Positions 1-64,000 of a stretch of 64,000 bases of DNA are shown piece after piece. Where the stretch lies: positions 124,001 through 188,000 of the forward strand of contig NZ_JABBXA010000011.1 in the NCBI RefSeq assembly GCF_014161445.1, given 5' to 3'. This DNA comes from Microbispora sp. H13382. Lineage in GTDB: Bacteria > Actinomycetota > Actinomycetes > Streptosporangiales > Streptosporangiaceae. The position numbers were made by a program, and so were the translations under genes. The notes beneath the pieces were generated by a model. It saw only the letters and a list, made by a program, of their open reading frames with translations, had not been told where the DNA came from and did no database searches. Positions within the stretch are counted from its first letter, which is position 1. Each line of letters starts with the position of its first letter.

Positions 1-1536
1 ATCCGGCCCGTAGATGGACATGCACGTGCGAACGGCGTACAGCCATTCGGCGGTATCGTCTCCGAGCCCGGCAAGGGTGCCAGCGTTGATGGCGTCCCAC
101 CACATCTGGACCGCCGCATCCGCCGCCCCAGTGAGCATCAGATGGCGGGCGTACCTGGCCAGAATCAGCGCGGCCTCCGGCGGCGGCAGGCGTCTGCGCT
201 GGGCGGATACGACGATGTCCTGCCAGCTCTCGGTTACTTCCGCGATGACCAGGTTGATTCTGGTTCGGAGCAGGCCGGTTGCTCGGTCGGCGGCTGCGGA
301 GAAGGCGGGCAACCGCGTGAGGATCAGATCCGGCTGCTCGCTGGCGATCGCGGCCTCACCCAGCGCCAGAGCGTACTTGGACAGGTGATCGTCTTTCAGT
401 TCGGCTAGGGCGTCGACCGCCGCCGCGAGTGCGGTCAGATTATCCAGGGCATGCCATGCTGCGGAATGGACGGCCAAGGCGGCGGCGGCCCGCTCTTTCG
501 CGGGCGAGCCCAGGCGTGCCGTGTGCGCGAGTTGGCTGAGGCGATGGTAGACGCCCGTATCCTCATCAGGTCCCTCAGTGTGCGCGTATTGTTCGATGAT
601 GTCGGCGTAGAGAATCGCTGCACTGTCGCAATCTCCGCTGGCTTCCAGCGCAGCGCCAGCGCGAGTGAGCATGAGCAGAGCGTGGCCCCGATAGCCTGCC
701 TCCCGTAGCGACATCGCGATTTCATGGAATAGCTCAGCAGCATGGAGCGGCTTGTCAGCTTCGTCGGCCGTCGCCTGGTAGAGCTTCTCGGCCAGACCCG
801 GGATCGCCTCGACCGGCCCACGCGCCAGTGCATCCGCGCGGATGGTGCTGTCGATCGTGTCAGGGAATTGGCCGAACAGAAGCGCACGCGAAAGACCGAG
901 GTAGCGGTGGGCGATCCAGCGCAGATCGGGATCGCTGAGCCGTTCGGCGATGGCGTAACCGTCGAGGATCTCTAGATCCAGGTCATACTCCCGTTGCGCC
1001 CACGCTTGAAGGTCATGCCGGGTTGCTGTGTTGACATCGTGGGCGGTGAAGGCGTACACGCTGTCGACCTGACGGCCCGTCATCACGGTGGCAACATCAG
1101 ACTTGATCTTTCCTGGCAGGTCCTTACGCTGAAGGGTGCACGCAAAAACGATCATCTTGCCGCTATCATTGGAGATCTGCGCTCCTGGTAACCGGTCCCG
1201 GATGAAACTCCGGAAGCTCTCGAAGTCCCGTCCCTGATCACCGCCGGAGGACACCGGCCCGGTGGCGGGAACGAGGTTCCGGGTGATCCTCGCACGTGCG
1301 AATTCGCGGCAGATGTCCTCGAATGTGTGATGCCCATTGCGGCCCGACAACCGTAGCAGCGCCTCATGCACTGCTTCTGCGATGACATCAGGCGTTTCGC
1401 TAAGCCAAGGTTGCGACACGGGCAACAAGCGTAGCCAGACGGTCCGACACTCTCGCAAGGTCGCGTGACCGTTCCTGTGCGAATGATATTGCCGGCCATT
1501 TTTGGGGGGGTGGTGGTGTGGTGCAGGATGAGCCAT
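1..1536 (-). CDS. Putative PD-(D/E)XK-nuclease-like / helical-repeat protein (3' end outside window)
   Basis: The frame stays open to the left edge, giving the first 512 residues. About residues 88-150 hold a GGDQGRDFESF segment followed by IVFACTLQRKD and KIKSDV. This D...(C/E)xxxxK-like layout resembles the core of Mrr/PD-(D/E)XK-type nuclease domains in actinobacterial proteins with helical-repeat C-termini. From about residue 200 the sequence is Ala/Leu-rich helical pairs, TPR-like (for example AAELFHEIAMSLREAGYRGH). The ATG at 1536 has no good ribosome site; a stop near 1718 limits any upstream start, so the start is uncertain. The gene lies on the 3' side of tRNA-Lys, as integrated accessory DNA often does. 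Nuclease activity and a defence role are inferences; the second catalytic acidic residue is not clear. Confidence 0.6.
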   Translation of the reverse strand, partial: MAHPAPHHHPPKNGRQYHSHRNGHATLRECRTVWLRLLPVSQPWLSETPDVIAEAVHEALLRLSGRNGHHTFEDICREFARARITRNLVPATGPVSSGGDQGRDFESFRSFIRDRLPGAQISNDSGKMIVFACTLQRKDLPGKIKSDVATVMTGRQVDSVYAFTAHDVNTATRHDLQAWAQREYDLDLEILDGYAIAERLSDPDLRWIAHRYLGLSRALLFGQFPDTIDSTIRADALARGPVEAIPGLAEKLYQATADEADKPLHAAELFHEIAMSLREAGYRGHALLMLTRAGAALEASGDCDSAAILYADIIEQYAHTEGPDEDTGVYHRLSQLAHTARLGSPAKERAAAALAVHSAAWHALDNLTALAAAVDALAELKDDHLSKYALALGEAAIASEQPDLILTRLPAFSAAADRATGLLRTRINLVIAEVTESWQDIVVSAQRRRLPPPEAALILARYARHLMLTGAADAAVQMWWDAINAGTLAGLGDDTAEWLYAVRTCMSIYGPD

Positions 1537-2072
1537 TGGCGGTGAGCAGGGACGAATCCGCGTTCGCCCGGGAAACGCAGTGATCGAAACAGAGGGTGGT
1601 AGACGCGACGTCAATACCGGGCGGGCGTCTATCGGCGGACTGCTTGAGCGGGGTGTCCACCCCGTGACTGGCTTCCCTCGGCAGCAAACGCCTTGCCGAC
1701 TTCACCGCCAACCCCTGCGTCACCTCTCCACTGATCCACGCCCAGGTAGCCACGCGCTGGTATGGGTCGAGCAGTCGTTTCAGCCCTACGGATTATTCGT
1801 CCGCAGGTTCTGAAGGCTGTGAATCGAGCACAGGTTGTGCAGACGGTCCTTGACGGTTGGCATGCAGTAGCCGGGAGTGGGAGGACTGAGAGGTCTTCGG
1901 TCGTGGTCTTCTGCTGATGATCTGTGGGGTCTGGCCTGACGGAGGGCGCCTAAACGATCTACCGGGTGCCCGGCGCGTGCCCGCGAGCGAACAACGAGCA
2001 ACCAAACGAGATCAACTATTCGCCGCGAGGCACACCTCGACCGAGAAATCCCAGGTCAGATGGGGTGTGAAG
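1537..2072. other. Non-coding or decayed stretch
   Basis: No frame here has convincing actinomycete codon use together with a ribosome site. The minus strand from about 1790 to 1400 reads a protein-like fragment (LLDPYQRVATWAWISGEV) that runs into low-complexity sequence; it may be a remnant but I cannot assign a family. Confidence 0.4.
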
Positions 2073-2147
2073 TGGTGGGGCGCCAGGGACTCGAACCCTG
2101 AACCGACGGATTAAAAGTCCGCAGCTCTGCCATTGAGCTAGCACCCC
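2073..2147 (-). tRNA. tRNA-Lys (anticodon TTT)
   Basis: The minus strand folds as a cloverleaf with acceptor arms GGGGTGC/GCGCCCC, anticodon loop CTTTTAA (anticodon TTT), a GGTTCGAGTCC T-arm and an encoded CCA at 2073-2075. The 3' end faces the left-edge accessory gene. Confidence 0.95.
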
Positions 2148-2280
2148 GTGGTCATGCTCCTCGGACCCGCCGCGTCGCGGTGTGATCCGCGGAACACTCC
2201 CCACAATGCAGGGTACAGAGAGTACCGCGTCTTCGGCGACGCCATTGTCCCTGATCGCCCCGCCGAAGCGAGCAGAGGCG

Positions 2281-3438
2281 TCAGCGGAAGGCGTCGAGAC
2301 CCGTGAGCGCCTTGCCCAGCGTCAGCAGGTGCACTTCCTGGGTGCCCTCGTACGTGAGCACGGACTCCAGGTTGGTCATGTGCCTGATGACGGGGTACTC
2401 CAGCGTGACGCCGTTGGCCCCGAGCACCGTACGCGCCTGGCGGGCGATGTCCAGCGCGGCCCGGACGTTGGCGAGCTTGCCGAAGCTGACCTGGGTGGGC
2501 TTCAGCTTCCCGGCGTCCTTGAGCCGGCCGAGGTGGAGGGCGGTGAGCCCGGCCTGGCCGAGTGCGACCGCCATCCAGGCCAGCTTCTCCTGCGTGAGCT
2601 GGAACCCGCCGATCGGCTTGCCGAACTGCACGCGGGTCGTCGCGTAGTCGACCGCCGCCTCCAGGCAGGCCCGGCCCGCGCCGACCACGCCCCACAGGAT
2701 GCCGAATCGCGCCTCCGTGAGACACGACAGCGGGCCCTTCAGCCCTAGGACGCCCGGCAGGACCGCGGAGGCGGGCAGCCGTACGTCGTCGAAGTACAGG
2801 GAGGCGGTGACCGAGGCCCTCAGGGACAGTTTCCGGTGGATCTCAGGGGCGGAGAAGCCCGGGGTCGAGGTGGGGACGACGAACCCCCGGATGCCCTCGT
2901 CGGTCTGCGCCCACACGACCGCCACGTCGGCGATCGAGCCGTTGGTGATCCACATCTTGGCGCCGTTCAGGATCCAGTCGCCGGACGGGTCCTGCTTGGC
3001 GGTGGTGCGCATACCGGCGGGGTCGGACCCGTGGTCGGGCTCGGTCAGGCCGAAGCAGCCGATGGCCTCCCCCGAGGCCAGCCGGGGCAGCCACTCCTCC
3101 TTCTGCTCGTCCGAGCCGTACTTCCAGATCGGGAACATCGCCAGCGACCCCTGGACGGACACGAACGACCGCAACCCCGAGTCGCCCGCCTCGAGCTCCC
3201 GGCAGGCCACGCCGTACGAGACGGCGTCGAGCCCGGCGCAGCCGTACCCCTCCAGATGCATGCCGAGCAGGCCGAGCGAGCCCAGGGCCGGGGCGAGCTC
3301 ACGGGCGGGGAACGTGCCCTGCTCGAACCACTCGCCGACGTGGGGCAGGACCTTGTCGGAGACGAGTTCCCTGACGGAGTCCCTGATCAGCCGGTGCTCG
3401 GGGTCGAGCTGGTCGTCGAGTTCGAGGAGGTCGTCCAT
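2281..3438 (-). CDS. Acyl-CoA dehydrogenase, glutaryl-CoA dehydrogenase-like
   Basis: 385-aa FAD-dependent acyl-CoA dehydrogenase. The central motif CFGLTEPDHGSDPAGM, the segment GLRSFVSVQGSLAMFPI and the C-terminal YEGTQEVHLL (catalytic Glu of the YEGT motif) match glutaryl-CoA dehydrogenases, including the Arg that binds the substrate carboxylate in that family. It would act in lysine/tryptophan or other dicarboxyl-CoA breakdown and pass electrons to ETF. The start MDDLLELDDQ at 3438 fits family length; an in-frame upstream extension looks non-coding. It is divergent from the PspC gene and has no operon partner, so the exact acyl-CoA substrate is not settled. Confidence 0.88.
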   Translation of the reverse strand: MDDLLELDDQLDPEHRLIRDSVRELVSDKVLPHVGEWFEQGTFPARELAPALGSLGLLGMHLEGYGCAGLDAVSYGVACRELEAGDSGLRSFVSVQGSLAMFPIWKYGSDEQKEEWLPRLASGEAIGCFGLTEPDHGSDPAGMRTTAKQDPSGDWILNGAKMWITNGSIADVAVVWAQTDEGIRGFVVPTSTPGFSAPEIHRKLSLRASVTASLYFDDVRLPASAVLPGVLGLKGPLSCLTEARFGILWGVVGAGRACLEAAVDYATTRVQFGKPIGGFQLTQEKLAWMAVALGQAGLTALHLGRLKDAGKLKPTQVSFGKLANVRAALDIARQARTVLGANGVTLEYPVIRHMTNLESVLTYEGTQEVHLLTLGKALTGLDAFR

Positions 3439-3524
3439 GTCCGTCAGGGTATCCGGGCCCCCTCGGGGTAGGGCCAGGGGGAATCCCGATGTGCGCCCAC
3501 CCCCCTGCACGGCACTGTGGAGGT

Positions 3525-3956
3525 ATGAACGAGATGAACACCAACGGTTCGGTCAAGCAGCTCCACCGCACTCGGAACGGCAGGATCGTCGCCGGCGTGT
3601 GCTCGGGCGTCTCCGAGTACACCGGAATCGACGCCAACATCCTGCGCCTCGGGCTCGCCGTCGCGAGCTTCTTCGGTGGCCTCGGCGTCGGCATCTACGC
3701 CGTCGCCTGGCTCCTCCTCCCCGAGGAGGGCAAGAACACCTCCATCGTCCAGGACCTCATCAACAAGAACAAGGACGGCCACGTCTGGCAGGACGCCAAG
3801 GCCAAGTGGGACAACGTCCAGCAGGGCTGGAACCAGGGCGGCCGCCCCACCGGCACCCCCTACCCCCCGCAGGCCCCGCAGGCCCCCGGCTACGAGCAGC
3901 ACCCGTACGGCCGGTCCTCCACCGGCGACTCCCAGAACCAGGGTCCGCAGGCCTGA
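3525..3956 (+). CDS. PspC domain protein
   Basis: 143 aa. Residues about 11-68 form a PspC domain (LHRTRNGRIVAGVCSGVSEY, then a hydrophobic segment ending in AWLLLPEE). The rest is a hydrophilic Gln/Pro/Gly-rich tail. PspC proteins are inner-membrane stress-response components or regulators; here no pspA or sensor kinase is adjacent, so the role is general envelope stress at best. The ATG at 3525 follows GGAGGT at 3519-3524; the spacing is unusually short, so ATG 3534 is a possible alternative. The gene ends one base before the convergent MFS gene. Confidence 0.85.
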   Translation: MNEMNTNGSVKQLHRTRNGRIVAGVCSGVSEYTGIDANILRLGLAVASFFGGLGVGIYAVAWLLLPEEGKNTSIVQDLINKNKDGHVWQDAKAKWDNVQQGWNQGGRPTGTPYPPQAPQAPGYEQHPYGRSSTGDSQNQGPQA

Positions 3957-3957
3957 C

Positions 3958-5247
3958 TCAGGTAGCGGCGGCCCGGACCTTGGCGATGATCTCCCTACGC
4001 GACTCGGTCCAGAGCATGGTGAGCACGGCCGCGGCGCACAGCCCGGCCACGCCCGCCAGCGTCACCACCGGCTCTGGGCCGAGCCTCTGGGCGGCGGCGC
4101 CCCCGACGAGGATGCCGGCGCCCTGCGCGGCCAGCAGCCCCGACTGCACCAGCCCGAACGCCGCGGCCCGCCCCGACGCCGGGACGCATTGGACGAAGGC
4201 CGCGTTCGCCGCGAGCTGGTAGGCCCCGCCGACTCCGGACAGCACCCACAGGGCGAGCACGCCCTCCAGCGGCGGCCGGATCACGCACAGCACGAGCGGC
4301 GCGCAGGTCAGCATGGCCAGCCAGCCCATGCCCCGCAGCCGCCCCGACGGCGTGACGAACCGCCCGAAGAAGAACGCGCCGATGACCGTGCCCGTCGGCA
4401 TCGCCGCCATCAGCAGGCCCGTGATCACCGGGACGGGCAGCCTCCCGTCGGCGAGCGCCGCGGCGTACGGCGCCGCGATGCCCTCGGGGATCACGTAGAA
4501 CCCGCACAGCCAGGCGAACAGCACGAGCGTGCGCAGCCGCCGTTCGCCGAACACCAGACGTGCGCCGGACCGCGTCATCCGCCACATGGACGGCCTGCCG
4601 TCCTCGCGCACCGGCGCCGGGCGGTGCCGCACTCCCGCGACAATGACCAGGGCGGAGCCGAGGAACGTCGCGCAGTCCAGCGCCAGCGCCCGGTACGGCC
4701 CGAGCACGGCGATCGCCGCGCCCCCGGCGGCGAACCCCAGCATCTGCACCGCCTGGTTGGTCACGTTCTGCAGGGCCGACCCCACGACGTACCGGTCGCC
4801 GTCGAGCACCTCGGGCAGCAGCGCCGCGCGGGCGGCCGAGAACGGCGCCCCGAGCAGGACCACGCAGAAGACCAGCGCGCACAGCACCGGGAACGGCGTC
4901 GCGGGCAGGGCCATCGCGGCGAGCATCAGGGCGCGCAGCACGTCGCACCAGAGCATGACCCGCCTGCGCGGGTACCGGTCGGCGAGCCCGGCCAGCAGGG
5001 GGCCGCCGAGGATGGGCGGCAGGTAGGTCAGCGCGTAGACGGCGGCCGTGGCCAGCGGTGACGCGGTCCGGCTGTAGACGAGCACAGCGAGCGCCACCTG
5101 GGCGAGCTGGTCGCCGAGCAGCGACATGCCCTGCCCGAGCCACAGGGCCCGGAACTCGGGGATCGCGGCGACCTCCCGGTAGGTGGTCCGCACCTCGGGA
5201 GGTCGACGATGGCGGCCGGACAGCCTGCCGGGCTTGGGGGCCGCCAT
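3958..5247 (-). CDS. MFS transporter
   Basis: 429 aa with about twelve hydrophobic helices and the MFS loop 2-3 motif (GLADRYPRRRVMLW), typical of the DHA1/enterobactin-exporter-like drug-efflux branch. It starts at ATG 5247 with GGAG just upstream. Substrate unknown. The gene is convergent with the PspC gene and single; no regulator is adjacent. Confidence 0.85.
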   Translation of the reverse strand: MAAPKPGRLSGRHRRPPEVRTTYREVAAIPEFRALWLGQGMSLLGDQLAQVALAVLVYSRTASPLATAAVYALTYLPPILGGPLLAGLADRYPRRRVMLWCDVLRALMLAAMALPATPFPVLCALVFCVVLLGAPFSAARAALLPEVLDGDRYVVGSALQNVTNQAVQMLGFAAGGAAIAVLGPYRALALDCATFLGSALVIVAGVRHRPAPVREDGRPSMWRMTRSGARLVFGERRLRTLVLFAWLCGFYVIPEGIAAPYAAALADGRLPVPVITGLLMAAMPTGTVIGAFFFGRFVTPSGRLRGMGWLAMLTCAPLVLCVIRPPLEGVLALWVLSGVGGAYQLAANAAFVQCVPASGRAAAFGLVQSGLLAAQGAGILVGGAAAQRLGPEPVVTLAGVAGLCAAAVLTMLWTESRREIIAKVRAAAT

Positions 5248-5429
5248 CTCACTCCGCAGTGGTCGCTCCGCCGGCCGTGTCCGCCGATGTCCGTCGCGGC
5301 GACTGGATATGACAGCCCGTGGTCAACATGTCACTTACAGTGCCCGTCGAATGCGACTTTTGCAAGCCGCTGACGATCCGCTTTCGCGGGACGCGAACGC
5401 GAGCCGGCGCCTGACGGGCGGGAAGGGGC

Positions 5430-5771
5430 TTACCAGCCGAGTTCGTGCAGCCGCTCGTCGTCGATGCCGAAGTGGTGGGCGATCTCGTGGACGACGGTGA
5501 TGCGGACCTCCTCGACCACGTGGTCCTCGGTCTCGCAGATCTCCAGCGTCGGGTTCCGGTAGATCTCGATCCGATCCGGGAGCACCCCCGAGTACCAGTC
5601 ACCCCGCTCGGTCAGCGGAATGCCGGTGTAGAGCCCGAGCAGGCCGGGCTCGGGCGGGTCGTCCACCACGACGACCACGACGTTGTCCATGACCCTGGCC
5701 AGATCCGGCGGGATCGTGTCCAGCGCCTCGGCGACGAGCTCCTCGAACCTCTTCAGCGGGACGTCGATCAC
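5430..5771 (-). CDS. Small zincin-like metallopeptidase family protein
   Basis: 113 aa. The C-terminal VVHEIAHHFGIDDERLHELGW carries HExxH plus a third ligand, as in the Zincin_1 family (PF06262), common single-domain proteins of actinomycetes whose substrate is unknown. The N-terminus MIDVPLKRFEELVAEALD is also typical. It is 12 bp upstream (in transcription order) of nothing obviously related; the ABC permease downstream on the right is on the same strand but transcribed toward it. Confidence 0.88.
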   Translation of the reverse strand: MIDVPLKRFEELVAEALDTIPPDLARVMDNVVVVVVDDPPEPGLLGLYTGIPLTERGDWYSGVLPDRIEIYRNPTLEICETEDHVVEEVRITVVHEIAHHFGIDDERLHELGW

Positions 5772-5783
5772 GTGCTCATCGTG

Positions 5784-6614
5784 TCATCGCGAGGTGGCGG
5801 TGCGGTAGCGCCGTACGGCGAGTGGCCCGAACACCGCGATGATCAGCAGCGACCAGCACAGCGAGGCCGTCACCGGATGCCGGAGAGGCCAGGAGGCGGC
5901 GGCCGAGCCGGGGTTGCCGAACAGCTCGCGGGCGGCCGAGACGACCGCGCTCATCGGGTTCCAGTCCGCGATGGCCCGCAGCCATCCGGGCAGCCCCTCC
6001 AGCGGCACGAACGCGTTGGCCAGGAACGTCATCGGGAACAGCCAGCCGAACGTCGCGGCGTCCGCCTGCGCACCGCTCTTCACGAACAGCCCGATGTACG
6101 TGCCCAGCCAGATCATCGCGTACCCGAACAGGGCGAGCAGCGCGAAACCGGCGAGCGTCTCCAGAGGCGTGCCGTGCGGACGCCAGCCCGCGATCAGCAG
6201 GCCGCAGACGGCCATCATCGCGAGTGACAGCCAGTCCTTGGACAGGTCCGCGAGGCTCCGCCCGGCCAGCAGGGCGCCGCGCGCGATGGGCTGGGCGCGG
6301 AACCGGTCGATGATGCCGCGCGCCATGTCCTCGGCGACCGACGTGGCGGCGGCGACCGCGGACAGCGCCATGACCTGCATGAAGACTCCGGGCATCAGAT
6401 AGTTCCGGTAGTCGCCCCCGCCGGGCAGCGAGATCGCGCTGCCGAAGACGTACCCGAACAGGACGGTCATGATGACCGGCGCGACCAGCTCGGCGGCGAG
6501 CTGGCCGGGCTGGGCGCGCAGTTGCGAGTAGCTGCGTCCCGCGATGACGAATGTGTCGCTCAGGGCCCAGCGCAGTCGTTCCGCCTTCGTCCTGGGAGGT
6601 GTCACGGTGATCAC
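5784..6614 (-). CDS. ABC-2 type transporter permease, DrrB-like
   Basis: 276 aa with six predicted membrane helices and the ABC2 region EDMARGIIDRFRAQPIARGA, as in DrrB-type permeases of antibiotic and lipid exporters. Its start overlaps the end of the ATPase gene by 4 bp (ATGA), so the two are translationally coupled. With the ATPase it should form a half-size-domain drug exporter. It is probably repressed by the divergent TetR regulator through the TTAAC operators. Confidence 0.9.
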   Translation of the reverse strand: MITVTPPRTKAERLRWALSDTFVIAGRSYSQLRAQPGQLAAELVAPVIMTVLFGYVFGSAISLPGGGDYRNYLMPGVFMQVMALSAVAAATSVAEDMARGIIDRFRAQPIARGALLAGRSLADLSKDWLSLAMMAVCGLLIAGWRPHGTPLETLAGFALLALFGYAMIWLGTYIGLFVKSGAQADAATFGWLFPMTFLANAFVPLEGLPGWLRAIADWNPMSAVVSAARELFGNPGSAAASWPLRHPVTASLCWSLLIIAVFGPLAVRRYRTATSR

Positions 6615-7558
6615 GCCGCCTCCTTCTCTCTTGCGGGCGCGTCCGTGAGCGCCAGGAACACCTCGTCCAGCGTGGGCCGGCGCAGCCCCAGGTCCTCCAC
6701 GCCGACTCCGGCGGCGTCGAGGGCCGCGGCGACCCTGACCAGGGATGCGGCGCCGTCCGAGACGGGCGCGACGAGCCGGCGCCCGGCGTGGTCGATCTCG
6801 GGCTCGCCGGGCAGCACGCGGCGGACCGCCTCGACGCCCGGCGCCACGTCACCGGCCTCGCGGAAGACGACGCTCACCCGGTCGCCGCCCACCTTCGCCT
6901 TGAGCGCGGACGGCGACCCTGACGCGACCACCCGTCCGGCGTCCATGACGGCGATCCGGTCGGCCAGGTGGTCGGCCTCGTCGAGGTACTGCGTGGTGAG
7001 CAGCAGCGTGGTCCCCTCGGCGACGAGCTCGCGCAGCACGTCCCATAGCGCGAGGCGGCTGCGAGGGTCGAGGCCGGTGGTCGGCTCGTCCATGAACAGC
7101 ACCGGCGGCGCGACGATCAGGCTGGCGGCCAGGTCGAGCCTGCGGCGCATGCCGCCCGAGTACGTCCGCACCGGGCGCCCGGCCGCCTCTGTCAGGCCGA
7201 ACCGCTCCAGCAGCTCCTCGGCCCTGCGCCGGGCCGTACGGCGGGGCAGGTGGTAGAGCCGGCCGAACAGCTCCAGGTTGCGGCGTCCGGTCAGCAGCTC
7301 GTCCACGGCCGCGTGCTGACCGGCGAGGCCGATGCGGTAGCGGAGCCGTTCGGCGTCCCGGACCACGTCGCACCCGGCCACCCGGGCCGAGCCGCCGTCG
7401 GGGCGCACCAGTGTGGTGAGGACGCGCACCATCGTCGTCTTGCCCGCGCCGTTGGGTCCGAGCAGGCCGCACACCGAGCCGCCCGGCACGTCGAGATCGA
7501 CGCCCCGCAGCGCCTCGGTCGTGCCGAACCGCTTGCGCACTCCCTCCGCATGGATCAC
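6611..7558 (-). CDS. ABC transporter ATP-binding protein, DrrA-like
   Basis: 315 aa. Walker A GPNGAGKTT, signature YSGGMRRRLDLA and Walker B LFMDEPTTGLD are intact. The C-terminal extension ending LRRPTLDEVFLALT is the hallmark of the daunorubicin-resistance (DrrA) subfamily. It starts at GTG 7558, preceded by AAGGAG at 7564-7569 on the minus strand. It is first in a two-gene operon with the permease. The first TTAAC-N3-GTTAA palindrome overlaps the ribosome-binding region, suggesting tight repression. Confidence 0.92.
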   Translation of the reverse strand: MIHAEGVRKRFGTTEALRGVDLDVPGGSVCGLLGPNGAGKTTMVRVLTTLVRPDGGSARVAGCDVVRDAERLRYRIGLAGQHAAVDELLTGRRNLELFGRLYHLPRRTARRRAEELLERFGLTEAAGRPVRTYSGGMRRRLDLAASLIVAPPVLFMDEPTTGLDPRSRLALWDVLRELVAEGTTLLLTTQYLDEADHLADRIAVMDAGRVVASGSPSALKAKVGGDRVSVVFREAGDVAPGVEAVRRVLPGEPEIDHAGRRLVAPVSDGAASLVRVAAALDAAGVGVEDLGLRRPTLDEVFLALTDAPAREKEAA

Positions 7559-7567
7559 GACATCTCC

Positions 7568-7616
7568 TTAACGCAGTTAAATTTAACAGTGTTAAGGATG
7601 TATTGAACGCCGTTAA
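7568..7616. promoter_or_regulatory. Three 13-bp operators between the ABC operon and the tetR gene
   Basis: TTAACGCAGTTAA (7568-7580) and TTAACAGTGTTAA (7583-7595) are perfect TTAAC-N3-GTTAA palindromes. TGAACGCCGTTAA (7604-7616) is the same with one mismatch. Centres are 15 and 21 bp apart. They occupy the whole divergent intergenic region and end 10 bp before the tetR start codon, as expected for autoregulation plus exporter repression. Confidence 0.85.
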
Positions 7617-7626
7617 GCTGTCAACC

Positions 7627-8268
7627 GTGGCACTCGAACGCGACACGATCGTCAGGACCGCGATCCGGCTCCTCGACGAGGTGGGGCTGGAGAAGCTGAC
7701 CCTGCGCAGGCTCGCGACCGAGCTGGGTGTGCAGGCCCCCGCTCTCTACTGGCACTTCAGGAACAAGCAGGAGCTCCTGGACGAGATGGCCGAGGCGATC
7801 TCCGTACAGGAGGCTCCGGCGCTGCGGCCGCTCGCCGAGGGGGAGTCGTGGGAGGAGTGGCTAGCGGAGTGGTTGCGGGGCCAGCGCCGCGTGTTCAAGT
7901 CGCACCGCGACACCGCGCGGCTCACCGCCGGCACACACCCCGGCACGGCCACGTTGCGGACCGTCGAGACCATCCTGGAGTCGCTGCTGCGGGTCGGATT
8001 CACCCGTACGGACGCGATGTGGGGCCTGGGCACGCTCGCGAGCTTCCTCGGCGGGTTCGTGCTGGAGGAGCAGGCCGACCAGGAGCGGGGATCGATCGAC
8101 CCCGCTCTGTTCGACGAGGCGCTGGAGAGCCTCGCGCCGTACCCGAACGTGCGCGCCGTCATGGCCGAGACCGGCGGCCCGCAGACGGACGCGTCCTTCG
8201 AGCACGGATTGGCGCTGATTCTGTCCGGTATGCGGGCCCGCCTCGAGGTCCAGCCGGACGGCCGGTAA
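7627..8268 (+). CDS. TetR family transcriptional regulator (TetR_C tetracyclin-repressor type)
   Basis: 213 aa from GTG 7627 (VALERDTIVRTAIRLLDEVG). The N-terminal helix-turn-helix TLRRLATELGVQAPALYWHF is classical TetR. The C-terminal ligand domain with LxGTLASFLGGFVLEEQ resembles the TetR/TetR_C branch. An in-frame TTG at 7603 would overlap the third operator, so GTG 7627 is preferred; transcription may be leaderless. Divergent from the DrrAB-type exporter, which it probably represses until an effector binds. Confidence 0.9.
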   Translation: MALERDTIVRTAIRLLDEVGLEKLTLRRLATELGVQAPALYWHFRNKQELLDEMAEAISVQEAPALRPLAEGESWEEWLAEWLRGQRRVFKSHRDTARLTAGTHPGTATLRTVETILESLLRVGFTRTDAMWGLGTLASFLGGFVLEEQADQERGSIDPALFDEALESLAPYPNVRAVMAETGGPQTDASFEHGLALILSGMRARLEVQPDGR

Positions 8269-8325
8269 CCGCAACACCGTGATCCGGTAACCAAAAAGGC
8301 CGCGTCTTCGGGTAGTCAGGAAGGG

Positions 8326-9957
8326 ATGAAGAATTCGCGGTTGCGGGCGCTCGCCCGGAGGACGGTCGGCAGCCGGTTCGCCCGTGTGCTCGTTCGTGTG
8401 CTCGCGGTCGTGCTGGCGGCGGTGGTCGGCGGCTGGCTCGGTATGGCGTTCGGCGCCAAGGTGGACACTCCGGTCGGCCCCGCCGACATCGGGATGTCCC
8501 TGACCCCGTCCTGGAGCGGGGAGACCGTCATCGACGTACGGCCCCTCGGCGCGCTCAGCTTCGACAGCCACAGCGGCCCGCTGCGGCTCGACCTGACGAT
8601 CGAGGCGGTGCACCCGGAGGTCGCGGAGGAGATCCTCAAGAACCCCCGGTGGGCCGACCGGCTCCCGACGACGATCGAGGCCGACGTCATCTCAGGGCTG
8701 CGGAGCCTTGCCGTGCGGGCGGTGCTGTTCGCCGTCGCCGCCGGGTTCCTCACCGGCCTGGTCGCCTTCCGCCGGCTGTCGCGGGCGGTCTGGACCGCGG
8801 CCGGTTCACTGGCGATGGTCGTCGTCCTCGGCGGCGTCGCCGCGCTGACGTTCAACCCTCGCTCGATCGCCGAGCCCCGGTACACCGGGCTGCTCACGGG
8901 CGTGCCGTCCCTGGTCGGCAGCGCCCAGTCGATCGTGACCAAGTTCACCGAGTACCGCGGCCAGCTCGCCAAGCTGGTGACCAACGTGTCCCAGTTGTAC
9001 GAGGCGGGGTCGAACCTGCCGATCTTCGACCCCGACCCGGACACCATCCGTGTGCTGCACGTCTCCGACCTGCACATCAACCCGCTGGGCTGGAACGTGA
9101 TCAAGTCGCTGAAGGAGCAGTTCAAGGTCGACCTGATCATCGACACCGGTGACATCGCCGACCACGGGACCAAGGCCGAGAACGAGTACGTCAAGGAGAT
9201 CGACTCGCTCGGCGTTCCGTACGTCTACGTGCGCGGCAACCACGACTCCATGGCGACCCAGCGGGCGGTGGCGAAGCAGAAGAACGCGATCGTGCTGGAC
9301 GGCGCCGCCGCCACGGTCGAGGGGCTCAGCGTCTACGGCATCGGCGACCCGAGGTTCACCCCCGACAAGTCCGTCCAGGCGGCGGGTGACGAGAGCAAGA
9401 GCCTCCTCGACCTCGGCCGGGCCAACGCGGGCAAGCTGGCGCCGCGTGACTGGCCCCGGTCCGCCTCCACCTCGGCCCCGGACAAGATCGCCGCCGACAT
9501 CGTGGCCGTCCACGACCCGACCGTGGGCAGGGGCCTGTCCGGGTACGTGCCGCTCGTGCTCAGCGGGCACGTCCACGCGCGGTCCACCGAACTGATGCCC
9601 TCGGGCACCCGGTTGATGATCCAGGGGTCGACCGGAGGCGCCGGCCTGCGCGGCCTGGAACACGACGAGCCGACCCCGCTGACCGCCTCGGTGCTCTACT
9701 TCGGCAAGAGCAGCCACCGCCTGGAGGCCTGGGACGACATCACCGTCGGAGGCCTCGGCGAGCAGTGGATCCAGTGCGAGCGTCATATCGAGCCGGACCC
9801 TGGCCGTACAATTTTTCCCGAGTCGCCGCAGGCGCCGTCGCCGACGGCAACCGGCAGCGGCTCGCCGTCGCCGGTCGCTTTGGCATCAGGGGCAAACGTC
9901 CCCTATGCTTCAGAGGTCTCCGACGGAAGGCGTCACGGAACAGGGCGAAAGCCTTGA
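8326..9957 (+). CDS. Membrane-anchored metallophosphoesterase
   Basis: 543 aa. An N-terminal membrane helix (about residues 20-45) and a further pair near 125-180 precede a calcineurin-like domain with HVSDLHINP, DTGDIADHG, VRGNHDSMA and SGHVHAR, giving a full set of metal ligands. The catalytic part is therefore probably extracytoplasmic. The last 60 residues are Ser/Pro/Gly-rich. ATG 8326 follows AGGAAGG. The TGA stop (9955-9957) directly touches the first base of tRNA-Glu, and a likely tRNA promoter lies inside the coding region. Substrate unknown. Confidence 0.88.
   Translation: MKNSRLRALARRTVGSRFARVLVRVLAVVLAAVVGGWLGMAFGAKVDTPVGPADIGMSLTPSWSGETVIDVRPLGALSFDSHSGPLRLDLTIEAVHPEVAEEILKNPRWADRLPTTIEADVISGLRSLAVRAVLFAVAAGFLTGLVAFRRLSRAVWTAAGSLAMVVVLGGVAALTFNPRSIAEPRYTGLLTGVPSLVGSAQSIVTKFTEYRGQLAKLVTNVSQLYEAGSNLPIFDPDPDTIRVLHVSDLHINPLGWNVIKSLKEQFKVDLIIDTGDIADHGTKAENEYVKEIDSLGVPYVYVRGNHDSMATQRAVAKQKNAIVLDGAAATVEGLSVYGIGDPRFTPDKSVQAAGDESKSLLDLGRANAGKLAPRDWPRSASTSAPDKIAADIVAVHDPTVGRGLSGYVPLVLSGHVHARSTELMPSGTRLMIQGSTGGAGLRGLEHDEPTPLTASVLYFGKSSHRLEAWDDITVGGLGEQWIQCERHIEPDPGRTIFPESPQAPSPTATGSGSPSPVALASGANVPYASEVSDGRRHGTGRKP
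9880..9909 (+). promoter_or_regulatory. Probable tRNA-Glu promoter inside the preceding CDS
   Basis: TTGGCA (9880-9885) and TATGCT (9904-9909) are separated by 18 bp and lie about 50 bp upstream of tRNA-Glu. They match sigma-70-type -35 and -10 boxes. Confidence 0.5.
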
Positions 9958-10030
9958 GCCCCCATCGTCTAGCGGCCTAGGACACCGCCCTTTCAAGGCG
10001 GCGGCACGGGTTCGAATCCCGTTGGGGGCA
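9958..10030 (+). tRNA. tRNA-Glu (anticodon TTC)
   Basis: Cloverleaf with acceptor GCCCCCA/TGGGGGC, anticodon loop CTTTCAA (TTC) and T-arm GGTTCGAATCC. CCA is not encoded. First of three clustered tRNAs. Confidence 0.96.
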
Positions 10031-10140
10031 CGTGGAGCGCGTCGAGCGCACCGGATGACGGAAGGTCGAAGACCTCCCGGAAGCTGGTAAGCTAGGCGAG
10101 CCGAACAACACGGGGAAGCGAAAGCTCCCCCGGACATAAA

Positions 10141-10215
10141 GGTCCTGTAGAGCAGTTTGGAGTGCTCGCCACCCTGTCAAGGTGGAGGTCGCGGGTTCAA
10201 GTCCCGTCAGGACCG
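10141..10215 (+). tRNA. tRNA-Asp (anticodon GTC)
   Basis: Acceptor GGTCCTG/CAGGACC, anticodon loop CTGTCAA (GTC), T-arm GGGTTCAAGTCCC. CCA is not encoded. Confidence 0.95.
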
Positions 10216-10235
10216 CGTACGGCGGCAGTAGCCGA

Positions 10236-10312
10236 GGTCAGGTAGCTCAGTTGGTACGAGCGTCCGCCTGAAAAGCGGAAGGTCGGCAGTTCGACCCTGC
10301 CCCTGACCACCA
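10236..10312 (+). tRNA. tRNA-Phe (anticodon GAA)
   Basis: Acceptor GGTCAGG/CCTGACC, anticodon loop CTGAAAA (GAA), CCA encoded at 10310-10312. Its 3' half (from 10267) is repeated at 12825 and 14681, so this gene is the attachment target of the accessory DNA downstream. Confidence 0.95.
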
Positions 10313-10355
10313 CCCTTGAACAGCCCAAACGCCCCGAGCCGATCACGGCCGGGGC
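10267..10355 (+). repeat. Attachment-like repeat, copy 1 (3' half of tRNA-Phe plus terminator)
   Basis: This segment from the anticodon stem-loop to the terminator is the reference for two direct repeats. The first 48 nt are identical to 12825-12872. The whole 89-nt segment matches 14681-14769 with only a few mismatches. Confidence 0.85.
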
Positions 10356-10361
10356 TTTTTT
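10331..10361 (+). terminator. Rho-independent terminator of the tRNA cluster
   Basis: GCCCCG-A-GCCG, loop ATCA, then CGGC-CGGGGC, forming a 10-bp stem with one bulged A, followed by TTTTTT. Confidence 0.9.
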
Positions 10362-10525
10362 GATCTCCAATGACAGCAACAAGCATCGTCCTCTTCCAGC
10401 AAGGGATCGTCGTTCAACAGCCTTGATGGCGGGTGAGCGCCAGATCCGGGCGTCGACGCCTGTCCGCAGACGTCCGAGGTTAGACGTTATTCGTTTGTGA
10501 TCGCATCTGTATATCACTGTTTGCT

Positions 10526-11464
10526 GTGGCACATCCGTGGGCGAGGCTCTCGCGTTGGAGACGCATCCGCAGATGGACAGGCATCGCCGCGGTCTTCGTG
10601 GGTCTGGCCGCCTGTCAGGGGGCGTTCGGGCGCAATATCCAGGCGGTCACGTACGGCGAGCCCACATCGTGCCCCAGCGACCTATTCGAGCCCGGGCCCG
10701 CGGCCGGGACGGTGATTGATTGCGTGGGGTGGACACTGCACGTGCCATTCGGTATGGATATCGAGCTCAGTACGGCCGCCAGCAATGCTCGCTCTGAGTC
10801 GATGTACGACACCGGCCGTATCCCCATCGAGATCACCCCGGACGGACACCGCGTCGCCTACTTGGACGTGAGGGAGCTCCGCTACGTCGCCAAGGATCTC
10901 CGCTCCGGCTTCACCCGCCCGATCACACCACGCCTCACCACTGAGGAGATCGTCGCAATCACCTCGGTGGCCAGTTCCGCCGACAGCCGCCACTTCGCCG
11001 TGTCCACCAGTGAGAACCGTCGGACATTCGTCACGGACTTCGAGACGGGCCGGACGAGGACACTCAACCAGGTGTGCTGGGCCTACGGGCTGACCGGCGA
11101 CAGCCTGATGGGCAGCGCGGGCTGCGATGGTCGCGACGTCTCGATCGACGCCATCCGCTTCGACGGCACGGCGACCCGCTTCCGGTCGGAGGAGGAGCGT
11201 CCCCGTGATATGTCCGCAGATCTGCGGTGGTACATCGACTTGGGGGAGCCGACTTCGGTGTACGAGACCGCAACCGGGCGGCGGGTGCGGGTCCTGCCCT
11301 CTGAGCTCAGCGAATTCCAGTGGGCGGGCGCCGACACCCTGGTCGCACGAGACGCGGATATCCAGGATGGGGACGACTACATAGCCATCGACGCCAGAAC
11401 GGGCGAGCTCATCTCGATTGGCATCCCATACTCCGACTCAATCGTCTTCGGGAAGGTCCGTTGA
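10526..11464 (+). CDS. Putative lipoprotein, beta-propeller-like
   Basis: 312 aa from GTG 10526. A basic N-terminus and hydrophobic stretch end in GLAAC (Cys30), a lipobox. The remainder has TolB/WD-like blades (ITPDGHRVAYLDV, SADSRHFAVSTSE). The stop overlaps the next start (TGATG at 11462-11466), so it is coupled to the sigma-like/propeller gene. I do not recognise a specific family; an extracellular sensor or scaffold role is a guess. It lies inside the first tRNA-Phe-bounded segment. The 163 bp before it (10362-10525) show no other gene. Confidence 0.65.
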   Translation: MAHPWARLSRWRRIRRWTGIAAVFVGLAACQGAFGRNIQAVTYGEPTSCPSDLFEPGPAAGTVIDCVGWTLHVPFGMDIELSTAASNARSESMYDTGRIPIEITPDGHRVAYLDVRELRYVAKDLRSGFTRPITPRLTTEEIVAITSVASSADSRHFAVSTSENRRTFVTDFETGRTRTLNQVCWAYGLTGDSLMGSAGCDGRDVSIDAIRFDGTATRFRSEEERPRDMSADLRWYIDLGEPTSVYETATGRRVRVLPSELSEFQWAGADTLVARDADIQDGDDYIAIDARTGELISIGIPYSDSIVFGKVR

Positions 11465-12780
11465 TGTCGGACTGGTACGAGCAGGTCCGCCGTACGGCGT
11501 CGCTGTTGGGCGGACGCACGCCGTATGCCCGGCGCATGGCGGAGAAGGCACTGCGCGACAGGGCAGGCACGAAGGACGCCTTCTTCTCGCTCTATCGGTC
11601 CTATCTCAGCCGCTTCCGCGTCTGGCCCGATCCGGGCTGGGGGAAGGAACTCTCCAATTTGCAGCGTGCCGTCCTGGTTGCGTTGCACCATGACGGCTGG
11701 ACCGAGCAGGAGACCGCCTATTTATGTGGGCGAAGTAGAAGAGCCGTGCGGCGGGCGGGCGAGAAAGGGCTTCGTGCTCTGGGCACCGATGGCACGGCTC
11801 TCGCCGGCACGCTACGGGCAATGACGGAGGATCTTCCCGCGGTCGCCGAGCGGGAGCTCGGGCGGAATCCCGCCGGGTGTGGTGCCTTGATTGCCTGCCT
11901 CGTCGCCTTTGTCCTCATGGTGGCCTATTGCTCGGCCCTGGATGCTTCGCTCGGACAGCACGCGGGCCGCGCTCCCTTCGTCGCCCTTGCCTTTTCGGAG
12001 CTCAATCCATTGCGCGGTCCTATGCAGGCCACGATCCGGTACGCCTACCGCGTCGAGGCGCCGGTAACCTGGCTCACCGATGGAAGACACTGGGTCGTCA
12101 TCACCGAGTCGAACCAACGGCTGCTTGTCGAGGACGCCACCCCAAGCGACCTCGAGATCAGCCCGGACGGCCGGAGACTGGCCTATCACAGCCGGAGCAA
12201 GCGCGAGGTCGTCGTGTATGACCTTCCGTCGGGAAAGATCAGCAGGATCTCGAAGGCAGATGTGTCGGATTACGGCCTGTTTTTTTCTCCAGACGGTCGC
12301 CGCCTCGCGTTCACTTCCGAGGACAAACTGTATGTCTGGGACGGCAAGCGGCGGCGTGTCTCGGGGTTTGGGCCGGAGTCGACACTGTACGGCTGGATGG
12401 CGGGCGGGCAGGCCCTGCTGGTTGGCGACTGGGAGGGTGCCCGGGCGGTCGATCTCAGTGGCACCGTCCTGTTCAGCACAGGGGACTTGGACCACGTGGG
12501 CCCGTTGCCCGACGGGAGGACGTGGATCGACGTCGACGATGACGAGAATCGCTTCACGCGGTACGGCCGGCGCACAGGTCGCCGGAGCATGCGACTGCCC
12601 ACGACCGCGAGGGTCCACAAGGTCGAGTGTTGGACCAGTGCGGACACCTTCGTGATCAGTACCCACGGCTACGGGCCCAGCAACTACTACCGGATCGACA
12701 TCGAGACCGGAGAAGCTGAGCCTCTGCCTGCTCTGGTCCCGGAAGACCTGGAAGAGGTGCGGTTCCCCGGGTGTGTGTGA
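11464..12780 (+). CDS. Sigma-region-4-like HTH / membrane helix / beta-propeller protein
   Basis: 438 aa from ATG 11464. Residues about 64-106 (NLQRAVLVALHHDGWTEQET followed by SRRAVRRAGEKGLRAL) look like the region-4 helix-turn-helix of SigE-type ECF factors; the arrangement of the first 60 residues is also sigma-like. A hydrophobic helix follows at about 139-160 (ALIACLVAFVLMVAY). The C-terminal part carries repeated blades with SPDGRRLAY/SPDGRRLAF motifs. So a cytoplasmic DNA-binding-like domain is joined through one membrane span to an outside propeller. No family name is certain; signal-responsive transcription control is an inference. Confidence 0.65.
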   Translation: MSDWYEQVRRTASLLGGRTPYARRMAEKALRDRAGTKDAFFSLYRSYLSRFRVWPDPGWGKELSNLQRAVLVALHHDGWTEQETAYLCGRSRRAVRRAGEKGLRALGTDGTALAGTLRAMTEDLPAVAERELGRNPAGCGALIACLVAFVLMVAYCSALDASLGQHAGRAPFVALAFSELNPLRGPMQATIRYAYRVEAPVTWLTDGRHWVVITESNQRLLVEDATPSDLEISPDGRRLAYHSRSKREVVVYDLPSGKISRISKADVSDYGLFFSPDGRRLAFTSEDKLYVWDGKRRRVSGFGPESTLYGWMAGGQALLVGDWEGARAVDLSGTVLFSTGDLDHVGPLPDGRTWIDVDDDENRFTRYGRRTGRRSMRLPTTARVHKVECWTSADTFVISTHGYGPSNYYRIDIETGEAEPLPALVPEDLEEVRFPGCV

Positions 12781-12824
12781 TGATCGACAACCGACAGTGG
12801 CGTGCGGTCAGCGTGCTTGCTGCA

Positions 12825-12893
12825 CCTGAAAAGCGGAAGGTCGGCAGTTCGACCCTGCCCCTGACCACCACCATTGGACAGCCAAACGCCCCG
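12825..12893 (+). repeat. Attachment-like repeat, copy 2 (3' half of tRNA-Phe)
   Basis: 48 nt identical to tRNA-Phe 10267-10314, starting at the anticodon stem and running past the CCA end. Weaker identity continues into a different terminator. The 5' half of the tRNA is missing, so this is not a functional gene but an att-type scar. Confidence 0.85.
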
Positions 12894-12916
12894 AGCGCTC
12901 CGCTCTGGGGCGTTTT
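12887..12916 (+). terminator. Terminator next to tRNA-Phe repeat copy 2
   Basis: CGCCCC-GAGCG, loop CTC, CGCTC-T-GGGGCG with a bulged T, followed by TTTT. It ends the two-gene operon upstream and excludes very early starts for the barstar-family gene. Confidence 0.8.
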
Positions 12917-12960
12917 CGATGTCCAGGCATGGCGCGTCGCTCGACAGCTGGGACAGTGTG

Positions 12961-13764
12961 ATGCCTATGGAGGCTGCTGCCCTGCCGAAGTTCCTGCTGC
13001 TTGACCAGGACGACCGCGTCCTGGGCCACTGCCTTGACGCCGAAGATGCCTTCGTGGAGGCGCCGCACGATGACCAGGACGTGACGATCGAGCTTCTGGG
13101 TTGCCTTCCGTCCCAGCGGATGCGCAACTACCTGAGTGGATCCAAGCGCTACCGCCAGCGGAACCCGCTGGATGTGGGGGGGCTGCGGATGCTCGACCTC
13201 GCTGGGGAGCCACTCGCAGATTTCTGGGTGGGCGAGCTCTTTGACTGGCGACCCTCGACGATCGATCCTCAGCGGGTAGACGTGGTCGCCGACTGGGGGT
13301 GGGACAGTCCACATGCCAGTTCACGTCATGTATGGGAGCACTGGCGTACCGCCAGGCCGGACAGACCCGATCTTTGGGCCGGCTACACAGGAGCGGACAG
13401 AGAGGAATGGCTGACCATCGTCCGTCTTCAGAACCGGTGGCGGACAAGACAGCCTGATCGTCTGCCAGGCCGTACGTATGATCTCAGTGGATCACATGTC
13501 ACTGATAAGGCCGGCTTCTACCTCGCGGTCGGAGAGGCGATCAACGGGCCGGGCGGCTACTTCGGCTGCAACCTCGATGCGCTGAACGACTGCCTGCGCG
13601 GGAGGTTCGGGGCGCGGACGCCGTTCACATTGATCTGGCACGATTTTCAGATCGCTCGGGAGTCGCTGGTGACTCCTTTTGATGGTCCGGACGAGCCCTC
13701 CACCTATTACGACGTCATCCTTTCCATTCTTCAGGACCACGATGTGGCCGTGGTGTTGAGGTGA
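12961..13764 (+). CDS. Barstar-family protein with extra N-terminal domain
   Basis: 267 aa from ATG 12961 (MPMEAAALPKFLLLDQ). The last ~95 residues (YDLSGSHVTDKAGFYLAVGE, NGPGGYFGCNLDALNDCL, TPFTLIWHDF, ILQDHDVAVVLR) are a barstar-type ribonuclease-inhibitor domain with the conserved GxNLDAL segment. The N-terminal ~170 residues are unassigned. Barstar proteins neutralise barnase-like toxins; no barnase is visible nearby, so this may be an orphan immunity protein against competitors' or polymorphic toxins. The start is uncertain (12967 is also possible). It lies in the second tRNA-Phe-bounded segment. Confidence 0.75.
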   Translation: MPMEAAALPKFLLLDQDDRVLGHCLDAEDAFVEAPHDDQDVTIELLGCLPSQRMRNYLSGSKRYRQRNPLDVGGLRMLDLAGEPLADFWVGELFDWRPSTIDPQRVDVVADWGWDSPHASSRHVWEHWRTARPDRPDLWAGYTGADREEWLTIVRLQNRWRTRQPDRLPGRTYDLSGSHVTDKAGFYLAVGEAINGPGGYFGCNLDALNDCLRGRFGARTPFTLIWHDFQIARESLVTPFDGPDEPSTYYDVILSILQDHDVAVVLR

Positions 13765-13802
13765 TCTGGCGAGCGGGCCCGGGTGTCTTACTTCCGGTTT
13801 AG

Positions 13803-14204
13803 TCAGCTGATCCAGCGCACCGGTTGCCCGGTTAGGCGGGCGATGGCGTCAAAATCGGCGTCTGCATGCAGCACGGTGAGCTTGTGATGGCGAGCCGTTA
13901 CCGCCATGAGGAGATCGACGGGAGAGGCACACTGGTGCCACCCCCTGTCAGCGAGTTCGCGTTGCAGCCGACTTGTCTCGTCCCAAGCCGATTCGGGGAT
14001 GAAGTAGTACGGAAAGGTCTCCCGAAGCAGGCTGTCGGCTTCGTAGAAGGCCGGCCGGCCGCCGACTGCACTGAGGTACTCCTGCCTGATCGGCTCGCAG
14101 ATGCCGACAAGTCCGGCGGAAACCGTGTGATCCCATTCCGCACCCACCTGACCGCGATAGAAGCGGACCAAGGCACTGGTATCGATGAGGTAGAGCTCTG
14201 TCAC
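13803..14204 (-). CDS. vapC: PIN-domain toxin, VapC-like
   Basis: 133 aa. LIDTSAL at the N-terminus (Asp8), an EPIRQE acidic segment, SPVDLLMAVTA and LHADADFDAIARL supply the four acidic residues of PIN ribonucleases. VapC toxins cleave tRNA or rRNA. The start overlaps the antitoxin gene by 4 bp. It lies in the second tRNA-Phe-bounded segment, the usual setting for addiction modules that stabilise mobile DNA. Confidence 0.9.
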   Translation of the reverse strand: MTELYLIDTSALVRFYRGQVGAEWDHTVSAGLVGICEPIRQEYLSAVGGRPAFYEADSLLRETFPYYFIPESAWDETSRLQRELADRGWHQCASPVDLLMAVTARHHKLTVLHADADFDAIARLTGQPVRWIS

Positions 14205-14425
14205 GCCACAGCCTGTGGTGCGCCGTCACCCTTCTCGATGGCCGAGAAATCGATCTCTCCCTCAGCCACCATCTCGCGCATACGAGCTATGGCGGCTGCA
14301 CGTCTGCGTCGATCGACGATCTCTCGTAGAGCGGCGTTGACCGTGTCTTTCTTGGAAGAAGTGCCGAGCAGCTTCGCGGCCTCGGCCAGGGCCTCGTCAT
14401 CGAGGTCGATCAGGGTCTTGGTCAT
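14201..14425 (-). CDS. vapB: VapB-like antitoxin
   Basis: 74 aa. The N-terminal TKTLIDLDDEALAEAAKLLG, SSKKDTVNAALREIV is a ribbon-helix-helix domain of the VapB/DUF2191 type. The C-terminal acidic tail (AEGEIDFSAIEKGD) would wrap around the PIN toxin. First gene of the two-gene operon; expected to bind its own promoter with the toxin. Confidence 0.9.
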   Translation of the reverse strand: MTKTLIDLDDEALAEAAKLLGTSSKKDTVNAALREIVDRRRRAAAIARMREMVAEGEIDFSAIEKGDGAPQAVA

Positions 14426-14470
14426 GGGCGCCGCCTTGCTCGTATATATAAATCCAGATTAGTATATCAG
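14426..14470 (-). promoter_or_regulatory. AT-rich vapBC promoter/operator region
   Basis: Upstream of vapB lies an AT-rich patch, rare in this DNA, with TATATATA-like and TATACT-like boxes (14441-14467) in imperfect inverted order. This fits a promoter autoregulated by the toxin-antitoxin complex. Confidence 0.5.
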
Positions 14471-14680
14471 CAGGCGCTGGTCAGCGAGAGTTTCCAGCGG
14501 CAGAATCTCTGCGAAGACCTGGCCGGTTCCGCATCTCTCAGACCAGCTCACAGAGGAGCTCCGGAGACGAGCGATGACGGCAACGCTGACGGCAACGCTG
14601 GCCACCACGCACGCACGACGGGCACCGTCGATCACCCTCGATCCCCAGGTCTTCCATGGGGTGACAGGGCGACTGCTACA

Positions 14681-14769
14681 CCTGAAAAGCGGAAGGTCGG
14701 CAGTTCGACCCTGGCCCTGACCGCCACCCCTGAACAGCCCAGACGCCCCGAGCCGATCACGGCCGGGGC
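14681..14769 (+). repeat. Attachment-like repeat, copy 3 (3' half of tRNA-Phe plus terminator)
   Basis: Matches 10267-10355 over 89 nt with a few substitutions (for example two in the first 48 nt). It includes the same terminator stem, marking the far end of the accessory region. Between vapB and this copy (14471-14680) I see no gene. Confidence 0.85.
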
Positions 14770-14775
14770 GTTCTT
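14745..14775 (+). terminator. Terminator duplicated with tRNA-Phe repeat copy 3
   Basis: Same GCCCCGAGCCG-ATCA-CGGCCGGGGC stem as the tRNA terminator, followed by GTTCTTGTTT, a weakened U-tract. The 223 bp after it (14776-14998) contain no supported gene. Confidence 0.7.
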
Positions 14776-14998
14776 GTTTGGCTTTGACGACAACGCCCCG
14801 TGAGCTGTCCCCGCTCGGCGGGTGGCAGCCTCGCCCGTCTCCTGCGGACGGGGCTCCTGACCCGCGACGGCGCACCGTATCCGTTTGGCACGTGCCCCAT
14901 CAGGCCCGATTACGGCCAGCCGTACCCGGGCCATGCACCGAATTCGCAGGCGGCGCGATGCTGTCGCCGACCGCCTATCCGGTGCCGTCCGCGCCCGG

Positions 14999-15406
14999 TC
15001 AGGAGGCGGTCAAGGTGGCAAAGCCCGTCGCGATCCACCACCGCTCGACCTTCCTTCGACTGAGCTTCTCCGGCGGGGTGCTGGTGCAGTTGTTCGGCGC
15101 CTTGGGCGGCTTGCAGTACGTACTGCCACCCTTTTTGCCGAGGCAGATGCCGCTGCCGTCCTTATACATCTCGCCGAAGCCACCGCCTGCATTGCAGAGA
15201 TCCACCATGCTCTTCGGATCGCTCGTCCACGTGATCGTCTTCTCCTCAGCCGACGCGACAGATGCCATTCCCAGCGTGGCGGCCGCAGTGAGCGCGGGAA
15301 CGAGGACCAAGCGGGCGGCCATCCTGACGGCCGTACTCCCGCTGCCCCTGCCGGTGCTCGCGCCGGTCCGCCTCCCTGCCGTCCCGCCGCCTGATGTTCC
15401 GTTCAT
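14999..15406 (-). CDS. Small secreted protein of unknown function
   Basis: 135 aa. A long basic N-terminus, a hydrophobic core (LVLVPALTAAATLGMASVASA) and an AxA cleavage site form a signal peptide. The mature part has four cysteines and is Lys/Gly/Pro-rich (YKDGSGICLGKKGG). ATG 15406 has AGAGGAC a few bases upstream; a second in-frame ATG at 15322 starts nearer the hydrophobic core. No family recognised. Confidence 0.6.
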   Translation of the reverse strand: MNGTSGGGTAGRRTGASTGRGSGSTAVRMAARLVLVPALTAAATLGMASVASAEEKTITWTSDPKSMVDLCNAGGGFGEMYKDGSGICLGKKGGSTYCKPPKAPNNCTSTPPEKLSRRKVERWWIATGFATLTAS

Positions 15407-15487
15407 GATGTCCTCTTCTCCTGCTTCTTTCGTGTCGACTCCGGGCAGAAGCCCGGTTTTCGCTGGTCCAGGCGTACCGCAGCGCGC

Positions 15488-16360
15488 TTACAACCGGCCG
15501 ACCGTGCACCGGCTGCCAGCCGGCTCGGTCTTGCGTGCGGTGAGCAGCAGGTACTCCCAGGCCATAGAGGTGGTGCCGGTGTCGTGCGTGTGGCGATGGG
15601 CGAGGGCGGCCAGGTCATGGTCCAGAGCGGTGACACGGTCGAGATCGTTCGCGATGGCGCGGTAGGCGGCGACGGTCGGGCCGTAGTTGGATTTGAAGTA
15701 GTCGCGGAATGCCTCGGGTGTCGTGAACCTGTCGATCCGCACGGTCCGCCGATCGGCCGTGACATCGGTGATCTGGTCGCCGAAGAGCGCGCGGACGTGT
15801 TCCGGGCGCCCCCACAGGGGCGGCGGCTGAGTGCCGGGCGGCGGCGGGGGCGCGTAGGGCTTCATCGTCGCGAACATCTGGCCGATGAACCCCTCCGGCG
15901 TCCAGTTGAGCAGGCCGATTGTGCCGCCTGGGCGACAGACGCGGAGCATCTCGTCAGCGGCGGCCTGGTGGTGCGGGGCGAACATGATCCCGACACAGGA
16001 GAGCACGATGTCGAACTCACCGTCGGCGAACGGCAGCGCCTCGGCGTCGGCCTGGCGCCACTCCAACTCCACGCCGTGCCCAGCCGATGATCGGCGTCCG
16101 GCCTCCAGCAGTTCCGGCGTCAGGTCGCAGGCGACGACCTCCGCGCCAGCCAGAGCCGCCGGGATCGCGGCGTTACCCGTTCCGGCCGCGATGTCCAGCA
16201 CCCGGTCGCCGGGCCGTACGTCGCATGCCTGCACCAGGGTCGCGCCCAGGTCAGGGATGATCTCCGAGGCCACGATCGGGTAGTCACCCAGCGCCCACAT
16301 CGCCCGGTGCCTGGTCTTCAAGGCACGGTCGGTCTCCGCCGCGCTGATCAAATTGCTCAT
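15488..16360 (-). CDS. Class I SAM-dependent methyltransferase
   Basis: 290 aa. Motif I VLDIAAGTGNAAIPAAL, acidic post-I VVACDLTP, motif II region DIVLSCVGIMFAPH and RVCRPGGTIGLLNW are typical of UbiE/Methyltransf_11/25 enzymes. The substrate is unknown. Its 5' end faces a broken HxlR-type regulator gene 88 bp away, so any divergent control by that regulator is lost. Confidence 0.9.
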   Translation of the reverse strand: MSNLISAAETDRALKTRHRAMWALGDYPIVASEIIPDLGATLVQACDVRPGDRVLDIAAGTGNAAIPAALAGAEVVACDLTPELLEAGRRSSAGHGVELEWRQADAEALPFADGEFDIVLSCVGIMFAPHHQAAADEMLRVCRPGGTIGLLNWTPEGFIGQMFATMKPYAPPPPPGTQPPPLWGRPEHVRALFGDQITDVTADRRTVRIDRFTTPEAFRDYFKSNYGPTVAAYRAIANDLDRVTALDHDLAALAHRHTHDTGTTSMAWEYLLLTARKTEPAGSRCTVGRL

Positions 16361-16447
16361 GAAACGAGACTAGGTTCCGGCGAAATCGCCTCCTAGTACA
16401 ACATCTGCACCGGACAGGCGCCGGGGGAGGGGCTTACGCTGCAATCC

Positions 16448-16925
16448 ATGGGGTCCTCCTATTACCAGTTCTGCCCCGTCGCAAAGGCGATGGAGATGCT
16501 CGACAAGCGCTAGACGCTGCTCGTCGTGCGGGAACTGCTGTCCGGGAGCAACGTGGGACATGCACCGGCGCGTCGACCACGCCGTCGTCCCGGTCGGCTG
16601 GACCGTGGTGCTGTTCAGCTTCCCGGACGTGCACCCGCGCGCCCGCGACTGGTGGCTGGTGATCACATCCGGCGAAGCCGACGTCTGTGACGTGGACCCC
16701 GGCTATACCGTGGCGGTCACGGTGACCGCTGGCCTGCGCCACATGGTCGCGGTCTGGCGCGGTGATCTCAGCTGGCGCGATGCCATGCTTTCCGGCGTGG
16801 TCGACGTGCATGGCCCCGAGGCCTTCCGTGGGCAACTGCCCCGTTGGTCAGGAGTTCCTGTAGCCCCCCGCGATCATGGAGCGAGGGCTGCGCCCTCGGC
16901 CGATCCCGGAGCAGAGCACCTCTGA
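16448..16925 (+). pseudogene. HxlR-type transcriptional regulator, broken twice
   Basis: From ATG 16448 the frame reads MGSSYYQFCPVAKAMEMLDK-R then TAG (16511-16513), where HxlR proteins have Trp in ERWTLLVVREL; the text TLLVVRELLSG follows the stop. After about 16550 the sequence jumps to the family's C-terminal region in another frame (MHRRVDHAVV, DWWLVITSGEADVCDVDPGY), up to TGA 16923-16925. The winged-helix core and about 90-100 residues are missing. A single-base W-to-stop change plus an internal deletion explains this. Confidence 0.82.
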
Positions 16926-16986
16926 TTCTCCAGCAAGGTCAGTCGACGCCGCCCACGTCGGCGCGGCACTTTGCCAAGATCAGCAC

Positions 16987-17844
16987 ATGGTGCGATCAGC
17001 CGCGATGCTTCTGGCGGTGGTGCTGCTCCTCAGCGATAGCTCTGGTCTGTTGGGACCGACGTTTGAGGAGAAGGCCACACAAGCCGTTTCAACCTGGCGG
17101 ACCAGCGGTGCCGCGAAGATCTGGCGTGAGGGTTTCGTCCCACTCGAGGACCTGAGCACGATGCCTCGGAAGGTGCGCGAAAAGATCGACAGTGATGAGG
17201 AGTACGGCTGGGTCGTGGCCGGACCGCTGCCCGCTCCGCCGGCCGGGGCGCAGATCCGCTGGGACGACGGGTCCACGATGCGGGTCCCGGTGATCGGGCC
17301 TCGAGAGGCGCTGATGGCGCTGTCCCCCTGGCCGGAGGAGTACACCTTCCCCGACGACAAGGAGTACAAGCTGACCGGCGCCAGATTCACGACGAGACGG
17401 CTGAAGACCGTACGCGGCATGGCGACCGTGCCTGCCTGGCGGCTGTACTTCTCGAACCTCCCTGGCCCGATTGACCACGTCGCGGTCGATCAGGACGCGA
17501 TCGGGACTGTCGAAGGCGCTGTCGGCGACCATCTGCCGGGCGACGTCTCGGACTTCGAGGTGCTCGACGAACGCACACTGCTGGTGAGCTACGAATACGG
17601 CGTCTGCGTCGGTGAGGAACCGTTCGACGTCATCCTCCGAGCCAGCGAGAGGCCAGATGTGGTGGTTCTGGGACTCGTGATGCCTTATCGAGGCTACGGC
17701 CCCTGCGCAGGCGTCGGCGCGTCCGGCCAGGGCGTGATCAGGCTCAACGAGCCGCTGGGCGATCGTGTGGTGGTGGACGAAATGAGCAGGCTTCCCGTCC
17801 TCTGCCGTCGTGCGCAGAACACGTGCCATGCCGGGAACGGGTGA
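16987..17844 (+). CDS. Secreted protein of unknown function
   Basis: 285 aa from ATG 16987. MVRSAAMLLAVVLLLSDSSG is a probable signal peptide. The mature part is acidic and mixed alpha/beta with no motif I recognise; four cysteines lie in the C-terminal third. Single gene between the HxlR pseudogene and the convergent LacI gene; the 188 bp downstream show nothing. Confidence 0.65.
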   Translation: MVRSAAMLLAVVLLLSDSSGLLGPTFEEKATQAVSTWRTSGAAKIWREGFVPLEDLSTMPRKVREKIDSDEEYGWVVAGPLPAPPAGAQIRWDDGSTMRVPVIGPREALMALSPWPEEYTFPDDKEYKLTGARFTTRRLKTVRGMATVPAWRLYFSNLPGPIDHVAVDQDAIGTVEGAVGDHLPGDVSDFEVLDERTLLVSYEYGVCVGEEPFDVILRASERPDVVVLGLVMPYRGYGPCAGVGASGQGVIRLNEPLGDRVVVDEMSRLPVLCRRAQNTCHAGNG

Positions 17845-18032
17845 CACATGCCGCGCCCCGAATGCGACGTGATGAGCGCGGGTGATCGGTGACGGCCTGA
17901 CCGCTGACGTAGCCGGCGGCAGACCGCACTCGCCGTCCCTCATTGGCGGCGACCTCCTGCACCAATGGCACCGCCGCCGCGGCCGCTGTCAGTGCTGACG
18001 CCAGGCGCCCCTTGCTGCCGGCAGTCCGCCGG

Positions 18033-19073
18033 TCAGGTCGGTGAGGCGGTGCTACCGCGTACGACCAGGTGGGTGGCGAGCTCGATGCGGTGCTGTTCGG
18101 ACGTGTCGCCCGCACTCACGGTCATGACGAGTTCCGCGGCGGCGGCGCCCATCTTGGCCAGCGGCTGACGGACGGTGGTCATCGGCGGGTCCGTCCACTG
18201 GGCGAGCGGAAGGTCGTCGAAGCCGACGACGCTGAGGTCGTCGGGCACGCGCAGCCCGGCCCGCAGGGCTGCCTGGTAGACCCCGAGTGCCTGCAGATCG
18301 TTGCCGGCGAAGACGGCGGTGGGCCGGTCGGGGAGGGCGAACAGCGCCTGCCCCTCGGTACGGCCGGTCTCCACGTAGAGCGGACCGGCCCGCAGGAACC
18401 GGGGGTCGACGGGCACGCCTGCGGTCTCCATGGCGGCGCGGTAGCCGTCGAGCCTGGCGCGGCAGCACATCAGGGTCGCCGGGCCGTTGACCATGGCGAT
18501 CCTGCGGTGCCCGAGCTCCAGCAGGTGACGGGTGGCCGCCAGGCCGCCGTTCCAGTTCGTCGCGCCGACCGAGGGAACGCGATGGCTTGGCTCGCCGTAC
18601 GGGTCGAGTGCGACGAGCGGGATGGACCTGCTGGCGAGCTGCGCGTGCTCGTGGTCGCTCAGCTCGGCGGAGACGGCGATCACACCGGCGGGGCGCCGGG
18701 CCAGGACCTCCTCGATCCACTCGCGGTGCGGGGAGTTGTGTCCGTGCATGTCGGTGACAGCCACGGTCAGGCCGTAGGACTGGGCGACCTCGTTGACGCC
18801 GCGGATGAGCTCCAGCGCCCACAGACTGTCGAGAGCCTGGAAGAGGACCTCGATGATGGCCGCGGACTCGGTCCTCTCCGGGCGGCGCTGCCAGCCGTGC
18901 TCACGGATCAGCTCCTCGATCCGGCGCCTGGTGGCGACCGACACTCCAGGGCGTCCGTTGATCACCTTGGACACGGTCGGAGGGGACACCCCGGCCAGTC
19001 TGGCGATCTGCGCGACCGTGATCTCTTGGCGGCGCCGCGGTCCTAGCTCAGTGGGAAGGCTTGTGCCGGTCAC
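18033..19073 (-). CDS. LacI family transcriptional regulator
   Basis: 346 aa from GTG 19073. The helix-turn-helix VAQIARLAGVSPPTVSKVIN plus hinge and a periplasmic-binding-type effector domain with VFAGNDLQALGVYQAAL and LSVVGFDDLPLAQWTDPPMT are canonical, close to xylan/cellooligosaccharide-type repressors. It is divergent from the GH9 cellulase with 168 bp between them, so it probably represses that gene until a plant-polymer sugar binds. Confidence 0.92.
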   Translation of the reverse strand: MTGTSLPTELGPRRRQEITVAQIARLAGVSPPTVSKVINGRPGVSVATRRRIEELIREHGWQRRPERTESAAIIEVLFQALDSLWALELIRGVNEVAQSYGLTVAVTDMHGHNSPHREWIEEVLARRPAGVIAVSAELSDHEHAQLASRSIPLVALDPYGEPSHRVPSVGATNWNGGLAATRHLLELGHRRIAMVNGPATLMCCRARLDGYRAAMETAGVPVDPRFLRAGPLYVETGRTEGQALFALPDRPTAVFAGNDLQALGVYQAALRAGLRVPDDLSVVGFDDLPLAQWTDPPMTTVRQPLAKMGAAAAELVMTVSAGDTSEQHRIELATHLVVRGSTASPT

Positions 19074-19241
19074 ACACGGAAGTTTACGGAGTTCACGACA
19101 GCATTCGTGAAATATTCAGAATCATTCGTCAGCCCGATCCTACGACCTGCGGAAATGAAACACGTCCGGCTGACGAATGTCCTCCGGCCGATCTCGCCCC
19201 CATGATGCGATCACGAAACATAAAGGCCGGAGGTGTTAATC
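19074..19241. promoter_or_regulatory. Divergent LacI/GH9 regulatory region with inverted repeats
   Basis: CATTCGTCAGCC (19123-19134) is repeated exactly in inverse at 19168-19179. The element CATTCGT also occurs at 19102-19108. A TGAA-ATA-TTCA dyad lies between. These are candidate operators for the LacI protein. GGAGG at 19229-19233 is the cellulase ribosome site. Confidence 0.55.
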
Positions 19242-21545
19242 ATGAAAAAGCCAGGCTGGACGCGTCGCCCCCGAGCGGCGCTGTCCCTTGCGCTCGCCGT
19301 GAGTGCGGCGTCGTTCGCCGTCGTGACCGCGACGAGCCCGGTGCAGGCCGTCACGCGGCCGCCGCTCGGGCAGAACATCAAGGTCAACCAGGTGGCCTAC
19401 GCGCCGGGCATGGCCAAGCAGGCGACCGTCGTGAACTCCTCCACCTCGCCGCTGACGTGGAGCCTGCTTGACGGGTCCGACCAGGTGGTGGCGACCGGAA
19501 CCACGACCGTCTTCGGGCAGGACGCGCCGTCGGGCGACACCGTCCACAAAATCGACTTCTCGTCGTATACGGGTACGGGCACGAACTTCGTGCTCACCGT
19601 GGGCAATGAATCCAGCCGGCCCTTCGACATCGGCGCCGACACCTGGAAGAAGCTGCCGTACGACGCGCTCGCGTTCTTCTACCACCAGCGCAGCGGAATC
19701 GCGATCCAGGCTCAGTACGTGGGCAGCCAGTACGCCCGGCCCGCCGGGCACGTGAACGTCTCGCCCAATCAGGGCGACAACGCCGTGCCCTGCCGCACGA
19801 GCTGCGGATACACACTGGACGTCCGCGGCGGCTGGTACGACGCCGGCGACCATGGCAAGTACGTGGTCAACGGCGGCATGTCGGCCTGGCAACTCGTCAA
19901 CATCTACGAGCGGGCCAGGCATGTCTCCGGCGCCGACCCCGCGGCCTTCGGGGACGGCGCCATGGCCATCCCGGAGCGGGGCAACGGCGTGCCCGACATC
20001 CTCGACGAGGCCCGCTGGGAGATCGACTTCATGCTGAAGATGCAGGTCCCCGACGGGAGACCGCTGGCGGGTATGGCACACGCCAAGATCCACGACCAGG
20101 CGTGGACCGGCCTGCCGTTGCGGCCCGACCAGGACCCCCAGCCCCGGCTGTTGTCGGCGCCCACCACCGCCGCCACGCTGAACCTCGCCGCGTCGGCCGC
20201 GCAGTGCGCCCGCGTGTGGGCCTCCATCGACTCGGCCTTCGCCGGCCGCTGCCTCGCCGCCGCCGAGAAGGCGTACGCGGCGGCCAAGGCCAACCCGTCC
20301 GTCATCGCCCCCAGCAGCGACGACCAGGGCGGCGGCTCGTACGTCGACACCAAGGTGACCGACGAGTTCTACTGGGCGGCCGCCGAACTGTACGTCACCA
20401 CGGGCAAGCAGACCTACCGCGACGACCTCACCGGCTCGTCTCTCTACTACGGCAAGAGCTTCACCAACGAGGGCGCGCAGTGGTCGGAGGTCGGCTCACT
20501 CGGCGACATCACGCTCGCGCTCGTTCCGAACGGCCTCACCTCCACGATCGGGACACAGCTGCGCAACCGTTTCGTGAGCAACGGCGACACGTTGCTCACC
20601 GCGATGCGCGGCCAGGGCTACCCCGTGCCGTTCGCGCCGCCTGGCGGAGGCTACATCTGGGGCTCGAACAACCTGATCCTCAACAACGCCGCGCTGCTCG
20701 CGCTCGCCTACGACTTCAGCGGGCAGGAACGCTTCCGCACCGGGGTGTTCGAGACGATGGCCTACGAGTTCGGCCGCAACCCGTTGGGCCAGTCGTACGT
20801 GACCGGGTACGGCGACCAGCCCTCGCACAACGTCCACCACCGCTTCTGGGCCCACCAACTCGACTCGTCGCTGCCGATCGCGCCGCCCGGCGCGCTGGCC
20901 GGCGGCCCCAACAGCGGGCTGCAGGACCCGGTCGCCCAGGAGAGGCTCAGCGGTTGCAGGCCACAGAAGTGCTATCTGGACGACATCAACGCCTGGTCGG
21001 TCAACGAAGTCGCGATCAATTGGAACGCGGTGCTGGCCTGGGTGAGCGCCTGGACCGCGGAGAAGGTCGGCACCTCCGCGAGCCCATCACCGTCGCCCTC
21101 GGCTTCGCCCAGTCCCAGTCCCAGTCCGTCTCCGTCCCCCTCTCCCTCTCCCTCGCCGAGCCCGTCTCCATCTCCGTCTCCGTCGCCGAGCCCTTCGGCG
21201 AGCCCGTCTCCGTCACCTTCACCTTCGGCGAGCGCCGGTAAGGCCTGCACCGCGACGTACGCCGTCACCAACCAGTGGCCCGGCGGCTTCGGGGCGACCG
21301 TCACCGTGAAGAACACCGGAACCGGAACCACCAGCGGATGGACGGTCGCCTGGACCTTCCCCAACGGCCAGACGATCAGTCAGCTCTGGAGCGCCTCATA
21401 CACGGTGAACGGATCGAACGTGACGGCTGCGAACATGTCTTGGAACGGCACGCTCGGCGCCGGCGCGTCCACCTCGTTCGGCTTCAACGGCTCCTGGAAC
21501 GGCGCCAACTCGCTTCCGTCCCAGGTGACCTGCACTCCTGCCTGA
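19242..21545 (+). CDS. Glycoside hydrolase family 9 cellulase with CBM2
   Basis: 767 aa, secreted. Signal peptide (residues 1-36, ...SPVQA); Ig-like cellulase N-terminal domain (about 45-135); GH9 (alpha/alpha)6 catalytic domain with WYDAGDHGKYV (catalytic base Asp), PSHNVHHRFWAH and the SVNEVAINWNA acid Glu; Ser-Pro linker of about 55 residues; C-terminal family 2 cellulose-binding module starting ACTATYAVTNQWPGGF. ATG 19242 is 8 bp after GGAGG; an earlier in-frame GTG at 19233 overlaps that site. It hydrolyses beta-1,4-glucan outside the cell and is probably controlled by the divergent LacI protein. Confidence 0.95.
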   Translation: MKKPGWTRRPRAALSLALAVSAASFAVVTATSPVQAVTRPPLGQNIKVNQVAYAPGMAKQATVVNSSTSPLTWSLLDGSDQVVATGTTTVFGQDAPSGDTVHKIDFSSYTGTGTNFVLTVGNESSRPFDIGADTWKKLPYDALAFFYHQRSGIAIQAQYVGSQYARPAGHVNVSPNQGDNAVPCRTSCGYTLDVRGGWYDAGDHGKYVVNGGMSAWQLVNIYERARHVSGADPAAFGDGAMAIPERGNGVPDILDEARWEIDFMLKMQVPDGRPLAGMAHAKIHDQAWTGLPLRPDQDPQPRLLSAPTTAATLNLAASAAQCARVWASIDSAFAGRCLAAAEKAYAAAKANPSVIAPSSDDQGGGSYVDTKVTDEFYWAAAELYVTTGKQTYRDDLTGSSLYYGKSFTNEGAQWSEVGSLGDITLALVPNGLTSTIGTQLRNRFVSNGDTLLTAMRGQGYPVPFAPPGGGYIWGSNNLILNNAALLALAYDFSGQERFRTGVFETMAYEFGRNPLGQSYVTGYGDQPSHNVHHRFWAHQLDSSLPIAPPGALAGGPNSGLQDPVAQERLSGCRPQKCYLDDINAWSVNEVAINWNAVLAWVSAWTAEKVGTSASPSPSPSASPSPSPSPSPSPSPSPSPSPSPSPSPSPSPSASPSPSPSPSASAGKACTATYAVTNQWPGGFGATVTVKNTGTGTTSGWTVAWTFPNGQTISQLWSASYTVNGSNVTAANMSWNGTLGAGASTSFGFNGSWNGANSLPSQVTCTPA

Positions 21546-21554
21546 CGAAGCACG

Positions 21555-21582
21555 GGCCCCGCGCGGAAACCGGTGCGGGGCC
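21555..21582 (+). terminator. Hairpin terminator after the cellulase gene
   Basis: GGCCCCGC (21555-21562) pairs perfectly with GCGGGGCC (21575-21582), 9 bp after the cellulase stop; no U-tract. From 21583 to 21866 I see no convincing gene. Confidence 0.7.
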
Positions 21583-21866
21583 ACACCCGTTCGAAGCAGG
21601 TGTGTCGGTAGTACGGGATCTCGCGGCCGAGGATGTCGCTGAGGATCCGGGCCGCCTCTCGGCGGTCACCCGCGCGACGTGCTGGGCCGCGAGGGCCCGG
21701 GCGCACGCCGCCTGCCGCAGAGGCGATGACCAACGCCTGCATACCAAGCCGATGCGAGGGCGCTGTCTTCGGCCGGCAGTCGAGTGTGTCACTTTAGGTA
21801 GTTGTAGCAACACGGAAAGTAGCAGCAAGATCTGGGGTGACCGCCACAACTGCCGAGGAGGCTTTC

Positions 21867-22172
21867 TTGACGCTGTCCAGCGTTTCCACTCTCGCCCGCC
21901 GCCTGGCCGGTACCGCCGCCATGGTCTTGGCAGCCGGCACCGTCTGCCTGCCTGCTACGGCGGCCACCCTGCCGGCGCAACCGCCGCAGGGCGTGGTCGC
22001 GCCGCAGAACGGCGCTGCCCAGCGGCCCGCCGGAGATGACGTGTACCGCACCTGGTACACGAGCCACTCCAAGTGCGTGGCAGCGGGTCAGGGAGGGATC
22101 GATCGAGGCCACTGGGAGCACTACACCTGCTCCGAGGGCGACTGGTTCTGGCACCTGTGGACCAACCGCTGA
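21867..22172 (+). CDS. Small secreted protein
   Basis: 101 aa from TTG 21867, which lies 5 bp after a consensus GAGGAGG (21855-21861). The signal peptide RLAGTAAMVLAAGTVCLPATAATL is followed by a mature part of about 65 residues with two cysteines (HSKCVAAGQGG, HYTCSEGDWFWHLW). Aromatic-rich C-terminus. No family recognised. Confidence 0.65.
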   Translation: MTLSSVSTLARRLAGTAAMVLAAGTVCLPATAATLPAQPPQGVVAPQNGAAQRPAGDDVYRTWYTSHSKCVAAGQGGIDRGHWEHYTCSEGDWFWHLWTNR

Positions 22173-22256
22173 GCCGACGGGACGACGGGCACATGGAAGA
22201 CGGCCGCGAGCCGGGCGTGGCGCGCTAGTTCCGCATACTCGGTGTAGGAGCCGTAG

Positions 22257-22287
22257 GCGCAGGTGCCGTATGAAGCGGCGCCTGCGC
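22257..22287 (+). terminator. Hairpin terminator
   Basis: GCGCAGGTGCCG (22257-22268) pairs with CGGCGCCTGCGC (22276-22287), 12 bp with one G-U, loop of 7 nt; no U-tract. It separates the small secreted protein from the kinase gene. Confidence 0.6.
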
Positions 22288-22349
22288 GCTCGGGTCTGGC
22301 CGGCCGTACGCAGCCGAACCAGGTCCGGTGAGCGGCCGTCTAAGGAACC

Positions 22350-25300
22350 ATGACAGCAGACGCGCTGCGCCCGGGGGACCCGGCGATGCTGGGCCGTTAC
22401 CGGCTGGCGGGCAGGCTCGGCTCGGGTGGCCAGGGCGTCGTCTACGAGGGCTACGACGAGGTGGCCAACCGCGTGGCGGTCAAGGTCCTGCACGCCTACC
22501 TGTCCGGCGACTCTCCGCTACGCCGTCGCTTCACCCGGGAGGTCACCGCGGCGCAGCAGGTGGCGTCGTTCTGCACGGCCCGCATCCTGGATCACGACCT
22601 CGACGGCGAGCGCCCCTACATCGTCACCGAGTTCGTCCCCGGTCCGAGCCTGCGCGCGGCGGTGCGGGAGGAGGCCCCGCTCTCGGGCGACCCGCTGCAC
22701 CGGCTGGCGGTGGGCATCGCCACCGCGCTGGCCGCCATCCACCAGGCGGACGTGGTGCACCGTGATCTCAAGCCGGAGAACGTCCTGCTGGGGCCCGACG
22801 GGCCACGAGTGATCGACTTCGGTATCGCCCGGGCCGCCGGCCTGTCGATGACCTCGATGGGGGAGCTGGCCGGCACCCCGATGTACATGGCGCCAGAGCT
22901 GTTCTCCGGAGGACGCGCCGAGCCGGCGGCCGACGTGTTCGCCTGGGGCGCGGTGGTCTTGTTCGCCGCGACGGGACGCGACGCGTTCACCGCCCCGACG
23001 ACGTTCGCGGTCATCAACCGGCTGCTCAATCACGACCCCGACATCGATGTCCTGCCGGAGAGGCTGCGGGAGCTGGTTCGCGCCGCGCTGTCGAAGGACC
23101 CGGCCGCGCGTCCGTCCGCGGAGCATCTGCTGCTGGCGCTGCTCGCTGGTGGTGGTGAAGATGGCGGTGGTGAAGATGGCGGCGTACGCGCGAGGCTGGC
23201 CGAGGGCGCCGAGGCCGCCGCCGACGTGCGGCCGCCCGGCGGGCCCGCCGACGAGCCGACGCTCGGCGCGGTGGCCGAGCAGTGCTACGCCGGGCTGCCG
23301 CCGTCCGAGCGCCAGGTGGCACGCGATCTGCTGCTGCGCCTGGTGGACGTCCGCGACAGCGACGAGGCGCCGCGCATCGCCGCCCTGGACGAGCTGATCG
23401 AGGTACGGCACGCCGAGCGGGTGCTCGCCGCGTTCGAGCAGGCCATGGTGGTCCGCCGCCAGGGAGACGCGGTCGCCATCGGGAACGCCGCTCTGCTGTA
23501 CGCATGGCCCAGGCTCCACGAATGGGTGACGGGCGACCGCGAGGCGCTCGGCCGTCACCGGGAGCTGGGCGAGGCCGCCCGGCGGTGGGCGCGCAACGGC
23601 CGCCGCCCGGAGGACCTCCTCCGCGGCACGGCACTGCGCCAGGCGCTGGAGTGGACGGACACCACGCATCTGACCCTGAACACCACCGAGCAGACGTTCG
23701 TCGAGGTGAGCAGGACCGCGTCGGTGCGGCTGACCAGGCGGCGCCGCCTGGTCACCACCGGCCTGACGGTCCTGCTCGTCGCCTCGCTCACCGGCGGCGC
23801 CCTCGCCTGGCAGCAGTCGGTGCGGAGCGACGAGGCCGGCAGGCGCTTGGCCGATGAGCGGGCACAAGCCACGGCCCGGCGGGTGGCCCTGCAGGCGGAC
23901 GCGCTGCGCGAGATCGACCCGGTGAAGGCGATGCTGCTCAGCGTGGCCGCCTACCGCATCGCGCCGGTCCCCGAGAGCGCCTCCGCGGTGCTGAGCTCGC
24001 TCGCCCAGCAGGAGCAGTCGGTCTTCACGGATCCCGCCCCGGCCAACGAGGGACGGGCGCTGAGCCCCGACGGCCGGACGCTGGTCAGCGCCGGCGCCGG
24101 CCGGGTGACCGCCTACGACGTGGTGACCGGACGGCCGGTCAGGACCTTCGGCGGGATCGGCGAGGCGCCCGTCACCGCCGCGATGGGCCCTGACGGTGAC
24201 ACGCTGGCGCTCGCGCGGGGCAAGATGATGGAGCTGTGGAGCCTGCGGACCGGCAAGCGCCTGGGCGGGGGCCGGTGGGGGCCGGAGGAGATGAAGGGCG
24301 ACGACGGTCGCCCGGACAGCGTGGAGTTCAGCCCCGGCGGAGGTTACATCGTCGTCCGGGACAACATCGGCGGGCCGTACGTCGCGCTGTGGAACGTGGC
24401 GCGGCGGGCGCTGGAAAAGCCGCAGAAGCCGGACGAACACCTGGGCGGAGCGCTGCTCGGACCGGACGACCGCTTCGGTCTCGTCAACGGAGCGCTGCGG
24501 GCGTTCCCCGATGGGGGAACGCCGGCGGGCAGGCGACTTCCGCGCGACGTGCCGGGGGCGGTCCTCGCCTTCAGCCCCGACGGCGCGCTGGCCGCCGTAC
24601 AGGGGAGCGGAACGCGGCTGTGGAACCTGTCCACCGGCACGTGGGACCGGCGGGTCCTCCCCGGGCTCTACACCGACGCCGTGTTCAGCCCCGACGGCCG
24701 CTTCCTGATCACCTTCGTGAACGCCGCGGGCGGGCGCCTCACGCTGTGGCGGCTGGATGACGCGGCCCCGACCCTCCGGCTCACCGTCGCCTCCAGGATC
24801 GTCGGATCCCCGCGGCTCGACTCCGGAAATCGCACCCTGAGAATCCTGGATGACGCCGGACGGGTGACCACCTACGACGTCGGCCGGCTGACCGGTCCCC
24901 GGCGCGTCCTGCCTCCCGACGCTCTGCACCCGCGGTTCACCGCCTCGGGAGACGCGTTGTTCGCCCTGACGGGCGGCACCGTGCGCAGATGGTCGGTGCC
25001 CGGCTTCACGGAGAACGGGCGGCTCGAAAAACGCTTTCCACTCCGTGGGCGGGACAGGGACGCGCTGATCACGCAGGTCAGCCCCGACGGGCGTACCGTG
25101 GTCACCCTCCCCCCATACGACCTCAAGGGCCCCACACTCTGGGACGCGGAGTCCGGGCGCAAGCTGGGCGAGGTGCCCGTGGCCTCGGAGTACGACAGGG
25201 CGGACATGCAGATCAGCCCTGACGGCCGCCTGCTCGCCATCAGTCACACCCTGCCCAGCGACTACTACGGCCGGGGCAGCGTCGTCATCGTCGACCTCGC

Positions 25301-25940
25301 GCAACGCAAGCAGGTGATGCGGTTCGGCCCCGTCGCGGGAGGCAGCCTGTCCTTCAGCTCCGACAGCAGGTTCCTCGTGACCGCCGATCAAGGGGGCACC
25401 GACGTCATCGACCTCGTCGCCCGTAGGGTGCTTCCCCCCGAGGAAGGCCCCGGGACGCTCGCGGAGAGGTGGATGACGCTCGCGCCGAAAGGCCCGCTGG
25501 GCGCATCTCCGTACGGGAGCAGAGCGGTGGCCCTGTGGGACACCCGCACCTGGCGTACGACGGGCCGGGTGTTCAGGGTGCCGGGAGACGTGGTGGGGGC
25601 CAGGTTCTCGCCCGACGGGCGAATCCTGGCCGTCGCCCACGACACCAGGGTGACGCTGTTCGACGTGGTCGCGGGCCGTCAGCTCGGCGCCGGCTGGACC
25701 GTGACCACCGGCACGTTCGATCCGAACGCGATGGCCGGCCCCATGCCCGCGCTCGCTTTCACGGCCGACGGCTCACTCCTGCGCGTGGTCGGGTACGACG
25801 GCGCGTTCCAGGAGCTGCCGGTCGACCCCGCGAAAGCCGTCCCTGCCGTGTGCGCGCGGGCCGGGCGCCGGCTCGCACCGGAGGAGTGGCGCGAGCACGT
25901 GGGAACAGACCTGGGCTACCAGGAGGTCTGTTCCGCCTAG
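22350..25940 (+). CDS. Ser/Thr protein kinase with membrane helix and WD40-type repeats
   Basis: 1196 aa. Kinase domain residues 15-270: glycine loop GRLGSGGQGVVYEG, VAVK (Lys45), VVHRDLKPENVLL, VIDFGIARA, GTPMYMAPE. A helical middle region (about 310-460) typical of actinomycete kinase/nSTAND-WD40 proteins precedes a transmembrane helix (about 468-490). The outside part has many blades with SPDGR motifs and LWxxxTG. The kinase would be cytoplasmic and the propeller extracytoplasmic, a one-protein signal relay. A tandem 15-bp repeat encodes GGGEDGGGEDGG near residue 270. Followed by a lipoprotein gene 96 bp downstream. Confidence 0.92.
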   Translation: MTADALRPGDPAMLGRYRLAGRLGSGGQGVVYEGYDEVANRVAVKVLHAYLSGDSPLRRRFTREVTAAQQVASFCTARILDHDLDGERPYIVTEFVPGPSLRAAVREEAPLSGDPLHRLAVGIATALAAIHQADVVHRDLKPENVLLGPDGPRVIDFGIARAAGLSMTSMGELAGTPMYMAPELFSGGRAEPAADVFAWGAVVLFAATGRDAFTAPTTFAVINRLLNHDPDIDVLPERLRELVRAALSKDPAARPSAEHLLLALLAGGGEDGGGEDGGVRARLAEGAEAAADVRPPGGPADEPTLGAVAEQCYAGLPPSERQVARDLLLRLVDVRDSDEAPRIAALDELIEVRHAERVLAAFEQAMVVRRQGDAVAIGNAALLYAWPRLHEWVTGDREALGRHRELGEAARRWARNGRRPEDLLRGTALRQALEWTDTTHLTLNTTEQTFVEVSRTASVRLTRRRRLVTTGLTVLLVASLTGGALAWQQSVRSDEAGRRLADERAQATARRVALQADALREIDPVKAMLLSVAAYRIAPVPESASAVLSSLAQQEQSVFTDPAPANEGRALSPDGRTLVSAGAGRVTAYDVVTGRPVRTFGGIGEAPVTAAMGPDGDTLALARGKMMELWSLRTGKRLGGGRWGPEEMKGDDGRPDSVEFSPGGGYIVVRDNIGGPYVALWNVARRALEKPQKPDEHLGGALLGPDDRFGLVNGALRAFPDGGTPAGRRLPRDVPGAVLAFSPDGALAAVQGSGTRLWNLSTGTWDRRVLPGLYTDAVFSPDGRFLITFVNAAGGRLTLWRLDDAAPTLRLTVASRIVGSPRLDSGNRTLRILDDAGRVTTYDVGRLTGPRRVLPPDALHPRFTASGDALFALTGGTVRRWSVPGFTENGRLEKRFPLRGRDRDALITQVSPDGRTVVTLPPYDLKGPTLWDAESGRKLGEVPVASEYDRADMQISPDGRLLAISHTLPSDYYGRGSVVIVDLAQRKQVMRFGPVAGGSLSFSSDSRFLVTADQGGTDVIDLVARRVLPPEEGPGTLAERWMTLAPKGPLGASPYGSRAVALWDTRTWRTTGRVFRVPGDVVGARFSPDGRILAVAHDTRVTLFDVVAGRQLGAGWTVTTGTFDPNAMAGPMPALAFTADGSLLRVVGYDGAFQELPVDPAKAVPAVCARAGRRLAPEEWREHVGTDLGYQEVCSA

Positions 25941-26036
25941 ATCAAGCGAGAGGCATCCCCCGACCTCCGGCCGGGCGACCCGCGATTGATCGGCGTGTGG
26001 GTGAACCGAGGCGAGGGTGCGTACGTGGTCTGAGGC

Positions 26037-26789
26037 ATGAGACTACGACTGATCCTGCTGGTGGCGATGACGGCGCTGACCGCGGCCTGTGGAGGAGGGG
26101 AACCGGACACGTCGGCGGCCGCGGCTGACGACGGGCCGGCGAAGCCGGTCGCCTCGTGGGGCGCGGAGGGCGGGTTCGTGACCGCGACCATGAACGTGCT
26201 GCGTCCGCCGAGGACGGTGCTGTACGGCGACGGCCTGGTCATCGCCGACGCGAGCAAGCAGCTGACGCTCACCGATGCCGAGACGGGCGAGGTGGTCGCG
26301 CGGATGCAGGAGTACCTGGGTGGGCAGCCGCCGACGGCGGCGCCGAAGCCGGGTGCGCCGTCGGTGACGGACGTGCCGGACACCGTCCTCGGCGTACGGG
26401 GGAAGGACGGGAAGATGCTGGAGGTCCGGGTCCCGGCCCTGGAACAGCTCGCGGACTTCTACCCGAAGCAACTGCTGGACGCGAAGAAGCTGATGGAGGG
26501 CCTGGCGACCCGGGCCGCCGCGGAGGGCACCGACTATGTCGCCGGCCGCGTCCGGCTGGTCGCCGAGGAGGCCCCGTCGGCGGAGGGCGAGCCGTCGCCG
26601 TGGCCCGAGGGCGTTCCGGAGCCTTCGGGCGTGGTGGACCCGGTCTGGCAGAAGGACGTCGAGGGGGCGGCGGCGAGCGCGGTCACCAAGGCGGTTCCCG
26701 CCGGGCAGGAGTACGGCCGGTCGCTCTTCAAGACCAGCTCGGGGGAGACCTTCGTGCTGTCCTGGCGTTACCTGCTGCCCCAGGAATAG
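26037..26789 (+). CDS. Putative lipoprotein
   Basis: 250 aa. MRLRLILLVAMTALTAAC gives a lipobox with Cys18, followed by a Ala/Gly/Asp-rich flexible start. The mature part is acidic without a motif I know. Same strand as the kinase and close to it, so it could be an extracellular partner of the propeller, which is only inference. The 263 bp after it (26790-27052) contain no gene that I can support. Confidence 0.65.
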   Translation: MRLRLILLVAMTALTAACGGGEPDTSAAAADDGPAKPVASWGAEGGFVTATMNVLRPPRTVLYGDGLVIADASKQLTLTDAETGEVVARMQEYLGGQPPTAAPKPGAPSVTDVPDTVLGVRGKDGKMLEVRVPALEQLADFYPKQLLDAKKLMEGLATRAAAEGTDYVAGRVRLVAEEAPSAEGEPSPWPEGVPEPSGVVDPVWQKDVEGAAASAVTKAVPAGQEYGRSLFKTSSGETFVLSWRYLLPQE

Positions 26790-27052
26790 CCGCCGGCCTT
26801 CCCGGTGCCGGAGTGCGGGAACGCTCTCCCGCGCAGGAGGCGCTCACACTGCGCCGGGCGGAGGTGCTCGCGGTGTGGCCGAAAGGTTGTCCGCCGCCGT
26901 TTCAATCACGGACTGTCCCTATGCGTCCGAAATGTGAGATATGCCAGGTTTAGTCGCTCGTTTGCCTTCGCGACATGCGTGCGAAGCGAACCGTTTCACC
27001 TGCCCTGATTTCTATGATCGGCACGCTTGAACCATGTGAAACGGTAGAAAAC

Positions 27053-30000
27053 ATGACGCGCAGTAGCGCACCACGCACATCCACCTGGTCCGGTGCTGTC
27101 ACGGCCGTCGCACTCGCGGCCGGCGCGCTGGTCGGCGCCCCGGCTTCCCCGGCCTCGGCGGCCGGCGAGGATCGGCCGGCCTACCTCGGCAGGACCCTGT
27201 ACACCGGCGAGTTCCACGCGCACACCTCGGTGAGCGACGGCGTCAAGCTGCCGCCGGACGCCTACGAGCACGTCCACGACGAGACCGACGCCGACTTCTT
27301 CGCGGTCACCGAGCACGACGTCATGTGGGACATCCGCAACGGCGACGACTTCGTCGACAACTGGCGGGACGCCGACTCCGCCGAGTGGCGCTACCTGCAC
27401 GAGAGCGCCGCGAAGTTCAACGCCGGCCAGAAAGACCTGGTCGCGGTCCCGTCGATCGAGAACACCTGGTACGACGGCACCGGCCACATCAACGTGTTCG
27501 GCACCGACTGGCACGTGACGGCTCGGGCGACCGAGAAGGGCAGCGTCGACGGGTACGGCAACGTGTTCGGCACCGGCGACATGAAGTACGACTACTTCAC
27601 GTTCCTGGCCCGCCTGAAGCAGGACCCGGACGCGATCGGCCAGTTCAACCACCCGTCCACGAAGGACAAGGGCGACTTCTTCGGCTTCAAGGGCCTCGAC
27701 TCCGTCGCCGACGACCGGATGGACCTCATCGAGGTCAAGTCCGCCGACGCGGTGGGCGAGTTCCAGAAGGCGCTGGACGCCGGCTGGCACCTGGCCCCGA
27801 CGTGGAACGGCGACGAGCACTCCGCGACCTGGGTGTCCGGGAACCCGTCGATCACCGGCGTGTGGGCCAAGGAGCATTCCCTGGACGCGCTGTACGCGGC
27901 GATGCGGGACCGCAGCCTCTACTCGACCGCCGACACCAACGCGGTCCTCGGGTTCGGCGGCAACGGCAAACTCATGGGCTCGATCCTGCCGGGTGACACC
28001 ACCGGCCTGGACGTCGAGCTCCGCCTCGCCGACCCGGACGCCAAGGACTCCTTCACCTCCGCGCGCCTCATCACGAACGGCGGCGCCGTCGCCCACGACT
28101 TCGGCGCGATCAGCGGCAACGACCTGACGCTGAAGACCACGCTGAACGTCCGGGACGGCGACTTCTACTACGTCCGCGCCGACCAGGCCGACGGCAACTT
28201 CCTGGTCTCCGCGCCGATCTGGGTCGGGAAGACCACCCGCGGCGCGAACTACGCTCCGGTGATCACCGTCCCGGCCGGCTTCCCCGCCACGGCGCGGTAC
28301 GGCGACACGATCACGCTGCCCCAGGCGACGGCGACCGACGACTCCGGCGTCCAGCCGGCGGTCACGTACAAGGTGTTCGATTCCGCGGGCGAGGTGCCGG
28401 TCTCCGGCGGCGCCTTCCGGATCCGCTCGTACGACGACGCGTTCGTGGTCGTGAAGGCGACCGACAACCTCGGCAACACCAACGCCGAACTGCTGCGCGT
28501 CCGGGTCTCCCAGAAGGAGCCGGACCCCGCGGGCGTCTTCCGCTTCGGCGGCAACGCGACCGTGGGCGAGAAGCCCGGCTCCGCCGGCGTCGCGGTCACC
28601 ACCGACCGCGCCGTCGAGCGGGTCTACGCGCAGGTCCTGCCCGAGGGATCGGACGACTGGTCCACGGCCGAGGTGCTCACGTCCACCAACGACCGGCCGT
28701 ACGAGGTGAACACGGTCGGCAACGACGAGCCGGTCTACCAGCACTCCATCACGGGCCAGACCCTGCGCTCGCACGAGTTCCGGCTGACCGGGCTGAAGGT
28801 CGGCACGACCTACCGGTTCCGGTTCGGCGTGGCCCGCGACGGTCGCGCACCCGCCGCCACCGACGCGCCGGCCTGGACCGACGTACGCGGCGGGTTCCGC
28901 GCCGGCGGCGCCAAGGGGGAGCCGGTCTACATCCTGGGCGACGTGCAGGTGCCCGACGGCGACGCCGGCGAGCTCACGCTGCCGGGGCGGGTGCTCGACC
29001 GGCTGAAGAGCCAGGCGCCGGGCGGCGGTACGGTGATCCAGGTCGGCGACCTCGTCGACCGCGGCGGCCGGGGCGAGAAGTGGGCCGAGATCCACGAATC
29101 CTTCCTGTCCACGCTCGACCTGCAGTACGCGGGCCTGGTCGGCAACCACGAGACCTACGAGGACCTCGACTACGACGCGGTCGGCAGGCAGCCGGGTGCG
29201 ATCTTCACCAACACGTTCGCGCTGCCGGGCAACGGTGTGATCGGCGAGAGCAACTACTCCTTCGACCGCGGCGACGTCCACTTCTCCGTGCTGAACTCCA
29301 ACACGCGCCTCGACGAGCAGCTCGACTGGCTGGTCGACGACGTACGCGCCTCGGACGCGACGTGGAACGTCGTCGTGGGGCACTTCTCCTACTACGGCGG
29401 CCAGCACGCCGACGACGGCGGCATGGACATCGACCGCGACAAGGTCACGCGCGTGCTCGACCGGCTCGGCGTCGACCTGTACGTCGGCGGGCACGACCAC
29501 GTCTACAAGCGGTCCACGATCTACGACGGGCGCCTGGCCACCACCCCCGAGGAGGAGGTCGCGGGCACCACGTTCGTGACCATGGGGTCGTCCGGCCCGA
29601 AGTTCTACGACAACCAGAAGTTCTGGTGGGACGACAAGGTCTTCGACGAGAACGTCCAGATGGGCGGCGTCCTGACGGTGACCGACGCCGGCCTGCGGCT
29701 GTCGACGTACACGATCGACGGGCGCCTGGTCGACGAGGTGACGGTCGCCAAACCGCGCGGTTCCTGGAAGGTCTCCTCCGCCGAGATCAAGGACCGTGAG
29801 CTGAAGGGCGTGGGTCTGTTGTCCTCTCCGGGCAGCCTGGACAAGGTCACCGTCATGGCGGCGACGTACGACAACGCGCAGCAGCGGATGATCGACGTCC
29901 GTACCCTCGACGTCACGCTCGACCACCGCGGTCGCGAGCAGTACGTCCGGTTCGGCACGCCGCTGCCGGTGGCGCCGAGTTCGACGGTCAAGCTCTTCAC

Positions 30001-32608
30001 GTGGGACTCACTGGGGTCCGGCAAACCGCTCCGGCCCGCCGTGACCCTGCGTGAGGGCCTGGCCGGCGAGGGCAGCGAGCAGGCGCCGTACCTGATCGAC
30101 TCGCCCGACGACCTGGCCAAGGTCGACAACGACCCGGCCGGGCACTACCGGCTGACCGCCGACCTGAACCTCACCGGCCTCGCCCGCGCTCAGATCGGCC
30201 GTACGACCACCTTCACGGGCGTCTTCGACGGCGACGGGCACACGATCTCCGGGCTGGCCGCCCTGCCCGGCCAGGGGCCGGGCCTGTTCGCCGACAACCA
30301 CGGCACGATCGAGGACCTGGTGGTCCGGGGCGACGTCACCACCGACCGGTCCACCGCCGGCCTGGTCGCCGACGCCAACCACGGCACGATCCAGCGCGTC
30401 CGCGTCGACGGGTCGCTGACCGCGAACAGCTACGTCGGCGGCATCACCGGCCACCACTTCGGCACGGTTCGCGACAGTATTTCCACGGTGGACGTGCGCG
30501 CCACGACCCAGTACGCCGGCGGGGTCGTCGGCGTCTCGGTCGGCGGGTCGGTCACCGAGAACGTCCTGGCCGCCGGCGCCGTCGTCGCGAACGGCGCGTC
30601 CGCGGGCGGTGTGGCCGCCTACGGCTACACCGACACCCAGGTGCGCCACACGGTCGCGCTGAACACGAACGTCTCCGCGTCGAGCTACGCGCACGCCATC
30701 GTCGGCCGCGTCTACACCGGGCAGACCGCCACGCTCGAGGACAACCACGTCAGCCGGTCCGTGCCGATCAGCGGGCAGTCGCTGACCGGCCCGCCCGCGG
30801 CCGACAACCAGAAGGGCAACGTGGTCGCGCCCGCGGAGATCCAGAGGCAGACCTTCTACCAGGAGCGCGGCTGGGACTTCGCGACCGTCTGGCAGTGGAA
30901 CGACGTCGCCAGGCGCCCGACCCTGCGCATGGCGCCCGAGACGCTCGAACCGGTCCCGGCCCCCGGGCTGCCGGCCGACGAGCGCGGCTTCTACAAGATC
31001 GGCAGCGCCGAGGATCTGGCCCTGATGGGTAAGCACCCCTCCTACGACTACGTGCTCGCCGCCGACATCGACCTGACCGGCACACCGTTCACCAGCCTGC
31101 CGGGGCCGTTCACGGGCGAACTCGACGGTGCGGGCCACACGATCAAGGGCCTGAACTCCACCACCGGTGGTCTGTTCACCCAGATCTCCGGGCACGTCCA
31201 CGACCTCGCGGTCCTCGACGCCACGGTGAACACCACCACCGCTCGCGCCGGCATCCTGGCCGGCAGCAGCACCGGCACCGTCGAGCGCGTCCAGGTGTCC
31301 GGGGCCGTGACCGCGGGCTCGCGCGCGGGTGGTCTCGTCGGCGATTCGCAGGGCGTCGTGCGCGACGCCTACTCCGCCGCGAACGTGCACGTGCGCGGCA
31401 CCGAGGCGGGCGGCGTGATCGGCGTGGCCCTGGCCGGCTCCACCACGGAGCGGGTCTTCGCCACGGGCTCTGTCACCGCCGACGGCCGCAACGACGGCGG
31501 CGTGGCCGGCTACGGCTACACCGGCACCACCATCCGCGACTCGATCGCGCTCAACCCGACGGTGACGGCACCCTCCTGGGCGCACCGCTTCCTGGGCCGG
31601 GTGCTGGCGAACAACGTCGCCACGCTGAGCAACAACTGGGCGGCCGAGACCGTCGAGGCGAAGTCACAGACCGAGACCGCGATCGGCCCGGCCACGCTCA
31701 ACGGCGCCACCGCGACCCGGGACGAGGTCGCCGCCCAGGCGTTCTGGGCCGGCAAGCTCGGCTTCGACTTCGAGCACGTCTGGCAGTGGGACGCCGGCCT
31801 GGGCCGGCCGGTGCTGCGCGGCATGGCCGCACCCGAGGCGACGGCGGCGCCCGCCGCCGTAACGACCGCCGCACCCGCCGAGGCGCCGACGGCGGCCGCA
31901 CCGGAGACCAGCGCCGAGCCCGGGGCGGCGCGGACCCTCACGTCCCCCACCGCATCCACCACCGCGTCCACCACCGCGGTCCCGGGGGCGGCCGAGGTCG
32001 TCGAGGCCGGCGGCATCCGCCACGAGGCGGTCGCGAACGACGACGGCACCGTCACCGTTACGGTGTCCGCCGGGACCGCGGCGGCGGCCGAGCAGCTGTC
32101 GTTCCTCCTGCTGGAGGCCGGCGCCTCGACGTCGGCTCCGGCCGAGGACGACATCGCCTACCTCGGAGAGGCGCCTCTCGACGAGCAGGGCAACGCGACG
32201 CTGACCGTGCTCCCGGACCGGCCGGGCGGGACGATCCTCGCGCTCAACACCTCCGGTGACATGCGGCGCCACGTCGCCTCGCTCCTCCCGAGCACGCCCG
32301 CGACCCCGGCGATGAGGGTGCTCCACGACGCCGTCACCGCCACGGGCAAGACGAAGGGGAACGCACCCGCCCAGGCGACGATCACCCTGGTCTGCGCGGG
32401 TGCGGACAAGTGCCGGGAGCAGGTCGCCGTTTCCCACGACGGCCACCTGCTCGACACCAGGAAGGTCACGCTCCAGCCCGGCAAGACCGGGGACCTGAAG
32501 CTCACCCTCCGTGACGAGGCCCGTGCCGCCCTCCTCGCCGGCGAGTCGATCACTCTGGACGTACGGATCGGCATGGCCCCGGCGGTCCAGGTGACCGTCA
32601 CTCCGTGA
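27053..32608 (+). CDS. Giant secreted PHP + calcineurin phosphoesterase with GLUG repeats
   Basis: 1851 aa from ATG 27053. Signal peptide ends ASPASAA (about 37). Residues 45-400: PHP (CehA/McbA-like) domain with GEFHAHTSVSD and AVTEHDVMWD and GQFNHPS. About 400-615: Ig/Fn3-like modules of the purple-acid-phosphatase kind. About 620-900: calcineurin-like phosphoesterase with YILGDVQ, IQVGDLVDRGG, VGNHETYED, VGHFSYYGG and GGHDHVYKRS. About 1005-1300 and 1310-1595: two beta-helical GLUG-repeat domains, each opening YLIDSPDDLAKV or YKIGSAEDLALM. An Ala/Thr/Pro linker and a C-terminal beta domain follow. Both phosphoesterase sites look intact. It probably releases phosphate from extracellular polymers and binds a surface through the beta-helices. 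An upstream in-frame extension (26975) would hide the signal peptide. Confidence 0.88.
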   Translation: MTRSSAPRTSTWSGAVTAVALAAGALVGAPASPASAAGEDRPAYLGRTLYTGEFHAHTSVSDGVKLPPDAYEHVHDETDADFFAVTEHDVMWDIRNGDDFVDNWRDADSAEWRYLHESAAKFNAGQKDLVAVPSIENTWYDGTGHINVFGTDWHVTARATEKGSVDGYGNVFGTGDMKYDYFTFLARLKQDPDAIGQFNHPSTKDKGDFFGFKGLDSVADDRMDLIEVKSADAVGEFQKALDAGWHLAPTWNGDEHSATWVSGNPSITGVWAKEHSLDALYAAMRDRSLYSTADTNAVLGFGGNGKLMGSILPGDTTGLDVELRLADPDAKDSFTSARLITNGGAVAHDFGAISGNDLTLKTTLNVRDGDFYYVRADQADGNFLVSAPIWVGKTTRGANYAPVITVPAGFPATARYGDTITLPQATATDDSGVQPAVTYKVFDSAGEVPVSGGAFRIRSYDDAFVVVKATDNLGNTNAELLRVRVSQKEPDPAGVFRFGGNATVGEKPGSAGVAVTTDRAVERVYAQVLPEGSDDWSTAEVLTSTNDRPYEVNTVGNDEPVYQHSITGQTLRSHEFRLTGLKVGTTYRFRFGVARDGRAPAATDAPAWTDVRGGFRAGGAKGEPVYILGDVQVPDGDAGELTLPGRVLDRLKSQAPGGGTVIQVGDLVDRGGRGEKWAEIHESFLSTLDLQYAGLVGNHETYEDLDYDAVGRQPGAIFTNTFALPGNGVIGESNYSFDRGDVHFSVLNSNTRLDEQLDWLVDDVRASDATWNVVVGHFSYYGGQHADDGGMDIDRDKVTRVLDRLGVDLYVGGHDHVYKRSTIYDGRLATTPEEEVAGTTFVTMGSSGPKFYDNQKFWWDDKVFDENVQMGGVLTVTDAGLRLSTYTIDGRLVDEVTVAKPRGSWKVSSAEIKDRELKGVGLLSSPGSLDKVTVMAATYDNAQQRMIDVRTLDVTLDHRGREQYVRFGTPLPVAPSSTVKLFTWDSLGSGKPLRPAVTLREGLAGEGSEQAPYLIDSPDDLAKVDNDPAGHYRLTADLNLTGLARAQIGRTTTFTGVFDGDGHTISGLAALPGQGPGLFADNHGTIEDLVVRGDVTTDRSTAGLVADANHGTIQRVRVDGSLTANSYVGGITGHHFGTVRDSISTVDVRATTQYAGGVVGVSVGGSVTENVLAAGAVVANGASAGGVAAYGYTDTQVRHTVALNTNVSASSYAHAIVGRVYTGQTATLEDNHVSRSVPISGQSLTGPPAADNQKGNVVAPAEIQRQTFYQERGWDFATVWQWNDVARRPTLRMAPETLEPVPAPGLPADERGFYKIGSAEDLALMGKHPSYDYVLAADIDLTGTPFTSLPGPFTGELDGAGHTIKGLNSTTGGLFTQISGHVHDLAVLDATVNTTTARAGILAGSSTGTVERVQVSGAVTAGSRAGGLVGDSQGVVRDAYSAANVHVRGTEAGGVIGVALAGSTTERVFATGSVTADGRNDGGVAGYGYTGTTIRDSIALNPTVTAPSWAHRFLGRVLANNVATLSNNWAAETVEAKSQTETAIGPATLNGATATRDEVAAQAFWAGKLGFDFEHVWQWDAGLGRPVLRGMAAPEATAAPAAVTTAAPAEAPTAAAPETSAEPGAARTLTSPTASTTASTTAVPGAAEVVEAGGIRHEAVANDDGTVTVTVSAGTAAAAEQLSFLLLEAGASTSAPAEDDIAYLGEAPLDEQGNATLTVLPDRPGGTILALNTSGDMRRHVASLLPSTPATPAMRVLHDAVTATGKTKGNAPAQATITLVCAGADKCREQVAVSHDGHLLDTRKVTLQPGKTGDLKLTLRDEARAALLAGESITLDVRIGMAPAVQVTVTP

Positions 32609-32652
32609 CGTACCGGCCGGGGAGGTCCCGGACTCTCCGGTGATCCCGAGCG

Positions 32653-32686
32653 CATGGCGCCCGCGGCCTCGGCCGCGGGCGCCATG
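32653..32686 (+). terminator. Perfect 16-bp inverted repeat after the giant phosphoesterase
   Basis: CATGGCGCCCGCGGCC (32653-32668), 2-nt gap, GGCCGCGGGCGCCATG (32671-32686). No U-tract follows; likely a strong I-shaped terminator. Confidence 0.75.
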
Positions 32687-32743
32687 GCTGTAACGCACTA
32701 GTCACTTGTTGTGTACTGTCACGGACAGTTATCTCTCGGCAGC

Positions 32744-33301
32744 ATGGAGTCTCCCCGAAGAACGGAGACGGATGTGGCCAGTGAGTTCCAGCGGAGGAAG
32801 GTCGGCGGAGTCTTCCGGGCGATGGATGTGGACGGCGACGGCCGGCTGACCGAGGCCGATTTCCAGGCGCTCGCCGGCCGCTGGACGGCCGTCGCCGGAT
32901 CCGGCGATCCGGAGCGACTCGCCTCCGTCATGACCGGCTGGTGGCCGGTGCTCCGGGCCGCCTCCCGCCGGGACGGCGACAACGCCGTCACTCTCGACGA
33001 GGTGCTTCTCGTCGTGGAAGGACTCGGCGACCGGGCGGACGCCGTCTCCGCCACCGCCGACGCGATGTTCGAGGCCGTCGACCTCGACGGGGACGGTCTG
33101 ATCTCCCGTTCGGAGTACGGCGCGCTCATCGAGACGTGGAACGGGACGCCCACGGCGACCGACGAGGTCTTCCCCCGCCTGGACCTGGACGGCGACGGCC
33201 ACCTCACCCGCGACGAGTTCCGCACCCACTGGACGGAGTTCTGGGCGGGGGACGACCCGAACGCTCCCGGGAGCTACGTATTCGGCGTTCTCGTGGAGTA
33301 G
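32744..33301 (+). CDS. EF-hand calcium-binding protein
   Basis: 185 aa from ATG 32744. Three good EF-hand loops (DVDGDGRLTEAD, DLDGDGLISRSE, DLDGDGHLTRDE) and one degenerate loop (SRRDGDNAVTLDE) give a calerythrin-like four-hand arrangement. Cytosolic calcium buffering or sensing is the known role of this family in actinomycetes. The 3' end overlaps the convergent ECF sigma gene by 28 bp. A possible promoter TTGTTG-17-TTATCT lies at 32706-32734. Confidence 0.9.
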   Translation: MESPRRTETDVASEFQRRKVGGVFRAMDVDGDGRLTEADFQALAGRWTAVAGSGDPERLASVMTGWWPVLRAASRRDGDNAVTLDEVLLVVEGLGDRADAVSATADAMFEAVDLDGDGLISRSEYGALIETWNGTPTATDEVFPRLDLDGDGHLTRDEFRTHWTEFWAGDDPNAPGSYVFGVLVE

Positions 33302-34218
33302 CCGGGGGACGGCGTCCCCACGGCGGACAGTGCGGCGATCTTGGTGGGGTTCATCAGCCACAACACCTGGTCGATGCCCTCGTCCGAGGCGTTGACGGTG
33401 AGAACCGTGAACAGCTCGCCGTCGCGGTGCAGCAGAGCGGCCGCCTGCCCGTTCACGTCGGCCCATTCCACCTCGACCCCGGCCCAGAACCGGTCCGCGA
33501 ACGCCCTGACGTACTTCGCGACCCGGAACGCGCCGATCACGGGGATGCGCGAGGCGCGGACGGCGCCGCCGCCGTCGGAGTAACTGACGGCGTCCGCGGC
33601 GAGGAGCTCTTCCAGCGCGGCGAGGTCGCCGGAGCGGGCGGCGGCGACGAAGACGGTGAGCAGCCTGCGCTGTTCGGCTCGGGTCACCGGTGCCCGGCGC
33701 TCGGAGACGATGTGTTTGCGTGCTCTGCTGACGAGTTGCCGCACCGCGGCCTCGCTCGCCTCGATGATCTCGGCGATCTGCCCGTAGGGGTAGTCGAACG
33801 CTTCTCGCAGCACGTAGGCCGCGCGTTCGGTGGGCGAGAGCTTCTCCAGCAGGAGCATGACCGCGAAGCCGAGGGCTTCGCCTCGCTCGGCGCCGAGGTG
33901 AGGGTCGTTACCGGTGTCGACGGGTTCGGGCAGCCACGGGCCGACGTACGTCTCGCGGCGGACGCGAGCGGACTGCAGGGTGTTGATGGCGAGGCGCGTG
34001 GTCACCGTCGCCAGGAACGCCCCCGGGTCGGCCACGATGCCGCGGTCGTACGCCTGCCAGCGCAGCCAGACGTCCTGCAGCAGGTCTTCCGCTTCGGCGG
34101 AGCTGCCAAGGATCCGGTACGCGATTCCGAACAGGCGTGGCCGCACGCTCTCGAAGCTGGCCGCCGCCTGGTCGAGGTCCTCCGCCCCGCTGTGATGGCT
34201 CCCCGCACCGATATCCAC
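33274..34218 (-). CDS. ECF41-type RNA polymerase sigma factor (SigJ-like)
   Basis: 314 aa from GTG 34218. Sigma-2 (FGIAYRILGSSAEAEDLLQD), sigma-4 (LSPTERAAYVLREAFDYPYG and AVRQLVSRARKHI) and a fused SnoaL-like C-terminal domain of about 110 residues. The motifs SYSDGGGAV and NPTKIAAL correspond to the DGGGK and NPDKL hallmarks of ECF41, in which the C-terminal domain controls activity instead of an anti-sigma factor. No carboxymuconolactone-decarboxylase gene, the usual ECF41 neighbour, is next to it. Confidence 0.92.
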   Translation of the reverse strand: MDIGAGSHHSGAEDLDQAAASFESVRPRLFGIAYRILGSSAEAEDLLQDVWLRWQAYDRGIVADPGAFLATVTTRLAINTLQSARVRRETYVGPWLPEPVDTGNDPHLGAERGEALGFAVMLLLEKLSPTERAAYVLREAFDYPYGQIAEIIEASEAAVRQLVSRARKHIVSERRAPVTRAEQRRLLTVFVAAARSGDLAALEELLAADAVSYSDGGGAVRASRIPVIGAFRVAKYVRAFADRFWAGVEVEWADVNGQAAALLHRDGELFTVLTVNASDEGIDQVLWLMNPTKIAALSAVGTPSPGYSTRTPNT

Positions 34219-34526
34219 GATCGTGATGGCCCCGTTCCTCCGGCGGATGGACCTCTACAGCTTTTCATCCGCCCGCGCAGGGGCTTCGCCGGGGGATCGT
34301 CGATCCGGTCGCGTCCTTATCGCCGTCGCGTGAGATTGATCTCCACTGGCATTCTCGTACGCCTTCGTTTTTTCGGTGGATTTGACGACAGGATGATTGA
34401 CGGCTCGTCGCTTCCCGTGAGTCGAGGGGCCCGACGTGGTGCCGGTGTTTATCGATCCCGGGCGCGGGGATGGTCGGCGTCGTAATCGCCCAATTCGGGG
34501 CGAATCGACGGATCCAGGAGGCTGAC
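34219..34526. other. Intergenic region upstream of the 31-aa ORF
   Basis: 308 bp without a supported gene. It must hold the ECF41 promoter on one strand and the promoter for the short ORF/peptidase on the other. A GAGATTGATCTC dyad is at 34332-34343. No -35/-10 pair stands out. Confidence 0.4.
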
Positions 34527-34622
34527 ATGACTGGATACCTGCCGTATCGCGATTCCACTCCCGCCGCCCGTATCGGGGGCGTGCGCGGCTGGCAGGCGGA
34601 TATTCTCCGCGGCGAGTCGTAG
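34527..34622 (+). CDS. 31-aa peptide, possible leader or RiPP precursor
   Basis: ATG 34527 follows CCAGGAGG (34515-34522) by 4-5 bp, one of the strongest ribosome sites in the window. The product begins MTGYLPYRDSTPAARIGG and ends DILRGES before TAG 34620-34622; no Cys, net charge near zero. It is 75 bp before the prolyl oligopeptidase gene, with a hairpin between. Prolyl oligopeptidases remove leaders in some class III lanthipeptide pathways, but no modifying enzyme is next to it here. It could instead be a short upstream ORF that regulates the peptidase. Homologs would decide. Confidence 0.4.
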   Translation: MTGYLPYRDSTPAARIGGVRGWQADILRGES

Positions 34623-34632
34623 CTGAGTGAAT

Positions 34633-34667
34633 CGAGGTGCTGCGGCGCGTACGGCCGCAGTACCTCG
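34633..34667 (+). promoter_or_regulatory. Intercistronic hairpin between the 31-aa ORF and the peptidase
   Basis: CGAGGTGCTGCGGC (34633-34646) pairs with GCCGCAGTACCTCG (34654-34667), 14 bp with one G-U, 7-nt loop, no U-tract. It could act as attenuator, partial terminator or RNA-stability element. Confidence 0.65.
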
Positions 34668-34697
34668 ACATATCACACGACGTATCGGGGGACGTCC

Positions 34698-36821
34698 ATG
34701 GCGCGATTGTTCTACCCTGCCGCCCGGCGCGGCGACGTGGTGGAGAATCTGTTCGGAAATCCCGTGCCCGATCCCTATCGCTGGCTGGAAGACGGCGATG
34801 ACGCGCGCGTGCGGGAGTGGGTCGCGGCCCAGGACCGTCTCTTCCGCACCCACCGCGAGCAATGGCGTGACAAGGAATCCTGGGCGTCTTCCGTGGCCGA
34901 GGTGTCCTCCTTCGGCGTGTCGGAGCCCCCGATGGTGCGGGGCCCGGTCATGTTCCTCGCCGAGCAGCGGCGCGGGGACGAGCAGCGGCGCCTGCTCGTC
35001 GTCGACGCCGAGGGCGGCAGGCGGGTGCTGGTCGACCCGATGGAGGCCGATCCGTCCGGTCACACCGGGCTGTACGCCTGGTGGCCGTCCCGTGAGGGGG
35101 AGCGGGTGGCCGTGCAGATGGAGATCGCCGAGCAGCCCGGCAGCGACGTCGTCGTGCTGGACGTGCGTACCGGCGAGGTCGTGGACGGGCCCTTGCCGCG
35201 TGCCCGCAACACCTCGCTCGCCTGGTTGCCGGGAGGGGACGCGTTCTACTACGTCAGCCGTGTTCCCGACGAGGAACTGGCCTCCGGCGACATGCGGCTG
35301 CACCGGCGGGTGCGGTTGCACCGGATCGGTGCGCCCTGGCAGGCCGACACGGTGGTGTTCGGCGGCGAGGACGCCCCCGACCACTATTACGGGCTCACGG
35401 TCAGCCCCGACGGCCGTCATCTGGCCGTCACCGCGGCGGCCGGGCCCGCCCCGCGAAACGACGTGTACGTGGCCGAACTCGCCGATCCGGAAGCTCCGAG
35501 CTTCGTCAAGGTCGTGGACGGAGACGCCGTCCGCGCGCGGGTGCTCCCGCGCTTCCTCGCGGACGGCCGTCTGCTGCTGGTCACCGATTACCAGGCGCCG
35601 TGCGGCCGCGTCTGCCTGGCGGACCGGCACGACACCGGCCCGGGAGCCTGGCGCACGCTGGTGCCCGAAGATCCTGAGGCCCCCTTGGACGAGTGCCTGG
35701 TCCTGGACGGCCCGGCGCTCGCCCGGCCCCTCCTGCTGGTGGCGCGCGCCCGCCACGGCACCTCCACACTGACACTGCACGACCTGGCCGACGGCCGGCC
35801 GCTCGCCGATCTGCCCCTTCCCGGCGCGGGCATCGTGTCATCCCTGCGTACGAGCGTCCCGCCCGGGCACCAGGCGTGGTTCAGCTACTGCGACGCGACC
35901 ACGCCCCCCACCATCTATCGGTACGACGCCGTCCGCCGGAGGGCGGAACGGGAAGCCGGCGCGGCGACGGCCGGGAACACCCCGGCGATCCACAGCCGCC
36001 GTGTCCGCTACCGGGCCGGTGACGGCACCGCGATAACGCTCTTCCTGTTCACGGCGGACGAGGAAGACCGGGGCCCGCGTCCCACCCTCCTGTACGGCTA
36101 CGGCAGCTTCGGCATGCCGATGCGCCCGTGGTTCTTCCCCCTGGCGGCCGCATGGGTCGGCGCCGGCGGGACGTACGCGGTCGCCTGCGTGCGCGGAGGC
36201 GGCGAAGAGGGCCAGCGCTGGCACGACGCCGGGCGCGGGCCGCACAAGCACCGCGCGGTCGGCGACTTCAACGACGCCGCGGCCTGGCTCATCGAGACCG
36301 GCGTGACCACCGCCGACCAACTGGCGATCTATGGTCAGTCAGCCGGGGGTCTCCTGGTCACCGCCGCCGCCGTGCGGCGGCCGGACCTGTACGCCGCTGT
36401 CGTCGCCGAAGGCCCGCTGTGCGACATGGTGCGCTACGAACGGTTCGGCCTGGGATGCACCTGGACCGATGAGTTCGGCAGCGCCTCCCGGCCCGAACAG
36501 CTCCAATGGCTGCTCAGGTACTCGCCCTATCACCACGTCACGCCCGGAGTCCGCTATCCCGCGTTCCTGCTCACCGGCGCGGTGACCGATCTGCAGACAG
36601 GAGAGGCCCACGTCACCAAGATGTGCGCGGCCCTCCAGCACGCCACCAGCGGTGACCGGCCGATCCTCATGCGCAGGGAACCCGACACCGCCCACGCCGC
36701 CTCGCCCGCGAGCAAGGAACGCGCCCTGACCGCGGACATCCTGGCCTTCGCCGGTGAACACACCGGCCTGTCACCGGGACGGACGGCCGTACGTCTTCAC
36801 GAGACGGCCGCGGAACGGTGA
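34698..36821 (+). CDS. Prolyl oligopeptidase family serine peptidase (S9A)
   Basis: 707 aa, close to the usual 690-710. The N-terminal PVPDPYRWLEDGDDARVREW and beta-propeller are followed by the alpha/beta-hydrolase domain with GQSAGGLLV (Ser548), GAVTDLQTG (Asp631) and DTAHAAS (His666), a complete triad spaced as in known enzymes. Cytoplasmic, cleaves short peptides after Pro. The nucleophile context is GQSAGG, where classical enzymes have GGSNGG, and the DxRV after the Asp is changed, so it belongs to a divergent branch. The short ORF just upstream may be a substrate or regulator. The 3' end overlaps the convergent DUF916-like gene by 25 bp. Confidence 0.9.
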   Translation: MARLFYPAARRGDVVENLFGNPVPDPYRWLEDGDDARVREWVAAQDRLFRTHREQWRDKESWASSVAEVSSFGVSEPPMVRGPVMFLAEQRRGDEQRRLLVVDAEGGRRVLVDPMEADPSGHTGLYAWWPSREGERVAVQMEIAEQPGSDVVVLDVRTGEVVDGPLPRARNTSLAWLPGGDAFYYVSRVPDEELASGDMRLHRRVRLHRIGAPWQADTVVFGGEDAPDHYYGLTVSPDGRHLAVTAAAGPAPRNDVYVAELADPEAPSFVKVVDGDAVRARVLPRFLADGRLLLVTDYQAPCGRVCLADRHDTGPGAWRTLVPEDPEAPLDECLVLDGPALARPLLLVARARHGTSTLTLHDLADGRPLADLPLPGAGIVSSLRTSVPPGHQAWFSYCDATTPPTIYRYDAVRRRAEREAGAATAGNTPAIHSRRVRYRAGDGTAITLFLFTADEEDRGPRPTLLYGYGSFGMPMRPWFFPLAAAWVGAGGTYAVACVRGGGEEGQRWHDAGRGPHKHRAVGDFNDAAAWLIETGVTTADQLAIYGQSAGGLLVTAAAVRRPDLYAAVVAEGPLCDMVRYERFGLGCTWTDEFGSASRPEQLQWLLRYSPYHHVTPGVRYPAFLLTGAVTDLQTGEAHVTKMCAALQHATSGDRPILMRREPDTAHAASPASKERALTADILAFAGEHTGLSPGRTAVRLHETAAER

Positions 36822-37831
36822 GGAACCCGCCCCGGACGGCCACCGGCCTTACGACGGCGCCGGGCGGCCAGGGCCGCGACGACGAGTCCGCAGACGACGA
36901 GGAGGACGAGCAGCAGCGTCCACGGCGGGGTCCACGCGTGCGTGGTGCTCTCGACGGCGGCGAGCGGGGCGACCGAGCCCGCCGCGTCGGTGAGCAGCGG
37001 GACGAGGGAGACCGTCCCCGTCAGTCTCAGCGCGGGCGTCACCCCGCGGACCGGTACGGAGACCTTCCAGGTGTCGCCCGGGAGCAGCTGGGGCGAGTCG
37101 TCGATGTGTCCAGCCTCGGCGTGCCAGCGCCCGAAGGGCCCGGACACGGACACCGTCTGACGAGCGGTGAGAACGCTGTTGCCGTCGTTGCGGATCGTGT
37201 AGGTGACGGTGGCGTCGCCCTTCCCCAGCGGATTGGGCGTGCCCGAATAACCGACGTGCAGGTTCTCCACCGACAGGCTCGGCTTGAGCTCTCCGCCCAC
37301 GCGCAGGCGGATCCGGATGCCGAGGCGGCGCCCGTCCGCCGCGCCGGCCGAGGCCGGTGAGGTGACGATGCCGCCCATGTACTCGCCGGGCGCGGCGTCC
37401 TGCGGAAGAGCGACCGTGAACGGCACCTCGGCCGACTCCCCGGGCGGGACCGTGACGTCGGGGCGGTCCGTGCGGACCCACGCACCCACCCCGGCCGGTT
37501 TCGCGTCCCTGCCGCGCAGGTCGAGCCGGCCCTGCTCCGTGGTGAACCCGTCCGCGGCGTACACGGCCAGGTGGAGCGGGGTCGTGCCGCGGTTGGCGAT
37601 CACGAGTCCGTCCTGGAGCCGCCCGCCCGGGTCCAGGGTGTAGCTGTAGTTCCGCCGGCCGGATCCGAAGTCGTTGGAGGCGGTGGTGACCGTCCAGGAG
37701 GCCTCGCCGTCCGCCGCCGCCGCGGGGGCCGCCCCCACGTCGAGGAGGGCGAGCGTGGCGAGCAGCACCACGGCGACGGCCCGGGCGAGGGAGCCTGCCG
37801 CGCTTGTCGCGGGCGGTCTGAGCGGGTGCAT
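36797..37831 (-). CDS. DUF916/WxL-type surface protein with C-terminal membrane anchor
   Basis: 344 aa. Signal peptide (RAVAVVLLATLALLDVGAAPAAAA), then beta-rich Ig-like domains with LDPGGRLQDGLVIANRGTTP and PPGESAEVPFTVALPQDAAPGEY as in DUF916/DUF3324 cell-surface proteins, and a C-terminal helix TLLLVLLVVCGLVVAALAA plus RRRRK stop-transfer. Anchored outside the cell, probable peptidoglycan or polymer interaction. Same strand as the phosphoesterase 119 bp upstream, so possibly one operon with it. Confidence 0.8.
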   Translation of the reverse strand: MHPLRPPATSAAGSLARAVAVVLLATLALLDVGAAPAAAADGEASWTVTTASNDFGSGRRNYSYTLDPGGRLQDGLVIANRGTTPLHLAVYAADGFTTEQGRLDLRGRDAKPAGVGAWVRTDRPDVTVPPGESAEVPFTVALPQDAAPGEYMGGIVTSPASAGAADGRRLGIRIRLRVGGELKPSLSVENLHVGYSGTPNPLGKGDATVTYTIRNDGNSVLTARQTVSVSGPFGRWHAEAGHIDDSPQLLPGDTWKVSVPVRGVTPALRLTGTVSLVPLLTDAAGSVAPLAAVESTTHAWTPPWTLLLVLLVVCGLVVAALAARRRRKAGGRPGRVPHRSAAVS

Positions 37832-37950
37832 CTGATTGGTCCTCGGTGGTCTCTTGGGCGGGGACGGGCGACGTGCCGTGGGGCGGGCGTCATGACGACG
37901 CCCACCCCACGGTCGATCGGGGCGAGAGGCCCTACGTCACCCTCGGTCGT

Positions 37951-39474
37951 CTACTGGAGCCAGTCCGACTCGGCGGCGGCCGGTGTGTCCTCGCCGGCCT
38001 TGCCCTCGTTCGTGTGGATCACGACCTTGTCGACGAGGGAGCCGACTTCGGGAGCGGCGGTGGCGCCGTTGTCCGGGCCGCACCACTTCACCTTGCCGAG
38101 CTCCACCGCGGCGTTGGGGGCGGCGCAGGTGCCGCTGCGGATGTTCTCGACCACGAGCTTGTTGCCGCGCACCTGGACCCGCACGTACGTGCGGACGTGC
38201 TCCTGGTTCTCGACCGAGTTGGCCCAGTGGCTCTTGGGGTTCAGCGGGTCGGGGCCGAAGTCCGAGCCCACGACCGGAGCGGTCAGGTCGTAGTACTTCG
38301 AACCCGACGCGGAGTTCGCCGTCACGTAGATGACGCCGCCCGGGCCCTTGGACACCTCGGTGGCGCCCGGCTGCTCGTCCTGGTTCGCCTTCTGACCGTT
38401 CTTGAGCACGTAGCTGCGGGAGTAGCTGTGGTCGTGACCCTGCAGGACCAGGTCGATGCCGAGCTTCGAGAAGGCCGTCGGGAAGTCCTGACGCCGCACC
38501 TTGTTGTCGCCGTCGTTCGCGTGAGCGGCCGGCGAGTAGATCGCGTGGTGGTAGATGAGCACCGTGTGCTTGGCCTTGGCGCCGTGGGCCTTGACGACGT
38601 CGGTGATGTAGCCGACGTGCGCGGCGTCGGCGCCGTTGGAGTAGGCGTTGCTGTTGATGTCGATGAACAGCACGTTCTTGTACATGAACCAGTAGTTGCC
38701 GCCCGACCGGGTGGTCGAGGCGCCGTTGTAGTACGGCGCGGAACGGTCGGTGTTCGGCGTCCAGAAGTGCTGTTCGTACGCCTTACCGCCGACGTCGTGG
38801 TTGCCGATGGTGGCGGCCCACGGGTACTGCCGCAGCTTGTCGGGCGCGAGGAACGCGTCCCACTGCGTCTCGGTGTTGGCGGTCTCGACCTGGTCGCCGC
38901 CGGATACCAGCAGCTCGGCCTTCGGGTTGGCGGCGAGGGCGACGTTCAGGGTGTCCTCCCACCCGGCGCCGTCCTTCGCCACGTTGCCGGACGAGCCGAT
39001 CTGCGGGTCGCCGAAGAACAGGAAGTCGAGGTTGTTGCCGTTGAAGTCCTGGGTCGTGAAGGAGTACGTCGGGGACCAGCTGCCCTCGGTGCCGACCCGG
39101 TAGGCGTACGCGGTGTTCTGCTTCAGGCTGTCGATCGTGGCGTGCGCGTTGTAACCGCCGTTGACGACGTTCGCGGTGACCGTGGCCGCGAACGTGACGG
39201 CGTTCGCGGGGAATTGGCCGTCGACGACCTTGGACGCCGGCGCGACCTGGACCACCTGCGCGGTGCCGGCCGAGGAGTACCACGACACGACGCGCTGCGT
39301 CTCGTCGGCGCCCACGCCAAGGACGACACCGGTGAGCGTCACGCTGTCGGCGTGGGCCGCGGTCGCGAGGCCGCCGCCGAACACGGCGCCGGCGCTGAGG
39401 GCGGCGGCGGTGGCGCTGAGGGCCACCCGGCGCAGGACGTGCCCGGGGCCCTGAGTCCCCTTGTCGAGCTTCAT
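37951..39474 (-). CDS. Secreted purple-acid-phosphatase-like metallophosphoesterase
   Basis: 507 aa from ATG 39474. Signal peptide (RRVALSATAAALSAGAVFG...AAHA). N-terminal Fn3-like domain (about 45-130) then calcineurin-like domain with FFGDPQIG, SGGDQVE, IGNHDVGG, IYHHAIYS and LQGHDHSYSRS, an intact binuclear metal site. Releases phosphate from extracellular esters. Upstream on the minus strand (about 39520-39548) GTTCATCTTCACGACATTGA loosely resembles PhoP-box direct repeats, low confidence. Confidence 0.9.
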   Translation of the reverse strand: MKLDKGTQGPGHVLRRVALSATAAALSAGAVFGGGLATAAHADSVTLTGVVLGVGADETQRVVSWYSSAGTAQVVQVAPASKVVDGQFPANAVTFAATVTANVVNGGYNAHATIDSLKQNTAYAYRVGTEGSWSPTYSFTTQDFNGNNLDFLFFGDPQIGSSGNVAKDGAGWEDTLNVALAANPKAELLVSGGDQVETANTETQWDAFLAPDKLRQYPWAATIGNHDVGGKAYEQHFWTPNTDRSAPYYNGASTTRSGGNYWFMYKNVLFIDINSNAYSNGADAAHVGYITDVVKAHGAKAKHTVLIYHHAIYSPAAHANDGDNKVRRQDFPTAFSKLGIDLVLQGHDHSYSRSYVLKNGQKANQDEQPGATEVSKGPGGVIYVTANSASGSKYYDLTAPVVGSDFGPDPLNPKSHWANSVENQEHVRTYVRVQVRGNKLVVENIRSGTCAAPNAAVELGKVKWCGPDNGATAAPEVGSLVDKVVIHTNEGKAGEDTPAAAESDWLQ

Positions 39475-39585
39475 TGCTTTCCATCCATTTGGGGGTATTG
39501 GAGCGATTTGCACGCTTTCGGGATTCAATGTCGTGAAGATGAACATGGGGCGGGCGGACCGTTGCGCTTGCCGGAAGTTGTGATC

Positions 39586-40818
39586 TCAGGCTCCGAGCAC
39601 TCGCTGCACGAACCACACAAGGCCCATCGCGGCCACACCCGCCGCGATCGCCCCGGTCGTCCACAGCCCCGCGATCGGCCGCCGGTGACGCAGCAGGGCG
39701 AGCAGCGGGAAGACGGCGACGATGATCGACAGCTGGACGGCCTCGATGCCCACGTTGAAGACGAGCAGCGACCACAGGAGCGTCCACGACCACGCCTGGT
39801 CGATGCCGAGCGCCGAGGCGAAGCCGAGGCCGTGCACGAGGCCGAAGCAGAAGACCACCGCGAGCCGCGTCCAGCCCGCGCGGTCCAGGCCGAGGTGGCC
39901 GTGACCGGCCGTCTCGAGATCCGTGGCGTGCGATCGGCGCCGCCAGATCCGCCACAGGTGCCAGCCCGCGACGACCGCGATCGACAGGGCGATGACGGGC
40001 TCGACGAACGCCGCCGGCACCTCCACGAGGCCGAGGGCGGCGAGGACGAAGGTCACCGAGTGGGCCAGCGTGAAGGTCGTCGCGGTCAGCACGATCTCGC
40101 GCAGGCGGCGTGACCCCGCGATGAGCGCCAGCAGGAACAGGATGTGGTCGAGTCCGCCGAGCAGGTGCTCGGCCCCGAGCCGGAAGAACTCCCAGAACCG
40201 CTCGAACCAGGACTGCTGCGTGGAGAACGACCGATGCTGGGCGTCGAGGGCCGTGCTCCCGGACTTCAGGTCGAGGTCGTAGGTGACGATCGTCTTGCTG
40301 TCGCGCACGTATCCCTCCGAGCCGGGGAACAGCCCGCTGCGCACCTCGTGCGCCTCGGCGGACTCCGGGCACCGGTAGTCGAGAATCAGCCGCGCGTAGG
40401 GGACGCCCTCGCGTGGCCCGATCGTGAAGCCGCCGTCCCTGACCGGGGCGCACGCCGTGCCGCCGGCGGTGACGCCGAAGCGCTCGGTCACGTACGCGAC
40501 GACCGAGTCGGCGTGGGCGTCGAGCGCGGCGGCCTGCTTAACCGCGTCACCGGCCTCGAACGCCGCGGTGCCCGCTTTGAAGAGCGGGTCGTCCTTCTCG
40601 TAGTCGGCGGCGGAGACGACGAGAAGGTCGTACTCCAGCTGGAGTTCGGCGCGGACGTGCCCGGTCGCGGGCGAGGCGAGGCTGACGTAAACCGTCGAGG
40701 TGAACCCGTGGGCGAGAGCGGGCAGGGCGCCCAGCGGAGCGGAGAGGGCGCTGAACAGGACGGCCACGGCTGCGGCGGCGATGACAGCATAGACACGACG
40801 CCGAGCGGCGGGGGACAT
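39586..40818 (-). CDS. HupE/UreJ family membrane protein
   Basis: 410 aa. Signal-like N-terminal helix, an extracytoplasmic domain of about 200 residues, then six or seven helices beginning with the family motif GAEHLLGGLDHILFLLALI, and HxxxF/GLVHGLGFA. HupE/UreJ relatives are thought to move metal ions such as nickel, but the version with the large outside domain is uncharacterised. It lies 111 bp upstream of, and in the same direction as, the secreted phosphoesterase, whose metal supply it might serve (inference). Confidence 0.85.
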   Translation of the reverse strand: MSPAARRRVYAVIAAAAVAVLFSALSAPLGALPALAHGFTSTVYVSLASPATGHVRAELQLEYDLLVVSAADYEKDDPLFKAGTAAFEAGDAVKQAAALDAHADSVVAYVTERFGVTAGGTACAPVRDGGFTIGPREGVPYARLILDYRCPESAEAHEVRSGLFPGSEGYVRDSKTIVTYDLDLKSGSTALDAQHRSFSTQQSWFERFWEFFRLGAEHLLGGLDHILFLLALIAGSRRLREIVLTATTFTLAHSVTFVLAALGLVEVPAAFVEPVIALSIAVVAGWHLWRIWRRRSHATDLETAGHGHLGLDRAGWTRLAVVFCFGLVHGLGFASALGIDQAWSWTLLWSLLVFNVGIEAVQLSIIVAVFPLLALLRHRRPIAGLWTTGAIAAGVAAMGLVWFVQRVLGA

Positions 40819-40982
40819 ATGACTCCTTTTGGCTTTGGCGTACGAAATCTGCTCGATTGAGATGAACGATCGGTATCTCGGGCGCGAACCGACGAGGAAT
40901 CACGTTCGGCGGACGCGACCTCCGCATCGGACATGGGGTAGGAAATAGGCGCAGTCCCCGCCGCCTTCGAAGGACGATCCCC

Positions 40983-41654
40983 ATGCGCTCTCGGCTTCTG
41001 CCTGCCTGCACCCTGGCCGCGGCAGTCGCGACCGCCCTGCTGGTCAGTGGATGCGGCTCCGGTGACGACTGGTCCCGGCCGCACGCGAAGCCCACCGCCG
41101 TCGGCACCCCGGGCCCCGGGTTCTTCCCGGCGACGTCACCCGCGCCCGAGGCGACGATCACACCCGGGCCCGGCTCCTGGAACGGGGTCCACCCGCCGGA
41201 GGGCTACCGCGTGGTGCTGCTCACCGCGGGGGAGGACCGCCAGACCAGGACGCTGGTGAGCGCGGTGACGGCGTGGGCCGAGGAGGAGCGCGTCAGCCTC
41301 AGGACCGTCACGGCCACGCGGCCGGACCAGTTCGTCCCGAGCATCAGCAGGGCGATGGAGATGAAGCCCGATCTCATCGTGAGCGCCGGCGACGACCTCG
41401 TCGACCCCCTGGCCCTGGTCACCCCCAACCACCTCGACCAGCAGTTCCTCGTGGTCGGTGCGGAGCTGGCCGAGCCCACCGCGAACGTCACCGCCGCCGA
41501 CTGGCCCGGTGCGTCGTTCCGCGGCGAGGGCCTCGGCATGTCCTCGACGTACGACCCGGCCAGCTTCACGCCCGAGCGCGCCGGACGCGCCGTACGAGCC
41601 GGCGTCGCGTCCGTCCTCACCGGCATGACCGGCATCGTCATCTTGCTCGATTAG
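40983..41654 (+). CDS. Putative lipoprotein, periplasmic-binding-like
   Basis: 223 aa. Lipobox ALLVSGC (Cys24), Pro-rich linker, then a Rossmann-like domain (YRVVLLTAGEDRQTRTLVSA, MKPDLIVSAGDDLVDPLALV, QQFLVVGAEL) resembling the BMP/type 1 periplasmic-binding fold but shorter. Divergent from HupE. Ligand unknown. Confidence 0.7.
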   Translation: MRSRLLPACTLAAAVATALLVSGCGSGDDWSRPHAKPTAVGTPGPGFFPATSPAPEATITPGPGSWNGVHPPEGYRVVLLTAGEDRQTRTLVSAVTAWAEEERVSLRTVTATRPDQFVPSISRAMEMKPDLIVSAGDDLVDPLALVTPNHLDQQFLVVGAELAEPTANVTAADWPGASFRGEGLGMSSTYDPASFTPERAGRAVRAGVASVLTGMTGIVILLD

Positions 41655-41842
41655 GGCCGCTCGGGGGTCGGCGGCGGGACGGGCGGCGGCCCAGCGATTA
41701 GCATCCGATCATGACCGGTGACGGCCGACCGGCCCCCCCGGCCGCGTTGGACATCGCCGAGCACCAGCGTCACCCGCACCACGGACCAGCCCCCGCCCCG
41801 CGCGGACCACGCGCGCCGGGCCGTTTCGATCGGGAGTAGACC

Positions 41843-42763
41843 TTGTCGCAGACGACTCAGCCGCCTCAGCCGATGTTCGGCGTCTCCGTGACGCCCACGC
41901 CCGACGTGGCGCTCGTCCGGGAGCTCACGGTCACCGCCGAGCGCCACGGCCTCGACCTCGCCGGCGTGCAGGACCACCCGTACGCGGCGCAGCTGCTGGA
42001 CGCCTTCGCGCTGATCGGTGACCTGCTCGCGCACACCGAGCGGATCCGGTTGTTCCCGGACGTCGCGAACCTGCCGCTGCGCCCGCCGGCCATGATGGCC
42101 CGCACCGCCGCCGCGCTCAACCTGCTCTCGGGCGGCCGATTCGAGCTCGGCCTCGGCGCCGGCGGCTACTGGGACGCCATCGCGGCGATGGGCGTGCCGC
42201 GGCGCTCCCCGGCCGAGGCGCGGCACGCCCTGGAGGAGGCGGTCACGATCATCCGGGGCCTGTGGCGCCCGGGCCGGAGCGTGACCTTCCACGGCAAGTA
42301 CTACGACGTCTCCGGCATCCAGGGCGCCGACCCCGGACCGTCACCCGTACGGATCTGGCTCGGCGCCCAGGGGCCGCGCAGCCTGGCGCAGACCGCGCGG
42401 ATCGCCGACGGCTGGGCGGCGCCGATCCCCTCCTACCTGCCGTACGAGCGCTGGCCGTCGTGCAACGAGATCGTCGACCGGGAGGCGGAGGAGCACGGAC
42501 GCGACCCCCGCTCGATCCTGCGCATCGCCCAGATCCCGGGAGTGGTCACGGCGGGCGGGCGGCCGGGCACGACCCCGCTCCTGCGCACCGGTGCCGAGCC
42601 GCTGCGCGCCGACGCCGACACGTGGGTAACCGAGCTGACCCGCCTCGGCACGGAGCAGCCCTTCGGCGCCTTCGTCTTCTGGCCGGAGGAGCAGTCGGCC
42701 GACCAGGTCAAGCGCTTCGCCGAGGACGTCGTGCCCCGCGTGCGGGACAACCTCGCCCGCTGA
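41843..42763 (+). CDS. LLM class F420-dependent oxidoreductase
   Basis: 306 aa from TTG 41843 with GGGAG upstream (ATG 41873 is an alternative). The luciferase-like (alpha/beta)8 features are clear: AERHGLDLAGVQDHPY, LNLLSGGRFELGLGAGGYW, and VRIWLGAQGPRSLAQTARIADGW. Such proteins usually use F420 in actinomycetes; the substrate cannot be told. No partner genes. The 188 bp upstream hold no gene. Confidence 0.88.
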   Translation: MSQTTQPPQPMFGVSVTPTPDVALVRELTVTAERHGLDLAGVQDHPYAAQLLDAFALIGDLLAHTERIRLFPDVANLPLRPPAMMARTAAALNLLSGGRFELGLGAGGYWDAIAAMGVPRRSPAEARHALEEAVTIIRGLWRPGRSVTFHGKYYDVSGIQGADPGPSPVRIWLGAQGPRSLAQTARIADGWAAPIPSYLPYERWPSCNEIVDREAEEHGRDPRSILRIAQIPGVVTAGGRPGTTPLLRTGAEPLRADADTWVTELTRLGTEQPFGAFVFWPEEQSADQVKRFAEDVVPRVRDNLAR

Positions 42764-42810
42764 GCGCGCGATCCGGGCCACGCGTCCGCCGGTCGGCGGA
42801 CCGTACGCGG

Positions 42811-42872
42811 ACGGGTCACGGAGCCGCGCGGGTCACGGAGACGTGCGGGTCACGGAGACGTGCGGGTCACGG
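42811..42872. repeat. Tandem 17-bp repeats
   Basis: About 3.6 copies of GCGGGTCACGGAGACGT; the copies at 42828-42844 and 42845-42861 are identical, the outer ones are partial or diverged. The array runs into the last codons of the methyltransferase gene, whose stop lies in the repeat. Confidence 0.85.
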
Positions 42873-43493
42873 CCGGACGGCCAGCACCCGGAAGCCGATC
42901 CCGCGCGTCGTCCGCGTCACCGACTCGAGTTCGAAACCGGCCTGTTCCAGGAACGGCCGGGGATCACGGGTGAGGTAGTCGGCCGCGAACCGCACGAACA
43001 GCGGTTCGGCCAGCCGCATCCCGGCCCGGATGACCCGGTTGCTCGACGGCCCGTGCTCGGCCAGCACGAACCGCCCGCCGGGCCTGAGCACCCGGTGGGC
43101 CTCGCGCGCCGCGGCCGCCGGATCCGGGATCGTGCACATCGTGAACGTGGACACCACGGTGTCGGCGACGCCGTCGGCCAGGTCGAGGCGCTGCACGTCG
43201 CCCTGCCGCAGTCGCACCCGCTCACCCAGGCCGGCCCGCGCCGCCCGCCGCCGCGCGAGCTCCAGCATGCGCTCGGACAGCTCGATCCCGACGACCGTGG
43301 TGCCGGCGTCGTACAGCGGGAGGTTGAGCCCGGTGCCGACCGCGATCTCCACGACGTGACCGCTTGCCTGCCCTACGGCCCATTCCCGGCTGCCCGGGAA
43401 AAGACGGCGCTCCTGGGCCAGCATCTGGCTGTCGTACCGATCCGCCATCCGGTCGAACACCCGCCGTACGTCGGCGTCCGTGGTAGGCCGCAT
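42867..43493 (-). CDS. Class I SAM-dependent methyltransferase (UbiE/Menaquinone-like)
   Basis: 208 aa. VVEIAVGTGLNLPLY (motif I), VVGIELSERMLELARRRA, and TVVSTFTMCTIPDP, VLRPGGRFVLAEHG are typical of the Methyltransf_11 group, close to phosphatidylethanolamine N-methyltransferase-like and thiopurine-like enzymes. Substrate unknown. Its stop codon lies inside the 17-bp repeat array. Confidence 0.88.
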   Translation of the reverse strand: MRPTTDADVRRVFDRMADRYDSQMLAQERRLFPGSREWAVGQASGHVVEIAVGTGLNLPLYDAGTTVVGIELSERMLELARRRAARAGLGERVRLRQGDVQRLDLADGVADTVVSTFTMCTIPDPAAAAREAHRVLRPGGRFVLAEHGPSSNRVIRAGMRLAEPLFVRFAADYLTRDPRPFLEQAGFELESVTRTTRGIGFRVLAVRP

Positions 43494-43529
43494 AGATCGA
43501 CCCTACCCAACGGAAACTTCGCGAATGAA

Positions 43530-44378
43530 TCACGGAATCCTGACGACGTTGTGATTCGGCTGGTTCGCGGGGAGGTCGTCGAAGACGACGACGCGGGATG
43601 CCGGAGGCGCCGTGACCCTCACCTTCGCGCCCCAGTGGTGATACCGCGTGTCCACGACGCTGGTGTAGACGGTTCTGACCAATTCGTCGTCGCGGGAGAA
43701 CTCGTAATCCTTCTCCGCCCACCGCGTCACCAGGCGAACCGGCAGTCCGTCCGGGCCGACGAACAGTCTGAACGAGACCTTGAGCCTGTCCGGATTCATG
43801 GGGCCCTGCGCCGCGTACAGGTCCTGCGTCCTGAGGGTGCCGCGATATTCGCCCGGGCGGTGGACCACCGCTTTCGAGATCACGAACTTGAGCCTCGCGG
43901 GGCTGAGCACGTCGACGATTTGATGCCCGCGCTGGCCATAATTTCCCCAGGTCGCGGTGTTCCCGTCGAATCTGGTCCAGGTCTTTCCCGCGGGCATCGG
44001 ACCCCACCCGAAACCCTGGACATAGGTGTCGGACCCCACGTTGACCGCGCGGAGCGGGGCGCGCAGGTCTTCCAGGTGCTCGCGGGGGACAGTGGCTTCG
44101 AGCGCAGGGGTGATTTCCAGCCTGGAGGTGAGGTCATAGCCGGTTACGCCGGATTTGCCGAATCCGATCGAGCCGGTGGTGTGGGTGACGTAGGTCTGTT
44201 TGGCACGTTTGGAAGTCGTTCGGGCCGTCTCCGAAACCAGCACTCCACGTCCAGCCCCGAACTGCTGCCTGAGCGCCTCAACCGGCTGAGCGGGCGAATC
44301 GGCGTGAGCGGCGCCGACGCCGGCGGACAGCGCCGTGAGCATACCGAGCACAACACCGGCGACCGCGAGACGCTTCAT
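43530..44378 (-). CDS. Secreted protein, LppX/LolA-like fold candidate
   Basis: 282 aa from ATG 44378 preceded by GGGGGAG. Signal peptide MKRLAVAGVVLGMLTALSAGVGAAHA; not a lipoprotein. The mature part has the alternation of beta-strands seen in actinobacterial LppX/DUF-type envelope proteins (GVTGYDLTSRLEI, DTYVQGFGWGPMPAGKTW, LPVRLVTRWAEKDYEFSRDD). Function unknown; lipid or peptidoglycan-precursor carriage is only analogy. Confidence 0.7.
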   Translation of the reverse strand: MKRLAVAGVVLGMLTALSAGVGAAHADSPAQPVEALRQQFGAGRGVLVSETARTTSKRAKQTYVTHTTGSIGFGKSGVTGYDLTSRLEITPALEATVPREHLEDLRAPLRAVNVGSDTYVQGFGWGPMPAGKTWTRFDGNTATWGNYGQRGHQIVDVLSPARLKFVISKAVVHRPGEYRGTLRTQDLYAAQGPMNPDRLKVSFRLFVGPDGLPVRLVTRWAEKDYEFSRDDELVRTVYTSVVDTRYHHWGAKVRVTAPPASRVVVFDDLPANQPNHNVVRIP

Positions 44379-44538
44379 ATCTCCCCCTGGGCTGAAAGCA
44401 CGCTCGAAATCCTGTCGGCTCCGAATCACGAATCGATCTCGATATCGGCAGGGCTTCGATTCGCGGCGAGCTTCACACCCCGCGCGCCGGTGAAATGTGC
44501 GGAGAGCCGTTTCCCTGCCCCTACTTCAGGAGCCGACG

Positions 44539-45777
44539 ATGGATGACGAGATTGAGCTGATCAGCGACGGCGATGGACTGGCGGTCATCGGGAATCCGAC
44601 GGCTGTCGAACGCTTCCTGGTCTCCGAGGGACTGCCGTCGAAGGACCTCGGACTGCGACGGCTCAGATCTGTTCTCGATATCGGGGCTGGAGCCGCACAG
44701 GCAGGTTCCGAGATCGCCGCCAACTCAGGTCGCTGGGTGAAGCTGACCAAGGAGTCCGCACAGCTTGTCGAGAAGTACGGGCTGAGGAAAAGCTCGAAGT
44801 CGGGTCTCAGTACCGGTGTGCTGAAGGGGAACAACGGCCAGATCAAGGGATTCGTCGATTTCACGAAGGGGTCAGGGTCGTTTCTGACCAACCCGGCGAT
44901 TCTGGCTGGTGCCGCGGGGATCATGGCGCAGGTCGCGATGCAGCAGACGATGGACGAGATCACCGACTATCTCGCCACGATCGACGAGAAGGTCGACGAC
45001 GTGCTCCGCGCCCAGAAGGACGCTGTGGTGGCGGACATGATCGGAGTGGACCTCGTGATCGAAGAGGCCATGACCATCCGGGAGCAGGTGGGCCGGGTCT
45101 CCGAGGTCACGTGGTCGAAGGTGCAGACCACATCGGTGACCATTACACGAACCCAGGCGTACGCGTTGCGCCAACTCGACGCACTCGCGGAGAAGGTGGA
45201 GCACAAGACCAAGATCGCTGATCTCGCCAAGACGGCCAAGGAGGCCGAGTCCAAGGCTCAGGAGTGGCTCGCCGTTCTGGCTCGTTGCTTCCAACTGCAG
45301 GACTCGATCGCCGTGCTCGAACTCGACCGGGTGCTGGACACGTCTCCGGAGGAGCTGGACCGGCATCGCCTCGGGCTTCGGGCCGCACGGCAGAACCGGC
45401 TGGATCTCATCTCACGGTGCACCGAGCGTCTGATGGCCCGCATGGATGCGGCTGCCGGCACGGCCAACACGAAGGTGTTGCTGCACCCGACCGCGTCCCG
45501 GGCCGTGGTGCTTTCGAGCGACCATGTCGCGATCGCCGTCGTCGACTTCCACGGGCGGCTCGGGATCGAGCACGGTCGGCAGTCATTGGAAGCAAGACGA
45601 TGGGTGGACGCGGCCGTGGAGGTGAGGGACAAGGTGCTCGAGACGGGAGCAGAGGGCGTCGATGCCGCCAGGCACCTCGGTAACGAGACCCTCGGCCGGG
45701 CCAGATCGGTGACGGGCAAGCTCTCCAGCGGGATCACCGAGCGAGCGCTCCGTCGGCGCGGGGACGAATCGGGATGA
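44539..45777 (+). CDS. Long helical protein with hydrophobic segment, unknown function
   Basis: 412 aa from ATG 44539 (AGGAGCC upstream). Residues about 115-140 are a Gly/Ala-rich hydrophobic segment (FLTNPAILAGAAGIMAQVAM). Residues 140-290 form long amphipathic helices, coiled-coil-like (EITDYLATIDEKVDDVLRAQ, YALRQLDALAEKVEHKTKI). This layout recalls helical pore-forming or membrane-remodelling proteins, but I recognise no family. It carries no signal peptide. Single gene, convergent with the NAD(P)-binding gene. Confidence 0.65.
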   Translation: MDDEIELISDGDGLAVIGNPTAVERFLVSEGLPSKDLGLRRLRSVLDIGAGAAQAGSEIAANSGRWVKLTKESAQLVEKYGLRKSSKSGLSTGVLKGNNGQIKGFVDFTKGSGSFLTNPAILAGAAGIMAQVAMQQTMDEITDYLATIDEKVDDVLRAQKDAVVADMIGVDLVIEEAMTIREQVGRVSEVTWSKVQTTSVTITRTQAYALRQLDALAEKVEHKTKIADLAKTAKEAESKAQEWLAVLARCFQLQDSIAVLELDRVLDTSPEELDRHRLGLRAARQNRLDLISRCTERLMARMDAAAGTANTKVLLHPTASRAVVLSSDHVAIAVVDFHGRLGIEHGRQSLEARRWVDAAVEVRDKVLETGAEGVDAARHLGNETLGRARSVTGKLSSGITERALRRRGDESG

Positions 45778-45805
45778 GCCCGTCTCGCGGTGCCTTCTCT
45801 CGCGT

Positions 45806-46462
45806 TCAGTACGCCACGGTGAAACGGGTCCGGTGGTGGCGCGGCCGTTCGGCCTCGTCCAGCAGCGCCACCGCGAGGTCCTCCATGGAGATGCGGGACT
45901 CGCCGTCGGCGTCGACGAGGAGTTCGTCGGCACCCACGCGGTACCGGCCGGTCCGGGCGCCGGGGACGAGCAGGTCGGCCGGGCTCAGGTAGGCCCAGTC
46001 CGCGGTGGTGTCGGCCCGGCAGGCCGCCAGCTGGGCGACGCAGGCCGACGCGATGGGCAGCAGGAAGGACGGATAGCCCGGCCGGTCCATCAGACGGCCG
46101 CCGCCCTCGACGGTCAGGCTGCCCGCGCCGCCGACGAGCAGCAGGCGCACGCCGGTCTTGGCGCACGCCGCGAGCAGCGTGGTGGCGGCCGCGACCAGCT
46201 CGCCCTCCTGGCCGGGGGCCGGGCAGGTCGCTGTGATCACCAGGTCCTGCCCGGCGATCGACGCGACGACGTCGTCCACGTCGGTCGCGTCGCCGGCCCG
46301 CACGTGCACCCCGCCGTGCACCCCGCCGTGCACCCTGTCGGGCAGCCCGGCGAGCCGCACCGCGGTCCGGGCCACGGCAGTCACCTCGTGCCGGCGGGAC
46401 ACGGCCTCGGCGACCACACGCCTGCCCACGTTCCCCGTCGCCCCGAACACCGTGATGCGCAT
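45806..46462 (-). CDS. NAD(P)H-binding SDR-like protein (NmrA/YwnB type)
   Basis: 218 aa. N-terminal Rossmann motif FGATGNVGRRVV and the central LLLVGGAGSL match atypical SDR/NAD(P)H-binding proteins. A 12-bp tandem repeat encodes HGGVHGGVHV near residue 65. Divergent from the marR gene 52 bp away with a shared 19-bp dyad, so it is probably a MarR target, perhaps for quinone or thiol stress. Confidence 0.88.
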   Translation of the reverse strand: MRITVFGATGNVGRRVVAEAVSRRHEVTAVARTAVRLAGLPDRVHGGVHGGVHVRAGDATDVDDVVASIAGQDLVITATCPAPGQEGELVAAATTLLAACAKTGVRLLLVGGAGSLTVEGGGRLMDRPGYPSFLLPIASACVAQLAACRADTTADWAYLSPADLLVPGARTGRYRVGADELLVDADGESRISMEDLAVALLDEAERPRHHRTRFTVAY

Positions 46463-46488
46463 GCCTGTTACTCCCTCTCGATCCGGGT

Positions 46489-46507
46489 GGTTGCCGTGGC
46501 GGTAACC
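46489..46507. promoter_or_regulatory. Candidate MarR operator
   Basis: GGTTGCCGTGGCGGTAACC is a near-perfect dyad in the 52-bp divergent region, 7 bp before the marR start codon. Confidence 0.55.
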
Positions 46508-46514
46508 TTGCGAT

Positions 46515-47006
46515 GTGCCCGATCATGTGGACCACGTTCTGCAGCAGTGGGCCCATGCCCGCCCCGACCTGGACGTGTCTCCGATGGCGGTCTTCGGCCG
46601 GCTGTCGCGGCTGACCCAGCTCGTCAACAACGAGCTGCGCCGCACGTTCGCCGAGCACGACCTGGACCCCTCGTCGTTCGACGTCCTGGCCACCCTCCGC
46701 CGTGGCGGCCGGCAGGCCCCGGCCGAGCTGATGCGCTCAGCCATGATCACTTCCGGGGCGGTCACCCAGCGCCTCGACCGGCTGGAGGCGCGGGGCCTGG
46801 TGACCCGGACGCCCAGCGACGTCGACGGCCGCGGTGTCCACGTCGATCTGACCGAGGCGGGCCGCGAGCTCATCGACCGCGCCCTGCCCGACCACGTGGA
46901 CACCGAACGGCGCCTGCTCGCCGGGCTCACCCCCGCCCAGCGGGAGAACCTGGCCGAGACCCTCAGGCAACTGCTGACGTCACTGGGCGACGAGCGGGCT
47001 TCCTAG
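46515..47006 (+). CDS. MarR family transcriptional regulator
   Basis: 163 aa from GTG 46515. Winged helix: FDVLATLRRGGRQAPAELMR, AMITSGAVTQRLDRLEARGL and wing TPSDVDGRGVHVDLTEAG. Divergent from the NAD(P)-binding gene and tail-to-tail (4-bp overlap) with an MFS gene, both plausible targets. Probably autoregulated through the 46489-46507 dyad. Confidence 0.92.
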   Translation: MPDHVDHVLQQWAHARPDLDVSPMAVFGRLSRLTQLVNNELRRTFAEHDLDPSSFDVLATLRRGGRQAPAELMRSAMITSGAVTQRLDRLEARGLVTRTPSDVDGRGVHVDLTEAGRELIDRALPDHVDTERRLLAGLTPAQRENLAETLRQLLTSLGDERAS

Positions 47007-48193
47007 ACCCGCCTGGCGCCGGACACCACCAGCGACGTCAGGATCACGAGACCCGCCGCGACCCACAGCACGCCGGTCACGGCGACCGCCCCGACGATGA
47101 GGCTGGCGAACAGCGCCCCCAGCGCGATCGCCAGGTTGAACATGCAGGTGTTGAGCCCGGTGGCGGCCTCGATGCCCTGCGGCGCCGCCTTGATGATCCA
47201 GGTCTGCACGCTCACCGGCAGGCCGCCGAACGCGAACCCCCAGGCGATCAACAGGATCGACCCGGTGACCGCGTTGCCGCCGAGGAACGGGAACGCCGCC
47301 AGGATGACCGCGAGCGCGACGCTGACCGCGACGATCGTGCCGCGGACGTTGCGGCCCGCCCACGAGCCGGCGATGAAATTGCCGATCATCCCGGCCACGC
47401 CGTACGCCAGCAGCAGCGGGCCCACGAACGTCGCGTCCACTCCGGAGACGTCCTGCAGGATCGGGCTGACGAACGTGAAGGCGCCGTAGTGCCCGGACAC
47501 CAGCAGGAACGTGGCGATGACGCCGACCCGGACGGCGGGCGTGCGCAGCTGCTCGCCCAGTGTGCGCAGCCGGACCGGCTCGGTCGCCGGCATCCGCGGC
47601 AGCAGCACGGCCAGCGCGATCACCAGCAGGAGCGCGACCACGGCGACCGCGCCGAACGCGACGCGCCAGCCGGTGAGCTCGCCGACGAACGTGCCCGCGG
47701 GGACGCCGAGGACGTTGGCGGCCATGGCGCCGAAGAAGATCAGTGAGGTGGCCCTGGCGACGTGCGCCCCGGGGACCAGGCGGACGCCGAGGCCCGCGGC
47801 GAGCGCCCAGAACCCGCCGATGCTGACGCCCACGAACAGCCGCGCCACCATGAGCACGGCGTACGAGGGGGTGAGCGCGGACACGACGTTGGCCACCAGT
47901 GCCAGCAGGATCAGGCCGAGCAGGACCACCCGCCGGTCCAGCCCCCGGATCGCCACGGGCAGCAGCGGGGCGGTGACGGCGGCGACCAGGCCGGACACGG
48001 TCACCATGAGACCGACTTCGCCGTCGGTGACGTTCAGGCCGCCGCCGATGGCCGTGAGCAGGCCCATGGGCAGGTTCTCGACGGTCACCACCAGGAAGGT
48101 CCCCAGCGCGACGGCGATCACCGCGAGCCAGTTCTTGATGGGCACGCGATCCGGTCTGCCGGCTTCGGCGGAGACGGACTCGATGACGGTCAT
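47003..48193 (-). CDS. MFS transporter (DHA1/AraJ-like)
   Basis: 396 aa from ATG 48193, 6 bp after AGGAGG. Twelve helices; VENLPMGLLTAIGGGL in helix 1 and the GLDRRVVLLG loop are typical of the AraJ/chloramphenicol-efflux-like DHA1 branch. Two CTTAG-type palindromes 75-107 bp upstream suggest tight repression. Drug or metabolite export; substrate unknown. Confidence 0.9.
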   Translation of the reverse strand: MTVIESVSAEAGRPDRVPIKNWLAVIAVALGTFLVVTVENLPMGLLTAIGGGLNVTDGEVGLMVTVSGLVAAVTAPLLPVAIRGLDRRVVLLGLILLALVANVVSALTPSYAVLMVARLFVGVSIGGFWALAAGLGVRLVPGAHVARATSLIFFGAMAANVLGVPAGTFVGELTGWRVAFGAVAVVALLLVIALAVLLPRMPATEPVRLRTLGEQLRTPAVRVGVIATFLLVSGHYGAFTFVSPILQDVSGVDATFVGPLLLAYGVAGMIGNFIAGSWAGRNVRGTIVAVSVALAVILAAFPFLGGNAVTGSILLIAWGFAFGGLPVSVQTWIIKAAPQGIEAATGLNTCMFNLAIALGALFASLIVGAVAVTGVLWVAAGLVILTSLVVSGARRV

Positions 48194-48267
48194 CTGGTTC
48201 CTCCTGTGCGCGTGGCCCGGTCCGGGCAGGGGAGAGCGGACGTTCGTGCGTCGGCTGGGCAACTTCG

Positions 48268-48300
48268 CTTAGTGCTAAGAGACATTAGCTTAGCGCTAAG
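48268..48300. promoter_or_regulatory. Paired 12-bp operators upstream of the MFS gene
   Basis: CTTAGTGCTAAG (48268-48279) and CTTAGCGCTAAG (48289-48300) are palindromes with centres exactly 21 bp apart, two helical turns. Confidence 0.75.
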
Positions 48301-48836
48301 TGATTGACCAGAGGGGCCGGTGACGGCGCCCCGGCGGCATGGGCGGGCGTGCGATCCGGCGATCGCGCGCCGGAGGGCGGGGAGCCGCGCCGGCGGATGA
48401 TCCGGGGAAAGCGATTGTCCGTGGTGCATTCTCACCACCGCCGTTTCTCGCGCGTGCTCAAGGCACTCCGAAACGGAGGCTAGTTCGGCGTTTTCCGCCG
48501 GGTCAACGAGAGTCGTTCGCGATTCGGGGCGGGCCGTCCTCCGATAGGGGTCGAAAGGGGTTGCCCGCCGTATTTTTCTCGCCCGGCTCTGGGGCACCCG
48601 AAAAGTCCGCAGGTGTCCCGGATTGTCCTGACATGCTTATGGGGCTGCTAGGGGTTGTGGGAAAAGTGCGCCGCGGCCAATTCTGAATACGCCTCGCCAG
48701 GCCAGAGTATTCGCGCCGCTGCTAATTCCAGCGCGAAAGGCCGAACTGTCGCGGGCAGCTCAATGCCATCGTTCGTGGCCGATTGCAATTCGTTTCCGAC
48801 CGAGGCCGCTAAGGCCGGTTCGAAAGGCGGGTCAAC
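48301..48836. other. Intergenic region upstream of the NRPS operon
   Basis: 536 bp with lower GC toward the right end and no supported gene. It must contain the operon promoter; I cannot pick a single -35/-10 pair with confidence. Short frames here lack ribosome sites. Confidence 0.5.
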
Positions 48837-49529
48837 ATGCAGGGACTTATTCAGGTGGCCGGTGTCATCGACCAGGCCGAGGCGGACCTGATCCGCGAGG
48901 AAGGCGCGGACTGGCTCGGCTTCGCCCTGCGGCTGCCGGCGAAGAACGAGGACCTGTCCGAAGCGGACGCCGCGGCGATCGTCAAGGAGATCCAGCCGGA
49001 GCACAGGGGTGTCGTGATCACCTACCTGACCGACGCCGAGGAGATCAAGACCTTCTGCGCGGAGCTCGGCGTCACCGCGATCCAGCTGCACGGCGACGTG
49101 ACGGGCGAGGAACTGCGGAAGCTGCGGCGCATCGCCCCCGACCTGTACGTGCTCAAGAGCCTCGTGGTCAAGCAGGACAACCTCGACGAACTGGCCACGA
49201 TCGTGGACGAGGCGGCCGAGTGGGTCGACATGTTCATCACCGACACCTTCAACCCGGCCACCGGTGCCAAGGGCGCCACCGGTCTGTTGCACGACTGGTC
49301 GATCAGCGCGGAACTGGTCCGGATCTCGCCCAAGCCGCTGATGCTCGCCGGTGGGCTGAACCCGGACAACGTCGCCGCCGCGATCGCCGAGGTCCGCCCG
49401 GCCGCCGTCGACGCGCACACCGGCCTGGAGGACCCGGTCACCCGCCGGAAGGACCGGCTGAAGGTGCGCAAGTTCGTCGACGAGGCCCGCAGGGCCTTCG
49501 CCGAGCTGCAGGCGGGTGAGAAGTCATGA
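48837..49529 (+). CDS. TrpF-like (beta/alpha)8 protein with altered active site
   Basis: 230 aa. The fold signature of phosphoribosylanthranilate isomerase is clear: TAIQLHGDVTGEEL, FITDTFNPATGAKGATG, HDWSIS, LMLAGGLNPDNV, VDAHTGLED. But the N-terminal KxCG motif with the catalytic base Cys reads QVAGV (Ala), and the Arg of the phosphate/anthranilate loop (KSKRYIS) is replaced (AKNEDLS). The catalytic-acid Asp (DTF) is kept. So tryptophan-pathway activity is unlikely; a related sugar-phosphate reaction in the pathway of this operon is plausible. First gene; overlaps the next by 4 bp. Confidence 0.8.
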   Translation: MQGLIQVAGVIDQAEADLIREEGADWLGFALRLPAKNEDLSEADAAAIVKEIQPEHRGVVITYLTDAEEIKTFCAELGVTAIQLHGDVTGEELRKLRRIAPDLYVLKSLVVKQDNLDELATIVDEAAEWVDMFITDTFNPATGAKGATGLLHDWSISAELVRISPKPLMLAGGLNPDNVAAAIAEVRPAAVDAHTGLEDPVTRRKDRLKVRKFVDEARRAFAELQAGEKS

Positions 49530-50209
49530 CGATCACGACAGCGACCACGACCGGGCCGGCGCTCGACACCGTGCACCTGCTGCCGCAGACCAGGCAGCTC
49601 CGGGCGCTGCACACGATCATCCGGGACCGGCACGCCGACCCGGAGCGCTTCGTCACCACGTCGGGCCGGATCATCCGTCAGCTCGTCGAGACGGCCCTGG
49701 ACCTCCTGCCGTACGAGCCGTTCGACGTGCAGACCCCTGTGGGGCGCACCTACCACGGCCTGCGACCGGCCACGCGGATCTGCGGGGTGTCCGTCCTGCG
49801 CGCCGGGGAGAGCATGGAGCACGAGCTGCGGGCGATGTCGCCGGGAGTGCGGATCGGCAAGATCCTGATCCAGCGGGACAAGGTGACGAAGCTGCCGCGG
49901 CTGTACTACTCCGCGCTGCCCGCGGACATCGACCGGCGGAGCGTGCTGCTGCTGGACCCGATGCTGGCCACCGGCGGGACCGCGCTGGCCGCCATCGAGG
50001 TGCTGCTCGGCCACGGGGTCGCGGTGGACGACATCGTCTTCGTCACCCTGCTGTCGGCGCCGGAGGGCATCGACGCGGTCCACGCGCACCACCCGAACCT
50101 GCGGATCGTGACCTCGGCCATCGAGGAACGGCTGAACGAGAACGCCTACATGATCCCCGGCATCGGCGATTTCGGCGACCGGTACTTCGGCACGGACATC
50201 ACACGATGA
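49526..50209 (+). CDS. upp: Uracil phosphoribosyltransferase
   Basis: 227 aa. VSVLRAGESMEHELR, KILIQRDK, the PRPP loop LLDPMLATGGTA and the uracil loop GIGDFGDRYFGTD are intact. The wording resembles eukaryote-like UPRTs (as in apicomplexans) more than the common bacterial Upp. In the minimycin pathway a UPRT (MinD) protects the producer by raising the UMP pool; the same self-protection role fits here. ATGA overlap with the TrpF-like gene shows coupling. Confidence 0.88.
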   Translation: MTITTATTTGPALDTVHLLPQTRQLRALHTIIRDRHADPERFVTTSGRIIRQLVETALDLLPYEPFDVQTPVGRTYHGLRPATRICGVSVLRAGESMEHELRAMSPGVRIGKILIQRDKVTKLPRLYYSALPADIDRRSVLLLDPMLATGGTALAAIEVLLGHGVAVDDIVFVTLLSAPEGIDAVHAHHPNLRIVTSAIEERLNENAYMIPGIGDFGDRYFGTDITR

Positions 50210-50262
50210 ACGCCGGCGCCGCGTGATCGGCGCGGCCGGCGTCTCGCTGCCGGTCATCCGGC

Positions 50263-50289
50263 CCACGGCCGCGCCGGGCGCGGCCGTGG
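50263..50289 (+). promoter_or_regulatory. Intercistronic hairpin between upp and the NRPS gene
   Basis: CCACGGCCGCG (50263-50273) pairs perfectly with CGCGGCCGTGG (50279-50289), 5-nt loop, no U-tract; 64 bp before the NRPS start. Confidence 0.6.
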
Positions 50290-50353
50290 CCGCGACGGCG
50301 CCGAGGGCCGCGGCTTCCCACCAACTCTTGTCCGCTCATCGCAGGGGGAGGAA

Positions 50354-53300
50354 ATGACCACCACTCCAGTCACTGAGGCGAGGCGGGAATCACCTGAGGA
50401 CGTCTGTCTTCCCGATCTGCTCGACGCACAGGCCCGGACGCGCCCGGACGACACGGCGGTCGTCTGCGGAGACCTGCGGCTGACCTTCCGCGAGCTCGCG
50501 GAGGGCGGCGCGGCCCTCGGCGGGCACCTGCGGGAGCTCGGCGTGGACCTCGACGAATGTGTGGGGCTGTTCGTCGAGCCGTCGATCGACCTGATGGTCG
50601 GGGTGTGGGGCATCCTGCGGGCCGGCGGCGCCTACCTCCCGCTGTCCCCCGAATACCCGGAAGAGCGCCTCCGCTACATGATCGAGGACGCCGGCGTGCG
50701 GGTCGTCGTCACGCAGGACGAGCTCGCGGCCAGGCTGACCGAGCTGGCGCCCGCCGGGACGAGGATCGTCACCCTGAAGGACGCGGCGCGGTCCGCGGGC
50801 TCGCCCGAGGGCGACCGTCACCCGGGCCTGCGGCCGGGCAACCTCGCGTACGTCATCTACACCTCCGGCAGCACCGGCAAGCCGAAGGGGGTGATGATCG
50901 AGCACCGCAGCATCGTCAGCCAGATGCGGTGGCTGCGGGCCGGCTACGGGATCGGCCACGACAAGATCGTCCTGCAGAAGACGCCGATGAGCTTCGACGC
51001 GGCGCAGTGGGAGATCCTCGCGCCGGTCTGCGGCTCGGTGGTCGTCGTGGGCCCGCCGGGGGTCTACCGGGACGCCGAGCGGCTGATCGACGTCATCAGG
51101 ACGCACGACGTCACCACGCTGCAGTGCGTCCCGACGCTGCTGACGGCGCTCGTGGACACCGAGGAGCTGCACGGCTGCACGTCGCTGACGCAGGTCTTCA
51201 CCGGCGGCGAGGTCCTGTCCAAGACGCTGGCGACGAGCTTCTTCGACACCCTGCCGGGGTGCGAGCTGGTCAACCTGTACGGCCCCACCGAATGCACGAT
51301 CAACTCCTCGGCGTACACCGTGGACCCGGCGGCCGTCGGCGAGGGCCCGCACGCGATCTCGATCGGCGCGCCGGTCGACCACACCGGCTACCACATCCTC
51401 GACCTCGGCGGATCGCCGGTGGCCGTCGGAGAGATCGGCGAGCTGTTCATCGGCGGCGTCCAGGTCGCCCGCGGCTACCTGCACCGGCCCGAGTTGACCG
51501 CGGAGCGGTTCGTGGACAACCCGTTCGGCGAGGGCCGGTTGTTCAGGACCGGCGACCTCGCGTACTGGAACGCCGACGGCACCGTCCAGTTCGTCGGCCG
51601 CGCGGACAACCAGATCAAGCTTCGGGGGTTCCGGGTCGAGCTGGACGAGATCAAGCTGGCGATCGAGACCCACGACTGGGTCAAGCACGCCGCGGTCATC
51701 GTCAAGGACGACCCGCGCACCGGATTCCAGAACCTGATCGCCTGCGTCGAGCTGAATCCCAAGGAAGCGGCGCTGATGGACCAGGGCAACCACGGCGCGC
51801 ACCACCAGTCCAAGGCGAGCAGGCTCCAGGTCAGGGCGCAGCTGTCCAACCCCGGAGTCCGGGACGCCGCGGAGCTCGACGGCAGGCCGGTCGTCGACCT
51901 GCCGGGCAGGCAGGCGACCGCGCGGCAACGCGCGCTGGCGTTCGCCCGCAAGACCTACCGGTTCTACGAGGGCGGGGAGGTCGGCCGGGGCGACATCCTG
52001 AAACTGCTGGCCAGGCGGGCCGAGGACGCGGACTCCCGCGGCCTGGACACCCTCGGCCTGGCGGAGCTCGGCGAGATCCTGCGGCACTTCGGCCAGCACA
52101 TCAGCGAGGAGCGCCTGCTGCCGAAGTACGCGTACGCCTCGCCCGGGGCGTTGTACGCGACCCAGATGTACCTCGAGATCACCGGGATGGACGGCCTCCG
52201 GCCGGGCTACTACTACCACCACCCGGTGCACCACCGGCTCGTGCTGATCGGGCCGGCCGCCGGGGGGCCGGAGCCTCGGGTGAAGGTGCACTTCATCGGT
52301 AAGAAGCGGGCGATAGAACCGGTCTACAAGAACAACATCCGCGAGGTCCTGGAGATCGAGACCGGCCACATGGTCGGCCTGTTCGAGGAGGTGCTGCCCG
52401 GGCACGGCCTGGACATCAGAGCCCTGGAGTACGCGCCGGCCACGAAGGACCACCTGGACTGCGCCGACGAGGACCACTACCTCGGCACGTTCGAGCTGGT
52501 CCCGTACGCGGGGCCGCGCCCGGACGAGGTCGACCTCTACGTCCAGGCGCATCCCGGCAGGGTCCCCGACCTGCGGGCGGGCCAGTACGCCTACGAGAAC
52601 GGGCGGCTGCGCCTGATCTCGGACGAGCTCATCCTCAAGAAGCAGGTCATCGCGATCAACCAGCAGGTCTACGACCGGGCTTCCATCGGCGTCTCGGTGG
52701 TCAGCAGGAACGACGAGGACTGGCTGCGCTACATCGACCTGGGCCGCACGCTGCAGCACCTGTCGATGAACGACGTCAACATCGGGTTCATGTCGTCCGG
52801 ATACAGCTCGAAGTCCGGCGACGCCCTGCCCTCGGCGCGCCGGATCGACGGCATCCTGCGCTCGCTCGGCCGGCCCACGGGCCCGTCCTACTTCTTCATC
52901 GGCGGGCGCGTGAGCGACGAACAGCGGTTGAGCGAGGGGATGAAGGAGGACCTGGTCCACATGAAGGGACCGGCGGAGATGATCAGGGACGACCTGATCA
53001 ACTTCCTGCCGGACTACATGATCCCGAACAAGGTCGTCGTGCTGGACCGGCTCCCGTTCACGGCGAACGGGAAGATCGACGTCAAGGCGCTGGCCGCGTC
53101 TGGCGCGACGAACGTGGACAACGACGACCGGCCGTACGTCGCGCCGCGGACCGTCACCGAACGCCGGATCGCCGAACTGTGGAAGAAGGCGATGAAGCGG
53201 GAGACCGTCTCGGTGGAGGACGACTTCTTCGCCTCCGGCGGGAACTCGCTCATCGCCGTCGGGCTGATCAACAAGATCAACCGGGAGTTCTGCGGCTCGC

Positions 53301-54442
53301 TGCCCCTCCAGGTGCTGTTCGAGTGCCCCACGATCGAGAAGCTCGCCCGCCGGGTCGACGGACGCGACTCCGAGGCGTGCTCCCGGCTGGTGCCGCTGCA
53401 GCGGGAGGGCGCGGGCCGGCCGGTCTACTGCTGGCCCGGCCTCGGCGGATACACGATGAACCTGCGCACGCTGGCCGCCAGGATGGGCGCCGCCCGGCCC
53501 TTCTACGGCGTCCAGGCGTACGGGATCAACCCCGAGGAGGTCCCGTACGCGACCATCGGCGAGATGGCGGCCGAGGACGTCAAGGCGATCCGGCGGGTGC
53601 AGCCGTCCGGGCCGTACACGCTGTGGGGATACTCCTTCGGCGCGCGCGTCGCGTTCGAGGCCGCCTACCAGCTGGAGCAGGCCGGCGAGCGGGTGGAGCA
53701 CCTGTTCCTGATCGCGCCGGGCTCGCCGAAGGTCCGCTCGGCGGCCACGCCCGGGCACGAGCGCGAGGCCGGCTTCGGCAACGAGGCGTACGTGACGATC
53801 CTGTTCTCGGTCTTCGCGGGCACGATCGCCGGGCCGCTGCTGGAGCGGTGCCTGGCCGAGGCCGTGGACGAGGAGAGCTTCGCGGCCTTCGTCCACCGCA
53901 ACTTCCCCGACCTGGACATCGACCTGGTGCGCCGGATCATGCGGGTGGTGGGCGAGACCTTCGAGTTCAGTTACACCTTCCGGGAGCTGGCCCGCCGGCG
54001 GATCGACGCGCCGATCACCATCTTCAAGGCCAGGGGCGACGACTACTCGTTCCTGGAGAACAGCAGCGGCTATTCGGCGACGCCCCCGGTCGTCGTCGAT
54101 CTGGAAGCCGATCACTACGGCCTGCTCAAGGAACCGGACATCGACGAGCTGGCCGGAGCCATCGGGGATCGTCTCGGGACCCACCGTAAGGAGATCATCA
54201 TGCCGCACGTCAGCATCAAGCACTTCCCCGTCCCCCTCACCGAGCAGCAGCACTCCGACCTGGTCGCGGCCGTGACCAAGGCGATGACGAGCGCCTTCGG
54301 ATGCGAGGAGGGCTCGGTGTCGATCATCCTGGAGCCGGTCGCGCAGGAGCTGTGGGACGAGAAGGTCTACATCCCGGAGATCCTCAACCAGAAGCACAAA
54401 CTGAACAAGCTGCCGAACTACGGCCCCGCCGCGACGAACTGA
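50354..54442 (+). CDS. indC: Indigoidine-synthetase-type NRPS (A-Ox-T-TE) with C-terminal tautomerase domain
   Basis: 1362 aa; GGGGGAGGAA precedes ATG. Adenylation domain: [12 protein letters not shown] (about 169), NLYGPTE (about 305), [15 protein letters not shown] (about 415). A flavin oxidase (McbC/nitroreductase-like) is inserted at about 455-840 between A8 and A10, as in IndC/BpsA; A10 is NGKIDVKAL (about 905). Carrier domain FFASGGNSL (Ser about 964). Thioesterase [10 protein letters not shown] (about 1089) and DHYGLLKEP His. BpsA-type enzymes cyclise and oxidise L-Gln and dimerise it to the blue pigment indigoidine. The last 80 residues ([10 protein letters not shown]...) are a 4-oxalocrotonate tautomerase domain joined without a stop, with its own ribosome site. 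Needs a phosphopantetheinyl transferase from elsewhere. Confidence 0.93.
54188..54202 (+). promoter_or_regulatory. Internal ribosome site and ATG for a free tautomerase
   Basis: AAGGAG (54188-54193), 6-nt spacer, ATG 54200 inside the NRPS frame. Translation here would give an 80-aa tautomerase with an N-terminal Pro after Met removal, which the family's chemistry requires. Confidence 0.55.
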
Positions 54443-54452
54443 GGGGCCGACG

Positions 54453-55394
54453 ATGACTAGGGAGCACGGCCGCGTCCCGCTGGTCTACAGCGAGGAGGTC
54501 GCGGACGCCCTCGCCGAGGGCCGGCCGGTGGTGGCGCTGGAGTCGAACGTCATCACCCACGGCCTGCCCTATCCGGACAACGCCGCCACCGCGCGGAAGG
54601 TCGAGGACGCGGTCCGCGCCGGGGGCGCGGTCCCGGCCACGATCTGCGTCGAGGGCGGCCGGTTCAGGGTCGGCATGACGGACGAGGACGTCGAGCGGTT
54701 CGCCTCGACCCCCGGCATCCCCAAGGTCAGCAGCCGGGACCTGCCGGTGATCCTCGCCCAGGGCGGGCTCGGCGCGCTGACGGTGGCCAGCTCGGTGGTG
54801 GCGGCCGAACTGGCCGGCATCCCGTTCTTCTCGTCGGCCGGCATCGGCGGCGTGCACCGGGGCGCGGAGAAGACGATGGACGTCTCCTCCGACCTGATCC
54901 AGTTCACCCGGTCGAAGGTGGCGGTCGTCTGCGCGGGGGCCAAGAGCATCCTCGACCTGGGCCTGACCATGGAGTTTCTGGAGACCCACTGCGTGCCGGT
55001 GGTGTCGTACCGGTCGGACGACTTCCCCGCGTTCTACTGCGTGTCCAGCGGCATCCGCAGCCCGCAGCGGCTGGACGACGAGCGGGTGATCGCGCGGGCG
55101 GTGGAGAACCACTGGGCGCTGGGCAACCACAGCTCCTTCCTGATCACCACACCGGCGCGGGAGGAGGACGCGATCGACGCGTCCGAGGTGGACGCCGCCA
55201 TCGCCGGCGCGATGGCCGCGGCCGAGCGGGACGGCGTCCGCGGCAACGCGATCACGAAGTACCTCATGCGCGCCGTGGACGCGGCCACCGAGGGCCGGTC
55301 GTCCAGGGCGAACATGTCCGTGCTCGTCAGCACGGCCGAGGTCGGCGGCCGGCTGGCCGCGGCCCACGCGCGGTATCTGCGGGAGGCCGCCTGA
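54453..55394 (+). CDS. indA: Pseudouridine-5'-phosphate glycosidase-like enzyme (IndA/PsuG family)
   Basis: 313 aa. [63 protein letters not shown] (Schiff-base Lys), [14 protein letters not shown] and RGNAITKYL match PsuG and its biosynthetic relatives IndA, AlnA and MinB, which form or break C-C bonds between ribose 5-phosphate and a base. Its place 10 bp after the NRPS gene implies it couples ribose 5-phosphate to the cyclic Gln product, giving a C-nucleoside 5'-phosphate. The HAD phosphatase usually next to it is absent. Confidence 0.92.
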
Positions 55395-55404
55395 TCCGCT
55401 GCGC

Positions 55405-55437
55405 ACCGCCCCGGAGCCACGAAGGCCCCGGGGCGGT
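55405..55437 (+). terminator. Terminator of the NRPS operon
   Basis: ACCGCCCCGG (55405-55414) pairs with CCGGGGCGGT (55428-55437), with a GCC/GGC inner stem, 10 bp after the indA-like stop. Confidence 0.8.
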
Positions 55438-55558
55438 CCGCTGTGCCGGGCCGGGCGAACCGGAAATCAATGGCGCTCGGGGCATAGCGCCGGAGCCGGT
55501 TCGCGCGATAGAAACGTCCCACACATTTTTCAGGGCTTGATGTAAGTCGGGCCCGCGG

Positions 55559-55588
55559 AGAGAGCGCTCTCTCGCTGCGTACGCAGCG
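55559..55588. promoter_or_regulatory. Two abutting perfect palindromes upstream of the beta-helix gene
   Basis: GAGAGAGCGCTCTCTC (55559-55574) is directly followed by GCTGCGTACGCAGC (55575-55588), 15 bp before the start codon. The AGCGCT centre is like LacI-family operators. Confidence 0.6.
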
Positions 55589-55603
55589 GAAAGGACGACC
55601 CGT

Positions 55604-57550
55604 ATGACGACCCAGACTCCTGGAACCGGGAGTCCCACCAGGCGGCGCCCCGGCCGCCGGCTGATCGGCCGGGCGTTCACGGCCGGTCTCGTGCTGACGA
55701 CCGCCGTCATGACGGCGGGAGCGACGGCCGCCACCGCCGCACCGGCCCATGGAGACCACGGCAACCACGGCGACCACGGAAACCCGGGAGCCGTCGACCT
55801 CGGCCCGAACGTCACCGTCTTCGACCCGAGCATGCCCGTCGACCAGATCCAGGCGACCCTGGACGCGGCGCACACCGCCCAGGTCGACAACGAGATGGGC
55901 ACCGAGCGCCACGCCTACCTCTTCAAGCCCGGCACGTACGGCACCGCCGAGCGCCCGCTCCAGATCAAGGTCGGCTACTACACGGAGATCGCGGGTCTGG
56001 GCGCATCGCCCACCGACGTCGTCATCAACGGCAAGGTCGAGGTCTACAACCGCTGCCTGGAGAACAACGGCACCGGCAACTGCCTCGCGCTCGTCAACTT
56101 CTGGCGCACGCTGTCGAACCTTTCCATCAACGTCAACGCGGCGGGCCAGGACGGCTGCCGCCAGTCGGCGAACTTCTGGGCCGTCTCCCAGGCGGTCTCC
56201 ATGCGCCGCCTCAACGTCACCGGCGGCACCCTGTCGCTGATGGACTACTGCACCGCCGGCCCGCAGTACGCCAGCGGCGGCTTCATCGCCGACTCCCGGC
56301 TGCCGTCCGTCACGAACGGCTCCCAGCAGCAGTGGCTGACCCGCAACACCGAGGTCGCCGGGTGGTCCAACGCCGTGTGGAACCAGGTCTTCTCGGGCGT
56401 CGTCGGCGCGCCGGACGAGTCCGGCTTCCCGGACCCGCCCTACACCACGATCGAGAACACCCCCGTCAGCCGGGAGAAGCCCTACCTGTTCACCGACGCG
56501 CAGGGCGGGTTCGGCGTCCGCGTGCCGGACGCCAGGAAGAACACGCGCGGCGTCTCGTGGGCCGGCGGCATGACGCCGGGCCGTACGGTGCCGTTGTCCG
56601 ACTTCTTCGTCGCGAAGCCGTCCGACTCCGTGCAGGCCATCAACAGCCAGCTCGCGCGCGGCAAGAACCTGCTGCTCACGCCGGGCGTGTACGACATCGC
56701 GCGGAGCATCGAGGTCAAGCGGCCCGGCACGGTGGTCCTCGGCATCGGGCACGCCACGCTCACCGCCGTACGCGGTGCGGTCCCGATCGAGGTCGCCGAC
56801 GTCCCCGGCGTGGTCGTGGCCGGGGTCACCGTCGACGCGGGCACGCAGAAGTCCCCGGTCCTGCTGCGGGTGGGCAAGGAGCACGGCGTGCGGCTTGGCA
56901 GCGAGCACGGCGGCCACCGGACGTCGGCGGACGACCCGACGACCCTGTCCGACGTGTACTTCCGGGTCGGCGGCCCGCACGTCGGCAAGACCGAGACCGC
57001 TCTCGAGGTCAACAGCGACGACGTGCTCATCGACCACACCTGGGTGTGGCGCGCCGACCACGGCGTCGAGGGCTTCACCGACACGCAGCGCTGGAACACC
57101 AACATCGGCCGGTACGGCGCCGTCATCAACGGCGACCGGGTGACGGCGACCGGCCTGTTCGTCGAGCACTTCCAGCGCTACAACACGGTCTGGAACGGCG
57201 AGGACGGCACGACGATCCTCTACCAGAACGAGCTGCCGTACGACCCGCCCACCCAGGCCGACTGGATGAACGGCAAGGTCGAGGGCTACGCCGGCTACAA
57301 GGTCGGCGACCGGGTGAAGAGGCACAGCCTCTACGGCGCGGGCGTCTACGTCTTCAACCAGAACAACCCGCAGATCCACACCGAGAACGGCTTCGAGGTC
57401 CCGCAGACCCCGGGCGTGAAGTTGCACCACATCATGACGGTCAACCTCAGCGCCGGGACGATCGACCACGTCGTCAACGGCGTCGGCGACGCGGCCGACA
57501 CGACCAAGGTCGGGGTGCCGCAGTACATCGCGGACTACCCCGCCCGGTAG
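55604..57550 (+). CDS. Secreted right-handed beta-helix protein
   Basis: 648 aa. Signal peptide with twin Arg and AxA end (about residue 46), a His/Gly/Asp-rich stretch (HGDHGNHGDHGN) and then beta-helical sequence (VVINGKVEVYNRCLE, NLLLTPGVYDIARSIEV, VLGIGHATLTAV, TALEVNSDDVLIDHTWVW). Homologs in actinomycetes are often named 'adenylyl cyclase' in databases, without support in the sequence. The fold suggests polysaccharide binding or cleavage. Controlled perhaps by the palindromes just upstream. Confidence 0.82.
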   Translation: MTTQTPGTGSPTRRRPGRRLIGRAFTAGLVLTTAVMTAGATAATAAPAHGDHGNHGDHGNPGAVDLGPNVTVFDPSMPVDQIQATLDAAHTAQVDNEMGTERHAYLFKPGTYGTAERPLQIKVGYYTEIAGLGASPTDVVINGKVEVYNRCLENNGTGNCLALVNFWRTLSNLSINVNAAGQDGCRQSANFWAVSQAVSMRRLNVTGGTLSLMDYCTAGPQYASGGFIADSRLPSVTNGSQQQWLTRNTEVAGWSNAVWNQVFSGVVGAPDESGFPDPPYTTIENTPVSREKPYLFTDAQGGFGVRVPDARKNTRGVSWAGGMTPGRTVPLSDFFVAKPSDSVQAINSQLARGKNLLLTPGVYDIARSIEVKRPGTVVLGIGHATLTAVRGAVPIEVADVPGVVVAGVTVDAGTQKSPVLLRVGKEHGVRLGSEHGGHRTSADDPTTLSDVYFRVGGPHVGKTETALEVNSDDVLIDHTWVWRADHGVEGFTDTQRWNTNIGRYGAVINGDRVTATGLFVEHFQRYNTVWNGEDGTTILYQNELPYDPPTQADWMNGKVEGYAGYKVGDRVKRHSLYGAGVYVFNQNNPQIHTENGFEVPQTPGVKLHHIMTVNLSAGTIDHVVNGVGDAADTTKVGVPQYIADYPAR

Positions 57551-57555
57551 CCGGT

Positions 57556-57582
57556 GGGCCGGAGTCCCCGCGACTCCGGCCC
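57556..57582. terminator. Bidirectional terminator
   Basis: GGGCCGGAGTC (57556-57566), 5-nt loop, GACTCCGGCCC (57572-57582), perfect 11 bp between convergent genes. Confidence 0.8.
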
Positions 57583-57592
57583 ATCCTCCCTT

Positions 57593-58021
57593 TCACCGGT
57601 CGTCGCCGGACTCGCAGCGCCGCTTGAGGCTCTCCGCCTCCGTGCGCACGTACCTGCGGGTGCGGCCGCCGACCAGCAGGCCGATCAGCGGCGCCAGCGG
57701 TCCGGACTGGGCGATCCCGAGCAGGACCGACACCCCGCCGTCCCGGGGCGTGAGCACGTGCGTCGCGAGAGTGGTCACGCCCCCGCCGGCCGCCTGCCAG
57801 GCGAAGGACCGGCCTTCGGCGAACTCCGTCACCTGCCAGACCATCGGGGGAAGCCCCGGCTGCTTGATCCGTACGCGGACGCCGAGGCCCAGCGGACCGT
57901 CCCCGAGGTGCTCCACCGTGGTCATGGTGGGCGTGAACTCGGGCCATCTGACGACGTCCGTCATGACCCGCCAGACCCGCTCCGCGGAGGCGTCGATGTC
58001 GACGCCCGTTTCGAACCGCAT
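57593..58021 (-). CDS. SRPBCC family protein (polyketide cyclase/dehydrase-like)
   Basis: 142 aa from ATG 58021 (AAGGAG upstream). MRFETGVDIDASAERVWRVM, VVRWPEFTPTMTTVEHL and KQPGLPPMVWQVTEF are typical START-like fold sequence. Binds a hydrophobic ligand in its cavity; function unknown. A longer in-frame start (58273) extends through non-coding-like sequence. Divergent from the Cys-rich peptide gene; the 270 bp between (58022-58292) hold both promoters, without a box I can name. Confidence 0.85.
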   Translation of the reverse strand: MRFETGVDIDASAERVWRVMTDVVRWPEFTPTMTTVEHLGDGPLGLGVRVRIKQPGLPPMVWQVTEFAEGRSFAWQAAGGGVTTLATHVLTPRDGGVSVLLGIAQSGPLAPLIGLLVGGRTRRYVRTEAESLKRRCESGDDR

Positions 58022-58292
58022 GTCAGCTGTACTCCTTCGCCCGCTGGGGATGAGTCCCGCCCGGCGCCGGGCCGAGCCATCGGTGGTGCGGGTCGTCGAC
58101 GTGGGTGCCGCGGTTGATCGGCATGGCGATACGTAACCGCACATATGTCCGGCCCCGCAATCCGATCGAAGACCCCGCGCCAGGTGATGTCGCGGCCATG
58201 CCGTCTCCATGCGCGGCGTCCCTAGGTTTGGCCGTGTCGCACTCACGTGCTCCCCGCCGAGGGGAGCCGTCACGAGAAGGAAGGTCGAACCG

Positions 58293-58529
58293 TTGGCATG
58301 TACTGAGCGCTGGGAGCCGATCTACAACTGCCCCAGCTACCAGACGGGCAGGCAGCTCATCCGGGTCTGCGACGGCAAGGCGAGCGTGGTCCAGACCGAG
58401 CCCTGCCACTACCCGCAGCAGACGACCTGCAACTACAGCAATGGTCCCTACGGGCCGGGCACGTACGGCCCCCCCGGCTCGGGCCCCTGCCCGCCGCCCG
58501 TCTGCCCGCCCTTCCTGCCGAACTGCTAG
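58293..58529 (+). CDS. 78-aa cysteine-rich peptide, probable substrate of the downstream redox/export genes
   Basis: TTG 58293 lies 8 bp after GAAGGAAGG (58276-58284). The product has Cys at 3, 13, 26, 38, 46, 66, 71 and 78, the last being the C-terminal residue. Residues 51-76 are Pro/Gly/Tyr-rich (PYGPGTYGPPGSGPCPPPVC). No signal peptide or membrane helix, so export needs a dedicated route such as the ABC transporter three genes on. An even Cys count fits four disulfides. Longer in-frame starts (58209) lack a ribosome site. I know no named family; the N-terminal two-thirds could be leader or core. Confidence 0.65.
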   Translation: MACTERWEPIYNCPSYQTGRQLIRVCDGKASVVQTEPCHYPQQTTCNYSNGPYGPGTYGPPGSGPCPPPVCPPFLPNC

Positions 58530-58584
58530 GTCTCCGGGTGATCCGGGCCCGACCGGTCACCCGGACCTCCTGAAGGGGACGATC

Positions 58585-58621
58585 GGGGGTGCCGCGGCTG
58601 GCGTAGAGCCGCGGCACCCCC
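58585..58621 (+). promoter_or_regulatory. Perfect 15-bp hairpin between the peptide gene and mauE-like gene
   Basis: GGGGGTGCCGCGGCT (58585-58599), 7-nt loop, AGCCGCGGCACCCCC (58607-58621). No U-tract. It would favour high peptide expression and lower expression of the enzymes downstream. Confidence 0.75.
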
Positions 58622-58641
58622 TCCCGAGAGTAGGGGTTGCC

Positions 58642-59172
58642 ATGGAGTACGTCCTGGTCGGCTGCCGGTTTCTGATCGGCGTGGTCTTCCTGGTCTCGGC
58701 GGCGGGCAAGATACGCGGCCGGGACGCGTACGCCGCCTTCCGCCGGGCCGCCGGAGAGCTGGCGCCACGGGTGCCGCCGAGGCTGCGGTCCCTCGTGCCT
58801 TCCGCGGTCGTCGCCGGTGAACTGGCCGCGGTCGTGCTGCTCGCCGTTCCGGCCACGGTGGCGGCCGGGTTCGCGCTCGCCGTGGTCCTGCTGGCGGCGT
58901 TCACCGCCGCGATCGTCGCGGCCGTGCGCGCCCGCAGGCAGGTGGCCTGCAACTGCTTCGGCACCTCCTCCACGCCGGTGGGACCGGCCCAGATCATCAG
59001 GAACACGGCGCTGCTGACCGCCTCGCTGGCCGGGGTGGTGCTCGCCGCCGGTGGCACGCCCGCGGCGCTCGAACCGGCCGGTGTCGTGGCCGCGGTGGTC
59101 GCCGCTCTGACCGGGGCCGGCCTGGTTCTGCTCACCGACGACGTCGCCGAGCTGTTCCGGCCGCTCACCTGA
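58642..59172 (+). CDS. MauE/DoxX-like membrane redox protein
   Basis: 176 aa, four membrane helices. MEYVLVGCRFLIGVVFLVSAAGK opens like MauE; the loop RRQVACNCFG carries the CxC(F)G motif conserved in MauE. MauE takes part in making the disulfide-rich methylamine dehydrogenase small subunit, and relatives act like DsbB/VKOR. No methylamine dehydrogenase is here, so the Cys-rich peptide is the likely substrate. ATG 58642 follows AGGGGTTG. Confidence 0.85.
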   Translation: MEYVLVGCRFLIGVVFLVSAAGKIRGRDAYAAFRRAAGELAPRVPPRLRSLVPSAVVAGELAAVVLLAVPATVAAGFALAVVLLAAFTAAIVAAVRARRQVACNCFGTSSTPVGPAQIIRNTALLTASLAGVVLAAGGTPAALEPAGVVAAVVAALTGAGLVLLTDDVAELFRPLT

Positions 59173-59224
59173 ACCGCCGCCGCGGGTGCCGGCGGCGCCG
59201 TCACCGTCGTAGTTAGGGGTTGTC

Positions 59225-59800
59225 GTGTCGAATATCGTGGTGGCGCTCGTCTGCGCCGCCGTCCTGGTGTGCCTGCTGAACCTCGTCTTCACCGTGGGGA
59301 TGGCCCGGCGGCTGCGTGCCCTCGGCGCGCTGCTGTCCCAGCCTGGCCCCGCATCGGACGGACATTCGTCTCCGGGTGGGTTCGGTCCCGTCATGCGCGA
59401 GTCGGGAGAGCGGCTGGGTGCGTTCAGCACCACCACGGTGGACGGCAGGCCGGTCGGCGAGGACTTCTTCGCCGGCGGCCCGGCGCTGGTGGCCGCGTTC
59501 TCCGTGGGATGCGGGGCGTGTGAGGAGCGCCTGCCGGAGTTCGTCCGGTTCGCCGAGACCTTCCCGGGAGGCAGGGAGCGGGTGCTGGCTCTCGTGGTCG
59601 GCACCGACGGCGTCGCCGAGAAGCTCGCGCGGCTGGAGCCGGTGGCCACCGTCGTGGTGGAGGGCCTCCACGGCGGGCCGCTGTGCGCGTCGCTGGGGGT
59701 CAAGGGCTATCCCGCCGTAGGGATCGTCGAACCCGGCGGAGTGGTCCGGGCATCCGGCACGCTGATGCACAACGTGACGGCCGCGCTGGAGAAGGTCTGA
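59225..59800 (+). CDS. Membrane-anchored TlpA/MauD-like thioredoxin-fold protein
   Basis: 191 aa from GTG 59225 (AGGGGTTG upstream as in the mauE-like gene). An N-terminal helix (IVVALVCAAVLVCLLNLVFT) anchors an outside thioredoxin fold with FSVGCGACEERLPEF (CGAC active site) and the cis-Pro segment VKGYPAVGIV. Functional partner of MauE-type proteins, probable disulfide oxidoreductase or isomerase. 2 bp before the ABC gene. Confidence 0.87.
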   Translation: MSNIVVALVCAAVLVCLLNLVFTVGMARRLRALGALLSQPGPASDGHSSPGGFGPVMRESGERLGAFSTTTVDGRPVGEDFFAGGPALVAAFSVGCGACEERLPEFVRFAETFPGGRERVLALVVGTDGVAEKLARLEPVATVVVEGLHGGPLCASLGVKGYPAVGIVEPGGVVRASGTLMHNVTAALEKV

Positions 59801-59802
59801 CG

Positions 59803-61638
59803 ATGCGGAAGATCCTCATTGCGCTGCGGTTGAGCTGGGAGGCCAGCCCGCTGTTCACCGCGGTGTGCGTTACGCTCACGCTGCTGACCGCGCCGGCGCC
59901 GGTCGTGACGGCCTGGCTGACCAAGCTGGTGCTGGACGAGATCACCGCCGGGGCCGGGCCCGGCGCGGTGCTCGGGAAAGGCCTGGGACTCGCCGCCGCG
60001 GGCCTGGTGACCGGCCTGATTCCGCACGTCACCGCGTACGCCTCGCAGGAGACCGAGCGGCGCGTCGGGCTCCTGGCCCAGGAACGCCTGTTCGCCGCGA
60101 CCGAGCGGTTCGTGGGCCTGGCCCGGTTCGAGGATCCCGCGTTCCTCAATCGCATGCGGATGGCCCTTCAGCACGGCGGCACCACTCCGGGTGTGGTCGT
60201 CTCCGCCGTGCTGTCGCTCGTCGGTTCCGTCGTCACCGGGCTGGGCTTCCTGGGATCACTGCTGGTGATCTCGCCCTGGATGCCGATGCTGATCCTGGCC
60301 TCGGTTCTGCCGGTGCTGTTCGTCGAGATGTGGCTCGCCCGCAGACGTGCCGCGCTGTCGTGGCGGCTGAGTCCCATCGAACGCCGGGAGATGTTCTTCC
60401 GCGATCTGCTGACCAGCACCCAGGCGGCCAAGGAGATCCGGCTGTTCGGCATCGGCGCGTACCTGCGCCGCCGCATGACCGAACAGCGGCGCCTGGCCAA
60501 CGCGGAGAACCGCCGCATGGACCACCGGCAGGTCGGCGCTCAGGGCCTGATCGGCCTCGGCGGGACGATGGTGGCGAGCGGGACGCTGCTGTGGGCCGTG
60601 CTGGCCGCCGCCGGCGGCCGGATCGGCATCGGCGACATCTCCCTGCTGGTCGCCTCGGTGGCCGGCGTGCAGAGCGCGGGCGTGTCGCTGGTGCACATCA
60701 TCGCCCAGTGTCACCGGCAGCTCCTGCTGTTCGACCACTATCTGCGGGTCGTCGCCGCCGGGCCGGACCTGCCCGTCGCCCGGCCGCCCCGGGCGATAGC
60801 ACCCCTGGCGCGCGGGATCGTCTTCCGCGACGTGTGGTTCCGCTACTCGCCCGACCATCCATGGGTGTTGCGCGGCGTCGACCTGACCATCCCGTACGGG
60901 CACACGGTGGGCGTGGTCGGCCGCAACGGCGCGGGCAAGAGCACCCTGATCAAGCTGCTGTGCCGGATGTACGACCCGGAGCGCGGCGCGATCCTGTGGG
61001 ACGGGGTGGACCTGCGCGACCTCGACCCCGCCGACCTGCGCGCCCGCATCGGCGCGGTCTTCCAGGACTACATGGAGTACGACCTGACAGCCGCCGAGAA
61101 CATCGGCCTGGGCGACCTGGAGCACCTGCGCGACCGCGAGCGCGTCACCGCCGCGGCCGACGGCGCCGGAGCCCACGAGTTCGTCAGCCGTCTGCCCCGC
61201 TCCTACGACACGCTCCTGTCCAGGGTCTTCTTCCAGGAGGACGACACCCCCGGGGACACCGCCGGGGACACCGGTGGCGCCCTCGGCGTGACCCTGTCGG
61301 GGGGCCAGTGGCAACGACTCGCCCTGGCCCGTGCGCATCTGCGGGCGGGACGCGACCTGATGATCCTCGACGAGCCCAGCTCCGGCCTGGACGCCGAGGC
61401 CGAGTACGAGATCCATCGCAGGTTGCGGCGGCACCGGGCGGGCCGTACCAACGTCCTGATCTCGCATCGGCTCAACACCGTGCGCGAGGCCGACCTGCTG
61501 GTGGTGCTGGACGAAGGAGCCGTCGTCGAGCGGGGAACCCACGAGGAGCTCACGGCACGCGGCGGCATCTACGCCGACCTGTTCTCGATGCAGGCCGAAG
61601 GCTTCCTGGATTCCCTGCCCGAGAAGGTTCACGGGTGA
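59803..61638 (+). CDS. ABC exporter, fused membrane and ATPase domains
   Basis: 611 aa from ATG 59803, 2 bp after the previous stop. Residues 1-330 hold six helices of the ABC type 1 exporter fold; the ATPase has GRNGAGKST (about 373), LSGGQWQRLALARA (about 500) and LMILDEPSSGLDAEAE. There is no C39 leader-peptidase domain. Similar half-transporters export lanthipeptides and other peptides. The operon order makes the Cys-rich peptide the natural cargo. Confidence 0.92.
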   Translation: MRKILIALRLSWEASPLFTAVCVTLTLLTAPAPVVTAWLTKLVLDEITAGAGPGAVLGKGLGLAAAGLVTGLIPHVTAYASQETERRVGLLAQERLFAATERFVGLARFEDPAFLNRMRMALQHGGTTPGVVVSAVLSLVGSVVTGLGFLGSLLVISPWMPMLILASVLPVLFVEMWLARRRAALSWRLSPIERREMFFRDLLTSTQAAKEIRLFGIGAYLRRRMTEQRRLANAENRRMDHRQVGAQGLIGLGGTMVASGTLLWAVLAAAGGRIGIGDISLLVASVAGVQSAGVSLVHIIAQCHRQLLLFDHYLRVVAAGPDLPVARPPRAIAPLARGIVFRDVWFRYSPDHPWVLRGVDLTIPYGHTVGVVGRNGAGKSTLIKLLCRMYDPERGAILWDGVDLRDLDPADLRARIGAVFQDYMEYDLTAAENIGLGDLEHLRDRERVTAAADGAGAHEFVSRLPRSYDTLLSRVFFQEDDTPGDTAGDTGGALGVTLSGGQWQRLALARAHLRAGRDLMILDEPSSGLDAEAEYEIHRRLRRHRAGRTNVLISHRLNTVREADLLVVLDEGAVVERGTHEELTARGGIYADLFSMQAEGFLDSLPEKVHG

Positions 61639-61686
61639 CCGGCACCGCTCGCTCCCGCCCTCGTGCCGCTCGTGGCCGGTGTCGCG

Positions 61687-62364
61687 TCATCCCCCCGCGG
61701 CCGACCGACGGGAGAGGGCGCCGTCCTTCGGGCGGTGCACGGCGACGAGATGGGCGTAGACGACGACGTTGTCGCGGTAGTGCCCACTGGCGGCGTCGAA
61801 GTCCCCGCCACACGTGATCAGGCGCAGGCCGGGGAACTTGACCATCCCGTAGACCTTGCGGGTGGGGAAGCGGTCCTTCGGCACCCGCTCCAGGGAGTCC
61901 ACCTCGAAGACCGCCTGGGTGCGGTCTTTCCTGGAGATCCTCACCGTGTCGCCCGGACGCAGGTCGCCGAGGCGGAAGAAGACACCGGGCCCCTCTTTCG
62001 AGTCGACGTGGCCGGCGATGACCGCGGGACCGGGGGAGCCCGGCGACGGGCCGAGCCGGTACCAGCCGGCCTCGTCGACCCTGTCGAGGGGCGGGACCTC
62101 CAGTGTCCCGTCCGGGTTCTTGCCCAGCGTCATCAGCGTGGTCCGCACGCCGATCTTCGGGATCTCCAGCCTGACCGGCGGTGACGACGGCAGCGCGCGC
62201 GCCGTGGCCTTCGGCTGCGCCCGCGGGGTGGAGACGCTCACGGGCGGCGCGGGCGGCGCCGCCTGGCGGTCGCCGGAGGGCCCTGCTGCGACCGTGACGG
62301 CGACCGTGACGCCGACGGCGGCCGCGGCCAGGCCCAGAAGGACGGCGACAACGGCCCTGCCCAT
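61687..62364 (-). CDS. Class F sortase
   Basis: 225 aa from ATG 62364. N-terminal membrane helix (VVAVLLGLAAAAVGVTVAVTV), Pro/Ala linker, then sortase domain: VRLEIPKIGV, VIAGHVDSKEG (catalytic His), LRLITCGGDFD (catalytic Cys) and YRDNVVVYA (Arg). Class F enzymes anchor or join surface proteins in actinomycetes. No LPxTG-like substrate is visible within the window. Confidence 0.93.
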   Translation of the reverse strand: MGRAVVAVLLGLAAAAVGVTVAVTVAAGPSGDRQAAPPAPPVSVSTPRAQPKATARALPSSPPVRLEIPKIGVRTTLMTLGKNPDGTLEVPPLDRVDEAGWYRLGPSPGSPGPAVIAGHVDSKEGPGVFFRLGDLRPGDTVRISRKDRTQAVFEVDSLERVPKDRFPTRKVYGMVKFPGLRLITCGGDFDAASGHYRDNVVVYAHLVAVHRPKDGALSRRSAAGG

Positions 62365-62504
62365 TTCATCACCGTTCCCACCCTGAAATCTCCGCGCACA
62401 TCGTATGTCGCGTTGATGTAAACCAGTCACTTTCGTCACGCGTGTAACCTCTAGGAAGTAGTTACCACGATGCGGCGGTTTGCTGGGAGCTGGACGGGTT
62501 TCAA

Positions 62505-63737
62505 GTGGTTCTGTCAGAAACTCTGCCCATGCCGCCGGAGGCCGGGCGCGGCCACGCGCTTGACGCCGGACACCGCGGACATGCCTTCACGTCGGTCCAT
62601 CCGGGCGACCTCGCGGAGGCCCGTACGGGCCGGCACCGGGCCGCGAAGGGCGCCGACGGCAAACGGGACCTCCCGGAGGTCGACCCCTCGCGCATGCACG
62701 TCACCGTGCTGGTCCCGGCGCACAACGAGGAAACCCAGATCGCCGAGACGATCACGTCGCTGCACGCACAGCGGCGCGGGCCCAACCGCGTCATCGTGAT
62801 CGCGGACAACTGCACCGACAGGACCGAGGACATCGCCCGCGCGCACGGCGCCGAGGTGATCAGGACGGTCGGCAACCGCCACAAGAAGGCGGGCGCCCTC
62901 AACCAGGTGCTCGAAGTCCTGCTGCCGCAGCTGGGGTCCCGGCACGCCGTGCTGGTCATGGACGCGGACTCGGCGCTCGATCCCGGTTTCATCCACCATG
63001 CCGTCCTCCGGCTGGCCACCGGCGAACTGGCCGCGGTGGGAGGCACCTTCACCGGCAAGCCGGGCGGCGGGCTGGTGGGCATGTTCCAGCGCAACGAGTA
63101 CGCGCGCTACGCCAGGGACGTGCGACGGCTGCGCGGAAAGGCGCTGGTGCTCACCGGGACGGCGACGCTGTTCCGCGCGCTCGCGCTCAAGGAGGTCGTC
63201 AGGGCGCGCCGCGGCGGCCGTCTCCCCGGCCGCGACCAGGTGTACGACGTACGTGTCCTGACCGAGGACAACGAGCTCACCCTGGCGCTGCTGCACCTAC
63301 GGTTCCGCATCCTGTGTCCCGCGGAGTGCACGCTCACCACCGAGGTCATGGAGACCTGGAGGGACCTGTTCAAGCAGCGGCTGCGGTGGAAGCGGGGGGC
63401 GCTGGAGAACCTCACCGACTACGGCTGGACGCGGGTCACGTTGCCCTACTGGGGCCGCCAGCTCCTGTCGCTGGTCGGGATCATTGTGATCTTCGCGTAC
63501 CTGGGCGCCACGGCCTGGTCGATCGCGGTCACGGGCACGCTCACCTTCCATCCGCTCTGGCTGGCGGTCACGGGCGTCTTCATGGTCGAGCGGATCGTGA
63601 CCGTACGCAGCAGGGGTGGCAGGCAGATGGCCGTCGCCGCCCTGCTGTTCGTAGAAATGATCTTCGATGTCTTCCTGCAGTTAGCACAGGCGAAAGCCTT
63701 CTGGGACGCCGCATGGCGTCGGGAAAGGAAATGGTGA
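62505..63737 (+). CDS. Family 2 membrane glycosyltransferase
   Basis: 410 aa from GTG 62505. MHVTVLVPAHNEETQIAETI, LVMDADSALDP (DxD), VLTEDNELTLALL and KQRLRWKRGALENL (QxxRW-like) are the signature of processive GT2 enzymes (cellulose/hyaluronan synthase-like, BcsA clan). C-terminal helices follow. Likely makes or transfers to an extracellular polysaccharide. Divergent from the sortase. Confidence 0.9.
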   Translation: MVLSETLPMPPEAGRGHALDAGHRGHAFTSVHPGDLAEARTGRHRAAKGADGKRDLPEVDPSRMHVTVLVPAHNEETQIAETITSLHAQRRGPNRVIVIADNCTDRTEDIARAHGAEVIRTVGNRHKKAGALNQVLEVLLPQLGSRHAVLVMDADSALDPGFIHHAVLRLATGELAAVGGTFTGKPGGGLVGMFQRNEYARYARDVRRLRGKALVLTGTATLFRALALKEVVRARRGGRLPGRDQVYDVRVLTEDNELTLALLHLRFRILCPAECTLTTEVMETWRDLFKQRLRWKRGALENLTDYGWTRVTLPYWGRQLLSLVGIIVIFAYLGATAWSIAVTGTLTFHPLWLAVTGVFMVERIVTVRSRGGRQMAVAALLFVEMIFDVFLQLAQAKAFWDAAWRRERKW

Positions 63738-63739
63738 AC

Positions 63740-63904
63740 ATGTACAACAACCCACCCATCGGGGGTGTCGCGGCGGGCTTCGGCGGTGCGGCGCTGACCG
63801 CCCCGTTCATGGGCTGGAACGCGCTCTGGATCGCCCTGGGCCTGTTCACGCTGGTGTCGGCCGCCGTGGCGGTCAAGCGGATCATCCCGAAGCGCGGGGC
63901 CTGA
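63740..63904 (+). CDS. 54-aa membrane protein
   Basis: Starts 2 bp after the GT2 stop (ATG 63740; AAAGGAA 63725-63730 upstream; in-frame GTG 63734 and ATG 63731 overlap the GT2 gene). GGAALTAPFMGWNALWIALG and LFTLVSAAVAV form one or two helices, with a basic end KRIIPKRGA. Coupled to the glycosyltransferase; unknown role. The last 96 bp of the window show no gene. Confidence 0.7.
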   Translation: MYNNPPIGGVAAGFGGAALTAPFMGWNALWIALGLFTLVSAAVAVKRIIPKRGA

Positions 63905-64000
63905 CCACCCCGCTCCCTCCGTGAAGCGCTGGGTCGGCCGAACGCCGGCTCAGCGCCCGCCGGGCAGGCCGGCGCCGAGCCCGGCGTCCCTGGCCCGGGC

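Follow-up and report, generated by a model that had tools for sequence, protein, structure and literature searches.

A probable leaderless copy of a gene cassette for secreted disulfide-rich peptides in Microbispora

A four-gene cassette in Microbispora sp. H13382 is probably derived, by loss of the leader, from a unit dedicated to secreted disulfide-rich peptides. The cassette lies in the window, as we call the whole 64,000-nucleotide stretch of DNA that was analyzed, and encodes a small Cys-rich peptide, a MauE-type membrane protein, a TlpA-like protein, and an ABC exporter; the intergenic gaps are 112, 52, and 2 bp (Table 1). By sequence comparison, it is a derived copy of a larger recurrent cassette, with which it shares the joint presence of MauE, TlpA, and ABC genes, an even number of cysteines (8) in the peptide, and a cysteine at the C terminus; an S26 signal peptidase gene and a precursor leader ending in AxA are both missing. 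An earlier note on this DNA had described a 78-residue peptide with eight cysteines, the last residue among them, and a strong ribosome site, followed at the same spacings by MauE, a CGAC TlpA-like protein, and an ABC exporter, all of which we confirmed. The remnant of an S26 gene's 5′ end after the ABC gene and the long hairpin between the peptide and MauE genes had gone unremarked there.

Table 1. Features of the cassette region, in window coordinates.
Feature	Position	Strand	Remarks
Ribosome-binding site GAAGGAAGG	58276..58284	+	8 nt 5′ of the TTG start
8-Cys peptide ORF, 78 codons, leaderless	58293..58529	+	TTG start; last residue Cys
Hairpin, 15-bp stem, between peptide and MauE	58585..58621	+	
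MauE-type membrane protein with CxCFG	58642..59172	+	PF07291
TlpA-like protein, CGAC, N-terminal membrane anchor (by eye)	59225..59800	+	
ABC exporter, fused permease/ATPase	59803..61638	+	ABC_tran
S26 signal peptidase gene relic (5′ end, ~45 bp)	61642..61686	+	Ends adjoining the sortase gene

The membrane protein matches PF07291 (E 2.8e-24) with 86.3 bits against a cut-off of 27, and its AlphaFold model is confident (pLDDT 89). A Foldseek search with this model found no PDB match at E ≤ 0.001, so the redox role of MauE is assigned from family knowledge. A PDB sequence search with the window peptide and MauE returned nothing significant, and none of 25 pattern matches in viral contigs was a relative of MauE. 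The TlpA-like protein matches AhpC-TSA (PF00578) below threshold (E 0.0079, 16.6 bits against a cut-off of 26), and its gene position and CxAC motif, the latter present in all six sequences compared (the window and five relatives), suggest the fold and nothing beyond it. The exporter matches ABC_tran (E 3.7e-28) and, below threshold, ABC_membrane (18.4 bits, cut-off 28). Its Pfam matches include no C39 peptidase domain, in agreement with the exporter having been described as lacking a peptidase domain. The model of the window peptide is poor (pLDDT 64), with only residues 1–40 at about 72–87, and searches with the peptide and its relatives (9 and 10 given) yielded weak matches only, none above the Pfam or NCBIfam cut-offs. 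S26 genes are present elsewhere in the genome, outside the cassette. Methylamine dehydrogenase, which had been called absent, indeed has no light-chain match (PF02975) in the genome, but the 14 control genomes were equally silent, which makes this weak evidence.

In the relatives, the precursor carries a leader of ~24 residues with the pattern L..[AG]DRLL..LVP...AxA, and the cassette usually includes an S26 gene, whose identity was confirmed at locus L035 (PF10502, E 1.4e-19). A leader peptide is encoded at 52/53 loci with MauE, TlpA, ABC, and S26 genes (L153 being the exception), at 1/10 loci with the first three genes and no S26, and at 0/24 MauE loci outside the full cassette; because the loci are related, these counts are not independent. 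The earlier expectation that MauE, TlpA, and ABC genes accompany a Cys-rich peptide is therefore borne out in the family, where MauE and TlpA are even fused in one protein at L171 and L172, whereas the window, having lost leader and S26, is atypical. The number of cysteines is even in 62/62 peptides and 35/35 clusters, and 46 of 59 peptides end in Cys. Among S26 cassettes, the peptide gene lies upstream or downstream and on either strand. Cores evolve faster than leaders, with a median omega of 0.47 (39 pairs) against 0.22 (38 pairs). Hosts include Streptosporangiaceae, Streptomyces, and one Corallococcus; in Streptomyces clavuligerus, a species cultured in laboratories, the cassette is carried by the large plasmid pF1D1A and its peptides are annotated as hypothetical, and both Streptomyces plasmids examined, out of 19 matching records, have the same gene order and leader peptides. 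A BTAD regulator motif was found near cassettes in 5/62 against 1/24, using a pattern that is clearly insensitive.

From one of the searches, the matches followed were those at E ≤ 1e-5 together with two weaker ones, G112 and G183, whose regions (L082 and L083) contained no cassette and no peptide. The genus loci counted, 11 fetched plus those from the named scan, are a subset of the MauE places in the genus. Outside the genus, matches G226:C51 and G227:C49 correspond to L080 and L079, a second match on G017:C57 falls inside L150, and the three weakest matches (G395, G467, and G528) were left out; L084, L086, L087, L090, L091, and L097 were dropped as duplicates before counting. As a control, the leader model was run on 364 small ORFs at window positions 1–50000, none of which scored above 6.4 bits. 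A leader was present in 21/22 non-genus S26 loci that had given no leader seed, 5 of the 21 being closely related to seeded loci.

The window peptide matches the mature portion of the 98- to 99-residue precursors of Planobispora and genome G186, its leader-bearing relatives being Planobispora takensis, P. siamensis, and G186. The window ORF is supported by a homolog in genome G008, which occupies the syntenic position, is 76–77% identical, and has all eight cysteines. The leader is exactly deleted from both, while the nearest relatives retain it. Thus the peptide is signal-less, as the earlier note stated, but by derivation from leader-bearing forms. The untranslated region at the window's ribosome-binding site resembles that of the leader-bearing relatives, and this common region and an ATGG...ATGG geometry support a deletion of the leader. 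G008, P. takensis, P. siamensis, and G186 each have a hairpin in this position, in which paired changes were noticed on visual inspection, and G008 keeps both the untranslated region and the hairpin. A longer window peptide starting at ATG 58209 was rejected, as the relatives do not translate the added segment, which reads alike with G008 over the last 13 codons only, 12 of them agreeing. The G008 peptide begins with ATG rather than TTG and has no MauE, TlpA, or ABC gene beside it, those genes having been lost at that locus. Between the window and G008, 18 residues have changed while 8/8 cysteines are retained, an outcome with a chance of 0.11 and hence weak evidence, and the peptide omega of 0.80 (0.38–1.83) is not distinguishable from 1, so we make no claim of selection on the leaderless peptide.

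S26 is reduced to a ~45-bp relic in both the window, where it follows the ABC gene, and G008. Aligned with S26 genes, the relic scores 50 (G186), 48 (P. takensis), and 46 (P. siamensis), each reached by 0/500 shuffles, and 29 with the S26 gene of L035, reached by 3/500. Three other Microbispora genomes have nothing inserted at the cassette site. A 25-bp blastn match to the relic beside the sortase gene of G011 raised the possibility that the relic is instead old sortase flank. Sortase flanks score 15 in the three empty sites and 23, 32, and 30 in three further members of the genus; the G011 match (score 32; G009, 30) falls in a stretch read as an unrelated coding gene. With only 15 at the empty sites and 46–50 for the best S26 comparisons, we kept the relic reading.

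In intact copies, the precursor would be made with its ~24-residue leader ending in AxA, recognized by the ABC exporter, and moved outside. There, the TlpA-like protein would pair the even-numbered cysteines into disulfides, with MauE as the membrane oxidant that keeps its thiols oxidized, and the S26 peptidase would cleave after AxA to remove the leader. The earlier note placed folding outside the cell before export, and of this proposal the outside folding is kept while the order should be reversed, with export first. The product may have an antagonistic, bacteriocin-like use. In the window lineage, the unit would have been inserted between polyketide-cyclase-like and sortase genes, S26 truncated, and the leader removed by an apparent in-frame deletion of 72 bp bounded by two ATGG repeats, with the result that translation would now begin at the old cleavage site.

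An account that shares the cassette reading and competes only with the idea that the window copy works, and to which we give slightly less than an even chance, is that this copy is decaying, its peptide unexported since the loss of S26 and leader and its genes disappearing. A peptide omega not distinguishable from 1 fits such decay, although cores of intact members often have high omega as well, and the change of start codon from ATG to TTG has to be set beside an ORF that is intact, with every cysteine, in both the window and G008 (the weak 0.11 result above). Genes have been lost, with S26 left as a relic, the three companion genes deleted in G008, and similar erosion in Planomonospora parontospora, where only MauE is kept within the 14.5 kb examined; however, the untranslated region and hairpin are retained. 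The window's TlpA branch has an omega of 0.43–0.61 against 0.27–0.38 on sister branches, a hint of relaxation, but its ABC branch, at 0.16–0.22, lies under the sister lineages (0.29–0.42), contrary to what decay would predict.

The other two alternatives concern what the cassette makes. The peptides are unlikely to be secreted metal chelators, for copper or zinc, for example, with TlpA and MauE holding thiols reduced for loading. TlpA-type proteins can act as reductants and an even number of cysteines suits metal sites too, but no His- or Met-rich pattern was evident by eye in the listed cores, the C-terminal cysteine and varied spacing fit disulfides, and an extracellular product favors oxidation. 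We consider it highly improbable that MauE, TlpA, and ABC serve another substrate and that the adjoining Cys-rich ORFs are bystanders: the G008 peptide does stand alone, and at L159 the three genes lie beside an apparent ATP-grasp gene and a graspetide-like precursor (labels assigned by eye), but the recurrence of the leader peptide in S26 cassettes, at varying positions and strands, and its absence from MauE loci outside the full cassette argue against coincidence.

Our literature search found no biochemical data for any family member and no paper on this peptide family beyond the decRiPPter study, which listed three candidate families from Streptomyces that contain mauE, in one case together with mauD, and have precursors of at least 8 cysteines (PMC7794033). 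These families combine mauE with Cys-rich precursors as here and, by description, are likely the same family; the section describing them mentions no leader, AxA, even cysteine number, S26 coupling, or leaderless forms (PMC7794033). The module is therefore not wholly undescribed, and the earlier word "undescribed" was too strong. Sublancin and other glycocins (sunA-sunT-bdbA-bdbB) and pallidocin (palA-palT-paldbA-paldbB) likewise pair a small Cys precursor with a leader, an ABC exporter, and a thioredoxin-like protein whose DsbB-like membrane partner may join it in forming the disulfides (PMC6405829). Here, in terms of gene content, MauE replaces the DsbB-type protein and S26 the exporter's peptidase domain. 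No glycosyltransferase was noticed as common to the cassettes, and none is among the four genes at 58.3–61.6 kb; the orthologue of a nearby GT2 gene (62505–63737) also adjoins sites without the cassette. Actifensin, which has three disulfides and a leader and whose description names several ABC genes and a subtilisin-like protease, and actinomycesin resemble these peptides, as described, in having a leader, a short mature peptide, nearby ABC genes, and actinobacterial and myxobacterial hosts; their leaders are cut mostly at an acidic residue, and the passages describing actifensin use neither "thioredoxin" nor "peptidase" (PMC6989792, PMC8819291). The L035 peptide weakly matches CefA, the Cys-every-fifth RiPP (NF038108; E 0.042, 13.7 bits where the cut-off is 30), as none of the other 9 peptides searched alongside does. 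With methylamine dehydrogenase maturation by MauE and MauD, the common point is MauE in PF07291, whereas the present cassettes seem to act on small peptides that are exported.

It is possible, and we propose it tentatively, that these cassettes define a large, uncharacterized, mostly actinobacterial class of secreted disulfide-locked peptides, served by an oxidation pair, an exporter, and a leader peptidase of their own, and that Microbispora holds a naturally leaderless variant. In that variant, leader and peptidase would have disappeared jointly, with the exporter staying under purifying selection. If so, the exporter or MauE/TlpA would be able to handle the bare core. The searchable leader motif, even cysteine number, C-terminal cysteine, and S26 gene in the cassette make the family definable. 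The cassettes also suggest MauE as an oxidant for secreted peptides and not solely for methylamine dehydrogenase. The loss of both leader and leader peptidase in one lineage would offer a natural test of exporter recognition.

The 78-aa open reading frame with eight cysteines described in the earlier note, the MauE, TlpA-like and ABC exporter genes said to follow it, and their spacings of 112, 52 and 2 bp were all confirmed on the window sequence. MauE exceeds its Pfam cut-off, as does the ATPase domain of the exporter; the TlpA-like protein contains a CGAC motif and has a sub-threshold Pfam match only. The window also holds a nonribosomal peptide synthetase with adenylation, carrier and thioesterase domains and a C-terminal tautomerase match just below threshold, followed by an Indigoidine_A gene, which together are perhaps an indigoidine-type cluster.

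Features of the window at and near the peptide cassette
Feature	Position	Strand	Remarks
NRPS	50354-55394
648-aa protein	55604-57550		Probably secreted; without Pfam match
Cys-rich peptide	58293-58529		78 aa, 8 Cys
Hairpin	58585-58621		Between peptide and MauE genes
MauE	58642-59172
TlpA-like protein	59225-59800
ABC exporter	59803-61638
Class F sortase	61687-62364	minus	NCBIfam NF033748; adjoins cassette; orthologue at empty site in three other genus genomes

Among 60 genomes, the window peptide has one clear homologue, at 77%, in G008, which belongs to the same genus (15 genomes with the window's own), and a further match in G021 (E 0.009). Among 341 family genomes, four besides the window's fall below E 1e-5: G008, Planobispora takensis, P. 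siamensis and G186. In G008 the homologue's locus lacks MauE, TlpA and ABC genes. The precursors of P. takensis, P. siamensis and G186 are 98-99 aa long and carry an N-terminal leader such as MVRTIRSFADRLLEGLLPGTQAQA, with the alignment of the window peptide beginning at the residue after AQA. Both the window and G008 have the same untranslated region and ribosome site as these leader-bearing genes, after which their sequences jump to the ATGG where the leader would formerly have been cut off. Loss of 72 bp, in frame, between two ATGG repeats would explain why both peptides lack the leader and start at this point, with ATG in G008 and TTG in the window.

In P. takensis, P. siamensis and G186, an S26 signal peptidase gene lies directly 3′ of the ABC gene, an assignment checked by a Pfam match (PF10502) in a relative, L035. 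The window retains ~45 bp of the 5′ end of this gene adjoining the sortase gene. This relic scores 50 against G186 (equalled in 0 of 500 shuffles) and 29 against L035 (3 of 500). In a control for an origin as old sortase flank, the three empty sites score 15, and further members of the genus score up to 32. G008 carries a similar scar and keeps the MauE ribosome site and hairpin, with MauE, TlpA and ABC lost. In G010, G007 and G013, which are of the same genus, the flanking cyclase-like and sortase genes are ~85-110 bp apart and no peptide, MauE, TlpA or ABC match was found; insertion of the unit thus probably took place in the ancestor of the window's genome and G008. Planomonospora parontospora retains, of the cassette, only MauE (L085 7001-7531) in the 14.5 kb covered, preceded by UTR-like and hairpin-like sequence without a peptide.

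Of the 394 genomes in a class-wide search with a MauE alignment, 55 gave matches at E ≤ 1e-10. We compared 87 loci: 60 from this search outside the genus (its three weakest matches were not taken), 11 from the genus, three from close relatives, the window itself and 12 named loci (18 found in a genome contig scan, less 6 duplicates). Leader peptides, counted where the leader match scores at least 11 bits and is followed by 3 or more Cys, occur at 52 of 53 MauE-TlpA-ABC loci with S26, at 1 of 10 without S26 and at none of 24 MauE loci lacking the full cassette. The association of S26 with the leader has a Fisher p of 4e-9, in a set where loci are related and 23 of the 52 seeded the leader model. 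The leader is present in 35 of the 36 S26 cassettes from outside the genus, and in 21 of the 22 among them from which no seed was drawn (L080, L089, L099, L161 and L162 being near relatives of seeded loci). Low scores occur at L138 (11.1) and L139 (12.1), against a control maximum of 6.4, and the sole exception, L153, has an apparently truncated TlpA gene. A complete cassette, its leader peptide bearing 8 Cys, is also present in the myxobacterium Corallococcus sicarius (L095). Four S26-less loci (L166, L171, L172 and L173) encode 8-Cys peptides with a different N-terminal part and no AxA, and a further one, L159, has another kind of precursor; this pattern fits a coupling of S26 to AxA rather than an absence of peptide. 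At L159 (3632-7900), MauE-TlpA-ABC lies beside genes that by eye resemble those for an ATP-grasp enzyme and for a graspetide-like precursor bearing 3 Cys; another peptide class may have borrowed the module there.

The 59 counted peptides contain 4 (n = 2), 6 (n = 31), 8 (n = 24) or 10 (n = 2) cysteines and never an odd number; parity played no part in their selection. When three plasmid peptides are included and the set is clustered at 50%, the number is even in 35 of 35 clusters. Cysteine is the last residue in 46 of 59 and at most one residue from the end in 55. The leaders are only mildly hydrophobic (best 10-residue window: mean 0.99, maximum 1.86), which in our reading sets them apart from a typical Sec signal. 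Sequence change is faster in the cores than in the leaders, a pattern to be expected if the cores are bioactive.

Whether the window copy is still alive appears to us nearly an even question. ABC omega is low on the window branch (0.16-0.22 versus 0.29-0.42 on sister branches), and the reading frame and all 8 Cys are retained in both the window and G008, although the chance that 18 changed residues would spare every cysteine is 0.11. Against this, TlpA omega is higher on the window branch (0.43-0.61) than on its sisters (0.27-0.38), the start codon is TTG, and the G008 machinery has been deleted. The peptide's omega of 0.80 (interval 0.38-1.83) exceeds that of six neighbouring genes (0.12-0.47; a seventh has no replacement change), but is not telling alone because intact cores reach similar values. 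MauE omega (0.64-0.78 versus 0.44-1.98 on sisters) is uninformative.

From gene content, the ABC protein would export the peptide, MauE with TlpA would oxidise it, and S26 would cleave it outside. Joint action of MauE and TlpA is supported by S26-less cassettes in which both domains are fused in one predicted protein (L171 5994-6881; L172 5589-6530). Among systems known to work, sublancin, with SunT and BdbA/BdbB, comes closest (PMC6405829). The decRiPPter study describes three mauE families in Streptomyces, with precursors of at least 8 Cys (PMC7794033); our literature search found no characterised member of the present family. Plasmid carriage is indicated by 19 matching records, all from Streptomyces, of which two were examined. 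On one, S. clavuligerus plasmid pF1D1A (L231 2512-3004), two leader peptides annotated just as hypothetical proteins lie 5′ of MauE, ABC and S26. The window's genome has four cassettes: that of the window, L041, L042 and L043. Given the fast cores, several cassettes per genome, plasmid carriage and patchy presence, our guess is that these peptides have an antagonistic function.
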